A DNA stretch of 64,000 bases from Sulfurimonas autotrophica DSM 16294. Lineage in GTDB: Bacteria; Campylobacterota; Campylobacteria; Campylobacterales; Sulfurimonadaceae. Shown here piece after piece: positions 1 through 64,000 of this stretch. Location of the stretch: contig NC_014506.1 of NCBI RefSeq assembly GCF_000147355.1, positions 248,001 through 312,000 of the forward strand, in the 5' to 3' direction. The notes beneath the pieces are model-generated. The model was given only the letters and a program-made list of their open reading frames with translations. It was not told where the DNA came from and did no database searches. Both the position numbers and the translations under genes were made by a program. How positions within the stretch are numbered: position 1 is the stretch's first letter; each line of letters begins with the position of its first letter.

Positions 1-341
1 AACAGCTGCAATCTGTTTCTTTGCTTCCTGAGCTAAAAAATCTGCTCAAAACAGCACTTTTTGAGATAAAAAGAGGACAAAAACTTAGTGATGTATTTGC
101 CATGAGCAGTATTATTCCCACAAGTGACATTGCACTGTTATATGTTGGTGAGAGCAGTGCGTCACTTGCTGAGGTCTTTAAATCACTATCTATAAGACAC
201 AGTGATGCTTTTAGTGCAAATGTAAAAAAGATTTTATCCATTTTAGAGCCGGCGGTCATTGTAGGACTTGGAGTGTTTATAGCCATTATTGTTGTTGCTA
301 TTATGATGGCGGTTATGAGTATGACAGACATGGTTGGTTAG
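1..341 (+). CDS. gspF: Type II secretion inner-membrane platform protein GspF, C-terminal part (5' truncated by window edge)
   Basis: The reading frame is open from base 3 to a TAG at 339-341, so only about the last 112 residues are present. The part seen has the GspF/PilC C-terminal pattern: a helical GQKLSDVFA stretch, then SILEPAVIVGLGVF running into a long hydrophobic segment that ends a few residues before the stop. GspF is the polytopic platform protein that couples the GspE ATPase to pseudopilus assembly. A TTG at 21 could be mistaken for a start, but the family is about 400 aa, so the real start lies outside the window. It is followed at once by pseudopilin genes, which supports a T2SS rather than an unrelated membrane protein. 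Confidence 0.85.
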   Translation, partial: QLQSVSLLPELKNLLKTALFEIKRGQKLSDVFAMSSIIPTSDIALLYVGESSASLAEVFKSLSIRHSDAFSANVKKILSILEPAVIVGLGVFIAIIVVAIMMAVMSMTDMVG

Positions 342-342
342 T

Positions 343-606
343 GTGAGAGAGGCTTTTACTCTTATAGAATTACTGGTCGTTTTGGTTATTTTGACTCTAG
401 TGATGGCAGTTGTCATTCCACAGGGAGCTAAAATGCTTTCAAGCTATGGGCATTCACTCACTAAGATAAAGACGAAGCAGAAACTCTCAAAAGATAAAGC
501 AAAAGCTTTTTTACAGGCAAAAGATATAAATGTCACTATAGATAAAAAAAACTATTTGATCTTAAAAAAAGGAGTTATGCTTGAGAACGGCCATGATAAC
601 CATTGA
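343..606 (+). CDS. Small pseudopilin (GspG/GspH-like)
   Basis: The 87-aa product begins V-R-E-A then FTLIELLVVLVILTLVMAVV, a class III prepilin leader with the cleavage site before F and the invariant E at +5. I chose GTG 343, one base after the gspF stop, because it gives the usual very short leader; TTG 334 is in frame and would overlap gspF. The mature part is very short (about 83 aa), with a charged lysine-rich tail, well below a full-length GspG. Which of G/H it corresponds to cannot be settled by eye. The -1 residue is Ala instead of the usual Gly, as in the next two pseudopilins. Confidence 0.7.
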   Translation: MREAFTLIELLVVLVILTLVMAVVIPQGAKMLSSYGHSLTKIKTKQKLSKDKAKAFLQAKDINVTIDKKNYLILKKGVMLENGHDNH

Positions 607-988
607 GGTTCTGGTATCACTTCTTATTCTTTTTATGGTAGTTGCGACTTCCGTAACAACCATTAAACATCTTAATTTAGTACAAACTCAGCAAGTTCGG
701 TATGAAGATGTTTACAGAGCAATTATAAATATCAAAGATTATATCGATGCGGATATCTGCCAAAAAAAAAGAGTGATGAGCGGAACGCTTAACGATTTTG
801 AGTACAAGGCAGAGTGTCGCCAGGAAATTGAGAAAAGAAAGTATGTAAAAGCAATGGACCTAGGTGATCCGGAAGGTAACATTGATAATGTTGTGGCAAT
901 ACTTTCCAAAGTTGTCATCACACTAAAAAAAAATAACTTTAAAAAAGAGTACAGCTACCAAAAACTAACAACAAAGAAAGTGTTTTGA
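581..988 (+). CDS. Minor pseudopilin (GspI-like)
   Basis: This 135-aa protein starts at TTG 581, seven bases after a clear GGAG at 571-574, and overlaps the previous gene by 26 bases. The N-terminus MRTA-MITIEVLVSLLILFMV is a type IV pilin-like leader with E at +5 after cleavage behind Ala4, followed by one hydrophobic helix (about residues 5-25). The rest is a soluble domain with two cysteines (DICQKK and AECRQ) that could form a disulfide. Position between the first pseudopilin and the GspJ-like gene suggests GspI. The tight overlap implies translational coupling. Confidence 0.65.
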   Translation: MRTAMITIEVLVSLLILFMVVATSVTTIKHLNLVQTQQVRYEDVYRAIINIKDYIDADICQKKRVMSGTLNDFEYKAECRQEIEKRKYVKAMDLGDPEGNIDNVVAILSKVVITLKKNNFKKEYSYQKLTTKKVF

Positions 989-1605
989 AAAAAGCTTTTA
1001 CTTTAGTAGAGATGCTTGTTGCCATTGTCCTGATAACACTTCTCATTGGAGTGGCTATTTTTTCATTTAGGATGCAGCTTTTAACAATTCATAAAACAAA
1101 AACAGAGGCCATCAATGATGTTTTAAAATACAATCAAATCAAATCTGCACTTGAGTCAATTAAGTATTATGTAGTACAAGAATATGACATGCTACATCAG
1201 CCTATAAGGAAATTAGATTATTTTTTTAGTGCAGATGAAACACATGCGCTTTTTATGACAAACAACCCTGTATATACTGACAAAGTTTCCCTTGTTGAAC
1301 TCTCTTGTCTCAATCATTCCCTGATCTATAAAGAAGAACTCCTTTATGGTAACATGGATTACCTGCAACCCTCTTTTAGTCTAAAAAATACGCATAAACT
1401 AAAAATTTATAATGACTTGGACAAATGCGAATTTTATTATATCAACAACCAAGGAGCTTTGGTACGCCAAATAGCAAAGGAAATACCAAAAGAGATTTAT
1501 CTAAAAATTAAAAAAGATGAAAAAGACATAAGCGTCTATTCTAAAATAGAAGAGGATGATAATCAAACAGCAGCAAGGACCTACAATGCCATATATGAAG
1601 AGTAG
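985..1605 (+). CDS. Minor pseudopilin (GspJ-like)
   Basis: The 206-aa product starts at TTG 985, overlapping the upstream stop in a TTGA arrangement. Its leader MKKA-FTLVEMLVAIVLITLLIG has the prepilin peptidase pattern with E at +5. After the N-terminal helix come about 180 residues of soluble domain, the size range of GspJ. In the T2SS tip complex GspJ caps with GspI and GspK; the next gene is GspK-like, so gene order fits. Identity as J comes from size and order, since the soluble domain is too divergent for recognition. Confidence 0.65.
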   Translation: MKKAFTLVEMLVAIVLITLLIGVAIFSFRMQLLTIHKTKTEAINDVLKYNQIKSALESIKYYVVQEYDMLHQPIRKLDYFFSADETHALFMTNNPVYTDKVSLVELSCLNHSLIYKEELLYGNMDYLQPSFSLKNTHKLKIYNDLDKCEFYYINNQGALVRQIAKEIPKEIYLKIKKDEKDISVYSKIEEDDNQTAARTYNAIYEE

Positions 1606-2515
1606 AGAAGGGTTTGCGCTCTCTATCGTTATGTGGATTGTTGCTGCACTGCTTTTAGGTATTGTGTTGATTTTAAGTCTTTCAAAAGACAGCCTGACGC
1701 TTACAAAAGGTGTTCAAAATAAACTAGCAGCACGGCTTATGGCACAAAGTTATCTTGATGTTTTAAAATATTATGTCCTTACTGCTGATTTTGATAGTAT
1801 GAAACTCATAAACGATGTTCAGAGTTTGTCATATAAACTTCCAAAACAAATAATGTTGGATGGTAGAGAATATAATGCTACTAAAAATTTAACATTTTCT
1901 ATGCAGGATGCATCTTCTATGCTAAATATTTCATACCCTAATGCGCAGATGATAGCAGCTTTAGCAAGCGCAGATAATCAAGAACTTTACTATACTATCC
2001 AAGACTCTATAAAAGACTGGACAGATAAAGATAGAGAAACTAGTCTAAACGGTGCAGAAGATGCATATTACCAAAAACAAAAAACTTCTCACTATCTACC
2101 TAGAAATTATCCTGCATTACAGAGTGTTGATGAATTGAGACTTATCAGAGGGGTTGATACTTTAAGTGAAAAAGAATTTGATAACCTCAAAAAATATATC
2201 TACTTTTCACAAAATGGTGCAATGACCAATATGGCGCTTGTTGATGCCGACTATTTGTCAAAACTATTGCATATAGATATGCCTACAGCACAGCAGATAG
2301 AAAAGTACAAATATGATGATTATAAGAAATTTATAAATATAATACGAAAAAACATTCATTACTATGATGAACAGATGGGCTTTTCACTCTCTTTTCATAT
2401 AAAAATCAAAATAGAAGCAAAGGTTGGTGATGCGATTGTGTATCTTGAGACATTCATGGATTTTAGTAAAAACCAGTATAGAGACATTACGACGGATTTC
2501 TATAGAATTTATTAA
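1586..2515 (+). CDS. gspK: GspK-like minor pseudopilin
   Basis: The product (309 aa from ATG 1586) has the leader MKSREG-FALSIVMWIVAALLLG typical of general secretion protein K, with an atypical F-A-L-S start and no E at +5, as in known GspK proteins. I preferred ATG 1586 because AAGGA lies 9-13 bases upstream; ATG 1595 is also possible, and an ATG at 1556 would give an over-long leader. The body is rich in helices and includes SVDELRLIRGV, resembling the SAM-like helix-hairpin segments of GspK. The start lies inside the previous gene (20-base overlap). GspK caps the pseudopilus tip. Confidence 0.75.
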   Translation: MPYMKSREGFALSIVMWIVAALLLGIVLILSLSKDSLTLTKGVQNKLAARLMAQSYLDVLKYYVLTADFDSMKLINDVQSLSYKLPKQIMLDGREYNATKNLTFSMQDASSMLNISYPNAQMIAALASADNQELYYTIQDSIKDWTDKDRETSLNGAEDAYYQKQKTSHYLPRNYPALQSVDELRLIRGVDTLSEKEFDNLKKYIYFSQNGAMTNMALVDADYLSKLLHIDMPTAQQIEKYKYDDYKKFINIIRKNIHYYDEQMGFSLSFHIKIKIEAKVGDAIVYLETFMDFSKNQYRDITTDFYRIY

Positions 2516-2533
2516 TTATTTAGCAATATTTGC

Positions 2534-2539
2534 TATAAT
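2534..2539 (+). promoter_or_regulatory. Extended -10 box ahead of the gspL-like gene
   Basis: TGCTATAAT (TATAAT at 2534-2539) lies in the short gap after the gspK stop, 30 bases before ATG 2570. A start near 2546 would give a short leader with AAAGAGAG as ribosome site. This suggests an internal promoter for the L/M/C/D half of the T2SS operon. No -35 box is obvious, which is usual in Campylobacterota. Confidence 0.5.
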
Positions 2540-2569
2540 GCTTAGATTTTTAAATTATAAAGAGAGTGA

Positions 2570-3589
2570 ATGCATAAATCAATTATACAGCTGCTACTGA
2601 AGTACGATATTTTAAAAGTCATTCCTATGCAAGAGAGCTTTTTTCAAGTCTCTACTCTTACAAAAAAGGTAAGACTCTCCCCTGAATTAATTCAGCTGAA
2701 CTATGAAAAACTCTCGCCCATCGTGAATCCTGCTATTTTAAGCTATAAAGAAGAGAATGTCATTTATCTTTGGTTCTTAAAAAAACAACAACTCAACGAG
2801 AAAATACTTATTCCCGAATCTTTTTTAATTTACAAAGCATTACGAAATAAGCAAGATGGCATTTTTATTTTCAAAACAGTTCCAAAGCAGATTTATGTGA
2901 TTAAAGAGAAAAGGCTTCAAGCTGCTTTTGTCTCTTACGACGCTGTAGACTCTATGAATATTAGTATTATAAAAGATGAATATAGTCTTACAAATGTAGT
3001 TATGCTGGATGAAAAAGAGCACGACAAAGCACTGCAAAGTGAATTACAAAGACTTACATTGCAAGAACTACTTGCTTTTATGCAGTTTAAAATGGATAAA
3101 GAAAATCTAAAAAAGTTTTTTGTTCAGAAACTGACTTATCCACTGGTGTCTCTTCTTTTTATCTATATGTTTATGAGTTATACACAGGGTTACTTTATGC
3201 AAAAAAAAGCAGATATTCTTACGCAAGAGTATCAAACACTTAAAACAAAAAACTCAGATGTTAAAAATGCCATACGAAAGCACAATCAAGAAGTTGACAA
3301 ATTAGAACAGTTTGTCAAAACAGAGTTTGTTCCCGTAGAGCCTTTTAAAGTAACCTATGATCTCTATAAAATCATTAAATCCGAAGATAAAGCTACAGTT
3401 AGCTTCTTTGCAGTGACCAATGGTATTGTAAAGATAAAAATAAAGACAAATGATAATGCTATAAAATACCTCAAACGTTTTAATGCCATAGCATATTTAA
3501 AAGATGTAGTCATAGAAAATACATTTAAACAAAGAGATGGGTATAAGATACATACATATACCATGAAGATAAAGGCAACCCATGAATAA
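2570..3589 (+). CDS. GspL-like T2SS inner-membrane protein
   Basis: The protein has 339 aa: a cytoplasmic N-terminal part of about 185 residues, one membrane span at about residues 189-206 (PLVSLLFIYMFMSY), then a periplasmic coiled-coil and small alpha/beta domain. This bitopic layout matches GspL, which recruits the GspE ATPase and pairs with GspM. Sequence similarity to proteobacterial GspL is weak by eye, so the call rests on topology and on the position between GspK and a GspM-like protein. It overlaps the next gene by 8 bases. Confidence 0.55.
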   Translation: MHKSIIQLLLKYDILKVIPMQESFFQVSTLTKKVRLSPELIQLNYEKLSPIVNPAILSYKEENVIYLWFLKKQQLNEKILIPESFLIYKALRNKQDGIFIFKTVPKQIYVIKEKRLQAAFVSYDAVDSMNISIIKDEYSLTNVVMLDEKEHDKALQSELQRLTLQELLAFMQFKMDKENLKKFFVQKLTYPLVSLLFIYMFMSYTQGYFMQKKADILTQEYQTLKTKNSDVKNAIRKHNQEVDKLEQFVKTEFVPVEPFKVTYDLYKIIKSEDKATVSFFAVTNGIVKIKIKTNDNAIKYLKRFNAIAYLKDVVIENTFKQRDGYKIHTYTMKIKATHE

Positions 3590-4094
3590 CTACAAACTTC
3601 TGTTTTTGCTATTTTCATTTGTAGTGTTTGTAAATTATATTAATTATCTGATGCCTCAGCGAGATAAACTGCATAAACAGATAGAACTGCTTACATACAA
3701 AATAGATAAAGAAAAAAGGCTTAACAGACAAAAACCGGATATCAAACAGTTTCAACTTCCATTTGACACTCTTTTTTATGATGGAAAAAAGTTTAACTAT
3801 TCACAAGCTATGGGTGATTTTCAAGAGTCCATCACTAACGCAGCCAAGGATGTATGTACGGTGAAGCGCCTCAAATGGGCACAGGTGCCGCTGAGCACAA
3901 AATGGTATGATGTTTTAAAGATAGACACTACTTTAGAGTGTACACCTAAAAAGATGTTTCATTTTATAAATAAATTACGAAAAAACACGAAGATATATAA
4001 TATTAAAAACTTTACCATATACAGAATGCGTAACAAACCGATGCTGCAGATACATATGCAGCTCATTAGCTACAGGGTACATCATGAAAAATAA
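3582..4094 (+). CDS. GspM-like T2SS assembly protein
   Basis: This 170-aa bitopic protein has an N-terminal membrane span (about residues 5-20), a coiled-coil stretch (DKLHKQIELLTYKIDKEKRL) and a small periplasmic domain, the layout of GspM/PilO. Two cysteines (VCTVKRL and LECTP) are present in the periplasmic part. GspM pairs with GspL in the inner-membrane platform. The assignment is from topology and gene order (overlaps L by 8 bases and the next gene by 11). Confidence 0.5.
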   Translation: MNNYKLLFLLFSFVVFVNYINYLMPQRDKLHKQIELLTYKIDKEKRLNRQKPDIKQFQLPFDTLFYDGKKFNYSQAMGDFQESITNAAKDVCTVKRLKWAQVPLSTKWYDVLKIDTTLECTPKKMFHFINKLRKNTKIYNIKNFTIYRMRNKPMLQIHMQLISYRVHHEK

Positions 4095-4638
4095 AATTAC
4101 TTACCTTTTGTACGGTTTTGTCTGTTTGGTGGTAGTACTGCTTGCCTTCAACCAGTATGGAAACTCTAAAAGAACTACAGTAGGCAAGAGCGTAAAACCT
4201 TTCAACACAAATATTGTAAAAATGTATCAAGAACAGTTTGATACGAACAGCAGTTTTGGTTACCTCTGGGGCATAAAAAATGAAGAGAAAAAGAGTGATA
4301 CCAACACAACTGAAAATGTCAAAGATGAAAACAGCACAGAACTTGTGGTAACACAAGAAAAAAGTAAGATCTGCATAGATAAAAACTGTTACAGATTTTT
4401 AGGGTTTTACTATAAAGCAGGAGTGCCTTACATTAGTTTTTACTCAAAAACATTTAAAAAAGGCTTGCAGGATTTCAAGCTGCATCAAATGCTTGACAAA
4501 ACACTTTACATAAAAGAGATAAAACATAACAGTCTCTTTTTAGCAGACAAAAACTCATCAAGAGAGTGGCAATTCCAACTTTTTGATGTTAATGTTACAA
4601 AATACAAACCAAAGGACAGTAATGAAACAGATATTTAG
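4084..4638 (+). CDS. GspC-like periplasmic connector
   Basis: The 184-aa product has a short cytoplasmic tail, one membrane helix (residues 7-22), a low-complexity acidic/Asn/Thr-rich linker, and a C-terminal domain with a CIDKNCYRFLG start that could resemble the GspC homology region. GspC links the inner-membrane platform to the N-terminal domain of the secretin GspD, and here gspD follows with a 17-base overlap. There is no PDZ domain. The assignment is from topology and context only. Confidence 0.5.
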   Translation: MKNKITYLLYGFVCLVVVLLAFNQYGNSKRTTVGKSVKPFNTNIVKMYQEQFDTNSSFGYLWGIKNEEKKSDTNTTENVKDENSTELVVTQEKSKICIDKNCYRFLGFYYKAGVPYISFYSKTFKKGLQDFKLHQMLDKTLYIKEIKHNSLFLADKNSSREWQFQLFDVNVTKYKPKDSNETDI

Positions 4639-6751
4639 TCTAGTCATCATCGCATTCATTTTAAGCGGCTGTGTGAGTGCAAAACCCAAACCAAAGCAAG
4701 AAGATTTGCAAAACCTTCAAGATGTACATTACAAGCTTGATAAAAAAGGCGAACTGACACTGCAAAAAAAATATGCTCTTAAAGATGAAGCAGGAAAAAT
4801 TGTTGCCCAAAAAACAAAAGAAGAGCCGGTAGTAGAGAAGGTACCACTTTTTGACAAAGGCTACAAAAAACAACTCTCTCTTAAAGGAAAGGCAAAAAAA
4901 GAGATAGCCATTCATGGTGATAGAGTGAAAGTCTCAGTAGAGTCCATTCCTCTCAATGAGTTTGTAGACTTGGTTTTTGGTTCTGTGTTGAAACTTAATT
5001 ACACTGTAGATGAGAGTGTAAAAAAGATGAAAACCCCCATTACGCTTAATATGCAGACAACCCAAAAAGTATCACAGTTTTACAAGGTGGTCAAAAAGAT
5101 ACTTCTACTCAACGGTGTAAAAATTAACGATGAAAACAATCTGCTTTTCATTCATAAATCTGGCAAAAGTAACGCAAACGAGTTAAGTAGTGATGTATAT
5201 ATTGGATATGGTCGTTCGTTACCGGCTGACCTTGATGCAGACAAAGAAGTGCTTCTTTTTGTTCCTTATAATTATATAGATCCAAATAATATAATAAAAA
5301 TTTTTAGACAAATCGGTATAAGTGGGAATGATGTAAAGTTTTATTATTACATAAATGGTATACAAACGATGAAAGGAAAAGCTTTTGTTATTCGTAAAGC
5401 CTTAAAACTCATAGATCTTTTGGACAGACCATATTTGAAAGGTAAGACACCTTATCTTATAAACTTTCAAGATATAGAAGTAGAAAAATTCGTGTCACAA
5501 ATGCAAAAGATTTTTGCTCTCAATGGCATAAATGTAGTAGATTCTCCTTCAAAAGGCGGCATAGTTATGATGCCTATTAAAGATCTGAATATGCTCTATA
5601 TCATAACACCTAAAAAAGAGTGGTTAAAGATGCTGCTTTACTGGAAAAAGAAACTTGATGTACCAACAGATGTAAAAGAGGAACCAAGACTCTACATTTA
5701 CCATGTAAAAAACAGAAAAGCAGATGAACTTGCATCTGCACTAAAAGAGGTGCTTGGACTCTCAAAACAAACAACAAAGACAACCATAAAGAAAAAGTCT
5801 GACATAGCAAAGCAAAAAACAGAAGTGAAGCAAGGAAAAGGGCAATCAAGCTTTTTGCTACAAAGTACAGGATACACTCCGACTGTAACAGCAGATCTCG
5901 ATACAAATATGCTGATGCTCAAACTTACGCCAAAACATTACAGAGTGCTTCTCCCATTTATAGAAGAGTTAGATAAACTGCCTTTGCAGACATTAGTTGA
6001 AGTTACGGTTGCAGATGTTGACATGACGGATACTTTTTCTCTTGGTTTTGAGTATGCCATAACCAATCAAAATGCAGGACTAGTAAAAAACATCTTAAAT
6101 ATTACAGGTGGAGGAAGCGGTCTCGGTGTTGTTTTTAAAGGAAATCATTTAGAATCGACCATTAATGCCTATGCTGAAAAAAAACTGCTCGATATCATCT
6201 CAAAACCAAAATTACTTATACTTAATAATAAAACAGGAAATATAAATGTCGGAACACAAGTTCCTATCATAACAAGTCAAGTCTCTGCAGCGGATTTAGG
6301 CTCATCTTCTCAGCCGAGCATAAATCAAAACATCTCTTATAAAAATACAGGTATTATTTTAAACATTACACCGACTATAAACTCAAATGGCGTGCTTACA
6401 ATGAACATCTCCATTACGCTTTCGGATGCACAACTCAATGACACGTCAACCATAAACTCGCCGCTTATTATTAACCGTTCACTGCAGACGACGGCGGTTG
6501 TTCAAAGTGGCGACTCCATTTTACTCGGCGGTTTGATCTCTCAAAACAAAAGCAAATCAAAAGGGGGAGTGCCTTTGCTAAAAGATATTCCATGGATCGG
6601 CAATATGTTCGCATCTAACAGCATAAAAACAACCAAATCCGAACTGATTATACTCATCCGACCGGTAATTATCAAAACTCCGCAGGAGATAAACAGCGAG
6701 ACGTATAAATTTAAAAAGATATTAAATTATATTAATATAGATGGATTATAA
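4622..6751 (+). CDS. gspD: Outer-membrane secretin GspD (lipoprotein)
   Basis: The protein (709 aa from ATG 4622, with AAAGGA 5-10 bases upstream) starts with a lipoprotein signal, lipobox LSGC at residues 14-17. Periplasmic N-domains follow (VSVESIPLNEFVDLVFGSVL is an N0-type start), then the secretin core with VGTQVPIITSQ and the signature LLGGLISQNKSKSKGG / VPLLKDIPWIGNMF near the C-terminus. GspD forms the outer-membrane channel of the T2SS. It ends the contiguous T2SS cluster. Having its own lipobox, it may not need a separate pilotin. An in-frame ATG at 4583 lies within the upstream gene and would destroy the signal peptide, so it was rejected. Confidence 0.9.
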   Translation: MKQIFSLVIIAFILSGCVSAKPKPKQEDLQNLQDVHYKLDKKGELTLQKKYALKDEAGKIVAQKTKEEPVVEKVPLFDKGYKKQLSLKGKAKKEIAIHGDRVKVSVESIPLNEFVDLVFGSVLKLNYTVDESVKKMKTPITLNMQTTQKVSQFYKVVKKILLLNGVKINDENNLLFIHKSGKSNANELSSDVYIGYGRSLPADLDADKEVLLFVPYNYIDPNNIIKIFRQIGISGNDVKFYYYINGIQTMKGKAFVIRKALKLIDLLDRPYLKGKTPYLINFQDIEVEKFVSQMQKIFALNGINVVDSPSKGGIVMMPIKDLNMLYIITPKKEWLKMLLYWKKKLDVPTDVKEEPRLYIYHVKNRKADELASALKEVLGLSKQTTKTTIKKKSDIAKQKTEVKQGKGQSSFLLQSTGYTPTVTADLDTNMLMLKLTPKHYRVLLPFIEELDKLPLQTLVEVTVADVDMTDTFSLGFEYAITNQNAGLVKNILNITGGGSGLGVVFKGNHLESTINAYAEKKLLDIISKPKLLILNNKTGNINVGTQVPIITSQVSAADLGSSSQPSINQNISYKNTGIILNITPTINSNGVLTMNISITLSDAQLNDTSTINSPLIINRSLQTTAVVQSGDSILLGGLISQNKSKSKGGVPLLKDIPWIGNMFASNSIKTTKSELIILIRPVIIKTPQEINSETYKFKKILNYINIDGL

Positions 6752-6769
6752 AAAATTTAAGTTTAAGTT

Positions 6770-6819
6770 TGCTAGAATAATAATGAGAATTGGCTTGGAG
6801 AAGTCATTTCGCGCGAAAT
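6770..6819 (+). promoter_or_regulatory. Promoter and palindromic leader of the secreted-protein gene
   Basis: TGCTAGAAT (-10 TAGAAT at 6773-6778) follows the gspD stop and would start RNA near 6785. The leader contains a perfect 14-base palindrome ATTTCGCGCGAAAT at 6806-6819, then AAAAGGAG just before ATG 6840. The gene therefore probably has its own promoter and is not simply read through from gspD. The palindrome could be an operator or an RNA hairpin. Confidence 0.45.
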
Positions 6820-6839
6820 TTAACTCAAAAGGAGTCATA

Positions 6840-8195
6840 ATGACTATAAAAAAAATAGGCTTATCTGCTTTAGCAGTAGCTGCTTTATACGGGACAGTTT
6901 ATGCTGGAACAGTAACTGGAACGAATTCGGGGACTTTTTCCTTAGATAAAATAGCTGATAATAATATTACAGCTGCAATTGATATAAATGCTACGTATAC
7001 ACCTGCATTAAATGCTGCTATTAGTGATGGTACACTAGTTGTAGAATATACGAATGCGTATTCTCAAAATTGTGATGCAAATACAAGTGAATTGGTAATG
7101 TATGATGGAACAAAGTATGTTACAAAAGCAAATCCAACATGTGGTGGAACACCAACAGGTACCAAGTTATTGTTTGATGTGAATAATACTATAGCTGATG
7201 GTGCTCACTTAACTCTAGTAGATAAAGATACTAATACTACAAGTGGTGATTTAAATGTCAGTATTTTAAAAGGTGCTGATGTAGCGAGTGTTAAGTTCTC
7301 ATTAGTTAACGTTAATGACGTTACTGTAGATCCTAGTAGTGGAAGCGTAACTATAGCAACTGGAAAAACAGAGTGGAGTGCAGCAGTTGGAACAAGTTTT
7401 GATAATCAAATAGATGCTGCAAAGTCATTTGCTCTATTTACAAACTCACCTGCAACTAATGATGATAATGCTACTATAACTTTTACACGTACAACAGTTG
7501 ATTTTGGTGGTGCTACGCTTGATGCAAATATCAAACTGACAACTGATTATAATGTATCATCAATCGGTAGTTTGAAATTTAATAATGTAGTAAAAACGCC
7601 AAACGGTTCATTTGTATATGATGTAAATGCAACAGGTTTACTTGCTGCTAGTACTGATTATCCAATAGATTTTGATGGTAATACAACTACAACAAGCGGT
7701 ACTAAAATTGATGCTACCGGCTTTAAAGTTGCAGTTAGTGCAGTAAAACTAGGTACAGCTGCATACTCAAAATCATATGTGTCAGCATCAGATAAAAACT
7801 TAGGTGAATGGTCAGTGTATGGTTACAATGGTTATGTTCCAAATGCTACAGCGTCAACAGCATCGAACATTGAGACAGTATTGAGTTTTACAAACACTAG
7901 TTCAACTACTGTTGATGCTTACTTTACGCTTGTAGCTGCAGATGGAACAGAAACGCAAGTTGATTCAGTTAATGATGGTTTAGCAAAACTTGAAACTAAA
8001 AAAACTGTGAAATATAATGTTTCTGATCTTATTACTACAGCTGGTGTAGCTGAAGGGTCTTATATGATCAAAGTAGTTTTCCCTACTACTCCTTCAAAAA
8101 TAATAGGTTTTGCTTCATTTAGAAATGATAATAAAAATGCATTTAAAGATCTTCCAATTCATAGTAATATAGATGCTTCTACATTACAGTATTAG
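6840..8195 (+). CDS. Exported beta-rich protein of unknown function
   Basis: The 451-aa product starts at ATG 6840 behind AAAAGGAG. Its N-terminus MTIKKIGLSALAVAALYGTVYA looks like a Sec signal peptide with cleavage after AYA. The mature protein is rich in Thr, Asn, Ala, Asp and Ser, poor in aromatic and basic residues, and has only two cysteines, in line with a beta-strand-rich surface or S-layer-like protein. I do not recognise a family. It sits directly after gspD, so it may be a T2SS substrate or a major surface protein; this is inference from position. An in-frame ATG at 6741 overlaps gspD and would bury the signal peptide. Confidence 0.75.
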   Translation: MTIKKIGLSALAVAALYGTVYAGTVTGTNSGTFSLDKIADNNITAAIDINATYTPALNAAISDGTLVVEYTNAYSQNCDANTSELVMYDGTKYVTKANPTCGGTPTGTKLLFDVNNTIADGAHLTLVDKDTNTTSGDLNVSILKGADVASVKFSLVNVNDVTVDPSSGSVTIATGKTEWSAAVGTSFDNQIDAAKSFALFTNSPATNDDNATITFTRTTVDFGGATLDANIKLTTDYNVSSIGSLKFNNVVKTPNGSFVYDVNATGLLAASTDYPIDFDGNTTTTSGTKIDATGFKVAVSAVKLGTAAYSKSYVSASDKNLGEWSVYGYNGYVPNATASTASNIETVLSFTNTSSTTVDAYFTLVAADGTETQVDSVNDGLAKLETKKTVKYNVSDLITTAGVAEGSYMIKVVFPTTPSKIIGFASFRNDNKNAFKDLPIHSNIDASTLQY

Positions 8196-8206
8196 AATTG
8201 TGAATT

Positions 8207-8240
8207 TATAATTTCTTCTTCCTTTCAAAGGGGAAGGAGA
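8207..8240 (+). promoter_or_regulatory. Promoter and hairpin ahead of the small exported protein
   Basis: TATAAT at 8207-8212 would start RNA near 8219. A stem of CTTCCTTT (8218-8225) with AGGGGAAG (8229-8236) directly abuts and partly includes the GAAGGAG ribosome site, so it could limit ribosome access. The arms pair with two G-U pairs and a three-base loop. There is no U-tract after it, so it is a poor terminator. Confidence 0.35.
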
Positions 8241-8251
8241 GACATATTATA

Positions 8252-8638
8252 ATGAAAGGTAAGTTCATGGAAAGAATTTTTTTCTTGTTTGTATGTTCGA
8301 TCTCTTTTTCTATACTTATGGCAAATGATAATTATATGATTAAGTATAATGGTAAATCAAAAAAATGTTTTGCATATAAAAATAATAAAGAAATTTCTCT
8401 TATTGACAAAAAGTTTAAATCAGATAAAGTGACTACTCCCTATACTTGTTTAGCAATCCAGGTTGAAAACTACAGAGGATGTAGAATAAAAAATGGTAGT
8501 GAACATATAACAGCCTATGCATTTTCTTTTGGAAGTTATGGTGAAAAAACTAAATTTATGGTTGGATATAAAGTCGCTGTACCATATGTTGATGCATTTT
8601 TGAAATTAGAATGTTCTAAAGAACATTTTAATTTTTAA
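8252..8638 (+). CDS. Small exported protein of unknown function
   Basis: The 128-aa product has a hydrophobic N-terminal signal (IFFLFVCSISFSILMA, probably cut before NDN). The mature part is about 105 residues, lysine-rich, with four cysteines (KCFAY, YTCLA, GCRIK, LECSK) that could form two disulfides in the periplasm. I do not recognise the family. ATG 8252 lies 12 bases after GAAGGAG; ATG 8267 has AAGG at better spacing and gives a tighter signal peptide, so either may be used. It stands between the T2SS cluster and the polysaccharide locus and may be secreted by the T2SS. Confidence 0.6.
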   Translation: MKGKFMERIFFLFVCSISFSILMANDNYMIKYNGKSKKCFAYKNNKEISLIDKKFKSDKVTTPYTCLAIQVENYRGCRIKNGSEHITAYAFSFGSYGEKTKFMVGYKVAVPYVDAFLKLECSKEHFNF

Positions 8639-8787
8639 TATAAGAGTTTTATACTCTCAATAGGATTTAAGATTAAGTTGTCCATAAAATATACTATGAA
8701 GATAATAGCAAATTTTTAGAGATAAGGATTAATTAAAATGATTGCAATAGGTGGAGTGGAAGTATTGATATCAGTTGAAACTCAAGA

Positions 8788-9612
8788 ATGTTAAAGTTAA
8801 AAGAAAATTTTTTCAAAGAGTTCTATAGGTTTCTAAAACATATTCTTGCAAACAGAGGGCTGCTAAGAGCGCTCATCATCAATGATTTTAAAAAGAACTA
8901 TCTAGGTACATACTTGGGCTTAGTATGGGCATTTATACAACCATTGACTTTTATGTTAGTTATATGGTTTGTATTTACTTATGGTTTTAGAACAGCTTCG
9001 CACGGAGACACTCCATACTTTTTATGGTTAGCATCTGGAATGATACCTTGGTTTTTTATCTCAAATGCTTTAACTGCAGGAACGAGTGCTATAACGAACA
9101 ACTCTTTTTTAGTAAAAAAAGTGGCTTTTAGAGTGAGCATATTACCTCTCATTCAAATAGGTTCAGCATTGATTATCCACATAGGCCTTGTTTTATTTTT
9201 GATCATGATGTTTTTATTGTATGGATTTTCTCCATCTGTTTACTGGGTGCAATTACCTTACTTTATCTTATGTACTGTATTGCTACTGCTTGGTATATCT
9301 TGGATGACTTCTGCTATAAGAGTATTTGTAAAAGATATAGGAAACATTATCGGTGTGCTATTGCAGATAGGATTTTGGGCGACGCCGATATTTTGGAATA
9401 TAAGTATGATTTCCCCAAATCACCAATGGATACTAAAACTCAACCCTGCGTATTATATAGTACAAGGGTATAGAGATACTTTCATAAACCATGTTTGGTT
9501 TTGGGAGATGCCAAAAGTAACACTGTACTACTTAGGCATAACAACTGTATTTTTTATACTTGGTGCCATAGTTTTTAAAAGACTCAGACCTCATTTTGGA
9601 GATGTACTGTAA
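8788..9612 (+). CDS. wzm: ABC-2 type polysaccharide exporter permease (Wzm-like)
   Basis: This 274-aa integral membrane protein has about six hydrophobic helices and the ABC-2 permease pattern: LLRALIINDFKKNYLGTYLG at the N-terminus, then LGLVWAFIQPL and the late NPAYYIVQGYRD. Such permeases pair with an ATPase to export O-antigen or capsule across the inner membrane. The ATPase gene follows with a 1-base TAATG overlap. ATG 8788 is the first start; the ribosome site is weak (CTCAAGA). About 150 bases upstream hold no gene, only a short hairpin (AGAGT/ACTCT). Confidence 0.9.
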   Translation: MLKLKENFFKEFYRFLKHILANRGLLRALIINDFKKNYLGTYLGLVWAFIQPLTFMLVIWFVFTYGFRTASHGDTPYFLWLASGMIPWFFISNALTAGTSAITNNSFLVKKVAFRVSILPLIQIGSALIIHIGLVLFLIMMFLLYGFSPSVYWVQLPYFILCTVLLLLGISWMTSAIRVFVKDIGNIIGVLLQIGFWATPIFWNISMISPNHQWILKLNPAYYIVQGYRDTFINHVWFWEMPKVTLYYLGITTVFFILGAIVFKRLRPHFGDVL

Positions 9613-10937
9613 TGAATAAAAATATAGCCATAAAAGTACAAAACCTTACAAAAATATACAAACTCTATAAAGAGCCTATAGACAGACTTAAGGAAGCGCT
9701 TAATCCATTGGGGAAGGCACATCATAAGAATTTTCATGCTCTTAAAGATGTAAGTTTTGAGATAAAAAAAGGTGAAACTGTAGGTATTATAGGTAGAAAC
9801 GGTAGTGGAAAATCCACTCTTCTTAAAATAATAACAGGTGTTTTAACGCCATCAGCTGGAAGAGTAAATGTGCATGGAAAGATATCTGCTATACTTGAGC
9901 TTGGTGCTGGATTTAACCCTGAAATGAGTGGACTTGAAAATATATACTTAAATACTTCTATCAATGGTATGTCTAAGAAAGATACGGATAAAAAAATAAA
10001 AGAGATACTAGAGTTTGCAGAACTTGGTGAGTTTATCCACCAGCCCATAAAAACATACAGCAGTGGAATGAAAGCAAGACTAGGGTTTGCAGTAGCCATA
10101 AACATAGAACCAGACTTACTCATAGTTGATGAAGCCTTAGCTGTGGGTGATGCGGCCTTTCAAAGAAAATGTTTTGCAAAAATGGAGCAGATAAGAGAAG
10201 CAGGGACTACCATACTCTTTGTAAGTCATAGTGAAGGAAGTATAGTGAGTCTTTGTAGTCGTGCTATCTGGCTGAGCAATGGTGAGAAAATCATAGAGGG
10301 CAAACCTAAACTTGTTACTGGACTTTATATGAAAAATGCAAATAAAAATATGATTGATAAAGCTATTATTGAAGCAGAGTTGCAAGAGTTAGAAAAAAAA
10401 TCAGAAAAAAAAGATAAATCTAAAAAGAAAGAAGTTCAAAAAAAAGCAAAACATGCGATTGAAGAATTTTATGACCCATCACTTAAACCAAAATCAACAA
10501 TCTACTATGAAGAAAAAGGTGCAAAAATAAGCGATATAAAAGTCACTACTCTTGATGGAAGAGAGGTTAATGTTTTGATACATGGATATAACTACATCTA
10601 TTCTTATGTAGTTAATGTAAAAAATAAGACAGAAGATGTAAGATTTGGTTTTTTAATAAAAAATACACTGGGGGTAGCCATAGCTGGTGGTTCGTATTCT
10701 ATGAGAGAGCACCAAGGGATAGATATTGTTCCTGAAGGTAACTATATGATAAAATTTTCTTTTAAATGTTTATTTAACGAAGGAGAATATTTTTTAAATG
10801 CAGGATGTAGTTCGTTTAAAAAACATATACATCGTATTGTAGATACTTATGCATTTAAAGTTATGCATATAGAAAAAATGATATGTACATCTTCTGTAAA
10901 TTGTATTGATAATTGTGAGGTGATTAGAAGTGATTGA
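9612..10937 (+). CDS. wzt: ABC transporter ATPase with C-terminal glycan-binding-type domain (Wzt-like)
   Basis: The 441-aa protein has Walker A GRNGSGKST (residues 61-69), ABC signature YSSGMKA (150-156) and Walker B LLIVDEA (170-176). A lysine-rich linker (about 255-275) joins the ATPase to a C-terminal domain of about 160 residues, the layout of Wzt, in which the C-domain recognises the finished O-polysaccharide before export. With the upstream permease it forms the exporter. The presence of the C-domain implies that export is tied to a specific glycan end structure. Confidence 0.9.
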   Translation: MNKNIAIKVQNLTKIYKLYKEPIDRLKEALNPLGKAHHKNFHALKDVSFEIKKGETVGIIGRNGSGKSTLLKIITGVLTPSAGRVNVHGKISAILELGAGFNPEMSGLENIYLNTSINGMSKKDTDKKIKEILEFAELGEFIHQPIKTYSSGMKARLGFAVAINIEPDLLIVDEALAVGDAAFQRKCFAKMEQIREAGTTILFVSHSEGSIVSLCSRAIWLSNGEKIIEGKPKLVTGLYMKNANKNMIDKAIIEAELQELEKKSEKKDKSKKKEVQKKAKHAIEEFYDPSLKPKSTIYYEEKGAKISDIKVTTLDGREVNVLIHGYNYIYSYVVNVKNKTEDVRFGFLIKNTLGVAIAGGSYSMREHQGIDIVPEGNYMIKFSFKCLFNEGEYFLNAGCSSFKKHIHRIVDTYAFKVMHIEKMICTSSVNCIDNCEVIRSD

Positions 10938-11673
10938 TTTTTTATGTATTGGTGCACAAAAATCGGGTACAACATTGCTCTATGAACATTTAAAAAAGAT
11001 AGATGATATTTTTTTACCTGAGAGAAAAGAATTGCATTTTTTTGATGATATTAAAAATTATAATAGAGGGATGAATTATTATTTAGAATACTTTAAAGAT
11101 GCTAAAAAAGATCAGATAAGAGGAGAGATTACGCCTGCTTATATTTTTTTTGATGAAGCTCCAGAGAGGATTAGAGAATCTTTGGGCAATAAAAAGATTA
11201 AATTTATTGTTCTTCTTAGGAATCCTGTCGATAGAGCTTATTCTCAATATAATATGTCCTTTTTAACACAAGGGCATGAAAGTTTGAGTTTTGAGCAGGC
11301 ATTAATATATGAAAATTATAGATTGAAAGAATATTCAGACTATGTAAATTTTACATATCTAAAAAGAGGGTTTTATTCCAATCAAATATTAAATTATTTT
11401 AAATATTTCAATAAGGAACAATTTAAGTTCATTATATATGAAGAGTTTGTTCAAGAACAAAAAAAGTATATATATGAGATATTGGATTTTTTAGAAATAG
11501 ATGTAAGTACAAAAAATTTGCAAATAGAGAATCAAGTTGTATTTCAAAATAAATATAATAAGATGAAAACTGAAACGAGAAAGGTATTAAATCAAATTTA
11601 TAAAAAAGAAATAAATATATTAGAAAGTATTCTTGAACGTAATTTAAGTATATGGAAAGAAGGGAACAATTAA
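10930..11673 (+). CDS. Sulfotransferase family protein
   Basis: The 247-aa protein starts at GTG 10930, overlapping wzt by 8 bases. It shows the PAPS 5'-phosphosulfate loop QKSGTTLL (residues 10-17) and a 3'-phosphate motif RNPVDRAYSQY (R97, S105). The length matches the Sulfotransfer_1 family. Such enzymes transfer sulfate from PAPS to hydroxyls of sugars or other acceptors. In this locus the acceptor is probably the exported polysaccharide or its precursor; no acceptor can be read from the sequence. Confidence 0.85.
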   Translation: MIDFLCIGAQKSGTTLLYEHLKKIDDIFLPERKELHFFDDIKNYNRGMNYYLEYFKDAKKDQIRGEITPAYIFFDEAPERIRESLGNKKIKFIVLLRNPVDRAYSQYNMSFLTQGHESLSFEQALIYENYRLKEYSDYVNFTYLKRGFYSNQILNYFKYFNKEQFKFIIYEEFVQEQKKYIYEILDFLEIDVSTKNLQIENQVVFQNKYNKMKTETRKVLNQIYKKEINILESILERNLSIWKEGNN

Positions 11674-12984
11674 ATGCGACAAACAGCTATATTGGTATTA
11701 GGAATGCATAGAAGCGGAACAAGTGCTTTGACAGGTGTCCTTAATATGTGTGATATATATCTAGGCAGTGAGCTTATGGCCGCAAACCATGCGAATGAAA
11801 AAGGTTACTTTGAAAATAATGAACTTTTTAAAGTTAATGAAAAACTACTTTTTGAATGTAATAGTTCGTGGGATGATATTTTTTACAATGAAGAGAAACT
11901 TGAAAATATTAAAAATATTGATGAGCTAAAAAAGATCATCAAAAAAGAGTTTGAATATAGTAATATTTTTGCCATAAAAGATCCTAGACTTGCATTTTTG
12001 TTTCCTGTTTATAAAAAAGCACTTGAAGAATTACATATAGATATTAAAGTGATCTTACCATACCGAAACCCTGTAGAAGTGGCGAACTCTTTACATACAA
12101 GAGATGGAATAAGTATGGAAAAAGGAATGCTGCTTTGGGGGTATTATTTCTTACTTGCTGAGAAACAGAGTAGAGGATATGAAAGAGTTTTTGTGGATTT
12201 TGATAATCTCATAAATGAAACTACTGATACTGTCAAAATGATTGCTAAATCATTAAATATTGATTTGGATGAAAAATATTTAAAGAATAGACAAGAAATA
12301 GAGAAGTTTTTAGAAGCTGGTTTAAAACACCATAACATTTCTATAGATAACTTATCTAGTAAAATTCCTACAATGGTGCAAAAAGTTCTTGCTTTAAAAG
12401 ATTGTTTTAACAATAAAAGCGTTTTAAAAAAGTTTGATGAACTGAGAAATGAGTTTTTTAGTTATCAAAAACTTTTTTATAATAGGGAGATTATAAATTT
12501 TTTGGAGGAACTGCAAAAAACCAAAGAGACCCTCACACAAAGCCAAGAAACAATAGCTCAAAAAGATAAAGAGCTTGCCCAGACCAAAGAGACCCTCACA
12601 CAAAGCCAAGAAACAATAGCTCAAAAAGATAAAGAGCTTGCCCAGACCAAAGAGACCCTCACACAAAGCCAAGAAACAATAGCTCAAAAAGATAAAGAGC
12701 TGACAGAAGTCAAAGAGAATTTAGCCCAAAAAGACAAAGAGCTGACACAGGCCAAAGAGAGTTTAACCCAAAAAGACAAAGAGCTGACACAGGCCAAAGA
12801 GAGTTTAACACAAAAAGACAAAGAGCTGATACAAGTCAAAGAGGATTTAACTCAAAAAGACAAAATGATCAAAAGTAAGAATAAAGAAATAGAATCTTTA
12901 AAAGATGAATTAGTTTTAATTTATACCAGTAGAAGCTGGAAGTTCACAAAGATACTAAGAAGAATCAAAAGGTTTACAAAATGA
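11674..12984 (+). CDS. Sulfotransferase-like protein with repeat coiled-coil tail
   Basis: This 436-aa protein begins directly after the previous stop. Residues 1-230 form a P-loop sulfotransferase-like domain with GMHRSGTSALTG (10-21) and a later PYRNPVEVANSL. Residues about 282-405 are a long predicted coiled coil made of repeats of the type ETLTQSQETIAQKDKELAQ. The C-terminus has the basic/aromatic tail YTSRSWKFTKILRRIKRF, a short motif I recall from other cell-surface glycan enzymes. In chain-length systems a coiled coil can act as a ruler; a similar role here is speculation. The domain could also be a diverged kinase-like P-loop protein. Confidence 0.75.
   Translation: MRQTAILVLGMHRSGTSALTGVLNMCDIYLGSELMAANHANEKGYFENNELFKVNEKLLFECNSSWDDIFYNEEKLENIKNIDELKKIIKKEFEYSNIFAIKDPRLAFLFPVYKKALEELHIDIKVILPYRNPVEVANSLHTRDGISMEKGMLLWGYYFLLAEKQSRGYERVFVDFDNLINETTDTVKMIAKSLNIDLDEKYLKNRQEIEKFLEAGLKHHNISIDNLSSKIPTMVQKVLALKDCFNNKSVLKKFDELRNEFFSYQKLFYNREIINFLEELQKTKETLTQSQETIAQKDKELAQTKETLTQSQETIAQKDKELAQTKETLTQSQETIAQKDKELTEVKENLAQKDKELTQAKESLTQKDKELTQAKESLTQKDKELIQVKEDLTQKDKMIKSKNKEIESLKDELVLIYTSRSWKFTKILRRIKRFTK
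12520..12860 (+). repeat. In-frame tandem repeat (3 x 63 bases, then 42-base units)
   Basis: Three 63-base units (12520-12582, 12583-12645, 12646-12708) are near identical, differing only at the end of the third copy. They encode 21-residue units. From 12709 come 42-base units (12709, 12751, 12793, 12835) encoding 14-residue units such as ESLTQKDKELTQAK, which share the QKDKEL core. All units are multiples of 21 bases, so copy changes keep the frame and the heptad phase. Confidence 0.95.
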
Positions 12985-14843
12985 TAAAAAAACTAAAACA
13001 AATCAAATGGTATAAAGCCATAAAAAAGAGTGACCTGTTTGATATAAAATATTACCTGTTTACCTATACGGATATTAGAGCAATGGATATAGACCCTATA
13101 TGGCATTATATAAAATATGGAGCTGATGAAGGGCGAAATCCCAGTGACAAGTTTGACACTAGTTTTTATTTAAGTACATATAATGATGTTAAAGAAAAAG
13201 GAGTGAATCCTTTAGCGCATTATATATTACATGGAAAGAACGAAGGAAGAAAAACTTCTAAGTCAAATTATAGTAATAAATCTTCCGATGCTGTCTCTAT
13301 CCCAAAATATAAATACGTTAAAGTCAACAATGCTCTTAAAAATGATTCTGTTTGTATTTTTGCGCACTATGATAAAGATAACATTATTGACGACTATGTT
13401 GTGAACTATATTAAGGAATTAAAGAAAATAGATATTGATATTATATTTGTTACAGTATGTGAAGATATGAAAATGAATGAATTAGAGAAATTAAATCAAT
13501 ATGTTTCTATTAATATAGTTAGAGAAAACATTGGTTATGATTTTGCTTCATGGAAAATCGGTTTAGACTATATTATAGAAAATAGTATTAATTGCAAAAC
13601 ATTGATTTTAGCTAATGACAGCGTTTACGGTCCTTTATATAATTTAAAAACAATATTTAATTCTATGCAAAAGAAAAATTATGATATTTGGGGATTAACG
13701 GATAATTTTTATAGCAGCTACCATTTGCAGAGTTATTTTTTGGTTTTTAATCAACAGGCCATAAAGTCAAATATTTTTATTGATTTTTTTAAAGAGATGA
13801 AAGTTATTGAAGATAAAGCGCAATTAATAGAAGCATATGAAATTGGACTGAGTAAATTACTCGCTAAACACTTTAAGCTTGGCAGTTATATAGCGGTACA
13901 AGATGTATGTACAACCTTATTAAAGCAAAATCTTTCACTACCGGCCGGATTAAAAGCAAGTATTGCTAATTATACAATAAATGTAACTCATATTGGATGG
14001 AAAGAACTTATTGAAAAATTCAAATTCCCTTTTATAAAAGTTGAATTACTAAGAGATAATCCCATTAAAATGAACAATTTGGATTATATTAAGATATTGG
14101 CTAAGAAAGATGACTATATATATGATTTTAATCTAATATCATCTCATTTAAAAAAGGTTGAAAAAAAAACAAATAAAATAAGCGGTTACAATATAATCAA
14201 CCGAGCAACAAAAAAGAGTGAGAGAAAAACGATTTGTGCTCTTGGATCAGCACGAGGCGGAACATCTATGGTTTCAGGGCTACTTAGAATTATGGGTGTC
14301 AATATGGGGGATGATTTAGATCCGGACACAAATGAAGATAAAGATTTTTTGCACGCTTCCAATCCAATTGAAGATATATATAATATTCACAGCGAGGGAC
14401 ATGAGAAAGTCAAGAAAAAATTAATAAATTTAATAAATAAAAAAAATGAACAGTATAAAGTTTGGGGATGGAAAGACCCTCAAGGAATGATGTATTTTGA
14501 TAAAATAGATTCATTTTTAAGAGAACCGTACTGCATTATAATATACAGAGATCCACTGGCAATTACACAAAAAGAGATTAATGACGGTATTCATAAAGAT
14601 ATAATTAGTACATTAGAGTTTGTTGTAAATCATAGATTTAAAGAACTTGTGAATGTAACGAAATTTATTCAACAAAAGAATTATCCGTTACTTTTAATAA
14701 GTTATGAGAGATCATTAAGGGATAAAGAAAATTTAATTCAAACTTTAGCAGATTTTTTAAATCTTGAATTATCTCAAGAAGTTGTAGATAAATGTAAAGA
14801 TTATGTAAAAGCTGATAGAAATACAGGGTTAATAAATATATAA
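12981..14843 (+). CDS. Fusion: N-terminal HYxxxGxxEGR repeats, RgpF-like domain, C-terminal sulfotransferase-like domain
   Basis: The 620-aa protein overlaps the previous stop by 4 bases. Residues about 20-90 hold two copies of an FDxxYYLxxYxDV...HYIxxGxxEGR unit often attached to glycan enzymes. Residues about 120-360 resemble the rhamnan synthesis protein F family, with NIGYDFASWKIGLDYI, NDSVYGPLYNL and HLQSYFLVFN. Residues about 415-620 begin ICALGSARGGTSMVSGLL, a P-loop like sulfotransferases. The three-part order suggests coupled glycosyl transfer and sulfation of one polysaccharide. The RgpF family is glycosyltransferase-related but poorly characterised. Confidence 0.75.
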   Translation: MIKKLKQIKWYKAIKKSDLFDIKYYLFTYTDIRAMDIDPIWHYIKYGADEGRNPSDKFDTSFYLSTYNDVKEKGVNPLAHYILHGKNEGRKTSKSNYSNKSSDAVSIPKYKYVKVNNALKNDSVCIFAHYDKDNIIDDYVVNYIKELKKIDIDIIFVTVCEDMKMNELEKLNQYVSINIVRENIGYDFASWKIGLDYIIENSINCKTLILANDSVYGPLYNLKTIFNSMQKKNYDIWGLTDNFYSSYHLQSYFLVFNQQAIKSNIFIDFFKEMKVIEDKAQLIEAYEIGLSKLLAKHFKLGSYIAVQDVCTTLLKQNLSLPAGLKASIANYTINVTHIGWKELIEKFKFPFIKVELLRDNPIKMNNLDYIKILAKKDDYIYDFNLISSHLKKVEKKTNKISGYNIINRATKKSERKTICALGSARGGTSMVSGLLRIMGVNMGDDLDPDTNEDKDFLHASNPIEDIYNIHSEGHEKVKKKLINLINKKNEQYKVWGWKDPQGMMYFDKIDSFLREPYCIIIYRDPLAITQKEINDGIHKDIISTLEFVVNHRFKELVNVTKFIQQKNYPLLLISYERSLRDKENLIQTLADFLNLELSQEVVDKCKDYVKADRNTGLINI

Positions 14844-14858
14844 ATGATTAGGAATTAG

Positions 14859-15713
14859 ATGAACAGAGCAGTTGTTTTTGCCCATTACGATATAGATAAT
14901 GTTGTTGATCAATATGTATATGTATATTTAAAAGAATTGAGTAAAATTTCTAATTATATCGTTTTTGTCTCAACTGCTGATTTAACCCAAAAAGATATAG
15001 AATTATTAAGCCGAATATGTGCTAAAGTAATAATTAGAGATAATATAGGATATGATTTTATGAGCTATAAAATTGGGCTAGAAAGCTTTGATTATATAAA
15101 ATATGATGAAATCATAATATGCAATGATAGTGTATATGGACCTTTTTATCCGCTAGAGAATGTTTTTAATGCAATGAAAAATAAACAGTGTGATGTCTGG
15201 GGTATGACATCAGGACAAGAAATATCTTTGCATTTACAAAGTTATTTCTTGGTGTGTAAAAAAACAGTTCTTTTGTCTTCATATTTTTCAGACTTCTGGA
15301 AAAATGTAAAAGTTCTTGATAATAAGCGAAAGATTATAGAAACTTATGAAGTTGGTTTTAGTGCAAAACTTTTGTCATTAGGATTTAAATTAGCTTCATA
15401 TGCTGAGTATAAACCGGTATTTATGGAAAAATATACTGTAAAATTAAGAAGAGTTACTTTTTATAAAATTTTTAAAAAGATAATTTCTCTCTTTGAGGGC
15501 AGAAGTGTATTTCAAAATTCGTTATCTGTAAATATAACACATCAGTATTGGAAAGAACTTTTGTTGGTATCAAAAATGCCTTTTTTAAAAGTGGAATTAT
15601 TGAGAGATAATCCTTTAAAAATTAATATACTGGATTTTGAGGATGTTATTAAAAAAATATCTGATTATGATGTTTCTTTAATTCAAAAGCATTTGCATAG
15701 AACAAAGAAGTAA
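14859..15713 (+). CDS. RgpF-like (rhamnan synthesis F family) protein
   Basis: The 284-aa product repeats the middle domain of the upstream fusion: VFAHYDIDNVVDQYVYVYLKE-type start, NIGYDFMSYKIGL, NDSVYGPFYPL, DVWGMT, HLQSYFLV and a matching C-terminal KVELLRDNPLKIN segment. The two probably arose by duplication and act on related acceptors. ATG 14859 follows a GGAATTAG ribosome site. The family is linked to rhamnose-containing cell-wall or O-antigen chains, but the sugar here is not known. Confidence 0.75.
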   Translation: MNRAVVFAHYDIDNVVDQYVYVYLKELSKISNYIVFVSTADLTQKDIELLSRICAKVIIRDNIGYDFMSYKIGLESFDYIKYDEIIICNDSVYGPFYPLENVFNAMKNKQCDVWGMTSGQEISLHLQSYFLVCKKTVLLSSYFSDFWKNVKVLDNKRKIIETYEVGFSAKLLSLGFKLASYAEYKPVFMEKYTVKLRRVTFYKIFKKIISLFEGRSVFQNSLSVNITHQYWKELLLVSKMPFLKVELLRDNPLKINILDFEDVIKKISDYDVSLIQKHLHRTKK

Positions 15714-15745
15714 AATGTATTTGCCAATAAGGTTGATAATTATCA

Positions 15746-16588
15746 ATGAAAAAAACACTTAATAATATAGTAATTTTACTAGCAGTATATAATGGCGAAA
15801 AATATCTCACTCAGCAGATAGAGAGCTTAACAAATCAAAGCGTGAAAGTTGATATTATTATCAGAGATGATGGTTCAACTGACAATTCCATAAAAATTAT
15901 AAAAGACTATGTAGACAATTATGATAATATTTATTTTTTAGAAGATGATTTACTTTCAACAAGAGCACAAAGTAATTTTAGTATTCTATTGGAATATGCA
16001 AAAAAATTAAACAAGTACAAATATTTTATGTTTTGTGATCAGGATGATGTATGGCTCGATAATAAAGTTGAATATACCTTAAATAAAATGCTTGAACTAG
16101 AGAAAAAATATTCAAACTTTCCTTTAATGGTGTTTTCAAATCTGATTGTGGCTAACAATAATTTGGAAATCATTTCTACTTCTATGTGGAAAAGTGAAAA
16201 ACTAGATATAGATATTATGAAAAATTTATATGATATATTGTCATTAAATGTCGTAACAGGATCAACAATCATGATAAATGAATACGCACTGCATAAGATG
16301 TCTCCAATGCCTCTAAACTATATTTATCATGATCATTGGATAGCAGCCAATATTGTAAAATATGGAAAATATGCATATATTGAAGAACCTTTGACTATTT
16401 ATAGGCAGCATGAACATAATGTTTTAGGTTCATCAAATAAAGGAATTAAATATTTTATTCAAAAAATTATTGACTTGTTCATCCATTTTTCTAATTTTAA
16501 AAAGAAATATAGTTATTTTGATTTTGAAATTAGTTTAAGCAGAGTTATCTTTCACAAAGTAATATTGAATATCAAGAGGCTTAAATAG
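15746..16588 (+). CDS. Glycosyltransferase family 2
   Basis: The 280-aa protein has a GT-A fold start VILLAVYNGEKYLTQQIESL, the nucleotide-sugar site RDDGSTDNS, and FCDQDDVWLDNK carrying the metal-binding DxD. The order and the FCDQDDVW form are typical of GT2 rhamnosyltransferase-like enzymes of O-antigen loci. There is no membrane span, so it acts at the cytoplasmic face on the lipid-linked glycan. It overlaps the next gene by one base. Confidence 0.85.
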   Translation: MKKTLNNIVILLAVYNGEKYLTQQIESLTNQSVKVDIIIRDDGSTDNSIKIIKDYVDNYDNIYFLEDDLLSTRAQSNFSILLEYAKKLNKYKYFMFCDQDDVWLDNKVEYTLNKMLELEKKYSNFPLMVFSNLIVANNNLEIISTSMWKSEKLDIDIMKNLYDILSLNVVTGSTIMINEYALHKMSPMPLNYIYHDHWIAANIVKYGKYAYIEEPLTIYRQHEHNVLGSSNKGIKYFIQKIIDLFIHFSNFKKKYSYFDFEISLSRVIFHKVILNIKRLK

Positions 16589-17691
16589 TGAAAATAGCAA
16601 TTCTGGGAACAAGAGGCATACCAAATAATTACGGAGGATTTGAACAGTTTGCCGAGCATTTAGCGGTTGCTTTAGTAAAAAGAAAGCATGAAGTCACTGT
16701 TTACAATTCACACAATCATAGTTATAAAGAAGATTATTACAATGGTGTAAGAATAAAACATATATATGATCCGGAGGATAAAATTGGAACAATAGGTCAA
16801 TTAATATATGATTTTTTATCAATTATAGATACAAGAAAAGAAAAATATGATGTTATCTTACAGTTGGGATATACCAGTAGTTCGGTATTTTTTAAGCTGC
16901 ATCCAAAAGATTCTATTATTGTGACAAATATGGACGGTTTAGAATGGAAGCGTACAAAATATTCCAAGAAAGTTCAAATGTTTTTAAAGTGGGCGGAATC
17001 TCTTGCAGTGAAAAGAAGTGATTATCTTGTAAGCGACTCCGTTGGTATTCAAAATTATCTAAAGAAAAAATATAATATTGAATCTACTTATATACCGTAT
17101 GGATCGGATGTATTTAAGAATCCTGATGACAAAGTAATAAAAAAGTTCAATTTAACACAGTTTAATTACAATATGTTGATTGCAAGAATAGAACCGGAGA
17201 ATAGTATAGAAATGATTTTGGAAGGAGTGTGTTTATCTCAAAAAAATATGAAGTTTTTAGTTATTGGAAATATTAATACTTCATATGGTGAATATATAAC
17301 AAATAAATTTAGTAAATATTTAAATATAATTTTTACCGGTGCGATTTATGATATAAATATTTTAAATAATTTAAGATATTACTCAAATCTTTACTTTCAT
17401 GGGCATACCGTAGGCGGTACCAATCCATCACTTTTAGAAGCTATGGGTTCAAGTGCATTAATATGTGCAAATAAAAATGAATTTAATGAATCTATTTTAG
17501 ATGAAGATGCTTTTTATTTTCAAAATAAAAAAGATGTTGCAATAATTATTAATAGTATAGTTAAAGAGAAATATCTTCACAAAGTAGAAAATAATTTAAT
17601 AAAAATAGAAAAACTTTACCAATGGGATAAAATTATTGATTCATATGAAAGATTATTTTTAGATATAAAATACTCTTCAAGAATAAAGTAG
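16588..17691 (+). CDS. Glycosyltransferase family 4 with DUF1972-type N-domain
   Basis: The 367-aa protein starts at GTG 16588 (TAGTG overlap). Its N-terminus KIAILGTRGIPNNYGGFEQFAEHLA is characteristic of the DUF1972 group of GT-B enzymes, which includes rhamnosyltransferases acting early in capsule repeat synthesis. The C-terminal half has HGHTVGGTNPSLLEAMG, the donor-binding segment of GT4 enzymes with its conserved glutamate. It probably adds the second sugar after the WbaP-like step, but the donor is unknown. Confidence 0.85.
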   Translation: MKIAILGTRGIPNNYGGFEQFAEHLAVALVKRKHEVTVYNSHNHSYKEDYYNGVRIKHIYDPEDKIGTIGQLIYDFLSIIDTRKEKYDVILQLGYTSSSVFFKLHPKDSIIVTNMDGLEWKRTKYSKKVQMFLKWAESLAVKRSDYLVSDSVGIQNYLKKKYNIESTYIPYGSDVFKNPDDKVIKKFNLTQFNYNMLIARIEPENSIEMILEGVCLSQKNMKFLVIGNINTSYGEYITNKFSKYLNIIFTGAIYDINILNNLRYYSNLYFHGHTVGGTNPSLLEAMGSSALICANKNEFNESILDEDAFYFQNKKDVAIIINSIVKEKYLHKVENNLIKIEKLYQWDKIIDSYERLFLDIKYSSRIK

Positions 17692-17705
17692 ATATAATTT
17701 TATTT

Positions 17706-19022
17706 ATGAAAAAACATTTATTAAATATATTTATTCTTCTTCTTGATATTTTATTATTGATCGGTATATTTTATTTAGCTATTTTTTTAAGGACTAGTAT
17801 TAAGACTTCAGGAATAGCTGAATTTAGTCCATACACTTTGAATGAATTCGCATTTGTTGTATTTATTATAGTTGCACTGATGTATTATGAAAAGATATAT
17901 ACTCTGCAATATGATTTTTGGCAAGAGACGAAAAAAATTCTAAAATCTTTGATTTTGGCATATTTTATCGTGTTAGCACTACTGACACTTACAAAAACAT
18001 CATTTGGCTATTCACGGCTTTTTATTAGTATCTATTTTTTGTTTGCAGTTTTTCTCATGCCGATAGCTAAAAGATTTGAAAAAAGAATCATATACAAATT
18101 TCCATTTTTTAAGAAAAAAGTGTTGGTAATGGGAGATAACAATCAGGTAGAAGTCTTAAAAAAAGAGCTGCGTGATAATTGGTATATTGGTATGGAAAGT
18201 GATGATAAAGAGTATGATACGGTTATTATATCCTCGCAGGGAATGAGTGTAGAAGAAGTGAATCATAAAATCACAAAATATTTAGAGGCTAACACCGCGG
18301 TTTATATTGTACCTTATGTGACAAATATAAACTTTGCCAATTCAAATATTATGGAGTACTCAAATATAAGGTACAGTACGATACAGGTAGAAAATAAACT
18401 TCTTTTAAAAATAAATATATGGATAAAAAACCTGTTTGACCTGTTTGTTACTTTGATGATAATGCCGTTCTTTTTGCTTATTCACGCTGTAATTAGTTTA
18501 GCTATTATCTTAGATTCCAAAGGGGCTGTATTTTTTAAGCAAGATAGATTAGGCAAAGATGATAATAATTTTGTATGTTATAAATATAGAACTATGTATA
18601 AAAATGCGGACGATATCCTAAAAAATTATTTAAAAAGTAACCCCGATGAAGTTAAATACTATGAAGAGTATCATAAGTACAAAAATGATCCTCGTGTAAC
18701 AAAAATCGGCAGACTTTTAAGAACAACTTCAATGGATGAATTACCGCAGATTATCAATGTACTAAAAGGTGAGATGAGCCTAGTCGGTCCTCGTCCTTAT
18801 ATGCTAAATGAATCTGATAAACTTGGAGAAGATAAAAACTTTATACTTAAAGTCAAACCCGGCATCACAGGATTATGGCAAGTAAGCGGTAGAAATAATT
18901 TGACTTTTAAACAAAGAAATGAGCTGGAAGTATGGTATATTAAAAACTGGTCTTTATGGGCTGACTTCGTTATTCTTATTAAAACGGTTAAAGTAGTGTT
19001 TTCAAAAATTGGAGCAAAATGA
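17706..19022 (+). CDS. Polyprenyl-phosphate sugar phosphotransferase (WbaP/WcaJ family)
   Basis: The 438-aa protein has four or five N-terminal membrane helices (about residues 1-120), a soluble middle region, one more hydrophobic helix near 245-265, and the catalytic bacterial sugar transferase domain with QDRLGKDDNNF, TSMDELPQIINVLKGEMSLV, GPRPYM and VKPGITGLWQVSGRN. It puts the first sugar phosphate on undecaprenyl phosphate and so starts repeat synthesis. No ribosome site is visible before ATG 17706, and a TATAAT lies only 8 bases upstream. It overlaps the next gene by 4 bases. Confidence 0.9.
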   Translation: MKKHLLNIFILLLDILLLIGIFYLAIFLRTSIKTSGIAEFSPYTLNEFAFVVFIIVALMYYEKIYTLQYDFWQETKKILKSLILAYFIVLALLTLTKTSFGYSRLFISIYFLFAVFLMPIAKRFEKRIIYKFPFFKKKVLVMGDNNQVEVLKKELRDNWYIGMESDDKEYDTVIISSQGMSVEEVNHKITKYLEANTAVYIVPYVTNINFANSNIMEYSNIRYSTIQVENKLLLKINIWIKNLFDLFVTLMIMPFFLLIHAVISLAIILDSKGAVFFKQDRLGKDDNNFVCYKYRTMYKNADDILKNYLKSNPDEVKYYEEYHKYKNDPRVTKIGRLLRTTSMDELPQIINVLKGEMSLVGPRPYMLNESDKLGEDKNFILKVKPGITGLWQVSGRNNLTFKQRNELEVWYIKNWSLWADFVILIKTVKVVFSKIGAK

Positions 19023-20242
19023 AAAATTTGTTTAAAAAGGATATAAATACTTACATTAATTATCTTATAATTGCATATGCTTTTAGTTTTCCTATCTCAA
19101 AAGCAGCTGTTAATATTATAGAAGTGTTAATGATATTACTATGGATATATCAAGATAATTGGAATCATAAAATTAAACTTTTAAAATCAAGTAAATTTAT
19201 AATATTTATCTCGCTTTTCATTCTTTATAATGTTATCTCGATTCTATGGGCTTCAGATACAATATTCGCACTTAATTACATTGGAAAATATCATCATTTT
19301 TTAATGATTCCCATCATATATACCGCATTAGAGAAAAAATACATTAATTATGTTCTTTCAGCATTTGTAGCAAGTGTATTTATTAGTGAGATAATGTCTT
19401 ATGGTATATATTTTAAATTATTTACATATAAGCATGCCACCCCGGAATTTCCTACACCGTTTATGCATCACATCACCTATAGTGTGATTTTGGCATTTAC
19501 AAGCACTATATTATTAATAAATTTTTTTATGGCAAAAGAATTAAGGTACAAGATATTTAATATTTTATTTTTTATTACATTGACTATAAATTTATTTATA
19601 AATGGCGGCAGAACAGGACAGCTTCTCTTCGTTATTTTACTTTTTACGCTCTTTTTCATGTTTATGAAAAGCAAAATAAAGGCTATTATATTATCTACGG
19701 TTATAATCATTACAATTCTATTACTTGCATATAATTTTAGCAGCAATTTTAATTCTAGAATTCATCAATTACAAAGTGGTTTGCATAAGGCTATCGATAA
19801 AAAAGATTATACTGATCAGGGTGGTATGAGAATTGTTATGATAAAAATAGGAACAGAAACCTTTTTAGATAATTTTATAAAAGGAACCGGTATTGGGAAT
19901 GTTATGAAAGATGCCAATATTTATAGTGCTAAAAATCATTATAAAACAAGAGATATGCATATATTTGGAGATTTTCATAATGTTTTTATCAATACGGCAG
20001 CACAGCTTGGTATATTAGGTTTAATAATTTTATTGGCAATATTTTATTCATTATTGAGTTTAAAATTTAAAACAAAGCAGTATTATATTTTAAATTTAAT
20101 GTTTGTTATATCATTTATACTTTTTTCCTGCACGCATAATACATTCCATACTATGAATCCGATGGTTTTCTTTGTTGTGTTTACAGGATTATTCAATGCA
20201 ATATCTAGAATTGAAACACAAGAAGTTAGAATTGTTAAATAA
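19019..20242 (+). CDS. O-antigen ligase / polymerase family protein
   Basis: This 407-aa polytopic protein has about ten hydrophobic helices and the Wzy_C pattern: a loop beginning NGGRTGQLLFVILLFTLFF and, after a periplasmic loop, GDFHNVFINTAAQLGILGLI with the conserved His. Such proteins transfer polymerised glycan to lipid A core or polymerise repeats. With an ABC exporter in the same locus, ligase is more likely than polymerase. It is the last gene of the polysaccharide locus, about 185 bases from rpmJ. Confidence 0.8.
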   Translation: MKNLFKKDINTYINYLIIAYAFSFPISKAAVNIIEVLMILLWIYQDNWNHKIKLLKSSKFIIFISLFILYNVISILWASDTIFALNYIGKYHHFLMIPIIYTALEKKYINYVLSAFVASVFISEIMSYGIYFKLFTYKHATPEFPTPFMHHITYSVILAFTSTILLINFFMAKELRYKIFNILFFITLTINLFINGGRTGQLLFVILLFTLFFMFMKSKIKAIILSTVIIITILLLAYNFSSNFNSRIHQLQSGLHKAIDKKDYTDQGGMRIVMIKIGTETFLDNFIKGTGIGNVMKDANIYSAKNHYKTRDMHIFGDFHNVFINTAAQLGILGLIILLAIFYSLLSLKFKTKQYYILNLMFVISFILFSCTHNTFHTMNPMVFFVVFTGLFNAISRIETQEVRIVK

Positions 20243-20276
20243 ATGAGATTTAATAATACTTTTACATTAATTTGTG

Positions 20277-20282
20277 TATAAT
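20277..20282 (+). promoter_or_regulatory. -10 box of the alpha ribosomal operon
   Basis: TGTGTATAATTCC carries TATAAT at 20277-20282. Transcription would begin near 20289-20290, just before the first base of the long leader stem at 20292. The match between predicted start and the leader fold supports both. Confidence 0.65.
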
Positions 20283-20288
20283 TCCCAT

Positions 20289-20426
20289 CCGCTTTACTGT
20301 TTTAACAAAAGAGAAGAGTATTTCTATCTTTAATATATAATGTATAGAAGATAAAAGTATTGGCAAGCGAATAAATAGAATTCTTTGCCTGAAAACAGTA
20401 AAGACAACGACTAATAAGGACTTACG
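20289..20426 (+). ncRNA. Structured 5' leader of the rpmJ-rpsM-rpsK-rpsD-rpoA-rplQ operon
   Basis: A 12-base perfect inverted repeat, CTTTACTGTTTT (20292-20303) and AAAACAGTAAAG (20392-20403), closes a domain with two further hairpins: 20317-20330 with 20348-20361 (one mismatch, two G-U pairs) and 20362-20372 with 20380-20389 (one bulged C). The ribosome site AAGGA and ATG of rpmJ follow at once. In other bacteria S4, encoded here as rpsD, represses its operon by binding such a leader. The role here is inferred from position and fold. Confidence 0.7.
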
Positions 20427-20540
20427 ATGAAAGTAAGAGCTTCAGTGAAAAAGATGTGTGATGACTGCAAAGTTATCAAAAGAAGAGGTATTGTAAGAGT
20501 AATCTGCAAGAACCCTAAACATAAACAGAGACAAGGATAA
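20427..20540 (+). CDS. rpmJ: 50S ribosomal protein L36
   Basis: A 37-residue protein, [15 protein letters not shown] at the start, with C11, C14, C27 and H32 in the pattern of zinc-binding (C+) L36. It ends KHKQRQG. ATG 20427 has AAGGA upstream and the stop is two bases before rpsM. L36 binds 23S rRNA near the peptidyl transferase region. The gene is too short for many ORF callers but the match is clear. Confidence 0.97.
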
Positions 20541-20542
20541 CC

Positions 20543-20905
20543 ATGGCTCGTATTTCTGGTGTAGATTTACCTAAGAAAAAACGTATAGAGTATGGATTAA
20601 CATACATCTATGGTATTGGTCTTCATACTGCTCGTCAAATATTAGACGCAACAGGGATAGACTATAACAAAAGAGTTTTCGAATTAAACGAAGAAGATGT
20701 AGCAGCGATTACGAAAGAAATCCGTGAAAACCATATGGTTGAGGGTGATTTACGTAAAAAAGTTGCAATGGATATTAAGGCACTTATGGATTTAGGTTCA
20801 TACCGTGGTCTACGTCACCGTCGTGGTCTTCCATGTCGTGGTCAAAAAACTAAGACAAATGCGCGTACTCGTAAGGGTAAACGTAAAACTGTCGGCGCAG
20901 CGTAA
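20543..20905 (+). CDS. rpsM: 30S ribosomal protein S13
   Basis: The 120-aa product begins [20 protein letters not shown] and ends with the basic tail [20 protein letters not shown], both typical of S13. S13 sits in the head of the 30S subunit and contacts the P-site tRNA and the 50S subunit. It starts two bases after rpmJ and is followed at 12 bases by rpsK, the standard alpha-operon order. Confidence 0.98.
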
Positions 20906-20916
20906 GGAATTATAGT

Positions 20917-21309
20917 ATGGCAAAAAGAAAAGCTGTTAGAAAAAAAGTAGTAAAAAAGAATATATCACGTGGTATTGTTCATATTGCGGCATCATTTAAT
21001 AATACTCTTGTAACTATTACAGATGAAATGGGTAATATGATTGCTTGGAGTTCTGCTGGAAGCCTTGGTTTTAAAGGTTCTAAAAAATCAACTCCATTTG
21101 CTGCACAAGCGGCTGTTGAAGATGCAGTTGCAAAAGCTCAAGTACATGGTATTAAAGAACTTGGTATTAAAGTTCAAGGTCCTGGTTCTGGTCGTGAAAC
21201 TGCAGTGAAAGCTGTCGGTGCTATCGAAGGAATCCGTGTTACATTTATGAAAGATGTTACACCATTACCACACAACGGTTGTCGCGCGCCTAAGCGTCGT
21301 AGAGTTTAA
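20917..21309 (+). CDS. rpsK: 30S ribosomal protein S11
   Basis: The 130-aa protein has the S11 core [29 protein letters not shown] and the C-terminal THNGCR-like segment ([14 protein letters not shown]). It belongs to the 30S platform and contacts mRNA near the E site. Full length, with no oddities. It is within the alpha operon between rpsM and rpsD. Confidence 0.98.
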
Positions 21310-21320
21310 GGAGATTACTG

Positions 21321-21947
21321 ATGGCAAGATATAGAGGTCCAGTAGAAAAGATCGAAAGAAGATTCGGAGTAAGCCTAAACTTAAAAGGTGAGCGTCGTTT
21401 AGCAGGAAAATCTGCTTTAGAAAAGCGTCCTTACGGTCCAGGTCAACATGGCCAACGTCGTAAAAAAGTTTCTGAGTATGGTTTACAACTTAATGAAAAG
21501 CAAAAAGCGAAATTCATGTATGGTATTTCTGAAAAGCAATTCCGTGCTTTATTCGTTGAAGCAAAACGTCGTGATGGAAATACAGGTACAAACCTTATTA
21601 CATTAATTGAGCAAAGATTAGACAATGTTGTTTATAGAATGGGATTTGCATCTACTCGTAGATTTGCTCGTCAACTAGTAACACATGGTCACATCTTAGT
21701 TGATGGTAAAAAACTTGATATTCCTTCTTACCGTGTTAAACCGGGTCAAAAAATAGAAGTGAAAGAAGCTAGTAAAGCTAACAATCAAGTTGTTCGTGCT
21801 ATCGAGCTTACAAACCAAACTGGTCTTGCTCCATGGGTAGACATCGATGCTGAAAAAGTGTATGGTATCTTTACTCGTCTTCCAGAGCGTGAAGAAGTTG
21901 TTATTCCAGTTGAAGAACGTTTAATCGTTGAGCTTTACTCGAAATAA
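21321..21947 (+). CDS. rpsD: 30S ribosomal protein S4
   Basis: The 208-aa protein shows S4 features: [17 protein letters not shown] at the start, the RPYGPGQHG segment, and the S4 RNA-binding motif ([40 protein letters not shown]). It lacks the N-terminal zinc cysteines of some S4 proteins. S4 nucleates 30S assembly and in other bacteria represses its own operon by binding the leader, which makes the fold before rpmJ of interest. Confidence 0.98.
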
Positions 21948-21974
21948 TAATTTAATATAAAAGGCGTAAAAGAT

Positions 21975-22976
21975 ATGAAAAAGATTAAAACTACTCCACT
22001 TGCTCCACAAGAGTTTGAGGTAGAACAAATAAGTGATAATGAAGCAAATATCATGGCATACCCTTTTGAAGTAGGGTATGCTATATCGTTGGCTCATCCA
22101 CTTCGCCGTTTTCTATTAAGCAGCTCGGTTGGTTATGCGCCAATTGCTATTAAAATCGAGGGTGCTAAACATGAGTTTGACTCAGTTCGTGGTATGCTTG
22201 AAGATATTTCAGATTTTATCTTAAATCTTAAAGAGATTCGCTTTAAATTAAACAATGATGCAACACAGGCAGAGATTAATTACAGCTTTGCGGGACCGTG
22301 TACTATTAAAGGTGCAGATCTTAGCAATGATGAAGTAGAGGTGGTAACACCTGATGCTCCGCTTGCAACTTTAAATGAAGATTCAACACTTAACTTCACA
22401 CTTAAGATTGCTCAAGGGATTGGCTATGTAGCGAGTGAAGATACGGCTGTAGAAGTTGCTGATGATGATTATATTGCGTTAGATGCTTATTTTACTCCGG
22501 TAAGAAGCGCAACGTATAAAATTGACAATGTATTGGTAGAAGATAACCCTAACTTTGAAAGAGTTATTATGAATATCAAAACTGATGGACAGATTTCTCC
22601 TATTGATGCATTTAGAAACTCTTTAGAAGTAATGTATGCACAGTTAGCTGTATTTAATTCAGAAATCAGTATTAAAGCTCCTGCTACAATTGAGAGAGTT
22701 GAAGAATCACCTGATTTGAAAAAACTAACAACTAATATTGATAGTTTAGGATTAAGTGCACGTAGTTTTAACTGTCTTGATCGCTCAAGCATTAAACTCA
22801 TCGGTGAAATTGTACTTATGAGTACAAATGATTTGAAAAATGTTAAAAATCTTGGAAAAAAATCTTATGATGAAATCGTAGAAAAAATTCAAGAATTTGG
22901 TTTTGAAGTTGGTGCTGATTTAGCTGATGATGTAGTCACTGCACTGAAAAAGAAAATAGAAGCCGTACAGGCGTAA
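21975..22976 (+). CDS. rpoA: RNA polymerase subunit alpha
   Basis: The 333-aa product has the alpha N-terminal dimerisation domain ([40 protein letters not shown]) and the C-terminal domain ([37 protein letters not shown]), which binds UP elements and activators. The CTD is followed by an extended tail. It lies in its usual place between rpsD and rplQ, with a 27-base gap containing AAAGG. Confidence 0.98.
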
Positions 22977-22991
22977 TAAGAGGAATTAGAT

Positions 22992-23342
22992 ATGAGACAC
23001 CGTCATGGATATCGTAAACTAGGTCGTACAAGTGCACACCGTGCTGCTCTTTTAAAGAACCTTAGTATTTCGTTAATAGAACATGGTAAAATTGAAACAA
23101 CTGCTGTAAAAGCAAAAGAGCTTCGCTCTTATATTGAGAAACTTATCACAACTGCTGGTAAAAATGACTCAAATGCGCACAGAGCAGTATTTGCTGCGCT
23201 TCAAAGTAAAGAAGCAACTAAAACTTTAGTAAATGAGTTAGCACCTAAGTACGTTGATCGTGCTGGTGGATATACTAGAATTACTAGAACTCGTATTCGT
23301 CGTGGTGATGCTACACCGATGGCATTTATCGAATTAGTATAA
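22992..23342 (+). CDS. rplQ: 50S ribosomal protein L17
   Basis: The 116-aa protein begins [20 protein letters not shown], the L17 hallmark, and contains [20 protein letters not shown] and [20 protein letters not shown]. It binds 23S rRNA near the exit-tunnel side of the 50S subunit. It is the last gene of the alpha operon and is followed by a group of terminator-like hairpins. Confidence 0.98.
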
Positions 23343-23354
23343 ATTATTATTTAT

Positions 23355-23435
23355 ACCAATAATGGAGTAATCCATTATTGGTGCAGGGACCAAAGTCCCT
23401 ACAACCCCCTAAAGCTACAAAAAACGAAGTTTTTT
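23355..23435 (+). terminator. Three consecutive hairpins after rplQ
   Basis: ACCAATAATGGA / TCCATTATTGGT (23355-23382) is a perfect 12-base stem with loop GTAA. AGGGAC / GTCCCT (23385-23400) follows with loop CAAA, then AAAAAAC / GTTTTTT (23419-23435), whose 3' arm is a T-run. The last has the form of an intrinsic terminator. The first two lack T-runs and may protect the mRNA 3' end. Confidence 0.65.
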
Positions 23436-23488
23436 GAGAGATTAAGAAATTCCCAATTCTAAAATACTTTACATTACAGGATAGCATT

Positions 23489-24721
23489 ATGAGTACTTTC
23501 GCATTCGGAACTTACAGAATTACAGATGAAAATCCCCTCCATATTGAAGCATTAAAAGAAGCTGTTGATGCAGGCATAGATTTAATTGACACCTCTACAA
23601 ACTATACAGACGGCGGTGCTGAGAGGGCTATAGGCAAAGTATTGCGTAATTTTCCTGATGCCATAAGAGATAAGATTAAAATTGTAAGCAAATACGGATA
23701 TATTCAAGGCTCAAATATGCTTGCACACAAAGAAGAAACTTTTGAAGATGTTGTGGAATTTAATCAAAGCTGTTACCACTCTATAGCAAATTCATTTATG
23801 AAAAAACAGCTCGATGCCTCTTTAGAGAGACTACAAATGAGCAAAATTGATTGTTATTTAATTCATAATCCTGAGTATTTTATATTGGATGCTTTGAATA
23901 AAGGTAAAAAAAGAGATGAAATACTAGATAGTATGTATCAAAGATTGTATGAAGCGTTTATAGGCTTGGAAGAGGAAGTGAAAGAGGGTCGCATAAACTC
24001 TTACGGTATCAGTTCAAACAGTTTTGCAAAGGCAAAAAACGATCCGAAATTTTTACCGTATGAAGATTTACTCACACTTGCACAAAATGCTGCACAAGAG
24101 GCAGGCAATAAAAAACACAGCTTCTCAACTGTGCAGCTGCCAGTAAATATAGTAGAGAAAGAGGGTTTAAAGTGTGCTGCTTGGGCAAAAAAACAGGGAC
24201 TTCGGGTACTTGCTAACCGTCCGTTAAATGCACAAAAAGAGAATTTAATGTATAGACTGGCAGAATATTCGGAGAGTAAAGAGTACTATTATTACCTTAA
24301 TGAATTACTGCAGGCTTGTGATAATGATTTACTCAAATCGTTGTATAATTTGATTGAACAAATGGATACGAACAAACATAAATTTGGCTGGGTAGGTGAA
24401 TATGATACCTTTTTACATTCACAAATTATTCCTCATATCAAACAGGCTTTGCAAAATATCCAACCGGATACTTTGGATGAGCTGTTGCGATTTGTTGATC
24501 TGTTTTTACAAGAATATAGAATCATGGTTGCCTATGAGTGTTCAAAACGTGTCAGAGCTGAACTCAAAGAAGAATTTAAAGGGTGTCATAAAAAAGTGCA
24601 AGAGTGTGCTTTGGAATTTTTATGCAAGCAAGATGCAATTGATTACATTCTCGTGGGAATGAGAAAACCATCATATGTACAAGAAATTATGGCTATGCGT
24701 GAAAACATCTGTCTTGATTAA
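23489..24721 (+). CDS. Aldo/keto reductase family protein with extended C-terminal half
   Basis: The 410-aa protein has the AKR barrel start FAFGTYRITDENPLH and the expected catalytic residues: D and Y in DTSTNYTDGGAE, K in KIVSKYGYI and H in YLIHNPEYF. Later GISSNSFAKA and VLANRPLNA match the AKR core, and IDYILVGMRKPSYVQEI matches the cofactor end. AKRs are usually about 280-340 aa; here about 90 residues of helical sequence (around 270-360) are inserted before the C-terminal cofactor segment. Substrate is unknown. It stands alone between the alpha operon and nfu; ribosome site AGGAT. Confidence 0.8.
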   Translation: MSTFAFGTYRITDENPLHIEALKEAVDAGIDLIDTSTNYTDGGAERAIGKVLRNFPDAIRDKIKIVSKYGYIQGSNMLAHKEETFEDVVEFNQSCYHSIANSFMKKQLDASLERLQMSKIDCYLIHNPEYFILDALNKGKKRDEILDSMYQRLYEAFIGLEEEVKEGRINSYGISSNSFAKAKNDPKFLPYEDLLTLAQNAAQEAGNKKHSFSTVQLPVNIVEKEGLKCAAWAKKQGLRVLANRPLNAQKENLMYRLAEYSESKEYYYYLNELLQACDNDLLKSLYNLIEQMDTNKHKFGWVGEYDTFLHSQIIPHIKQALQNIQPDTLDELLRFVDLFLQEYRIMVAYECSKRVRAELKEEFKGCHKKVQECALEFLCKQDAIDYILVGMRKPSYVQEIMAMRENICLD

Positions 24722-24818
24722 AATTTAGTTTTAAGTTAGCATAATAATTTTATGACTTGTTAAGCGATTTTGTCATATTTTATGATAATAAAAGTGTTAT
24801 AAACAAAAAAGGATAGAA

Positions 24819-25094
24819 ATGATTCCATTTTCAGACGAAGAGTTATTAGAGCCGGTTAAACATGTAATAGACAAGGTACGTCCTTCTTTAGCACTTGATG
24901 GTGGAGATATAGATTTTATTACAGTGAAGAATGGCAATGTGTATGTACAATTAAAAGGTGCATGTATAGGGTGTGCAAGTAGCGGCAGTACATTAAAGTA
25001 TGGAGTTGAAAGACAGTTGAGAATGGATATTCATCCTGAAATCACTGTTGTAAATGTTCCTGCCGGCATGGAAAACGACATAGACAATTTATAG
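24819..25094 (+). CDS. Nfu-type Fe-S scaffold domain protein
   Basis: The 91-aa protein is a single NifU C-terminal domain: RPSLALDGGDIDFITV, then KGACIGCASSGSTLKYGVE with the cluster-binding CxxC at C49 and C52. It carries or transfers Fe-S clusters to apo-proteins. The AAAAGGA ribosome site is strong. The stop is 7 bases from the next gene, so the two and murE may be one operon. Confidence 0.92.
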   Translation: MIPFSDEELLEPVKHVIDKVRPSLALDGGDIDFITVKNGNVYVQLKGACIGCASSGSTLKYGVERQLRMDIHPEITVVNVPAGMENDIDNL

Positions 25095-25101
25095 AGGTGA
25101 T

Positions 25102-25695
25102 ATGGGTACAATAAGTAAATATAAAATATTATCACAGGCAAAAGAGAGCTTTTCAAAAGAAGAATACAAAAGTGCTTTAGAAAAATTTGCACAGGTTTTG
25201 CAAAATTATCCTAACTCAAAAGAGGCTTTCAACGGTGTTATACTTTCTGAAATGGCTATGAGCGGAGAAGAAGGTGCCGAAGCACTATTTGATTATTATG
25301 AAATACTCAGAGAAGAAGATAAAGAAGAGGCTGACTCTATTATGAGTGAAATACTTGAAGGTATGGATGGTTCTTTAGAAAAATTAAGTGAAGTTTTCGC
25401 TGAACCTTTGCGTAACAGATTAGAATTTGAAGAAGGAATTCTTTACAGTGATTTTCAGAAAATTTTGCAAGAGGGTGGGGATTTTGTAGAAACTTTTGAA
25501 AATATTATGTTCTCTACCAGAGTTATTATAACAAGTAAAGAAGATTTTTTAGATTTTTTAGACAAATTAATAGAACATGATTTCGCACAAATGGCATTAA
25601 CATATTTAGAAAATGCATTAAGTGTATACCCCGATGATAAACTTTTGAGAAAATTACTGAAAAAACTGGCACAGGGAAAAAGTATTGAAAATTGA
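25102..25695 (+). CDS. TPR-like helical protein, function unknown
   Basis: The 197-aa acidic, helix-rich protein starts SQAKESFSKEEYKSALEKFAQVLQNYP, a good TPR-like helix pair, and ends with another TPR-like segment ALTYLENALSVYPDDKLLRK. There is no signal peptide or membrane span, so it is cytoplasmic, and probably a protein-interaction scaffold. It overlaps murE by 11 bases, which suggests coupled translation and a possible link to cell-wall synthesis (inference only). Confidence 0.7.
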   Translation: MGTISKYKILSQAKESFSKEEYKSALEKFAQVLQNYPNSKEAFNGVILSEMAMSGEEGAEALFDYYEILREEDKEEADSIMSEILEGMDGSLEKLSEVFAEPLRNRLEFEEGILYSDFQKILQEGGDFVETFENIMFSTRVIITSKEDFLDFLDKLIEHDFAQMALTYLENALSVYPDDKLLRKLLKKLAQGKSIEN

Positions 25696-26980
25696 ATTAC
25701 CAGACCAGGCTTATAAATACGTAACAGAAAACTCTGGGGAGTGTGATGAAGAAACAGCTTTTGTATTGACACATCAAAACAGAGCCTATTTGGAAGATGC
25801 AAAACAACATAATGCGCACTCTATTATTAAAATAGAAGACATCGCAGAACTTTTTGGTGTCAATAAAATTAAGATTATTGGTATTACTGGTACAAACGGT
25901 AAAACTACTACAGCAAGTGCAATCTATTCATTTTTACTTGATTTAGGCTATAAAGCTGCTCTGCAGGGGACGCGTGGCCTTTTTATGAATGATGAAGTGT
26001 GTGAGGGTAAAACTCTGACGACGCCTTCTGTGCTTAATACCTATAAACATATTTATCAGGCAGTATGTGCGGGATGTGAATATTTTATCATGGAAGTAAG
26101 TTCACATGCCTTGGTGCAACGAAGAATTGAAGGTCTGAAGTTTGAATTAAAAATTTTGACAAATATTACGCAAGACCATTTGGATTATCATAAAACTATA
26201 GAAGAATATATAGCAGTAAAAAATGGTTTCTTTCAAGATGAAAGCAAAAAACTCATCAATAAAGATGAACCAAAGGCCGCATTTAATTTTAAAAATGCCT
26301 ACACATATGGTATTGAGAATCCTGCTACATACAGACTGATGGCATACTCACTCAATGAAGGTTCAAGCGGTATTATCCAGCATTTTCAAGAAATTGTTCC
26401 TTTTACCGCATCTCTTCATGGTTTTTTCAACCTCTATAATCTCATGGCAGCAATAGCAGCAACGCACCTTATAACAGATAAAACCTTAGAAGAAATAGCA
26501 GACGTTGTCGATAATTTTGCAGGAGTCAGCGGAAGAATGGAACAGGTCTGTGCGGCACCGAATGTTATAGTGGACTTTGCGCATACGCCAGACGGTATGC
26601 AACAGGTACTCAATGCCCTAAAAGAAAAAGAGCTCATTGTTGTCTTTGGTGCAGGCGGAGACAGAGACAGACTAAAGCGTCCTATTATGGGCAGGGTAGC
26701 TGCAAGTCTTGCTAAAAAAGTGATTGTTACAAGTGATAATCCGCGTCATGAAGATCCCGAGATTATCATAGATGATATTTTAGAAGGTATTCAAGATAAA
26801 ACAAATATCATAGTTGAGCTCAATAGAAAAAAAGCAATACAAATGGCACTTGATATGCAAGAAGATGAAGAGGTTGTTGTAATACTTGGAAAAGGTGATG
26901 AAGCATATCAGGTTATTTATGATGAGAAGTTTGCTTTTGATGACAGAGAGGTAGTTAAAGAGTTATTAAATTTGAGTTAA
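25685..26980 (+). CDS. murE: UDP-N-acetylmuramoyl-tripeptide synthetase (mDAP-adding)
   Basis: The 431-aa Mur ligase has the ATP loop GITGTNGKTTTAS, EVSSHALVQRRIEG, NITQDHLDYH and the DNPR motif (TSDNPRHEDPEII), which marks enzymes adding meso-diaminopimelate instead of lysine. It adds the third residue of the peptidoglycan stem peptide in the cytoplasm. It is shorter than typical MurE (about 490 aa), mainly at the N-terminal domain. The start is TTG 25685, inside the upstream gene; no better in-frame start is close. Confidence 0.95.
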   Translation: MKIELPDQAYKYVTENSGECDEETAFVLTHQNRAYLEDAKQHNAHSIIKIEDIAELFGVNKIKIIGITGTNGKTTTASAIYSFLLDLGYKAALQGTRGLFMNDEVCEGKTLTTPSVLNTYKHIYQAVCAGCEYFIMEVSSHALVQRRIEGLKFELKILTNITQDHLDYHKTIEEYIAVKNGFFQDESKKLINKDEPKAAFNFKNAYTYGIENPATYRLMAYSLNEGSSGIIQHFQEIVPFTASLHGFFNLYNLMAAIAATHLITDKTLEEIADVVDNFAGVSGRMEQVCAAPNVIVDFAHTPDGMQQVLNALKEKELIVVFGAGGDRDRLKRPIMGRVAASLAKKVIVTSDNPRHEDPEIIIDDILEGIQDKTNIIVELNRKKAIQMALDMQEDEEVVVILGKGDEAYQVIYDEKFAFDDREVVKELLNLS

Positions 26981-27048
26981 AAACTTACAAATCAGCTTAA
27001 AAAACCAAACTTCTTTCGCCTTATTAGAAAATAAGAGTATATTTTTGT

Positions 27049-27054
27049 TATAAT
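27049..27054 (+). promoter_or_regulatory. -10 box ahead of the 2Fe-2S protein
   Basis: TTTTTGTTATAATTGCG has TATAAT at 27049-27054, 26 bases before ATG 27080, with AAGGA between. The T-rich stretch upstream is the usual Campylobacterota promoter context. Confidence 0.6.
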
Positions 27055-27079
27055 TGCGAAAAAATTAAGGACAATTTCT

Positions 27080-27454
27080 ATGGGAATCCCTCAACCGGCA
27101 TTTTATATCTTCAAGTGTGAGCAGTCTGCTCCTCCAGGTATGCCAAAACCTTCATGTGTTACACCTGCAACGCAGGACTTATTTCAATATCTTGCTCAAA
27201 AATTGATGCAAGAAGGAATTATGGGAACAGTACAGCCGATTCGTACATCTTGCATGAATCGTTGTTCTGCAGGGCCTGTAATGCTTGTTGAACCGGGACA
27301 TACAATGTATGCAGGCCTTACAAAAGAAAAAATCGATAAAATTATTTCTGAGCATATTATCGGCGGTAATGTAGTTGAAGAATATGTTATTGATGCTGAA
27401 ATGTGGGATGAACCAATTTCACCGGCTGATATGCAAAAGCAAATGGGTAGATAA
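27080..27454 (+). CDS. Thioredoxin-like [2Fe-2S] ferredoxin
   Basis: The 124-aa protein has four cysteines, C13, C26, C58 and C62, spaced as in the thioredoxin-like 2Fe-2S ferredoxins, with [12 protein letters not shown] around the second pair and [17 protein letters not shown] after it. It is a soluble electron carrier of unknown partner. It stands first in a run with panD, ybaB and a PDZ protein, 4 bases from panD. Confidence 0.88.
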
Positions 27455-27458
27455 AATA

Positions 27459-27824
27459 ATGACGATAGAAATGTTGTACAGCAAAATCCATCGTGCTACA
27501 GTAACTGATGCCAATTTAAACTATGTCGGCTCAATTACTATAGATGAAGAGTTGTTAGAAGCTTCAAAGATGAGAGTTGGACAGAAAGTAGAAATACTTA
27601 ACATTAATAATGGTGAGCGATTTTCTACCTATATCATTTTAGGCGAGCGCGGAAAACGTGATATCTGCTTGAATGGTGCAGCTGCAAGAAAAGTGCACAA
27701 AGGCGATAAAATCATAGTCGTTGCGTATGCAACATATGATGAAAGGGAGCTTGAAAATTATAAGCCCCGTGTTGTTCTTTTAAATGATGAAAACAATATA
27801 GACGCAATCCACGAAGAGATTTAA
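27459..27824 (+). CDS. panD: Aspartate 1-decarboxylase proenzyme
   Basis: The 121-aa protein matches Pan[21 protein letters not shown] then SITID, with the self-cleavage site G24-S25 that creates the pyruvoyl group, and [20 protein letters not shown]. It makes beta-alanine for pantothenate; panC lies 30 kb away at 57.8 kb, so the pathway genes are split. ATG 27459 gives the standard N-terminus. Longer in-frame starts overlap the ferredoxin gene. Confidence 0.97.
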
Positions 27825-27839
27825 TTGTGAGATGGAATA

Positions 27840-28133
27840 ATGTTTAGTAATTTGGGCGATATGGGAAAAATGCTTGAAGGGATGCAGGAAAATGCTGCAA
27901 AACTTCAAGAAGAACTTGCCTCTAAAACTTTTAGCGTAAAAAGCGGCGGCGGATTGATTGAGCTTACACTTAACGGTAACGGTGAAGTTATTGATTTAAG
28001 TATTGATGATGAACTTTTAGAAGATAAAGAAGCCCTACAGATATTGCTTATCGGTGCCATCAATGATGCAAATAAAATGGTACAACAAAATCAACAAAGC
28101 AGTGCAATGAGCATGCTTGGTGGACTAAAATAG
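27840..28133 (+). CDS. YbaB/EbfC family DNA-binding protein
   Basis: The 97-aa protein has LGDMGKMLEGMQENAAKLQEEL, then a small beta region with GGGLIELTLNGNGEVIDLSID and a helical C-terminus DANKMVQQNQQSSA. This matches the nucleoid-associated YbaB/EbfC fold. In many bacteria the gene is next to recR or dnaX; here it lies between panD and a PDZ protein. ATG 27840 follows GAGATGGAA. Confidence 0.93.
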   Translation: MFSNLGDMGKMLEGMQENAAKLQEELASKTFSVKSGGGLIELTLNGNGEVIDLSIDDELLEDKEALQILLIGAINDANKMVQQNQQSSAMSMLGGLK

Positions 28134-29114
28134 GTGTTACGCCTATTTATAGCGTTTCATCTTCTTTTTCTAAATCTTTATGCCTGCAAAGGCGGCTATA
28201 CTTCCTGTGTTCAAAAAGCAAAAGATGCAAAAATTATGCAACAAAATTCTCTTTATATTCCTATAAAATATGATCAGCGCATTGTTTATTCACATAAGAA
28301 GCCAAAATCTAAAATTTTAAAATATGACCCATTCTTATCTCTTTATCTTATAGAAGATCAAAAACCTTTTGCCTATCCCTATGATATTAATATGCGCCTA
28401 CAGCTTGGAACAGCTATACTTAATGATAAGACGGCCAAAGAAAGCAGAATAGTACAGCATCAAATAGGACTCAATTTTTTTGGAAAATATAATCAAAAAC
28501 TTCCTGCACCGGCTATTATTAGCAGTAGTTGCTGCTCTTTAGAGGCCATAGTAAGCTACAAAGGAGTTATTGAAAAAGAGTATCTGCAATATTTTCTCAA
28601 AACAAAAACAGCCCTTTATTCTGATATTGGAATACGTGTGCATGATGAAAATAGATTGGTGTTGGTAAATGCAAGTGACCCATTTATAACAAACAACCCT
28701 TTTAAAGTGCAAGATTGTATAGTAATGTATGATAATAAAAAAATTAAAAATGCCGCATCATTAATGAGAAAAATTCTTTTTAGTCCCCTAGGCTCAAAAC
28801 ATACAGTAAAAGTAAAACGCGGTGCAAAGTTTCTAACCTTTAAAGTCCAAAGCAGACAAAGATATGGCGGCGGTTTTTTGAGCGATACATTTTTAGAACA
28901 AAAAGGCATTTATTTTGATGAGGGCTTACATGTAAGCTCTTTGAATAAAAAGTTTCAAAGTTACGGGCTTAAAATTGGAGACAAGCTGATTCAGGTAAAC
29001 GGAGTTGCTGTCCAAAACCAGAATGAACTGCGCCGCTATATAGAAAATTTTAAAGATTATTCCTCACTTTTATTTGAGCGTAATAAGTTTCAGTTTTTTG
29101 TAAATATTAAGTAG
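28134..29114 (+). CDS. PDZ-domain exported protein of unknown function
   Basis: The 326-aa protein starts at GTG 28134, directly after the ybaB stop. It has a hydrophobic signal (LFIAFHLLFLNLYAC), four early cysteines and a CC pair in ISSSCCSLEAIV. Near residues 215-245 and at the C-terminus (YGLKIGDKLIQVNGVAV) it shows PDZ-like segments; the second has the usual GDKLIQVNG carboxylate-loop pattern. No protease catalytic motif is seen. It may be a periplasmic scaffold conserved in Campylobacterota. Confidence 0.7.
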   Translation: MLRLFIAFHLLFLNLYACKGGYTSCVQKAKDAKIMQQNSLYIPIKYDQRIVYSHKKPKSKILKYDPFLSLYLIEDQKPFAYPYDINMRLQLGTAILNDKTAKESRIVQHQIGLNFFGKYNQKLPAPAIISSSCCSLEAIVSYKGVIEKEYLQYFLKTKTALYSDIGIRVHDENRLVLVNASDPFITNNPFKVQDCIVMYDNKKIKNAASLMRKILFSPLGSKHTVKVKRGAKFLTFKVQSRQRYGGGFLSDTFLEQKGIYFDEGLHVSSLNKKFQSYGLKIGDKLIQVNGVAVQNQNELRRYIENFKDYSSLLFERNKFQFFVNIK

Positions 29115-29133
29115 AAAAACAATACAATTTCAA

Positions 29134-29985
29134 ATGCAAAACTTCGAGCAATTTTTATTAGACAACTTACCAACATCAAAAAGCATTCACCCTACTTACG
29201 AGAGTGCATTGCAAAATATGCTTGAAGCCGGCGGCAAAAGATTTCGTCCTGCGCTTTTACTTGGTGTTGTTAAAGCTTATAACCCTTTAATGCTGGAATC
29301 TGCAAGACATGCAGCCTTGGCAGTAGAGTTCTTGCATACTTATTCTCTTATCCACGATGACCTGCCTGCTATGGATGATTCACCCCTGCGTCGTGGTAAA
29401 CCTACTTTACATGTAAGCTTCGATGAAGTAACTGCGATTTTAGTCGGAGATGCACTCAATACCTACTCTTTTGAAGTATTGGCAAATGCTCCTTTTTCAG
29501 ATGAGACAAGAGTAAAACTCATTCGTGAACTTGCAAGTAACGGTGGACTCAACGGTATGGTTTTGGGGCAGGCGATTGACTGTTATTTTGAAAATAAGCC
29601 CTTAGCCGTTGAAGATATTAAAACACTCCATACAAACAAAACGGCAAAACTCATTGCAGCTTCTTTAAAAATGGGAGCTTTGATTGTTGGACGGGATGAT
29701 GCAGCAGATAAACTCTATGATTTTGGAATTAAGCTAGGATTGTTGTTTCAGATTCAAGACGATATTTTAGATGTAACCCAAAGCTCCCAGGAGGCAGGAA
29801 AACTGACAAATAATGATGAAGATAAAAACAGTTTTGTTACTATTTTGGGGCTTGAAGAAGCAACAAATGAGGCAAATATTTTAGCAGATGAGCTAAATAA
29901 TGAAATGTGTAATTTTGATGAGAGCTTACAGCGTGAGTTGTCACCTTTATTAACGAAGTATATAAATAGACACAAGGAACAATAA
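29134..29985 (+). CDS. ispA: Polyprenyl (farnesyl/geranyl type) diphosphate synthase
   Basis: The 283-aa protein has both aspartate-rich motifs of trans-prenyl synthases: HDDLPAMDDSPLRRGKPTLH and QIQDDILD, plus GGKRFRPALLLG. DDLPAMDD is the insertion form seen in bacterial FPP/GGPP synthases. It condenses IPP with allylic diphosphates to give the precursors of quinones and undecaprenyl phosphate. It lies 1 base from tkt, so co-transcription is likely. Confidence 0.92.
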   Translation: MQNFEQFLLDNLPTSKSIHPTYESALQNMLEAGGKRFRPALLLGVVKAYNPLMLESARHAALAVEFLHTYSLIHDDLPAMDDSPLRRGKPTLHVSFDEVTAILVGDALNTYSFEVLANAPFSDETRVKLIRELASNGGLNGMVLGQAIDCYFENKPLAVEDIKTLHTNKTAKLIAASLKMGALIVGRDDAADKLYDFGIKLGLLFQIQDDILDVTQSSQEAGKLTNNDEDKNSFVTILGLEEATNEANILADELNNEMCNFDESLQRELSPLLTKYINRHKEQ

Positions 29986-29986
29986 T

Positions 29987-31909
29987 ATGGATACTAATAA
30001 AATGCGTCAAAAAATGGCAAACACAATAAGATTTTTAGCAGCAGATATGGTGCAAAAGGCTAATTCAGGCCATCCGGGTGCACCGATGGGGCTTGCAGAT
30101 GTTGCAGTGGTTTTAAGTGAACATCTCAATCATAATCCAAAAAACCCTCAGTGGCTTAATCGTGACAGACTTGTATTTTCAGGCGGGCATGCAACGGGTC
30201 TTATATATTCACTCTATTACCTTTGGGGATATGGCTTGGAGATGGAAGACTTGAAGCAGTTCCGTCAACTTGATTCAAAAACACCGGGACATCCGGAATA
30301 CGGTCACACTGAAGGTGTAGAAATTACAACAGGTCCTTTGGGCCAAGGTGTTGCCAATGCTGTTGGTTTTTCAATGGCCTCAAAATTTGTAGGTGCACAG
30401 GTAAACTCTGAAACTGCAAAACTCGTTGATCATCATGTGTATTGTCTTTGTGGTGACGGTGACTTGGAAGAGGGTATAAGTTATGAGGCCTGTTCACTTG
30501 CAGGGCACAATAAACTTGACAATCTCATTTTGATTTATGATTCAAACCGTATTACTATTGAAGGAAATACGGACTTGAGTATTTCTGAAGATATTCGTGC
30601 ACGTTTTGAAGCTCAGGGCTGGGAAGTGTTAGAGTGTAACGGACATGATTATATTGAAATTGATGCGACTATAACGCAGGCGAAAAAAGCTGACAGACCA
30701 GTTTTAATTATAGCAAATACTATCATTGCAAAGGGTGCAGGTCCTCTTGAAGGTTCTCACCATGCACATGGTGCTCCACTTGGAGAAGATGTTATTGCCG
30801 ATGGAAAAAGAGGTGCAGGTTTTGATCCTGAGAAAAAGTTCTTTGTTCCCCAAGATGTCATGATACGTTTTAGATGTGCTATAGAAGAGGGTGATTTAGT
30901 AGAGCGCGAATGGATTCATTCACTTAAAACTGCTCCTTTAATGGAACAAAATGAAGCACTAAAAGCTCTTTTAAACCATGATTATTCAAGAATACAGTGG
31001 CCGGCTTTTGAAAAAGCGGACGCAACAAGAAATACAAACGGAAAAATACTGAATGCTATCGCCAAAGCTATTCCAGGATTTATAGGAGGCTCGGCAGATT
31101 TAAGCCCGTCTAATAAAACATATCTGAATGATATGGGTGTTTATCCTAAGGGTAAAAATATCTATTTTGGTATTCGTGAGCATGCTATGGCGGCTATTGC
31201 AAATGCAATGGCACTTTATGGTCCTTTGATGCCGTTTACTTCTACATTCTTTGTTTTTTCAGATTATATGAAACCTGCAGCGAGGATTGCGGCACTCTCT
31301 GGTATTCAACAGTTCTTTATATGGACGCATGACAGTATCGGTGTAGGTGAAGATGGTCCTACGCATGAGCCGATTGAACAATTATCACAGTTTCGTGCAT
31401 TACCTAACTTTTATGTATGGCGTCCGGCTGATGGAGCGGAAAATATAGAGGCTTGGAAAACAGCACTTGCAATGGAGAACTCGCCGTCTGCTTTTGTATG
31501 TTCTCGTCAAAGTCTTGCAGTTGTACCTGCTCCTGTAAAAGGTGAAATCAACCGTGGTGGATATCTTTTAGCAAGTGATGAAAATGCCGTAATTACGCTT
31601 ATGGCTTCAGGAAGTGAAGTTGAATTGGCGCTAAAAACAAAAGAAGCACTCAATGAAAAAGGTGTACCGGCAAATGTTGTTTCTGTGCCTTGTTATGATT
31701 TATTTATAGAGCAAGATAAAGCATACATAGATGAAATCATAATTCCAGATACGAAAAAAGTGGCTATTGAAGCGGCTCGTGGATTGGAGTGGTACCGTTT
31801 TGCTGATGAAGTCATCGGTATGGATACATTTGGTGCATCTGCACCGGCAAAAGATCTGTTTGAGAAATTCGGGTTTACTGTAGATGCAGTACTTTCAAAA
31901 ATAAAGTAA
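29987..31909 (+). CDS. tkt: Transketolase
   Basis: The 640-aa protein has the thiamine diphosphate fold: NSGHPGAPMGLADVAVV, GPLGQGVANAVG, GDGDLEEGISYEA with the Mg-binding region ending SNRITIEG, then GGSADLSPSNKT and FGIREHAMAAIANAM and HDSIGVGEDGPTHEP. It moves two-carbon units in the pentose phosphate pathway. Length and motifs are complete. It meets a reverse-strand gene at its end (no gap). Confidence 0.97.
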   Translation: MDTNKMRQKMANTIRFLAADMVQKANSGHPGAPMGLADVAVVLSEHLNHNPKNPQWLNRDRLVFSGGHATGLIYSLYYLWGYGLEMEDLKQFRQLDSKTPGHPEYGHTEGVEITTGPLGQGVANAVGFSMASKFVGAQVNSETAKLVDHHVYCLCGDGDLEEGISYEACSLAGHNKLDNLILIYDSNRITIEGNTDLSISEDIRARFEAQGWEVLECNGHDYIEIDATITQAKKADRPVLIIANTIIAKGAGPLEGSHHAHGAPLGEDVIADGKRGAGFDPEKKFFVPQDVMIRFRCAIEEGDLVEREWIHSLKTAPLMEQNEALKALLNHDYSRIQWPAFEKADATRNTNGKILNAIAKAIPGFIGGSADLSPSNKTYLNDMGVYPKGKNIYFGIREHAMAAIANAMALYGPLMPFTSTFFVFSDYMKPAARIAALSGIQQFFIWTHDSIGVGEDGPTHEPIEQLSQFRALPNFYVWRPADGAENIEAWKTALAMENSPSAFVCSRQSLAVVPAPVKGEINRGGYLLASDENAVITLMASGSEVELALKTKEALNEKGVPANVVSVPCYDLFIEQDKAYIDEIIIPDTKKVAIEAARGLEWYRFADEVIGMDTFGASAPAKDLFEKFGFTVDAVLSKIK

Positions 31910-33019
31910 TTAGTTTGATTCTTGACTGATTTGGCTTTGGTTTCTGCCATTATATTTGGCAGTATACAGAGCTTTGTCGGCGTCTTTATAAAGTAAACCT
32001 ATATTGTTCTCTTGCGGATGTGAGAGCGTGGCAATACCTATACTCACTGTTAAAAACTCAGATATTTTTGATGTTCTATGCTCTATTTTTAAATCTTCTA
32101 TAATTTTTGTAAGTTGAGATGCCCATTGTTGTGCCTTTTGTTTCTCTTTTGAGAGAATTATTCCTGCGAACTCTTCCCCACCGAGCCTAAAAACGAAATC
32201 ATCTCCTCTTTGTATATGCTTTTTTAGTACCTGCGCTACTTCAATAAGAGCTTCATCACCCTGAATATGTCCATAATTGTCATTATATAATTTAAAATAG
32301 TCAATATCTAAAATGAAAAATGTGATGCAAAGATTTTGTCTTTTAGCCAAAGCAGCGAGTTTTACTATCATGTTGTCATAATATCTTCTGTTGTACAAAC
32401 CTGTAAGCTGGTCGGTAATTGATTGGAGGTGCAGTTCTTTAGTTCTTTGAAGTTCTTTCGCTCTAGCACGTTGTAAATCTTGTTGTGCTTTGTCTAAAAG
32501 TGCCTCATAGATATACATACAGAGCGTTAAAACAGTTGAAGCAAGGACTAATCGCATCCAATCAGTAAAAAGCCACTGGCCGGAATCCCATACATTAATA
32601 TAATGATATGAAAGCACGAAAAGTATTGCATAAAAAAGGAGTGAAAAATATAAACCTACTCTCTTTCCGTTAGTAATGATGGCAAAAATAGGGACAAAAA
32701 TAGTCCATATTAAAGAAAAATGTTCAGCTTGAGAGATGTAAGCAAAAATAAGAAAAAAGATAACAATGTTGAATGTAGCAATACGAATAGTTAAAATGAT
32801 ATTTTTTGAATTTTGCATATAAATATATGCGAAGATGGCAACAAAAGCAGATATGAAATCTATTACAGATGCCTTATATTGATGCATAAAGAGATTAATA
32901 AAAATAAAAAGAGAAAACAAAACGATACTGGAGAGGAGTGCAAATTTTATGACAATATATCTTCTATTGCAAAAATCATCTCCTCTTTCCAATGTTAAAA
33001 AATCTAATATTTTATTCAT
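31910..33019 (-). CDS. Membrane diguanylate cyclase (GGDEF domain)
   Basis: The 369-aa protein has an N-terminal region of five or six membrane helices (residues 20-175), a short coiled coil and a GGDEF domain: ITDQLTGLYNRRYYD, FFILDIDYFKLYND, and FRLGGEEF with the active GGEEF at 280-284. RGDD at 271-274 lies five residues before it, the RxxD inhibitory site, so the enzyme is probably feedback-inhibited by c-di-GMP. A TATAAT lies just 6 bases before its ATG, so the mRNA may be leaderless. Sensory input is unknown. Confidence 0.93.
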   Translation of the reverse strand: MNKILDFLTLERGDDFCNRRYIVIKFALLSSIVLFSLFIFINLFMHQYKASVIDFISAFVAIFAYIYMQNSKNIILTIRIATFNIVIFFLIFAYISQAEHFSLIWTIFVPIFAIITNGKRVGLYFSLLFYAILFVLSYHYINVWDSGQWLFTDWMRLVLASTVLTLCMYIYEALLDKAQQDLQRARAKELQRTKELHLQSITDQLTGLYNRRYYDNMIVKLAALAKRQNLCITFFILDIDYFKLYNDNYGHIQGDEALIEVAQVLKKHIQRGDDFVFRLGGEEFAGIILSKEKQKAQQWASQLTKIIEDLKIEHRTSKISEFLTVSIGIATLSHPQENNIGLLYKDADKALYTAKYNGRNQSQISQESN

Positions 33020-33025
33020 ATGATA

Positions 33026-33031
33026 ATTATA
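33026..33031 (-). promoter_or_regulatory. -10 box abutting the diguanylate cyclase ATG
   Basis: On the minus strand TATAAT (complement of 33026-33031) is followed by six bases and then the ATG at 33019. Transcription would begin at or next to the start codon, with no room for a ribosome site. Confidence 0.5.
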
Positions 33032-33098
33032 TCACAAATACTTATGAATGGCTATGTCCTGTTTTCATACGGTGATGTTGTTTGAATTCTGCTGTCAA

Positions 33099-33521
33099 CT
33101 AAGTAGAGCCCCTGAGTATACTCTTCTCACGGTGGAGAAATATCGCAAGATGTATGGCGTTTTCTTTGCCGTCTAATGAACAGTCGATTGATTTTAAGAG
33201 CGTATGAAACTGCTCTTTTGTAATCATAGATTTTTCTTTATCCATTACATGTATGCTTCTTCGCTTGAGTACAACCTCTTTTGACTCTTGGCTGGGCTCT
33301 CTTGCGACTTTGCATTTATTTGTTTTGGGTTTGGGAAGCTGTATCAGTGATATCGCTTTTTCTACTTCTGTAATAATCGGCCACCCATGCATAGAGGGAC
33401 TGAGCCTGTTTGCAATGCCCTCATAGGTTTGAGGCAGTGCCTCTAAAAGCGGTGCGAGATTGAGATTTGATGAGGATTCTGCTTTAGAAACAATGAGAAG
33501 CATATCAGGTTTTTCATCCAA
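33099..33521 (-). CDS. ORF of unknown function overlapping a selO remnant
   Basis: The 140-aa reading frame starts at TTG 33521 or at ATG 33503, with no good ribosome site. It contains no recognised motif: an early IVSKAESSSNLNLAPLLEAL, a proline/lysine-rich middle (QLPKPKTNKCKVAREP) and a helical C-terminal segment. No signal peptide or membrane span. Its 5' end overlaps the antisense of the selO fragment, so it may be a rearranged or truncated gene. The bases between it and the cyclase (33022-33098) hold nothing clear. Confidence 0.4.
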   Translation of the reverse strand: MDEKPDMLLIVSKAESSSNLNLAPLLEALPQTYEGIANRLSPSMHGWPIITEVEKAISLIQLPKPKTNKCKVAREPSQESKEVVLKRRSIHVMDKEKSMITKEQFHTLLKSIDCSLDGKENAIHLAIFLHREKSILRGST

Positions 33522-33656
33522 GAGGCTATTGAAAAAGCAGGCAAATACGACTTCTCAATGGTAAAAGATTTGCTGAGTGTGGCACTTGCCCCTTTTGATG
33601 AATACAAAGAGCTGGAGTATCTTGCAAAACCGACACCCAAAGTGCAAAAAATATAA
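33507..33656 (+). pseudogene. 3' remnant of a SelO (YdiU) protein adenylyltransferase gene
   Basis: On the plus strand a frame ending at TAA 33654-33656 encodes IQEAIEKAGKYDFSMVKDLL then PFDEYKELEYLAKPTP, which matches the C-terminal end of SelO/YdiU family proteins (AIEKAE-GDFS-LL-PFDE pattern). The preceding frame bears no similarity to SelO, and no upstream SelO coding sequence is present. So only about 50 codons of a gene of about 480 codons remain. Recognition is from memory of the family. Confidence 0.6.
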
Positions 33657-33672
33657 AACTGAGCTGTTCTTC

Positions 33673-34584
33673 TTAAGCTAGATACGAGAGTATTTTTACT
33701 GCGAAAAAAATAACACCTAAAAAAAGAACAGAGGAGATGAAAACCAGTGCTGTTACAAGTTTTGGTTCACAATCATACAATGAGGCAAGGTTGACATTGG
33801 CAACGGCAAGAGGCATTAAAAGTTCTATAAATATTATACCTTTTATCATCGGCTCTAAGTTGATATTAAATAAAATAATAAAAGCGATAAGCGGCAGGAA
33901 GATAAACTTTAGCGACATGACCCAGGTAATAAGTTTTTTATTAATCTCTCGTATTTTAATATCATACAGGTAGATACCAAACAGGAAAAGCTGCATAGTC
34001 ATAGAGGCATAAGCGCCCATCATCAGCATATTCATCACTGCATCCGAAGGTGTATAGTGATTGACGCTTAAAACAATAGCAATAACAGCAGCCCAGAGTA
34101 TAGGCAGTTTGATAATATTTTTTAGTGATGTTTTTGCATTAAAATTACCACGGGAATAAAAGTAGACACCTACAGTATAGACAACAAATACGTTTACAAG
34201 GTTGACAACAGTTGTATAAGGTATAGAAGCTTCACCAAAAATTGCTATATTTAGAGGAATGCCCAGATTACCCGTGTTTCCTATAATGGATGCCACCATA
34301 GCAATGGAATACTCTTTTTTTTGTGAAAAAAGTTTTGAAGCAAAAAGTGCTGAAATAAGTAGTACAAAAATAACTATAAAGAGGTATATACCGGGTGCAT
34401 AGAGCAGTGTAATATTTACAGGATGCAGTAAAAGCCCCCAAAAGGTTAAAAAAACTTGTAAAAAGTAGACATTCAAGAGGGTAATAGTCCGCTCATCAAT
34501 TTTGTCTTTAAAACTCATTTTGGATATATACCCCATAAGAATAAAAACATAAATACTGAGAATTGAAAAAATAATTGAACTCAT
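33673..34584 (-). CDS. AEC (auxin efflux carrier) family transporter
   Basis: The 303-aa integral membrane protein has about ten hydrophobic helices, with IGNTGNLGIPLNIAIFG in the first half, the conserved N/P-containing re-entrant segment, and VANVNLASLYDCEPKLV in the second. This matches the AEC/Mae family of bacterial permeases, which in characterised cases carry small organic acids or amino acids. Substrate is unknown. It is transcribed away from the thioredoxin gene with 27 bases between the starts. Confidence 0.85.
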   Translation of the reverse strand: MSSIIFSILSIYVFILMGYISKMSFKDKIDERTITLLNVYFLQVFLTFWGLLLHPVNITLLYAPGIYLFIVIFVLLISALFASKLFSQKKEYSIAMVASIIGNTGNLGIPLNIAIFGEASIPYTTVVNLVNVFVVYTVGVYFYSRGNFNAKTSLKNIIKLPILWAAVIAIVLSVNHYTPSDAVMNMLMMGAYASMTMQLFLFGIYLYDIKIREINKKLITWVMSLKFIFLPLIAFIILFNINLEPMIKGIIFIELLMPLAVANVNLASLYDCEPKLVTALVFISSVLFLGVIFFAVKILSYLA

Positions 34585-34599
34585 AAGAGAATTATACAG

Positions 34600-34605
34600 T
34601 ATAAT
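34600..34605 (+). promoter_or_regulatory. -10 box abutting the thioredoxin ATG
   Basis: TATACAGTATAATTTTATT has TATAAT at 34600-34605 and ATG at 34612, six bases later. No ribosome site fits. This suggests a leaderless transcript in the 27-base gap between divergent genes. Confidence 0.5.
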
Positions 34606-34611
34606 TTTATT

Positions 34612-34932
34612 ATGAATACAATAAAAAATATAGAGCAGACAATAAAAGAAAATTTGGCAGTGATGTTATACTTTTCAGCACCTACATGTAATGTATGCCA
34701 TGCACTTAAACCAAAATTACTAGAGGCAATAGATAAAAATTTTAAAGAGTTTACAGTGATAAGCATTGACACTTCAATTGAGCAGGAGATTGCTGCACAT
34801 TTTAGTGTTTTTGCCATTCCTACCATTTTAGTTTTTTTAGACGGCAAAGAATTTTTAAGGAAATCCCGTCATATGAGTGTCGATGAGGTCGTTCGAGAGA
34901 TTAAACGTCCTTATGAAATTATGATGTCATAA
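34612..34932 (+). CDS. Thioredoxin-like protein
   Basis: The 106-aa protein has the thioredoxin active site in YFSAPTCNVCHALKP (C26 and C29, CNVC instead of CGPC) and the cis-proline segment VFAIPTILVFLDGKE. There is no signal peptide, so it is cytoplasmic. The variant active site and the small size suggest a specialised thioredoxin. It overlaps the converging methylase gene by 14 bases. Confidence 0.85.
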   Translation: MNTIKNIEQTIKENLAVMLYFSAPTCNVCHALKPKLLEAIDKNFKEFTVISIDTSIEQEIAAHFSVFAIPTILVFLDGKEFLRKSRHMSVDEVVREIKRPYEIMMS

Positions 34933-35671
34933 ATGCAATGAGTGAAGCCGTCACAGCGACGTTTAAAGATTCTACACCTCTGTTCATAGGAATTGAGACA
35001 GAATTATTACATAGTTTCGCGACTTCATGACTCACTCCCTCGTTTTCATTTCCTAAAACATATATTGTTTTTTCACTCTCTTGAATGTCATAAATAGTGG
35101 TTTTGGCATATGAAGAGAGTGTGTAGATTTTTGCTTCTTGTTGCTCGGTTAATACCTCTTGGAGAGTATTGCAAAAATATATAGGCAGTTTGAAAAGTGT
35201 GCCGGCACTTGCTTTTACAACAAGCGGAGAGATTTTTGCCGAGTTTTTCTTTGGCAGTATAATGCCGTCAATGTTTCCGGCCGCGCATGAGCGAATAATC
35301 ATTCCTAAGTTTTGAGGATTTTGTATACCGTCAAGTGCTATAAGTCTGTACTTTGTAAGTTCTTTTAGCATGTTTACATGTAAATATGTTTTTGAAATAA
35401 TATCAATCGCAACACCTTGATCCTGTTTTGCATTTTTGCTTATGCGTGAAAGAGCGGCTTTATCATGCTTCACAATTTCAATATCTCTCTCTTTTGCAAG
35501 CAGAAGAATCTTTTTGACAGCCCCGTCCGGTTTGTTTGAATCAGCAAGATGCAGTTTGTGGATTTCAATGGATTTATCCTGTAAAATTTCCACGATAACA
35601 TTTCTGCCATAGAGAGTGATGATTTTTTCAAAAAATGCTTTTTTATCTTTGTACTCTTGTGAGTCTTTCAT
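34919..35671 (-). CDS. SpoU/TrmH-family RNA 2'-O-methyltransferase
   Basis: The 250-aa protein has an N-terminal substrate-binding domain and the SPOUT knot motifs: LDGIQNPQNLGMIIRSC (motif 1), YVLGNENEGVS (motif 2) and SIPMNRGVESLNVAVTASL (motif 3). It is nearest RlmB/TrmH-type enzymes that methylate ribose in rRNA or tRNA. The exact target cannot be told from the sequence. It is 11 bases from the yaaA stop-to-start region and probably co-transcribed with it. Confidence 0.9.
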   Translation of the reverse strand: MKDSQEYKDKKAFFEKIITLYGRNVIVEILQDKSIEIHKLHLADSNKPDGAVKKILLLAKERDIEIVKHDKAALSRISKNAKQDQGVAIDIISKTYLHVNMLKELTKYRLIALDGIQNPQNLGMIIRSCAAGNIDGIILPKKNSAKISPLVVKASAGTLFKLPIYFCNTLQEVLTEQQEAKIYTLSSYAKTTIYDIQESEKTIYVLGNENEGVSHEVAKLCNNSVSIPMNRGVESLNVAVTASLIAFMTS

Positions 35672-35682
35672 ATGTTTGTCTC

Positions 35683-36411
35683 CTATTCTACTATATTGTA
35701 AACTATTTCTCTTTTTAGTTTTTGTTCTATTATCTCATGAATCTGCAAATTTTCTATCTCTAGTTTCATATAATCTTCTAAAGTGTTTACACCGGCTTTA
35801 GCAATTTCACGCAAAACTATGCCTCGGTATGCTTTGGCCCAGTGTGAAACTGTTTTACCGTTTTTTAAAAACTTCAAAGTAGTGTAAGGTTTTGAGAGTT
35901 TGTAAAATTTGTCATAGTAACCTGCCCGCAAATCTAAAACATCATGTCCTGTAAGATATAAATCAAGTTGATAGGAAAAGCGTTCTTTATAAAACTTGTC
36001 TGGCGAAATATCTCCAACGCTGTTGCCTTGCTTTACTTTATAATTAGCAATGATATCGCCGCCAAGTATAGGACCATAAAGATTTGAAAATATCAAGGTA
36101 TTGCTTTTTAAAAATGTTTGTGCATTCGGAGTGAGCGAGGCATATTGTAAATAATCATAGGCTACACCCTGGTATCGTTGTATGGCAGCCATTAAAGGTG
36201 AATTGTATAGATCATTGATGTATGGCTGACATTCACTGAATTTTTTAAAACCAAATAACTGTTTTATTTTTTCTTCATCACCGCTAAGAACAATATTATT
36301 GTAAGTGTCTAAAATTTCTTTTCTGGCATCTAGCGCACCAAAAAGCTCTTTAGGCTTTTCATCGCTACCGCTCTTTTTTCCTTCTGATGGGGAAAATAAT
36401 ATTTTTAACAT
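35683..36411 (-). CDS. yaaA: YaaA family protein (peroxide stress response)
   Basis: The 242-aa protein starts MLKILFSPSEGKK, then has LMAAIQRYQGVAYDYLQY and FSNLYGPILGGDIIANYKVK, and a C-terminal domain with HWAKAYRGIVLREIAK, typical of the YaaA/DUF328 family. In E. coli YaaA limits intracellular iron under peroxide stress. It is the first gene of a minus-strand pair with the SpoU methylase. Confidence 0.88.
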   Translation of the reverse strand: MLKILFSPSEGKKSGSDEKPKELFGALDARKEILDTYNNIVLSGDEEKIKQLFGFKKFSECQPYINDLYNSPLMAAIQRYQGVAYDYLQYASLTPNAQTFLKSNTLIFSNLYGPILGGDIIANYKVKQGNSVGDISPDKFYKERFSYQLDLYLTGHDVLDLRAGYYDKFYKLSKPYTTLKFLKNGKTVSHWAKAYRGIVLREIAKAGVNTLEDYMKLEIENLQIHEIIEQKLKREIVYNIVE

Positions 36412-36463
36412 TATTCATATACCTTTGTAAAAACTATTAATGCAATTATATCTACATAAATGC

Positions 36464-36469
36464 TATAAT
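36464..36469 (+). promoter_or_regulatory. Extended -10 box ahead of the MBL hydrolase
   Basis: TGCTATAATAG has TATAAT at 36464-36469, about 20-28 bases before the candidate starts at 36489 and 36498. It lies in the gap between divergent genes yaaA and the hydrolase. Confidence 0.55.
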
Positions 36470-36497
36470 AGTTTCAAAACAGCAAAAAGTGTATAGA

Positions 36498-37280
36498 ATG
36501 TATAAAAACAGTATCAAAATATTGGGAGCATACGGAACGAAAGCGAAGGGTTTCGGCACGACCTCATTTATGTTGAACCGTCACACGGTTATAGATGCGG
36601 GGAACCTTTTAGATGCTTTAGCAGAAGACTCTTTACATATAGAGAACATCTATTTGACACATTCGCATCTTGATCATATCTCAGATATTGCTTATATTAT
36701 AGATAACTATTTTTGCAAAAGAAGTAAAACATTAAATATTATAGGACTGCCGCAAACAATTCAAGCACTCAAAGAACACTTTTTAAATGACATTATATGG
36801 CCGGATTTTTCTAAAATCCCTTTAGAAAACTCTGATGTAATAGCTGTAAAATATAGTGAATTATATTTAAATGAAGAATATCATCTAGATAAACAGACTA
36901 CTTTGACACCTGTTCGTACCGACCACACCGTACCAAGTTGCGGATACATATATAAAGTAAATAATGCAGGTGTCCTCATTACTGCAGATACATTTTCATT
37001 GGAGAATATAATCAATACTGTAAATAATGATATGCAGATAAAATCATTAGTAGTGGAGTGCTCTTTTTCATCAAATATGCAAACATTGGCAGAAGTAAGC
37101 AAACATTTAACACCAAAACTGCTTTTTCAAGCATTAAAAAAATTAAAAAGAGATGATATTACTCTTTACATTAATCATATAAAACCATCATGTTTGGAAG
37201 AAATTTCCACAGAAATAGAAGCATTCAGGGGAAATTTCAAGCCGATTATACTAAAAGACGGTGATTTTATAACTTTTTAG
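36498..37280 (+). CDS. MBL-fold metallo-hydrolase (cyclic-nucleotide phosphodiesterase-like)
   Basis: The protein (260 aa from ATG 36498; GTG 36489 would add three residues) has the metallo-beta-lactamase fold metal site THSHLDHISDIAYIID, with early GTTSFMLNRHTVIDAGNLLDAL, further HTVPSCGYIYKV, and a late LYINHIKPS. The arrangement resembles class II 3',5'-cyclic nucleotide phosphodiesterases of bacteria. Neither start has a good ribosome site. Substrate is not proven. It lies upstream of the tRNA-tuf cluster. Confidence 0.8.
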   Translation: MYKNSIKILGAYGTKAKGFGTTSFMLNRHTVIDAGNLLDALAEDSLHIENIYLTHSHLDHISDIAYIIDNYFCKRSKTLNIIGLPQTIQALKEHFLNDIIWPDFSKIPLENSDVIAVKYSELYLNEEYHLDKQTTLTPVRTDHTVPSCGYIYKVNNAGVLITADTFSLENIINTVNNDMQIKSLVVECSFSSNMQTLAEVSKHLTPKLLFQALKKLKRDDITLYINHIKPSCLEEISTEIEAFRGNFKPIILKDGDFITF

Positions 37281-37289
37281 CAAAAACCC

Positions 37290-37318
37290 TTGACATTGAT
37301 TTTATTTTGCACTATAAT
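37290..37318 (+). promoter_or_regulatory. Consensus sigma70 promoter of the tRNA cluster
   Basis: TTGACA (37290-37295) and TATAAT (37313-37318) are both perfect and 17 bases apart, an unusually good match for this genome, where most promoters lack a -35 box. The predicted start near 37325 is 11 bases before the first tRNA. Confidence 0.85.
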
Positions 37319-37335
37319 TCTGGCTCAAATTCGAT

Positions 37336-37412
37336 GCCGACATAGCTCAGTTGGCTAGAGCAGCTGATTTGTAATCAGCAGGCCCGGGGTTCAAATCCTC
37401 GTGTCGGCACCA
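37336..37412 (+). tRNA. tRNA-Thr (anticodon TGT)
   Basis: The cloverleaf starts GCCGACA and ends TGTCGGC-A-CCA. D-arm AGCTCAGTTGGCTAGAGC, anticodon loop TTTGTAA within CTGAT/ATCAG and T-arm GGTTCAAATCC are all present. Anticodon TGT reads ACA/ACG. First of four tRNAs in the same Thr-Tyr-Gly-Thr order as the E. coli tufB operon. CCA is encoded. Confidence 0.97.
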
Positions 37413-37471
37413 TTGAATTTTGAATATTAGAAACAGTGTTAGACCAGAAAAACATTTTAAAATGTAAACGT

Positions 37472-37556
37472 GGTGGGATAGTCAAGTGGCCAACGACGGC
37501 AGACTGTAAATCTGCTCCCTATGGGTTCAGAGGTTCGACTCCTCTTCCCACCACCA
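37472..37556 (+). tRNA. tRNA-Tyr (anticodon GTA)
   Basis: The 85-base tRNA starts GGTGGGA and ends TCCCACC-A-CCA. Anticodon stem and loop CAGACTGTAAATCTG give GTA. A long variable arm (CTCCCTATGGGTTCAG region) marks a class II tRNA, as expected for Tyr in bacteria. CCA is encoded. Confidence 0.97.
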
Positions 37557-37563
37557 TTCACAT

Positions 37564-37639
<76 letters not shown>

Positions 37640-37780
37640 CTAGTGATTCTGGAAGCTGAAGTATAATTTCTATCTTACTTCATATAATCTATATATTTTT
37701 GTAAAAATAAATTTATAGAGTAATCTAATCACAAAAAAACTAATATTAAAATAAAAAAGAATTATTCAATTATTGCTTAG

Positions 37781-37786
37781 TATAAT
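37781..37786 (+). promoter_or_regulatory. -10 box of tRNA-Thr(GGT)
   Basis: TATAAT at 37781-37786 would start RNA at about 37793, at the first base of the tRNA (37794) or next to it. So this tRNA has its own promoter besides possible read-through. Confidence 0.65.
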
Positions 37787-37793
37787 CTCGTTT

Positions 37794-37868
<75 letters not shown>

Positions 37869-37918
37869 TAAAAGCAAAGATTATGTTTTAATTAAGCAAT
37901 AATTGAATGATTTTTGGG

Positions 37919-37924
37919 TATAAT
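37919..37924 (+). promoter_or_regulatory. -10 box of tuf
   Basis: TTTTTGGGTATAATTCC carries TATAAT at 37919-37924, 36 bases before the ATG of tuf, with TAGGAGAA as ribosome site. The right arm of the inverted repeat lies just upstream. Confidence 0.65.
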
Positions 37925-37959
37925 TCCATTTCAATTCACAATTAAAGTAGGAGAAAACT

Positions 37960-39159
37960 ATGGCAAAAGAAAAGTTTGAACGTAACAAACCCCATGTTAA
38001 TATTGGTACTATTGGTCACGTTGATCACGGTAAAACAACATTAACAGCAGCTATTACTGCAGTGCTTGCAGTTAAAAATGGTGCAAAATTTATGGATTAT
38101 GATGCAATCGATAACGCACCTGAAGAAAGAGAGCGTGGTATTACTATCGCTACTTCACACGTAGAGTACGAAACTGATACACGTCACTATGCACACGTTG
38201 ATTGTCCAGGTCACGCGGATTATGTTAAAAACATGATTACCGGTGCTGCACAAATGGATGGTGCTATTCTTGTTGTTTCTGCAGCGGATGGCCCAATGCC
38301 ACAAACTCGTGAGCATATCCTTCTTTCAAAACAAGTTGGTGTACCATATATCGTTGTTTTCATGAATAAAGAAGATATGGTTGATGATGAAGAGTTATTA
38401 GAACTAGTTGAAATGGAAATTCGTGAACTTTTAGATATGTATGAATTCCCAGGTGATGATACACCAATTACTGCAGGTTCTGCTCTTAAAGCTCTTGAAG
38501 AAGCAAAAACTGGTACTCTTGGTGAATGGTCTGAAAAAATTGTTGCACTTATGGATACTGTTGATGAGTACATTCCTGAACCAGTACGTGAAACTGACAA
38601 AGATTTCTTAATGCCTGTTGAAGATGTTTTCTCAATCTCTGGTCGTGGTACAGTTGTTACTGGACGTATCGAGCGTGGTGTAGTTAAAGTCGGTGAAGAA
38701 GTAGAAATCGTTGGTATCAAAGATACACAAAAAACTACTGTTACTGGTGTTGAAATGTTCCGTAAAGAAATGGAGCAGGGTGAAGCTGGTGATAACTGTG
38801 GTATCCTAGTTCGTGGTATTGCGAAAGATGAAGTTGAACGTGGTCAAGTACTTTGTAAGCCAGGTACAATTACACCTCATACTAAGTTTACTGCAGAAAT
38901 TTATGTTCTAAGTAAAGATGAGGGTGGTCGTCATACTCCATTCTTCAATGGTTATCGTCCACAATTCTATGTACGTACAACAGACGTTACTGGAGCAATC
39001 ACTTTACCAGAAGGTACTGAAATGGTTATGCCAGGTGATAACGTAAGTATTACTGCTGAGTTAATTCACCCAATTGCAATGGAACAAGGTACTAAGTTCG
39101 CTATCCGTGAAGGTGGTAGAACAGTTGGTGCTGGTGTTGTTGCAGAGATTCTTGCATAA
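37960..39159 (+). CDS. tuf: Elongation factor Tu
   Basis: The 399-aa GTPase has [10 protein letters not shown] (P-loop), [12 protein letters not shown] (G3), and NKED in MNKEDMVDD at the G4 position, where NKCD is commoner. Switch [12 protein letters not shown]-like ([14 protein letters not shown]) and the C-terminal [16 protein letters not shown] are typical. It delivers aminoacyl-tRNA to the ribosome. Strong ribosome site TAGGAGAA. Full length. Confidence 0.99.
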
Positions 39160-39203
39160 TTCGCTCATGCGAATATGCAAAATCCTATAAAAGGTAATTT
39201 AAC

Positions 39204-39356
39204 ATGAGAGAAGCAATTCACTTAGGTTGTGAGAAATGTACAAGACGTAATTATCACACAACAAAAAACAAAAAGACTCACACTGAGAAATTTTCAGTAA
39301 GAAAATACTGTAAATGGTGTAAAGAGCACACAAATCACAAAGAGATGAAGCTGTAA
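39204..39356 (+). CDS. rpmG: 50S ribosomal protein L33
   Basis: A 50-residue protein beginning MREAIHLGCEKCTRRNYHT, with two CxxC pairs (GCEKC and YCKWC), the zinc-binding C+ form of L33. Its C-terminus is KEHTNHKEMKL. It lies between tuf and tRNA-Trp, the common arrangement before secE-nusG. Its stop codon lies within a small hairpin followed by a T-run. Confidence 0.95.
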   Translation: MREAIHLGCEKCTRRNYHTTKNKKTHTEKFSVRKYCKWCKEHTNHKEMKL

Positions 39357-39372
39357 GCTTCGCTCTTTTTTT
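39347..39372 (+). terminator. Weak terminator or attenuator overlapping the rpmG stop
   Basis: GAAGC (39347-39351) and GCTTC (39357-39361) form a 5-base stem with loop TGTAA, which includes the stop codon; GCTCTTTTTTT follows directly. The stem is short, so partial termination is more likely than complete. tRNA-Trp begins at 39373, directly after the T-run. Confidence 0.5.
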
Positions 39373-39448
39373 AGGCGTATAGCTCCAATGGTAGAGCACC
39401 GGATTCCAAATCCGGGTGTTGGGAGTTCGAGCCTCTCTACGCCTGCCA
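39373..39448 (+). tRNA. tRNA-Trp (anticodon CCA)
   Basis: The 76-base tRNA starts AGGCGTA and ends TACGCCT-G-CCA. Anticodon loop TTCCAAA within CCGGA/TCCGG gives CCA. It sits between rpmG and secE, a common bacterial order. CCA is encoded. Confidence 0.97.
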
Positions 39449-39520
39449 CACATTTATTATTAGTAGAGCAGATCTGCTTTATTTATAATAAATGACATTT
39501 CAATATATGGAAAGAAATAG

Positions 39521-39700
39521 ATGAATTTAAGTAAAGTTATCAGTAATGCAAGATTAGAGTTAAGTAAAGTTATCTTTCCTACCAAAGGTCAGGTAAAACA
39601 AGCATATATCGCCGTTGTAATCGTTGTCTCAGCAGTGGCTGCATTTCTTGCATTGGTTGATTTACTTATGTCATCTATTATGTCTGTAATTTTAGGTTAA
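39521..39700 (+). CDS. secE: Preprotein translocase subunit SecE
   Basis: The 59-aa protein has a short cytoplasmic part with ELSKVIFPTKGQVKQA, the conserved amphipathic segment, then one membrane span (about residues 29-50), the minimal SecE form. It clamps SecY in the Sec translocon. The next gene nusG begins 11 bases after its stop. Size and position are as expected. Confidence 0.93.
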   Translation: MNLSKVISNARLELSKVIFPTKGQVKQAYIAVVIVVSAVAAFLALVDLLMSSIMSVILG

Positions 39701-39710
39701 GGAGTTAGTT

Positions 39711-40238
39711 ATGGCACATCAATGGTACTCTATACAGACCTATGGTAGCGACAGAACGGTTAGAGATGCAATCTTTAATATGATAGAAGAACATGGTTTA
39801 CAAGATTATATTACAGATGTAATTGTCCCGACTGAGGATGTTATAGAAGTAAAAGATGGAAAGAAAAAAGTAAGTGAAAGATCTTTATATTCTGGATATG
39901 TATTTGCTCGTATAGATTTAAATACAGAAATACAGCATATGATTCAATCTATACCGAAAGTTTCAGGTTTTATCGGTGAGGGTAATGTTCCTACACCTCT
40001 AAGTGAACATGACATTAATGTTATCTTAGATCGTGTAAATAACCGTGCAGCACCAAAACCAAAAGTATTTTTTGATAATGGTGAAACTGTTCGTATTATT
40101 GATGGACCTTTTGCTAACTTTACAGCAACTGTTGACGAGTATGATTTAGAACATGGTACTCTAAAACTTAATGTTTCGATTTTTGGAAGAGCTACACCTG
40201 TAGATATCTCTTACACTCAAGTCGAAAAAATAATTTAA
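39711..40238 (+). CDS. nusG: Transcription antitermination factor NusG
   Basis: The 175-aa protein begins [14 protein letters not shown], has YVFARIDL, the N-terminal NGN domain and a KOW domain ([23 protein letters not shown]). NusG binds RNA polymerase, promotes elongation and links it to Rho and the ribosome. ATG 39711 follows AAGGAG. Full length. Confidence 0.97.
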
Positions 40239-40258
40239 ATTCATAAAAAGGAAAGATT

Positions 40259-40684
40259 ATGGCAAAAAAAGTCATGGATTATATCAAGCTACAAATTGAA
40301 GCTGGTAAAGCTAACCCGGCACCACCAGTAGGACCAGCACTAGGACAACGTGGTGTTAACATCATGGAATTCTGTAAAGCGTTTAATGAAAAAACAAAAG
40401 ATAAAATGGGATTCAAAGTTCCTGTTGTTATTACTGTTTATAATGACAGAAGTTTCTCTTTTGTTACAAAACAACCACCTGCATCTGAATTATTGATGAA
40501 AGCAGCTGGCCTTAAAAAAGGAAGTGATAACCCACTTAAAAACAAAGTAGGTTCATTGACTCGTGCACAGCTTATGGAAGTTGTTGAAGCAAAAATTGAA
40601 GATTTAAATACAGATGACAAAGATATGGCTGCTAATACATTAGCCGGTTCTGCACGTTCAATCGGTATAGAAATTAAAGACTAA
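40259..40684 (+). CDS. rplK: 50S ribosomal protein L11
   Basis: The 141-aa protein begins [20 protein letters not shown] and has [20 protein letters not shown], all typical of L11. The C-terminal domain binds 23S rRNA at the GTPase centre; the N-terminal domain binds EF-G. AAAAGGAAAG precedes ATG 40259. L11 and L1 are paired here as in most bacteria. Confidence 0.98.
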
Positions 40685-40750
40685 TTTCAAAAACAATCAT
40701 CGACCACAATGATTTAAAATTATGTGGCAGAATTAATATGGAGATTTGTA

Positions 40751-41443
40751 ATGAGCAAAAGATATAAACAATTATTAGAAAAAATTGATAATACAAAATC
40801 ATACGGTGTAGAAGAAGCGTCTGCAACTGTAAAAGATTTAAAAAGTGCAAAATTTGACGAAACAGTTGAAATTGCAATGAACTTGAATGTTGACCCACGT
40901 CATGCTGACCAAATGGTTCGCGGTGCTATCGTTCTTCCTCACGGAACAGGTAAAACAGTTCGTGTTGCTGTATTTGCTAAAGGTGCAAAAGCTGATGAAG
41001 CAAAAGCTGCCGGTGCAGATATTGTTGGAACTGATGATTTAGTTGCACAAATTAAAGAAGGTATCTTTAACTTTGATGTAGTTGTTGCAGCACCTGATTG
41101 TATGGGCCTTGTTGGTCAAATAGGTCGTATTTTAGGACCAAAAGGTTTAATGCCTAACCCTAAAACTGGTACAGTTACACCAGATGTTGCTACTGCTGTT
41201 AACAATGTTAAAGGCGGTCAGGTTAACTTTAGGGTTGATAAAAAAGGTAATATCCACGCTGGTATCGGTAAAGCAAGTTTTGATGCGAAACAAATTGAAG
41301 AAAACCTAACTACTTTTCTTGTGGCAATTAATAAGCAAAAACCTGCATCTGCAAAGGGACGCTACATTAAAAATGCTGCATTGAGCTTAACAATGAGTCC
41401 TGCTGTTAAACTTGATGTTATAGAATTAGCTGATATTAAATAA
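40751..41443 (+). CDS. rplA: 50S ribosomal protein L1
   Basis: The 230-aa protein starts [15 protein letters not shown]; it has [36 protein letters not shown] and [15 protein letters not shown], all L1 hallmarks. L1 forms the mobile stalk near the E site and in E. coli represses its own operon. I chose ATG 40751; an in-frame ATG 27 bases upstream gives an atypical N-terminus. It is followed by a terminator. Confidence 0.98.
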
Positions 41444-41480
41444 TTTTCATCTCTCCTTTGTGGGAGTGTGAAAATTTTTA
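41443..41480 (+). terminator. Intrinsic terminator after rplA
   Basis: TTTTCA...CTCC (41444-41456) pairs with GGAG...TGAAAA (41462-41474), followed by TTTTTATT. It separates rplKA from rplJL. Confidence 0.7.
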
Positions 41481-41486
41481 TTGTGA

Positions 41487-41492
41487 TATAAT
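41487..41492 (+). promoter_or_regulatory. -10 box of rplJL
   Basis: TGTGATATAATGG has TATAAT at 41487-41492, just after the rplA terminator. RNA would begin near 41499, giving a leader of about 135 bases before rplJ. Confidence 0.65.
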
Positions 41493-41499
41493 GGATATA

Positions 41500-41635
41500 T
41501 TACAATAAAGATTTTCGTTTTGGAAATCTGAATTACTTGGACTAAAGATAGTTGGGGGTATCTGCCGTGTCGGCAGTTAGCTTAATCGTTACCTTTCGCC
41601 CCTCTTGAAGTTATGTCTGGAAAGGAGAACTATAT
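41500..41635 (+). ncRNA. L10 leader of the rplJL operon
   Basis: A 135-base untranslated leader has CTGCCG-TGT-CGGCAG (41562-41576) as a perfect hairpin; flanking GGGGG (41554-41558) can pair with CCCC (41601 region). A GAAATCTG...TACTTGG-type segment lies in the 5' half. Position and fold match the L10 leader, where L10(L7/L12)4 binds and represses its own operon. The Rfam family match is from memory and was not computed. Confidence 0.7.
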
Positions 41636-42118
41636 ATGCTTAAGTCAAAAAAAGCTGAAGTAATTGAACAATTAACTACTTCATTTGCTAATACTACAGC
41701 AGTTGTTATTTGTGACTACAAAGGTTTGACAGTAAGTCAACTAGAAGAGTTACGTAAAGCTGCTCGTGCAAAAGACACAAGTGTTCAGGTTGTTAAAAAT
41801 ACTTTAGCAACAATTGCACTGAATAATGCTGAAATGAGCGGTGTTGAAATCAAAGATACAAATATTTTTATTTGGTCTGATGATGTCATCAATGCTGCAA
41901 AAATTGCCGCTGATTTCGCTAAAGATCATGACAAGTTCGTGATTAAAGCCGGTTATTTAGATAAAGAACCTGCAAACGTAGCTAAAATTGAAGCATTCGC
42001 CAAACTTCCTGGTCGTGATGAGCTTCTTGGTATGCTTGCTGCTACTTGGATGGCTCCAATTACAAACCTTGCAGTTGGAATCGATGCTTTACGTAGAAAA
42101 AAAGAAGAAGAGGCTTAA
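41636..42118 (+). CDS. rplJ: 50S ribosomal protein L10
   Basis: The 160-aa protein has the L10 N-terminal domain (KAEVIEQLTTSFANTTAVVI, SQLEELRKAARAKDTSVQVV, KNTLATIAL) and the C-terminal helix that anchors L7/L12 dimers (APITNLAVGIDALRRKKEEE). With L12 it forms the stalk that recruits GTPases. AAAGGAGAA precedes ATG 41636. Confidence 0.97.
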   Translation: MLKSKKAEVIEQLTTSFANTTAVVICDYKGLTVSQLEELRKAARAKDTSVQVVKNTLATIALNNAEMSGVEIKDTNIFIWSDDVINAAKIAADFAKDHDKFVIKAGYLDKEPANVAKIEAFAKLPGRDELLGMLAATWMAPITNLAVGIDALRRKKEEEA

Positions 42119-42183
42119 TAGCCCTATTTCATAGTGATTCATTTCACTAAACAAAAAATTAATAAAAAACAAGGAGCTATATT

Positions 42184-42555
42184 ATGGCTGTTACTAAAGA
42201 AGACGTATTAGAATTTATTTCTGGTTTATCTGTTCTTGAGCTTTCTGAGCTTGTAAAAGAATTTGAAGAAAAATTTGGTGTTTCTGCACAACCTGTTGCT
42301 GTTGCCGGTGTTGCTGGTGAAGCTGGCGGTGCTGCTGCTGAGCAAACTGAATTCAATGTTATCTTAACTGACGTTGGTGCGAAAAAAATCGGTGTTATTA
42401 AAGCTGTTCGTGCTTTAACTGGTCTTGGACTAAAAGAAGCAAAAGAAGCATGTGAAAGCTTACCATCTACAATCAAAGAGGGTGTAGATAAAGAAACTGC
42501 TGAAGAAGCAAAAGCTGCTTTAGAAGAAGCTGGTGCTGCAGTAGAAGTTAAGTAA
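42184..42555 (+). CDS. rplL: 50S ribosomal protein L7/L12
   Basis: The 123-aa protein has an N-terminal dimer domain, an Ala/Gly-rich hinge ([14 protein letters not shown]) and the C-terminal domain ([40 protein letters not shown]). It forms the mobile stalk. AAGGAG precedes the ATG. The gene is followed by a large structured gap before rpoB. Confidence 0.98.
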
Positions 42556-42570
42556 ATATAACTTAACAAA

Positions 42571-42742
42571 TTGTGGGGGCTTTGTCCCTCCTTTTTTTGG
42601 GCGCTTTAGCGAAGAGAAAAGACTCTCTTGGCTAAAGTGCCCTTATGTCGTTTATAAGCACTATAAAAAATCTCTTATTGTAAGAGTGACCCTATCTATC
42701 TAGAGACGTCTAGATATGATCCGCTAAATACTTAAATTTAGC
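42571..42742 (+). promoter_or_regulatory. rplL-rpoB intergenic region with five successive hairpins
   Basis: Arms seen: GGGGG/TCCCTC near 42575-42590 with a T-run; 42599-42610 with 42631-42642 (12 pairs, one G-U) enclosing AAGAG/CTCTT; CTCTTA/TAAGAG (42672-42686); TATCTAGA/TCTAGATA (42697-42716); GCTAAAT/ATTTAGC (42723-42742). E. coli has an attenuator and an RNase III site in the same place. No gene or clear promoter lies in this 215-base gap, so these may be partial terminators or processing signals. Confidence 0.7.
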
Positions 42743-42767
42743 CCTAATTAACAACTTATCGAGGTAG

Positions 42768-51459
<8,692 letters not shown>

Positions 51460-51538
51460 TCACTCTAATTTATAAAAATTAATTCATTCTTAAAATAAGC
51501 TAACTTTAATTACAAATTCTGTATTATTTCGTGTCTAT

Positions 51539-51563
51539 AACTCTCTAAAATTTTTAGTGAGTT
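51539..51563 (+). promoter_or_regulatory. Hairpin in the rpsL leader
   Basis: AACTCTCTAAAA and TTTTAGTGAGTT (51539-51563) pair through 11 bases with one T-T mismatch. A possible -10, TATTAT near 51522, would start RNA just before it. The hairpin ends 37 bases before the rpsL ATG. S7, encoded two genes on, regulates the str operon in E. coli, but at a different site. Confidence 0.45.
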
Positions 51564-51600
51564 TTATTCTACTGGAAAAATTTAAGTAAAAAGGAATTGT

Positions 51601-51975
51601 ATGCCTACAATCAATCAATTGATTCGTAAAGAGCGTAAACGTGTGATTAAAAAATCAAAATCACCGGCTCTTGACTCATGTCCACAGCGTCGTGGTGTAT
51701 GTACACGTGTTTACACAACTACACCTAAAAAACCTAACTCGGCTTTAAGAAAAGTTGCTAAAGTTAGATTAACTTCAGGTTTTGAAGTTATTTCATATAT
51801 CGGTGGTGAAGGTCACAACCTTCAAGAACACTCAATCGTACTTGTACGTGGCGGTCGTATTAAAGATTTACCTGGTGTGAAGTATCACATTGTTCGTGGT
51901 GCACTTGATACTGCTGGTGTTGCAAACAGAACTGTTGCAAGATCAAAATACGGAACAAAGAAACCTAAAAAATAG
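51601..51975 (+). CDS. rpsL: 30S ribosomal protein S12
   Basis: The 124-aa protein starts [20 protein letters not shown] and has the decoding-centre loop [15 protein letters not shown] and [20 protein letters not shown]43 and the K in RIKDLPGV (about 88) are unchanged, so it is wild type at the known streptomycin sites. AAAAAGGAA precedes ATG 51601. Confidence 0.98.
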
Positions 51976-51989
51976 TTCCTATTTTTAGG
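51964..51989 (+). terminator. Hairpin spanning the rpsL stop codon
   Basis: CCTAAAAAATAG (51964-51975, ending in the TAG stop) pairs with CTATTTTTAGG (51979-51989), with one bulged A and loop TTC. No T-run follows, so it may be a stabiliser or attenuator before rpsG. Confidence 0.6.
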
Positions 51990-52012
51990 ATCCAAAACAT
52001 TTATTAGTACGC

Positions 52013-52090
52013 AAAACGAGCAAAAGCCCGTTTTACTACGCTAACGCTTGGTTTTCTTCGGCAGAAAGCCCACGAAACTAGTTTCGTTTT
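52013..52090 (+). terminator. Hairpins in the long rpsL-rpsG gap
   Basis: AAAACG (52013-52018) pairs with CGTTTT (52029-52034), then the perfect palindrome CGAAACTAGTTTCG (52073-52086) is followed by TTTT. The gap of 227 bases between rpsL and rpsG holds no gene. The second looks like a weak terminator or a pause site. Confidence 0.5.
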
Positions 52091-52190
52091 GAAATAGTTA
52101 AGCGATATAGCCTATTATATATTCAATAGCTACAGGATTGACCTTTAGTGGTTAATTTTGAGTAAATTTGAAGAATACAAATTGAAGTAA

Positions 52191-52670
<480 letters not shown>

Positions 52671-52681
52671 TAGGATAACAT

Positions 52682-54772
52682 ATGCCAAGAAGTCATAAAT
52701 TAGAAGATGTAAGAAACATCGGTATTGCTGCTCACATTGATGCGGGTAAAACAACAACAACAGAAAGAATTCTTTTCTATACTGGTGTTGAGCATAAAAT
52801 TGGTGAGGTTCATGATGGTGCTGCTACTATGGACTGGATGGAACAAGAGCAAGAACGTGGTATTACAATTACTTCTGCTGCAACAACTTGTGAATGGCAA
52901 GGAAAACAGATAAATATCATCGATACTCCGGGCCACGTTGACTTTACTATTGAAGTTGAACGTTCTATGCGTGTACTTGATGGTGCTGTTTCAGTATTCT
53001 GTGCTGTTGGTGGGGTTCAACCACAATCAGAAACTGTTTGGAGACAACGTAATCGTTATAAAGTTCCATCTATTGTTTTTGTTAACAAAATGGATAGAAC
53101 TGGTGCAGATTTCTATGAAGTTGAGCGTCAAATTCGTGATCGTCTTAAAGGTAATCCAATGCCTTTTCAGTTACCTATCGGTGCTGAAGACAAATTCGAA
53201 GGTGTAGTTGACTTAGTACAGATGAAAGAAATTGTATGGGATGAAGATGCTGCAATGGGTTCTAACTACCATGTGCAAGAGATTCGTCCTGAACTACAAG
53301 AAATTTCTGATGAGTACAGAGAAAAAATGCTTGAGACTTTAGCTGAAGTTGAAGGAAATGATGAATTTGCGGAAAAATTCTTAGATGGTGAAGAGATTTC
53401 ACAAGAAGAGATTAAAGCTGCTATAAAATCTGCAACTATCGGTATGGCTATTGTTCCAATGACTCCGGGTACTGCATTTAAAAACAAAGGTGTTCAGACT
53501 TTACTTGACGCTGTTGTTGATTATTTGCCTTCACCTGTAGAAGCACCGCCGATTACTGGAACAATGATGGATGATGAAGAAGTTGAAGTTGTTGTTGAAT
53601 CAACTGACAACGGACCTTTTGCATCATTGGCATTTAAAATTATGACTGACCCGTTTGTGGGTGTTCTTACTTTTATTCGTGTATACCGCGGTTCTTTAGA
53701 ATCAGGTTCTTATGTACATAACTCTACAAAAGATAAAAAAGAGCGTGTCGGCCGTATTTTAAAAATGCATGCTATCAAACGTGAAGAGATCAAAGAAATT
53801 TACGCTGGTGAAATTGGTGCGGTTGTTGGTCTTAAATCAACGACTACAGGTGATACATTATGTGATCCTGCTGAGAAAGTTGTATTAGAAAGAATGGACT
53901 TCCCTGAGCCGGTTATTTCTGTTGCGGTTGAGCCAAAAACAAAAGCTGACCAAGAAAAAATGGGTATTGCTTTAGGAAAACTAGCAGCAGAAGATCCATC
54001 ATTTAGAGTACATACTGATGATGAAACAGGTCAGACTATTATTTCTGGTATGGGTGAGTTACACCTTGAGATTCTTGTTGATAGAATGAAGCGTGAGTTC
54101 AAAGTTGAAGCAGAAGTTGGTGCTCCACAGGTTTCTTACCGTGAATCAATCAAAAAAGAAGTAAATCAAGAATATAAATACGCAAAACAATCTGGTGGAC
54201 GTGGACAATTTGGACATGTATTCTTGAAAGTTAAACCGGGTGAGCCTGATACAGGTTTCGTATTTCATAATGAAATCAAAGGTGGATCTGTTCCAAGAGA
54301 ATATATTCCAGCTGTTGAAAAAGGTTGTGAAGAGGCTATGTCTAATGGTGTTCTTGCAGGATATCCAATGGAAGATGTTGATGTTACACTTTATGACGGT
54401 TCTTACCATGATGTGGATTCAAACGAAATGGCATTTAAACTTGCTGCTTCTATGGGATTCAAAGAAGCTTGTCGTAAAGCAGACGCTGCAATACTTGAGC
54501 CGATGATGAAAGTTGAAGTTGAAGTTCCTGAAGATTATATGGGTGATGTTATCGGTGACCTTAACCGTCGTCGTGGACAAGTGAACAATATGGGTGACAG
54601 AGCAGGAAACAAAATTGTTGATGCTTTCGTTCCTCTTGCTGAAATGTTCGGTTATTCAACTGACCTTCGTTCTGCAACTCAAGGGCGTGCTACCTACGCT
54701 ATGGAATTTGATCATTACGAAGAAGTTCCAAGAAATGTAGCTGAAGAAATTCAGAAAAAACGTAACGGTTAA
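52682..54772 (+). CDS. fusA: Elongation factor G
   Basis: The 696-aa GTPase has [39 protein letters not shown] and NKMD, with the GITITSAAT switch. Domain IV ([17 protein letters not shown]) and the C-terminal domain (MEVEVPEDY-type segment [18 protein letters not shown]) are present. It drives translocation. AGGATAACAT precedes the ATG, 11 bases after rpsG. A strong terminator follows. Confidence 0.99.
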
Positions 54773-54799
54773 TAACCTTGTTATAAACTTTTACTCTCC

Positions 54800-54836
54800 A
54801 TGCACTCTCATTTGAAAGAGTGCATTTTCTTCTTTT
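54800..54836 (+). terminator. Intrinsic terminator after fusA
   Basis: ATGCACTCT (54800-54808) and AGAGTGCAT (54817-54825) form a perfect 9-base stem with loop CATTTGAA, followed by TTTTCTTCTTTT. It ends the supercluster. Confidence 0.9.
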
Positions 54837-54853
54837 AAAAATCAAAATTCTGT

Positions 54854-54859
54854 TATAAT
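54854..54859 (+). promoter_or_regulatory. -10 box after the fusA terminator
   Basis: TTCTGTTATAATAATAA has TATAAT at 54854-54859, 28 bases before ATG 54887. It would drive the following exported protein. Confidence 0.55.
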
Positions 54860-54886
54860 AATAAAAATTTTTATCAGGCTATAATA

Positions 54887-55555
54887 ATGTACAAAATATT
54901 TCTGTTTTTATTACTAAATATTGCTCTTTATGCACAAAATCCAAAAGCTTTCTCTACCCTTGGCGATATTATATATAACAATGTGGATAAAATTCAAAAA
55001 CTAGAAAATATAGATGACTATGAGGTCTATAAAAAGAAGATTAAAGAGTATGTCGCTGATGTCAAAAAGCTTAAAAAAGAGGGTTTTGCACTTGATGAGG
55101 GTGTAAATACTAATAAAATGCAATATTTGAATAAGTTGAGAAAACTCTCGCAAACAAATGACTTTTTTGTAAGATCTGCAAAAAGGAATTTGGATTTGGC
55201 AATTGAAAATGAAAATTCAAAGCTCTTTACACGGTTAATCAATACCGGTCTTATTGATGAGAAAAAGAGTAAAAATAAAATAATTGATTATTATTTTGCG
55301 CATTCCGATGAAGTGAGTGCAACAGGACTGATACAGAAATATTTAGATAATGACAAAAAACTCAGAGCAAAAAAAGAGTATAAAAAGAGTTTGCTAAACA
55401 GTAAAAAATTACGAGAATTAGAGAAAATTAGAAGAATCAGAAAAAATGATAAACTTGAACAGGAAAAACTTGAACAACAACTCAATCAAGAAGTACAAAA
55501 GAAAAAATTAGAGATTAGGCAAGAGCAGAAAAAAGAACTCTCTAAGACCATATAA
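54887..55555 (+). CDS. Exported coiled-coil protein of unknown function
   Basis: The 222-aa protein has an N-terminal signal (MYKIFLFLLLNIALYA, likely cut before QNP) and a body rich in Lys, Glu, Asn and Leu with a predicted C-terminal coiled coil (about 150-222, RELEKIRRIRKNDKLEQEKL). No family is recognised. The highly charged C-terminus suggests a periplasmic helical rod. It overlaps the converging bpt gene by 14 bases. Confidence 0.65.
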   Translation: MYKIFLFLLLNIALYAQNPKAFSTLGDIIYNNVDKIQKLENIDDYEVYKKKIKEYVADVKKLKKEGFALDEGVNTNKMQYLNKLRKLSQTNDFFVRSAKRNLDLAIENENSKLFTRLINTGLIDEKKSKNKIIDYYFAHSDEVSATGLIQKYLDNDKKLRAKKEYKKSLLNSKKLRELEKIRRIRKNDKLEQEKLEQQLNQEVQKKKLEIRQEQKKELSKTI

Positions 55556-56255
55556 ACTTTTCGTGCTCATTTGGTCTGCCTTGAAGGGTGACATAAGGAG
55601 TGTACTCTGATTTATATGAGAGAGAAGGACAGCCCTCTACATAATAGCCCAAATAGATCCATTTTTTATTTGCACTTTTTGCAAATTTTATCTGATGATA
55701 CAGAGATAATTTCCCTAAAGAATACTTGGCATAATCATGGTCATAATAAAAGTAGATAGAAGAGACTCCATTCTCTAAAATATCTATTAAATCTACCGCA
55801 ATTAATCTATCTTCATCATAATAAAGTACTTCATAGCCAAAATCACCATGTCCTGTCACAAAAGAGTTATAGTAGTGTTGCAGAGTTGTTTTTGAGTAGT
55901 TCCAATCCTTTTTTTCATGCATATATAGATGATACTTCTCAAATAAATCAATATGTTCTTGTGTAACACTCGGCGTACGTATAAAGGTACGAATATTTTT
56001 TGCTTTGTTCATTACTCTTTTTGCAGATTTGCTAAATATAAAATTTTCTACATCAATTTTAATACTTTGACATTCGTTACATGTAGCACAGATAGGTCTG
56101 AAATACATCTTGCCAAAACGTCTGTAGCCTCTTTGGATAAGATTTTCACAAGACTTGGCACTACAATTGTCAATTACTTTATAGTGTGTAGTTTGTTCTT
56201 TATCTTCAAGATAAGAGCATTTATCATCAAGTAAAAATTCTTTAAGTAGATTCAT
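55542..56255 (-). CDS. bpt: Aspartate/glutamate leucyltransferase (Bpt/Ate family)
   Basis: The 237-aa protein begins with a Cys-rich segment (CSYLEDKEQTTHYKVID) and has RGYRRFGKMYFRPICATCNE, then CQSIKIDVENF, and FYYDHDYAKYSLGKLSLY, which match the bacterial N-end rule transferases. It adds Leu (or Arg) from tRNA to proteins with Asp/Glu N-termini, marking them for ClpAP. Substrate preference (Bpt or Ate) is inferred from the bacterial group. Confidence 0.85.
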   Translation of the reverse strand: MNLLKEFLLDDKCSYLEDKEQTTHYKVIDNCSAKSCENLIQRGYRRFGKMYFRPICATCNECQSIKIDVENFIFSKSAKRVMNKAKNIRTFIRTPSVTQEHIDLFEKYHLYMHEKKDWNYSKTTLQHYYNSFVTGHGDFGYEVLYYDEDRLIAVDLIDILENGVSSIYFYYDHDYAKYSLGKLSLYHQIKFAKSANKKWIYLGYYVEGCPSLSYKSEYTPYVTLQGRPNEHEKFIWS

Positions 56256-56307
56256 ATCGTGATTTTGACATAATTTGCTTTACAAATAGCAAAAGAAAAG
56301 AGAGAAG

Positions 56308-56631
56308 ATGGAATTTTTTTTAAAACATAAGATTATTATATTAAGGTCACTGGGGATAATAATGCTTCTCGTCGGATTTGCTGTGCATTTTTGGGCTGCA
56401 CCTAAAATGGGTATGAGTGAAAATGAAATAGCAGCAGCCAATGTTGCAAGAATGGAAGCAAGTGTTGCAGGACATTCTAAAAGTGCAAAAAAAGCCAAAC
56501 CGGATATGTCACATTTCTCAAAGTCGTTAACAAACGCACAGCAGCAACGAGCGAAATATATCACTATTTTTGCAATGCTTTTAGGAATTTTATTTTTAAT
56601 CTTCAGCTTTTTAAAAAAAGAGGAGAGTTAA
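56308..56631 (+). CDS. Small protein with two membrane helices, unknown
   Basis: The 107-aa protein has a hydrophobic segment near residues 11-30 ([20 protein letters not shown]) and another near 85-101 ([18 protein letters not shown]), with a loop of about 50 residues, rich in Ala and Lys, between. No motif is recognised. ATG 56308 follows AGAGAGAAG. It meets prfB end to end. Confidence 0.6.
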
Positions 56632-57725
56632 GAGCGGTTCATTGCTATTAAAACACCCTCTATCATATTGTCAATATCTCCATCTAAGATGCCCGAAACA
56701 TTGGAGTAAGCTTCATTACTTCTTGTATCTTTGACCTGCTGATAGGGCTGCATAACATAAGAGCGTATTTGATGCCCCCAGCCTATTTCACTTTTTGCGA
56801 TACCTGCTTCTTTGGCTTTTTGCTCTTCAAGTTCTAGCTCATACAAACGTGATTTGAGCATTTTCATAGCGGTTGCTTTGTTTTTGTGCTGACTTCTGTC
56901 ATTTTGGCACTGTACGACAACGCCCGTCTCTATGTGCGTCAAACGAATTGCAGATTCAGTTTTGTTTACATGTTGTCCGCCTGCACCGCTTGAGCGGTAG
57001 GTGTCTATGCGTATGTCTTTGTCTTCTATAGTAATGTCAATATCATCATCAATTTCAGGAGAAACCATAACTGATGCAAAAGAGGTATGACGTTTGGCAT
57101 TGGAATCAAAGGGCGAGATTCTCACAAGCCTGTGAATGCCGTTTTCAACCTTGAGATACCCATAGGCATTCTCACCCTTTATAAGTACTGAAACATCTTT
57201 AATGCCTGCTTCATCTCCCGCCTGATAATCTAAAACTTCGACTTTGAAACCGCGTCTTTCCGCCCAGCGTTTATACATTCTTAGCAGCATCTCCGCCCAG
57301 TCTTGAGACTCTGTTCCCCCTGCACCCGGATGAATGGATAAAATAGCATTATTAGCATCTGTCTCACCGCTTAGCAGGACTTCGATTTCCATATCGCGAA
57401 TTTGTTTCTCCAGGTTTGGTGCATCTTCATAGAGTGCCTCAAGGGATTCGCTGTCATCTTCTTCTTTTGCCATATCATAAAGCTCTTTTGCATCTTCAAC
57501 AGCATTTTTTGCAGTATTGTATTTGTCTAGTTTTCTTTGCAGCTGTGTTTTTTCTTTTTGTATTTTGGCTGCATAATCTGCGTTGTTCCAAAAATCCTGG
57601 TCATTCTCCAGTTCTTGAATCTCCTGGAGTCTTGTCTGAATTTTTTTCGGCTCGACAACACCCGTAATATTTTTCATTTTCATATCAATATTTTTTAAAA
57701 GTTCTGTGTATTCGTAATTATCCAT
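56628..57725 (-). CDS. prfB: Peptide chain release factor 2
   Basis: The 365-aa protein has the GGQ segment [20 protein letters not shown], the stop-recognition SPF ([12 protein letters not shown]) and [20 protein letters not shown]. It reads UGA and UAA. The whole frame is continuous from ATG 57725: the programmed +1 frameshift at about codon 26 found in most bacteria is absent. So this gene is not under frameshift autoregulation. Confidence 0.97.
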
Positions 57726-57754
57726 GTTCCATCACTTAGCGGCGTTAAATTTGT

Positions 57755-57760
57755 TATAAT
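57755..57760 (+). promoter_or_regulatory. -10 box of panC
   Basis: TTGTTATAATTGCG has TATAAT at 57755-57760, 27 bases before ATG 57788. It lies in the gap between divergent prfB and panC. Confidence 0.6.
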
Positions 57761-57787
57761 TGCGATTATATTATATTGGGACTTAAA

Positions 57788-58609
57788 ATGAAGATTATAT
57801 CAAATCCTTTGGTGTTAAAACAACATTTAAAAGATATTGACAAAACGGCGGGGTTTGTACCTACGATGGGTGCTTTGCATGAAGGGCACATTGCACTTAT
57901 AAAACATGCCAAAGAAGAAAATGAAGTGGTGGTGGTTTCTATCTTTGTCAATCCTACGCAATTTTTGGCAGGTGAAGATTTAGACAAATACCCAACAAAA
58001 GATGAAGCCGATAAAAAAATATGCGAATTAGCAGGAGTGGATATACTCTTTTTTCCAAATGCACAAGAAATATACAGTCAAGATGAAGTAAAAATCTGCG
58101 CACCCAATGTAAGAGGCTACGTACTTGAAGGAGCGACAAGGCCGGGGCATTTCAGCGGTGTTTTGAGAGTTGTAATGAAACTGCTCAATATTGTCTCTCC
58201 TACAAGGGCCTACTTTGGAAAAAAAGACGCACAGCAGCTCAATCTTATAAGTTTGATGGTAAAACAGTTTTTTATGAGCGTTGAAATTGTACCAGTGGAT
58301 ATTGTGCGCGACAGTGACGGTTTGGCACTGAGCAGTAGAAATGTTTATCTTTCAAAAGAACAAAGAAAAGAAGCATTGAAAATTCCAAAGTCTTTATATG
58401 CAGCATCTAAACTTATCAGTAAAAATATTTTAAATACAGAAAAAATCAAAGAGGAAATATATGCTATTTTAGCACCATTGGAAACAGAATATGTAGAAGT
58501 ACTAAGCCGTGATTTTGAAGTGATAGATGAAGTGCAAATTGGTAACAGCATCATACTCGTCGAGGTCATTGTCGGCGAAACAAGGTTACTTGACAATATT
58601 TGGCTCTAA
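57788..58609 (+). CDS. panC: Pantothenate synthetase
   Basis: The 273-aa protein has the PTMGALHEGHIALIKHAK signature with a HIGH-like ATP site, VSIFVNPTQFLAGEDLDKYP, RPGHFSGVLRVVMKLLNIV and GKKDAQQLNLI. It joins pantoate and beta-alanine. ATG 57788 gives the usual N-terminus; a TTG at 57776 is less likely. It overlaps the converging pbp gene by 24 bases. Confidence 0.96.
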   Translation: MKIISNPLVLKQHLKDIDKTAGFVPTMGALHEGHIALIKHAKEENEVVVVSIFVNPTQFLAGEDLDKYPTKDEADKKICELAGVDILFFPNAQEIYSQDEVKICAPNVRGYVLEGATRPGHFSGVLRVVMKLLNIVSPTRAYFGKKDAQQLNLISLMVKQFFMSVEIVPVDIVRDSDGLALSSRNVYLSKEQRKEALKIPKSLYAASKLISKNILNTEKIKEEIYAILAPLETEYVEVLSRDFEVIDEVQIGNSIILVEVIVGETRLLDNIWL

Positions 58610-60346
58610 ATATCCCTCTTCTATCATAATATCAACAGCTTTTTTAAAGACAGGTACGGCAGTTTGGGCGGCAAACTGGCTTTTCTTAGGCTGTATTACA
58701 ATTACACCTATGGTATATTTGTGCTTTTTGTCATTGGCAAAGCCCATAAAAGCGGTGTTGTATTTACTTACATACTGTCCTTTTTCAACTATATGAGCTG
58801 TTCCTGTTTTTCCTCCGACTTGCAGCCCTTTTGTAATGGCTTTTTTCCCAGTTCCTTCATTGACGGTTTTAAGTAGAATTTTATTCATTCTTTTAGCCGT
58901 TGCACTTTTTATGACCTGAACAGGTTCTTCGTAGCCGAGTTCTTTTATGCTGCCGCGCTCATCTATAAAGCTCTTGACTAGTTTTGGTTTTACCATTCGA
59001 CCGTTGTTGTTAAAAGCACTGTAAGCGCGAAGCAGCTGCATAAGATTTGCACGAATTCCGTAGCCGTAAGCACAGGTTGCCTTGTATATTTCATTTTCAA
59101 GCCGTTTTGCACTTGGAATGGAACCTGTCTTTTCATAAATTAAATCCGGTGTTGATTTAGTGGAAAAACCGAAACTTTTGAGACCTCTGTGAAAATCATA
59201 CCCGGGGAGTCTTTGTGCAAGTTGTGCTATGCCGACATTTGAAGAGTAAACTATAACATTCTCAGCCGAGAGCCAGTCAAATTTATGTTCATCTGTGATG
59301 ACTTTTCTTCCTATTTTAAAACGCCCGTTATGCCCGTTCACCAAATCATAAGGATTGACAAGCTTATGTTCTAACAGCAATGCGAAAGTTATGGGTTTTA
59401 AAACACTCCCCGGCTCAAAACTATACTCTATCATTGAACTGTTGAGCGAAGAGTAGTCACTGCGTTTAATGTCTTTTGGCAGGTATCTGTTTGAGCTTGC
59501 CATTGCATAAACGTCTCCTCTTTTAGAGTCCATAATGGCTATCATCACTTCTTTCGCACGCAGTTCTTTTTTCATCGCATCAAGCATTTTTTCTATTCTG
59601 ATTTGAAAGGAAACAGGAATGGTGAGTTTTATATCAAGACCGTTGATTTTTGGCTTGGTAAAACTCTCTTTATTTAAAATAATATAGCTGTTGACATCAC
59701 GTTTTCCTCTGCTGTATCCGTCTTGAATAGGAGAGAGCTCTGTATCAAATCTTTTTTCTAGTCCTTTGACACCTCTGATGGATGTGTAGCCGTCTTCTTC
59801 TATTTTATGCGGATAACCTATGATTGGGGTAAGCAGTGTTCCATACGGGTACTCGCGGCTTTCACCACTCTCAAGTACGCTGAGTCCATGGACTGAACGA
59901 AGTCCTGTTTTTGGGTTTTTCAGTTCCAAAAATACTTTAAAACGTCTGAGCTCACGAGCGAGTGTTTTTAAGTAATGTGCCTGGATTTGAGGGACATCAT
60001 AACTCAGAACAACAACACCTCTGCGCTTAGCGAGCCTTTTTTTAATTGACGTAGGGCTCATCCCTGAGTAGATACTAAAAAGTTTTATAAACAACTCTTT
60101 TTTATCAGGGTCTATGTAGCGGGTGTTGACTACTGCTTTATAGAGTTTTTTGGTTGTAGCTATATGAAAACCGTCTGCACTGATGATACTGCCACGCTGG
60201 GCTTTTGAACTTTCTACTGTGTATAAAGATGGCATATTGCGCGATTTTGTGGCAGTTAGAAGCATAACACTTAAAAAGACCACAAAAGCAAGAAAAATCA
60301 GTACATAGAGAAGGAGGATTTTTTTACTTTTGTTGCGGTTTACCAT
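58586..60346 (-). CDS. Septal peptidoglycan transpeptidase (FtsI/PBP2-like class B PBP)
   Basis: The 586-aa protein has a cytoplasmic tail, one N-terminal membrane span (LLLYVLIFLAFVVFLSVMLL), a PBP dimerisation domain and a transpeptidase domain. Active-site motifs: SVLK with S at about 314 (EPGSVLKPITF), YSSNVGIAQ (SxN) and GGKTGTAH with K at about 513. It cross-links peptidoglycan in the periplasm, probably at the septum. In Campylobacter jejuni the same order pbp-fliE-flgC-flgB is known, which supports FtsI/PbpB. Confidence 0.9.
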   Translation of the reverse strand: MVNRNKSKKILLLYVLIFLAFVVFLSVMLLTATKSRNMPSLYTVESSKAQRGSIISADGFHIATTKKLYKAVVNTRYIDPDKKELFIKLFSIYSGMSPTSIKKRLAKRRGVVVLSYDVPQIQAHYLKTLARELRRFKVFLELKNPKTGLRSVHGLSVLESGESREYPYGTLLTPIIGYPHKIEEDGYTSIRGVKGLEKRFDTELSPIQDGYSRGKRDVNSYIILNKESFTKPKINGLDIKLTIPVSFQIRIEKMLDAMKKELRAKEVMIAIMDSKRGDVYAMASSNRYLPKDIKRSDYSSLNSSMIEYSFEPGSVLKPITFALLLEHKLVNPYDLVNGHNGRFKIGRKVITDEHKFDWLSAENVIVYSSNVGIAQLAQRLPGYDFHRGLKSFGFSTKSTPDLIYEKTGSIPSAKRLENEIYKATCAYGYGIRANLMQLLRAYSAFNNNGRMVKPKLVKSFIDERGSIKELGYEEPVQVIKSATAKRMNKILLKTVNEGTGKKAITKGLQVGGKTGTAHIVEKGQYVSKYNTAFMGFANDKKHKYTIGVIVIQPKKSQFAAQTAVPVFKKAVDIMIEEGYLEPNIVK

Positions 60347-60370
60347 TAAATTATTATATGCAGAGGTAGA

Positions 60371-60673
60371 TTATAATTGCGTTCTACCAATCTCTTTATA
60401 AGCATTCAGCGCTTTGTTTCTGATCTCAAGCATAAGTTTCATACTTGTTTCTGCTTTGCCGATTGCAAGTGCTGCCTGGTGCAGGTCTTTTACCTGACCT
60501 GTTGCCAAATCTGCGATGGCTTTTTCACTGTCTTGCTGAATGTCATTGACTTCATTGATGGCTGATTTTAGCTGCTCGGCAAAAGCTTCACCGCCTCCGC
60601 CTTTTTCTACAGCACTTTTTTGTTTTAAAAGATCTGCTGTGGATGCACCGGAAATATTGTTAATATTACTCAT
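60371..60673 (-). CDS. fliE: Flagellar hook-basal body complex protein FliE
   Basis: The 100-aa protein has a Gly-rich N-terminal part and the FliE core FAEQLKSAINEVNDIQQDSE then DLHQAALAIGKAETSMKLML and EIRNKALNAYKEI. FliE links the MS ring to the proximal rod. It lies between flgC and the pbp gene in the minus-strand operon. Confidence 0.95.
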   Translation of the reverse strand: MSNINNISGASTADLLKQKSAVEKGGGGEAFAEQLKSAINEVNDIQQDSEKAIADLATGQVKDLHQAALAIGKAETSMKLMLEIRNKALNAYKEIGRTQL

Positions 60674-60690
60674 AATCTATAACTCCATCT

Positions 60691-61185
60691 TTATTGTAAA
60701 AGTGATATTGCAGAATTTGCCATATCTTTTGCGCTTTGAAATGCTGCAACATTTGCCTGATAAGAACGTGTCGCTTCTACTAAATCGGACATTTCTACAA
60801 CAGGATTAATATTTGGATATGCCACATATCCGTTTGCATCCGCATCCGGGTTGTTGGGTTCAAATTTCATAAGAGGTTTTGAATCATCTCTTATAACCTT
60901 GTCAACTACTACACTCATTATAGCAGGATTTACCTTTTTACCAAATTCCCCTTCATTTAAAGGGTCTTCATATTTTGCGCTTTGCGTGTTTTCACCGAGT
61001 GCTTTGTTATACACATCATTAAAGTTTATAGCTTTAAAGACGACTTCTCTACGGCGGTACGGTCCACCCTCATCGGTTCTGGTTGTTTGGGCATTTGCAA
61101 TATTGCTTGAAATGGTGTTAACACGTACTCTTTGTGCTGATAGTCCGTACCCACTAATGTCAAAGCTGTTTAAAAAATTACTCAC
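60691..61185 (-). CDS. flgC: Flagellar basal-body rod protein FlgC
   Basis: The 164-aa protein has the rod-protein N-terminus FDISGYGLSAQRVRVNTISS then NIANAQTTRTDEGGPYRRRE and the C-terminal VEMSDLVEATRSYQANVAAF, which form the coiled-coil pairs of rod proteins. FlgC is exported through the flagellar type III system and builds the proximal rod. Start ATG 61185. Confidence 0.97.
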   Translation of the reverse strand: MSNFLNSFDISGYGLSAQRVRVNTISSNIANAQTTRTDEGGPYRRREVVFKAINFNDVYNKALGENTQSAKYEDPLNEGEFGKKVNPAIMSVVVDKVIRDDSKPLMKFEPNNPDADANGYVAYPNINPVVEMSDLVEATRSYQANVAAFQSAKDMANSAISLLQ

Positions 61186-61195
61186 TTTTTAGTCC

Positions 61196-61627
61196 TTAGT
61201 TTACTTTTGCAGATGCATCTATAACACTCTTGAAGATTGCCGCATCTTTTTTACTTGCCATGACAATGGCATTAAACATAATAGAGTTCTTACTCATTTC
61301 TGTAGTCTCCACATCTATATCTACAGAATTACCGTCATTACGTGCCATGTGCCCGTCTCTAAAGTAAAGTGTAGGTTTTATTTGGCTTGCTTGTGCTTTA
61401 GGTTGTAAATGCCCTGAGTTGGTTTGTGCCATCTTCAGTTGATGCGCATTGTCTTGATAAAGTTCGTTTTTCTTTGCAATCAAAGCATCTTCAAAACTGA
61501 TATCTCTAGGCTTATAATAAGGTGTGTCCGCATTGGCGATATTTGAAGATATCATATCTTGACGTGCCGCACGATAGTCCAGCGCTTTGGCTAAAAGTGC
61601 ATGGGTTTTAGATATTTCAATGCTCAT
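61196..61627 (-). CDS. flgB: Flagellar basal-body rod protein FlgB
   Basis: The 143-aa protein starts MSIEISKTHALLAKALDYRA and has RQDMISSNIANADTPYYKPR, typical of FlgB. I chose ATG 61627 because AAGGAG lies 6-7 bases upstream; an earlier in-frame start at 61702 adds 25 unrelated residues and covers the sigma54 promoter. First gene of flgB-flgC-fliE-pbp. Confidence 0.96.
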   Translation of the reverse strand: MSIEISKTHALLAKALDYRAARQDMISSNIANADTPYYKPRDISFEDALIAKKNELYQDNAHQLKMAQTNSGHLQPKAQASQIKPTLYFRDGHMARNDGNSVDIDVETTEMSKNSIMFNAIVMASKKDAAIFKSVIDASAKVN

Positions 61628-61658
61628 AAATGCTCCTTGTTTACATGTAAGCAACTCA

Positions 61659-61676
61659 AAGCAACTTTTATTCCAA
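61659..61676 (-). promoter_or_regulatory. Sigma54-type promoter of flgB
   Basis: On the minus strand TTGGAATAAAAGTTGCTT has GG and GC separated by 10 bases, the -24/-12 pattern of sigma54. The predicted start near 61649 is about 22 bases before the flgB ATG. Flagellar rod genes in Campylobacterota are typically RpoN-dependent. The DNA match is strong but activity is untested. Confidence 0.85.
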
Positions 61677-61736
61677 ATAAGTTTATTTAGTGATTTAAGC
61701 AAACTTTAATGAAAGTAGGCTCATAATAGTTTATAA

Positions 61737-61752
61737 GATTACTAGTGTAATC
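61737..61752. promoter_or_regulatory. GATTAC-TAGT-GTAATC inverted repeat between divergent genes
   Basis: A 6-base inverted repeat with a 4-base centre lies between flgB and the pilin-like gene, 27 bases before ATG 61779. It may be an operator, or a chance feature of AT-rich DNA. AAGGAG precedes the pilin ATG. Confidence 0.35.
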
Positions 61753-61778
61753 CAATTTTATATAAATAAGGAGTTCTT

Positions 61779-62159
61779 ATGAAAAGAGCTGGTTTTACAA
61801 TGATCGAATTGATCTTCGTTATCGTTATTTTAGGTATTTTAGCAGCAGTTGCTATTCCAAAACTTGCAGCTACACGGGATGATGCAAAAGTATCAAGTGA
61901 GTTAACAAATCTATCAACATGTATTGGAGATGCAGGAAGTGCTTTTACAGCTACAGGCACAGAAGATAATACTAGTGCTGCATGTGGGGCATTAAAATGT
62001 TTTACAATTACACTTGGAACAACAACTGATGGGAATGTTACTATTGCCTCGGGTGGTACTGATAATGGTACAGCATATTGTACTGATGCTCAAAATAAAG
62101 CAACTGCTAAAGGATTGATTGCTGTTCATCAATTTGGCGGAGCCAAAGTTACTTACTAA
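61779..62159 (+). CDS. Type IV pilin / GspG-like pseudopilin (first copy)
   Basis: The 126-aa protein starts MKRAG-FTMIELIFVIVILG, a class III prepilin leader with cleavage after Gly5 and E at +5, then an alpha-helical segment ILAAVAIPKLAATRDDAKVS. The soluble part has a cluster of cysteines (TCIGD, ACGALKCFTI, YCTDAQN), so disulfides are likely. It may be the major pseudopilin of the T2SS in the left end, or a pilin. The next gene is a paralogue. Confidence 0.75.
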   Translation: MKRAGFTMIELIFVIVILGILAAVAIPKLAATRDDAKVSSELTNLSTCIGDAGSAFTATGTEDNTSAACGALKCFTITLGTTTDGNVTIASGGTDNGTAYCTDAQNKATAKGLIAVHQFGGAKVTY

Positions 62160-62172
62160 AAGTACTTAACTT

Positions 62173-62196
62173 ATTCTCAAGCTCCTGCTTGGGAAT
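62173..62196 (+). terminator. Hairpin between the two pilin-like genes
   Basis: ATTCTCAAGC (62173-62182) pairs with GCTTGGGAAT (62187-62196), 10 bases with one G-U, loop TCCT. ATATATAT follows rather than a T-run. It may stabilise the first mRNA. Confidence 0.45.
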
Positions 62197-62259
62197 ATAT
62201 ATCAATAATTTCCATATATTTTTCAACTTCAATCGTAAATAATCATAATCATGTTACTA

Positions 62260-62265
62260 TATAAT
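62260..62265 (+). promoter_or_regulatory. -10 box of the second pilin-like gene
   Basis: TTACTATATAATGAATAG has TATAAT at 62260-62265, 25 bases before ATG 62290; AAAGGAA is the ribosome site. The second copy therefore has its own promoter. Confidence 0.5.
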
Positions 62266-62289
62266 GAATAGAATAATAAAGGAATTTTT

Positions 62290-62748
62290 ATGCAAAAATC
62301 AAAAAGCGCTTTTACGATGATAGAATTGGTTTTTGTTATTGTAGTTTTAGGAATTTTAGCAGCTATTGCTATACCCAAATTTGCTGCAACAAGAACAGAT
62401 GCACAAATTTCAAAAGGGCGTGCCGATATTGCTTCCATACGCTCTGCTATTATTACAGACAGGCAGGCACATATTATTCAGGGAGATCAAAATTATATAT
62501 CAGGCTTGAGCCAAAATAGCACAACTCTTTTTGACGGTAACGGAACAGTAGGCAGAGAATTGTTAATGTATGGAGTAACTTCTGGTACGATAGACGGACA
62601 TTGGAGTACAACAGATGCTGCAGCACCTTATATTCATTATGTATATAAAGTAGGGGGAAAGAATTGTAATTTTACCTATAATCCTGCAACAGGTAAATTT
62701 GATTTGAATGCAAACCAAGATCCCCTTTGTGACCAACTTATAAATTAA
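62290..62748 (+). CDS. Type IV pilin / GspG-like pseudopilin (second copy)
   Basis: The 152-aa protein starts MQKSKSA-FTMIELVFVIVVLG, then ILAAIAIPKFAATRTDAQIS, closely matching the previous gene over the first 40 residues. The soluble domain differs, with RADIASIRSAIITDRQ and two cysteines near the end (KNCNF, DPLCDQ). The -1 residue is Ala, as in the left-end pseudopilins. It is followed at 9 bases by priA. Confidence 0.75.
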   Translation: MQKSKSAFTMIELVFVIVVLGILAAIAIPKFAATRTDAQISKGRADIASIRSAIITDRQAHIIQGDQNYISGLSQNSTTLFDGNGTVGRELLMYGVTSGTIDGHWSTTDAAAPYIHYVYKVGGKNCNFTYNPATGKFDLNANQDPLCDQLIN

Positions 62749-62757
62749 ATATAAATA

Positions 62758-64000
62758 TTGAACTACTATAATATATCTATCATAGGATCACCTCTTGAGC
62801 CTTTTACTTATCATTCTCTGCAAAATATAAACATAGGCACAAAAGTACAAGTACATGTAAAAAACCGAGTACTAGATGGTGTCGTTATAGCTACATGTAA
62901 TAAGCCGGCATTTCAAACAAATGAGGTTTTAGAAGTAAGTGAATTTTATTATTCACTCAAGCAGATTGCATTGGCTAAGTTTATCGCCTCTTACTACATT
63001 TGTTCATTAGGTGATGCCTTTTCTGTTATGATGCCGTTTACAGGTAAGGTTGAAACCTGGGCTGTGCGTCATGAAAGCAAAAAGGGCGAGGTTAAAACCT
63101 CACTTCCCAAAAGCAACATAGTTCTTTCAGATAAACAAGAAAAAGCTCTAACATTTTTACAACAACACAAAGTCGCGCTCCTCTTCGGCGATACAGGCAG
63201 CGGCAAAACAGAAGTCTACATGAAATACTTTGAGCAGATAATACAAGAGGGCAAGACAAGCATCTTTTTAATGCCTGAGATATCTTTGACTCCGCAGATG
63301 TCCAAACGTCTCAAAGAGCATTTCGGCGATGATTTTGTGATGTGGCACTCAAAACTCACCCCTCTGGCAAAGAAAAAAGCACTTGCCAAAATATACGCAG
63401 GCGAAGCAAAAATCATAGCGGGCGCACGCTCGGCTCTTTTTTTACCCATAAAAGACTTAGGACTTATTGTCGTCGATGAAGAGCATGATGAGAGCTATAA
63501 ATCATCTTCACGTCCACGTTACAATGCTAGAGATTTAGCCATTTATATGGGAAAACTCTATGATGTTCATGTAGTACTCGGCAGTGCTACACCATCACTT
63601 AACTCATATGCAAAATTTGAACATACACGGCTCAAAGGCGGACATTTCAGCTCTCTTAAAACATTTATATATGAAAAAAGTCCCGAGAGCTTGTCTCCTT
63701 TGATTACAGAGAATTTGCAAGAAGTACTGCAAAAAAAAGAGCAGTCTATTGTATTTTTACCGACACGTGCCAATTTTAAATACTTGTTGTGTCAGGATTG
63801 CGGACATACTATTAAGTGTGCGTTTTGTAGTGTTGGTATGAGCGTGCATCAACACTCACGCGCACTAAAATGTCATTACTGTAATTTTACACAGGCAATT
63901 CCTCAGGTTTGCCCGGAGTGCCATAGTCCAAATTTGACAAGTTCAAGACTCGGCACGGCTGAGGCTGTAAAAATATTACAAGAGGTATTGCCCCAAGCAA
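62758..64000 (+). CDS. priA: Primosomal helicase PriA, N-terminal two thirds (3' truncated by window edge)
   Basis: The frame starts at TTG 62758, the first start codon after an in-frame stop, and runs out of the window; about 414 residues are seen. It has Walker A LFGDTGSGKTEVY, DEEH (VVDEEHDESYK), GSATPSLNSY and zinc-binding cysteines (CQDCGHTIKCAFC, CHYCN, CPECHS). PriA restarts stalled forks. The TTG start has no clear ribosome site. Family length is about 600-730, so a third is missing. Confidence 0.93.
   Translation, partial: MNYYNISIIGSPLEPFTYHSLQNINIGTKVQVHVKNRVLDGVVIATCNKPAFQTNEVLEVSEFYYSLKQIALAKFIASYYICSLGDAFSVMMPFTGKVETWAVRHESKKGEVKTSLPKSNIVLSDKQEKALTFLQQHKVALLFGDTGSGKTEVYMKYFEQIIQEGKTSIFLMPEISLTPQMSKRLKEHFGDDFVMWHSKLTPLAKKKALAKIYAGEAKIIAGARSALFLPIKDLGLIVVDEEHDESYKSSSRPRYNARDLAIYMGKLYDVHVVLGSATPSLNSYAKFEHTRLKGGHFSSLKTFIYEKSPESLSPLITENLQEVLQKKEQSIVFLPTRANFKYLLCQDCGHTIKCAFCSVGMSVHQHSRALKCHYCNFTQAIPQVCPECHSPNLTSSRLGTAEAVKILQEVLPQA

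Follow-up and report, generated by a model that had tools for sequence, protein, structure and literature searches.

What does the 184-nt gap between an O-antigen ligase-type gene and rpmJ, at the head of the alpha ribosomal operon of Sulfurimonas autotrophica, contain, and could it act as a regulatory RNA? The window analysed here is a stretch of 64,000 nt (positions 248001-312000 of the complete, 2.15 Mb genome), in which Pfam assignments give the operon the gene order L36, S13, S11, S4, RpoA and L17. Genes of glycosyltransferase, polyprenyl-phosphate sugar transferase-like and O-antigen ligase type (15746-20242) lie directly 5' of the operon, whereas several relatives carry infA 5' of rpmJ. 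An earlier note, made from the sequence of this window, had described in the gap a perfect 12-bp stem enclosing two hairpins, with a TATAAT upstream and the rpmJ ribosome site after it, and all of these elements were found where it had placed them. In window coordinates, the features of the locus are as follows.

19019-20242: flanking gene of O-antigen ligase type, 5' of the 184-nt gap before rpmJ
20277..20290, + strand: -10 box and discriminator TATAATTCCCATCC; predicted transcription start at about 20287-20291
20292..20303, + strand: 5' strand of helix P1, CTTTACTGTTTT, forming a perfect 12 bp with the 3' strand, with covariation
20304..20316, + strand: J1/2, a purine-rich single strand of 13 nt with a terminal GAAG(AG) core (alignment A2)
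20317..20361, + strand: hairpin P2, lower stem AGUAUUU/AAGUAUU with a conserved U-G, then UUGG
20362..20389, + strand: hairpin P3, GG...CC, with a variable loop and an inserted element in some relatives
20392..20403, + strand: 3' strand of P1, AAAACAGTAAAG, its end 23 nt 5' of the rpmJ start
20416..20420, + strand: SD-like AAGGA of rpmJ, recognized by sequence and unpaired in the predicted fold
20421..20437, + strand: predicted start-codon hairpin CUUAC(GAUGAAA)GUAAG, a candidate expression platform
20427..20540, + strand: rpmJ (L36), Pfam PF00444, ATG at 20427
20543..20905, + strand: rpsM (S13), Pfam PF00416
20917..21309, + strand: rpsK (S11), Pfam PF00411
21321..21947, + strand: rpsD (S4), Pfam PF00163 and PF01479, the candidate likeliest ligand
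21975..22976, + strand: rpoA, by Pfam
22992..23342, + strand: rplQ (L17), Pfam PF01196

Between the TATAAT (20277-20282) and the rpmJ ribosome site, positions 20292-20403 form a three-way junction, in which the outer helix P1 surrounds P2 and P3; P3 directly adjoins P2 without a linker, and J3/1 consists of 2 nt. The 115 nt at 20289-20403 reach a minimum free energy of -30.5 kcal/mol; dinucleotide shuffles gave -14.5 +/- 2.8 (z = -5.76), and none of 200 was equally stable. The reverse strand of the leader also folds (z -4.8). Leaders of relatives were gathered via S13 homology, and the earlier note had staked its proposal on covariation in the regions upstream of rpmJ/rpsM; such compensatory changes are present. 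In the alignment of 27 Sulfurimonadaceae leaders (A2), 90.7% of the helix cells are paired over P1, P2 and P3 together (95% in P2), double compensatory changes occur at 15 of the 32 pairs, and RNAalifold yields the identical three-helix fold. Its covariation score was reached by 0 of 500 shuffles, P1 taken alone also covaries, and pairing drops to 42-53% once the partner columns are shifted by 1-3. The model built on A2, R2, matches 111 of 121 Sulfurimonadaceae genomes, with a single copy in each and two copies in one genome.

The same architecture, with a short P1, is observed in the Sulfurovum-type leaders (alignment A1, model R1), and a broader model, R3, was derived from 42 leaders without Sulfurimonadaceae (A3). 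The covariation score of A3 was 0.53 against 0.21 when shuffled; no alignment's score was matched in 500 shuffles, and the slid controls were much lower. Exactly one R1 site is present in each of 117 of 299 Campylobacterales genomes, and R3 matches 154 of the 299, again at one site per genome, Campylobacter-type genomes among them. In all 63 genomes with both leader and rpsM positions listed, the R1 match shares the strand of rpsM and precedes this gene by 122-571 nt. In the alignments of relatives, G-U cells are much more frequent than A-C cells (127 versus 26 in A2, about fivefold; 82 versus 9 in A3, about ninefold), showing that the conserved molecule is the + strand RNA.

The relationship between the two groups of leaders is supported by cross-detection at the homologous place: R3 matches L018 and L027 at E ~1e-4, and R2 in turn matches L078 (6e-4); it also has weak matches to L072 and L053. 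The Sulfurimonas leaders themselves are not matched directly by R3, and their homology therefore rests on these bridge matches, on synteny and on a shared core. This core reads GAAGA, P2 with a lower stem ending UUU/AAG, UUGG, P3 and CC, in the Arcobacteraceae version GAAGUUUUUAUAAAAU...AUUUUAUAAAGAGUUGG; its GAAGA, within J1/2, is common to Sulfurimonadaceae and the other families in the alignment comparison. In most non-Sulfurimonadaceae leaders of A3, a YUCA/YUCG motif also lies just 5' of the P3 3' strand. Some families have no recognizable leader: none is visible between infA and rpmJ in L147 (f2) and L149 (f15), and none was found in L145, from a Helicobacter-type family (f14). Comparison among genomes shows the structure, conservation, position, uniqueness per genome and promoter of this leader, and by such comparison it is well established as a real, phylogenetically conserved RNA.

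How the leader ends seems to differ between families. Outside Sulfurimonadaceae, most leaders have a pseudoknot between the P2 loop and the tail that follows P1 on its 3' side, with loop versions GCACC, ACACU, CCACU and GGCACU facing the tails GGUGC, AGUGU, AGUGG and AGUGCC. All 13 A1 sequences retain its five pairs, two of which show changes. The loop-tail match in 37 leaders was 13.7, compared with 10.4 +/- 0.3 for shuffled tails and 12.3 +/- 0.3 for tails swapped between species, and neither control (200 or 300 trials) ever equalled it. The Arcobacteraceae pseudoknot is clear by eye in six sequences and not significant by permutation (40/300); in several members of this family its strands are reversed in sequence (UUUGUGUU/AACACAAA). 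In leaders without an insert after it, about 20-24 nt separate the end of the pseudoknot 3' strand from the AUG. In Sulfurimonadaceae the pseudoknot is absent and P1 ends 21-28 nt before the AUG, a similar distance, so that the same boundary is built in two ways. Around the rpmJ start codon itself, clade-specific hairpins are observed (CUUUC/GAAAG in Sulfurimonas, UAACC/GGUUA in Sulfurovum); across families they show a small excess over permutations, confounded by phylogeny, and the predicted start-codon hairpin as an expression platform is a candidate and a lead only.

In some genomes, elements of 100-300 nt lie between the leader and rpmJ. In several Sulfurimonas genomes a hairpin element, CACC-N-GGTG-AGCTTTAGTGACTGA..., is inserted either before rpmJ (L006, L007, L011-L013, L094 and L097) or in the P3 loop (L020, L090 and L100), and similar elements precede rpmJ in other families (L045, L063, L066, L068 and L072). 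The insert motif reaches up to 7 copies in some genomes, against 0-1 for a reversed-pattern control, and given this recurrence it looks like a dispersed small repeat.

The predicted promoter would place this RNA at the very start of the transcript. The 14-mer TATAATTCCCATCC, allowing at most one mismatch, occurs at exactly five sites in the 2.15 Mb genome: one is at the leader, and each of the other four (chromosome positions 696122, 1571319, 1741218 and 2122319) precedes one of the four 16S genes by about 330 nt. Two other Sulfurimonas have an identical 14-mer at the leader and at rrn, and similar discriminators are retained in further ones. The confinement of this 14-mer to the alpha operon and the four rRNA operons suggests a common transcriptional control. 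Order-wide, an exact TATAAT precedes the core in 90 of 132 leaders, mostly by 17-60 nt, against 19% in shuffles. The TATAAT at 20277 escaped a consensus promoter scan because no -35 hexamer fits. From the conservation of the TATAAT and the rrn-type core, the most likely transcription start is no more than about 5 nt from P1; the predicted start therefore falls 5' of the structure, and not inside or after it, where it would have counted against the reading of the earlier note.

Is this leader a known one? The Rfam search that the earlier note had proposed (Rfam 15) found no family at the leader, in the window or in relatives, and no riboswitch or known leader near its gathering score. The Alpha_RBS model (RF00140), whose ligand in E. 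coli is S4, did not match the leader even at an E cutoff of 10, which agrees with the earlier note that this is not the E. coli alpha pseudoknot. Weak Alpha_RBS matches in L040 (2927-3020) and L062 (2927-3033), at 13-19 bits against 38, cover the rpsM start and probably reflect S13 coding similarity; as the model includes S13 coding sequence there, membership in that family was dismissed. The two systems share the downstream products S13-S11-S4-RpoA-L17 and, in most Campylobacterota families, a pseudoknot near the ribosome site. However, the E. coli structure extends over the start of rpsM, while the Campylobacterota leader is a three-way junction upstream of rpmJ and so does not overlap the rpsM ribosome site. 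As a candidate alpha-type S4 leader with possible rRNA mimicry, it resembles the Firmicutes rpsD leader and the Fusobacteriales S4 r-leader, in which a conserved GUAA mimics 16S (PMC7247131). The Campylobacterota leader instead displays GAAGA/UUGG, plus an h18-like CACY/RGUG in most families; the sole GUAA of the window leader is in the P1 3' strand, at a place where many relatives have GCAA, and no GUAA is conserved in A3. Like the S4 r-leaders of Clostridia, Bacteroidia and Flavobacteria, it is a prediction of comparative genomics, although for Bacteroidia and Flavobacteria the motifs described are hairpins (PMC7247131). It lies in the 5' UTR of an r-protein operon, its structure covaries and its association with r-protein genes is consistent, as expected of an r-leader. 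The literature search, which did not extend to subscription papers and supplements, found no paper on a Campylobacterota r-protein leader. The best explanation is a new r-leader family of Campylobacterota outside Rfam. The suspicion in the earlier note of an undescribed autoregulatory element is thereby partly supported: a conserved RNA leader is borne out by the covariation, the adjacent upstream promoter, the restriction to the alpha operon and the lack of an Rfam match, and its autoregulatory role is probable.

Three further readings of the sequence were rejected. TTTTAACAAA in Sulfurimonas is boxA-like, and it is not kept in Sulfuricurvum or in other families, which speaks against boxA antitermination. 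Mimicry of 16S h16 through GAAGAA/GUUGU fails on the h16-type GAAGAAG, which is missing from h16 of this genome's 16S. Transcription attenuation was discarded, as no intrinsic terminator was found in 20150-20560, which makes translational control likelier.

We consider it probable that this cis-acting alpha-operon leader mediates translational autoregulation by S4; the r-protein ligand, its identity as S4 and the translational mode are what we infer. S4 is established as the autoregulator of the alpha operon in Gammaproteobacteria; an S4 leader is confirmed for Firmicutes and predicted for four further groups, and these six groups, where it is a confirmed or predicted leader ligand, do not include Campylobacterota (PMC7247131, Table 1). 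Under S4 autoregulation, the rRNA-type promoter would start transcription just upstream of P1, so that the mRNA would begin with the three-way junction. A free operon product, most likely S4, in excess over rRNA would bind the junction at its GAAGA/UUGG core and stabilize the fold at its 3' edge, which lies about 20-28 nt ahead of the rpmJ start and is formed by the P2-loop pseudoknot in most families and by the long P1 in Sulfurimonas. The 30S subunit would then be blocked or trapped at the start of rpmJ, and coupled translation would damp the production of L36-S13-S11-S4-RpoA-L17. By inference, a boundary conserved at about -20 to -28 points to such control of rpmJ translation initiation with coupling downstream, although the 100-300 nt elements between leader and rpmJ in some genomes fit badly with a purely steric block at the start codon.

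A possible mode of recognition comes from 16S helix 18 (h18), which only S4 and S12 contact (PMC7356742). The pseudoknot CACY/RGUG(N)AA equals the h18 base (GCACCG...GGUGCAA, pairs 501-504/541-544), and GCACCG occurs in this genome's 16S at h18 only. CACY/RGUG is present in most pseudoknot families, the full GCACCG/GGUGCAA in Sulfurovum-type leaders only; the h18-like helix is absent from Sulfurimonas leaders and reversed in several Arcobacteraceae. Being short, noticed afterwards, missing in Sulfurimonas itself and reversed elsewhere, this likeness is a lead and not a proof for S4 sensing through h18 mimicry; these weaknesses, and the lack of a conserved GUAA of the kind by which the S4 leaders of Firmicutes and Fusobacteria mimic rRNA, count against S4. 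The bolder idea of a Campylobacterota-wide S4 sensor imitating the h18 base by a pseudoknot of its P2 loop with the mRNA shortly before the ribosome site, in which Sulfurimonadaceae lost this pseudoknot, moved the boundary to a long P1 and kept the rRNA-identical promoter, is held tentatively.

The same kind of autoregulatory leader could instead respond to S13, S11, L36 or L17. The leader always precedes the whole operon, with rpmJ as its first gene, and genomic context alone therefore cannot separate the candidate products; however, among them S4 alone is an established alpha-operon autoregulator elsewhere (PMC7247131) and S4 alone touches h18 (PMC7356742), which renders another ligand rather unlikely. 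A constitutive 5' structure that senses no protein, guarding an abundant mRNA from decay or serving as a ribosome standby site, would suit a leader at the extreme 5' end of the predicted transcript whose P1 and P3 sequences vary freely. Nevertheless, the conserved unpaired and junction letters GAAGA and UUGG surpass the needs of simple stability, and the covarying pseudoknot at a fixed AUG distance, with one copy per genome before one operon, also argues against such a structure, making it more doubtful still. A riboswitch that adjusts ribosome synthesis to a small molecule or to a (p)ppGpp-type signal could have such an anatomy, with a compact multi-helix junction that carries conserved letters and a pseudoknot close to the ribosome site, but metabolite switches usually control several loci, and here the matches are confined to the alpha operon, one per genome, with no Rfam riboswitch match; this reading is very improbable. 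Lastly, a chance or DNA-level palindrome without an RNA role, for which the AT-rich region and the folding of the reverse strand might speak, is refuted by the comparative data (covariation, G-U above A-C, order-wide conservation and fixed position).

S4 autoregulation thus stays the preferred reading. The balancing of r-proteins with rRNA in Campylobacterota is apparently undescribed so far, and one conserved leader across Campylobacter, Sulfurimonas, Sulfurovum and relatives provides a directly testable candidate regulator for it, on an operon that also encodes the RNA polymerase alpha subunit. The swap of the pseudoknot for a long P1 offers a natural experiment in r-leader evolution. If the tentative model of an h18-imitating sensor is true, the rRNA-identical promoter would tie S4 supply to rRNA supply in both transcription and translation.
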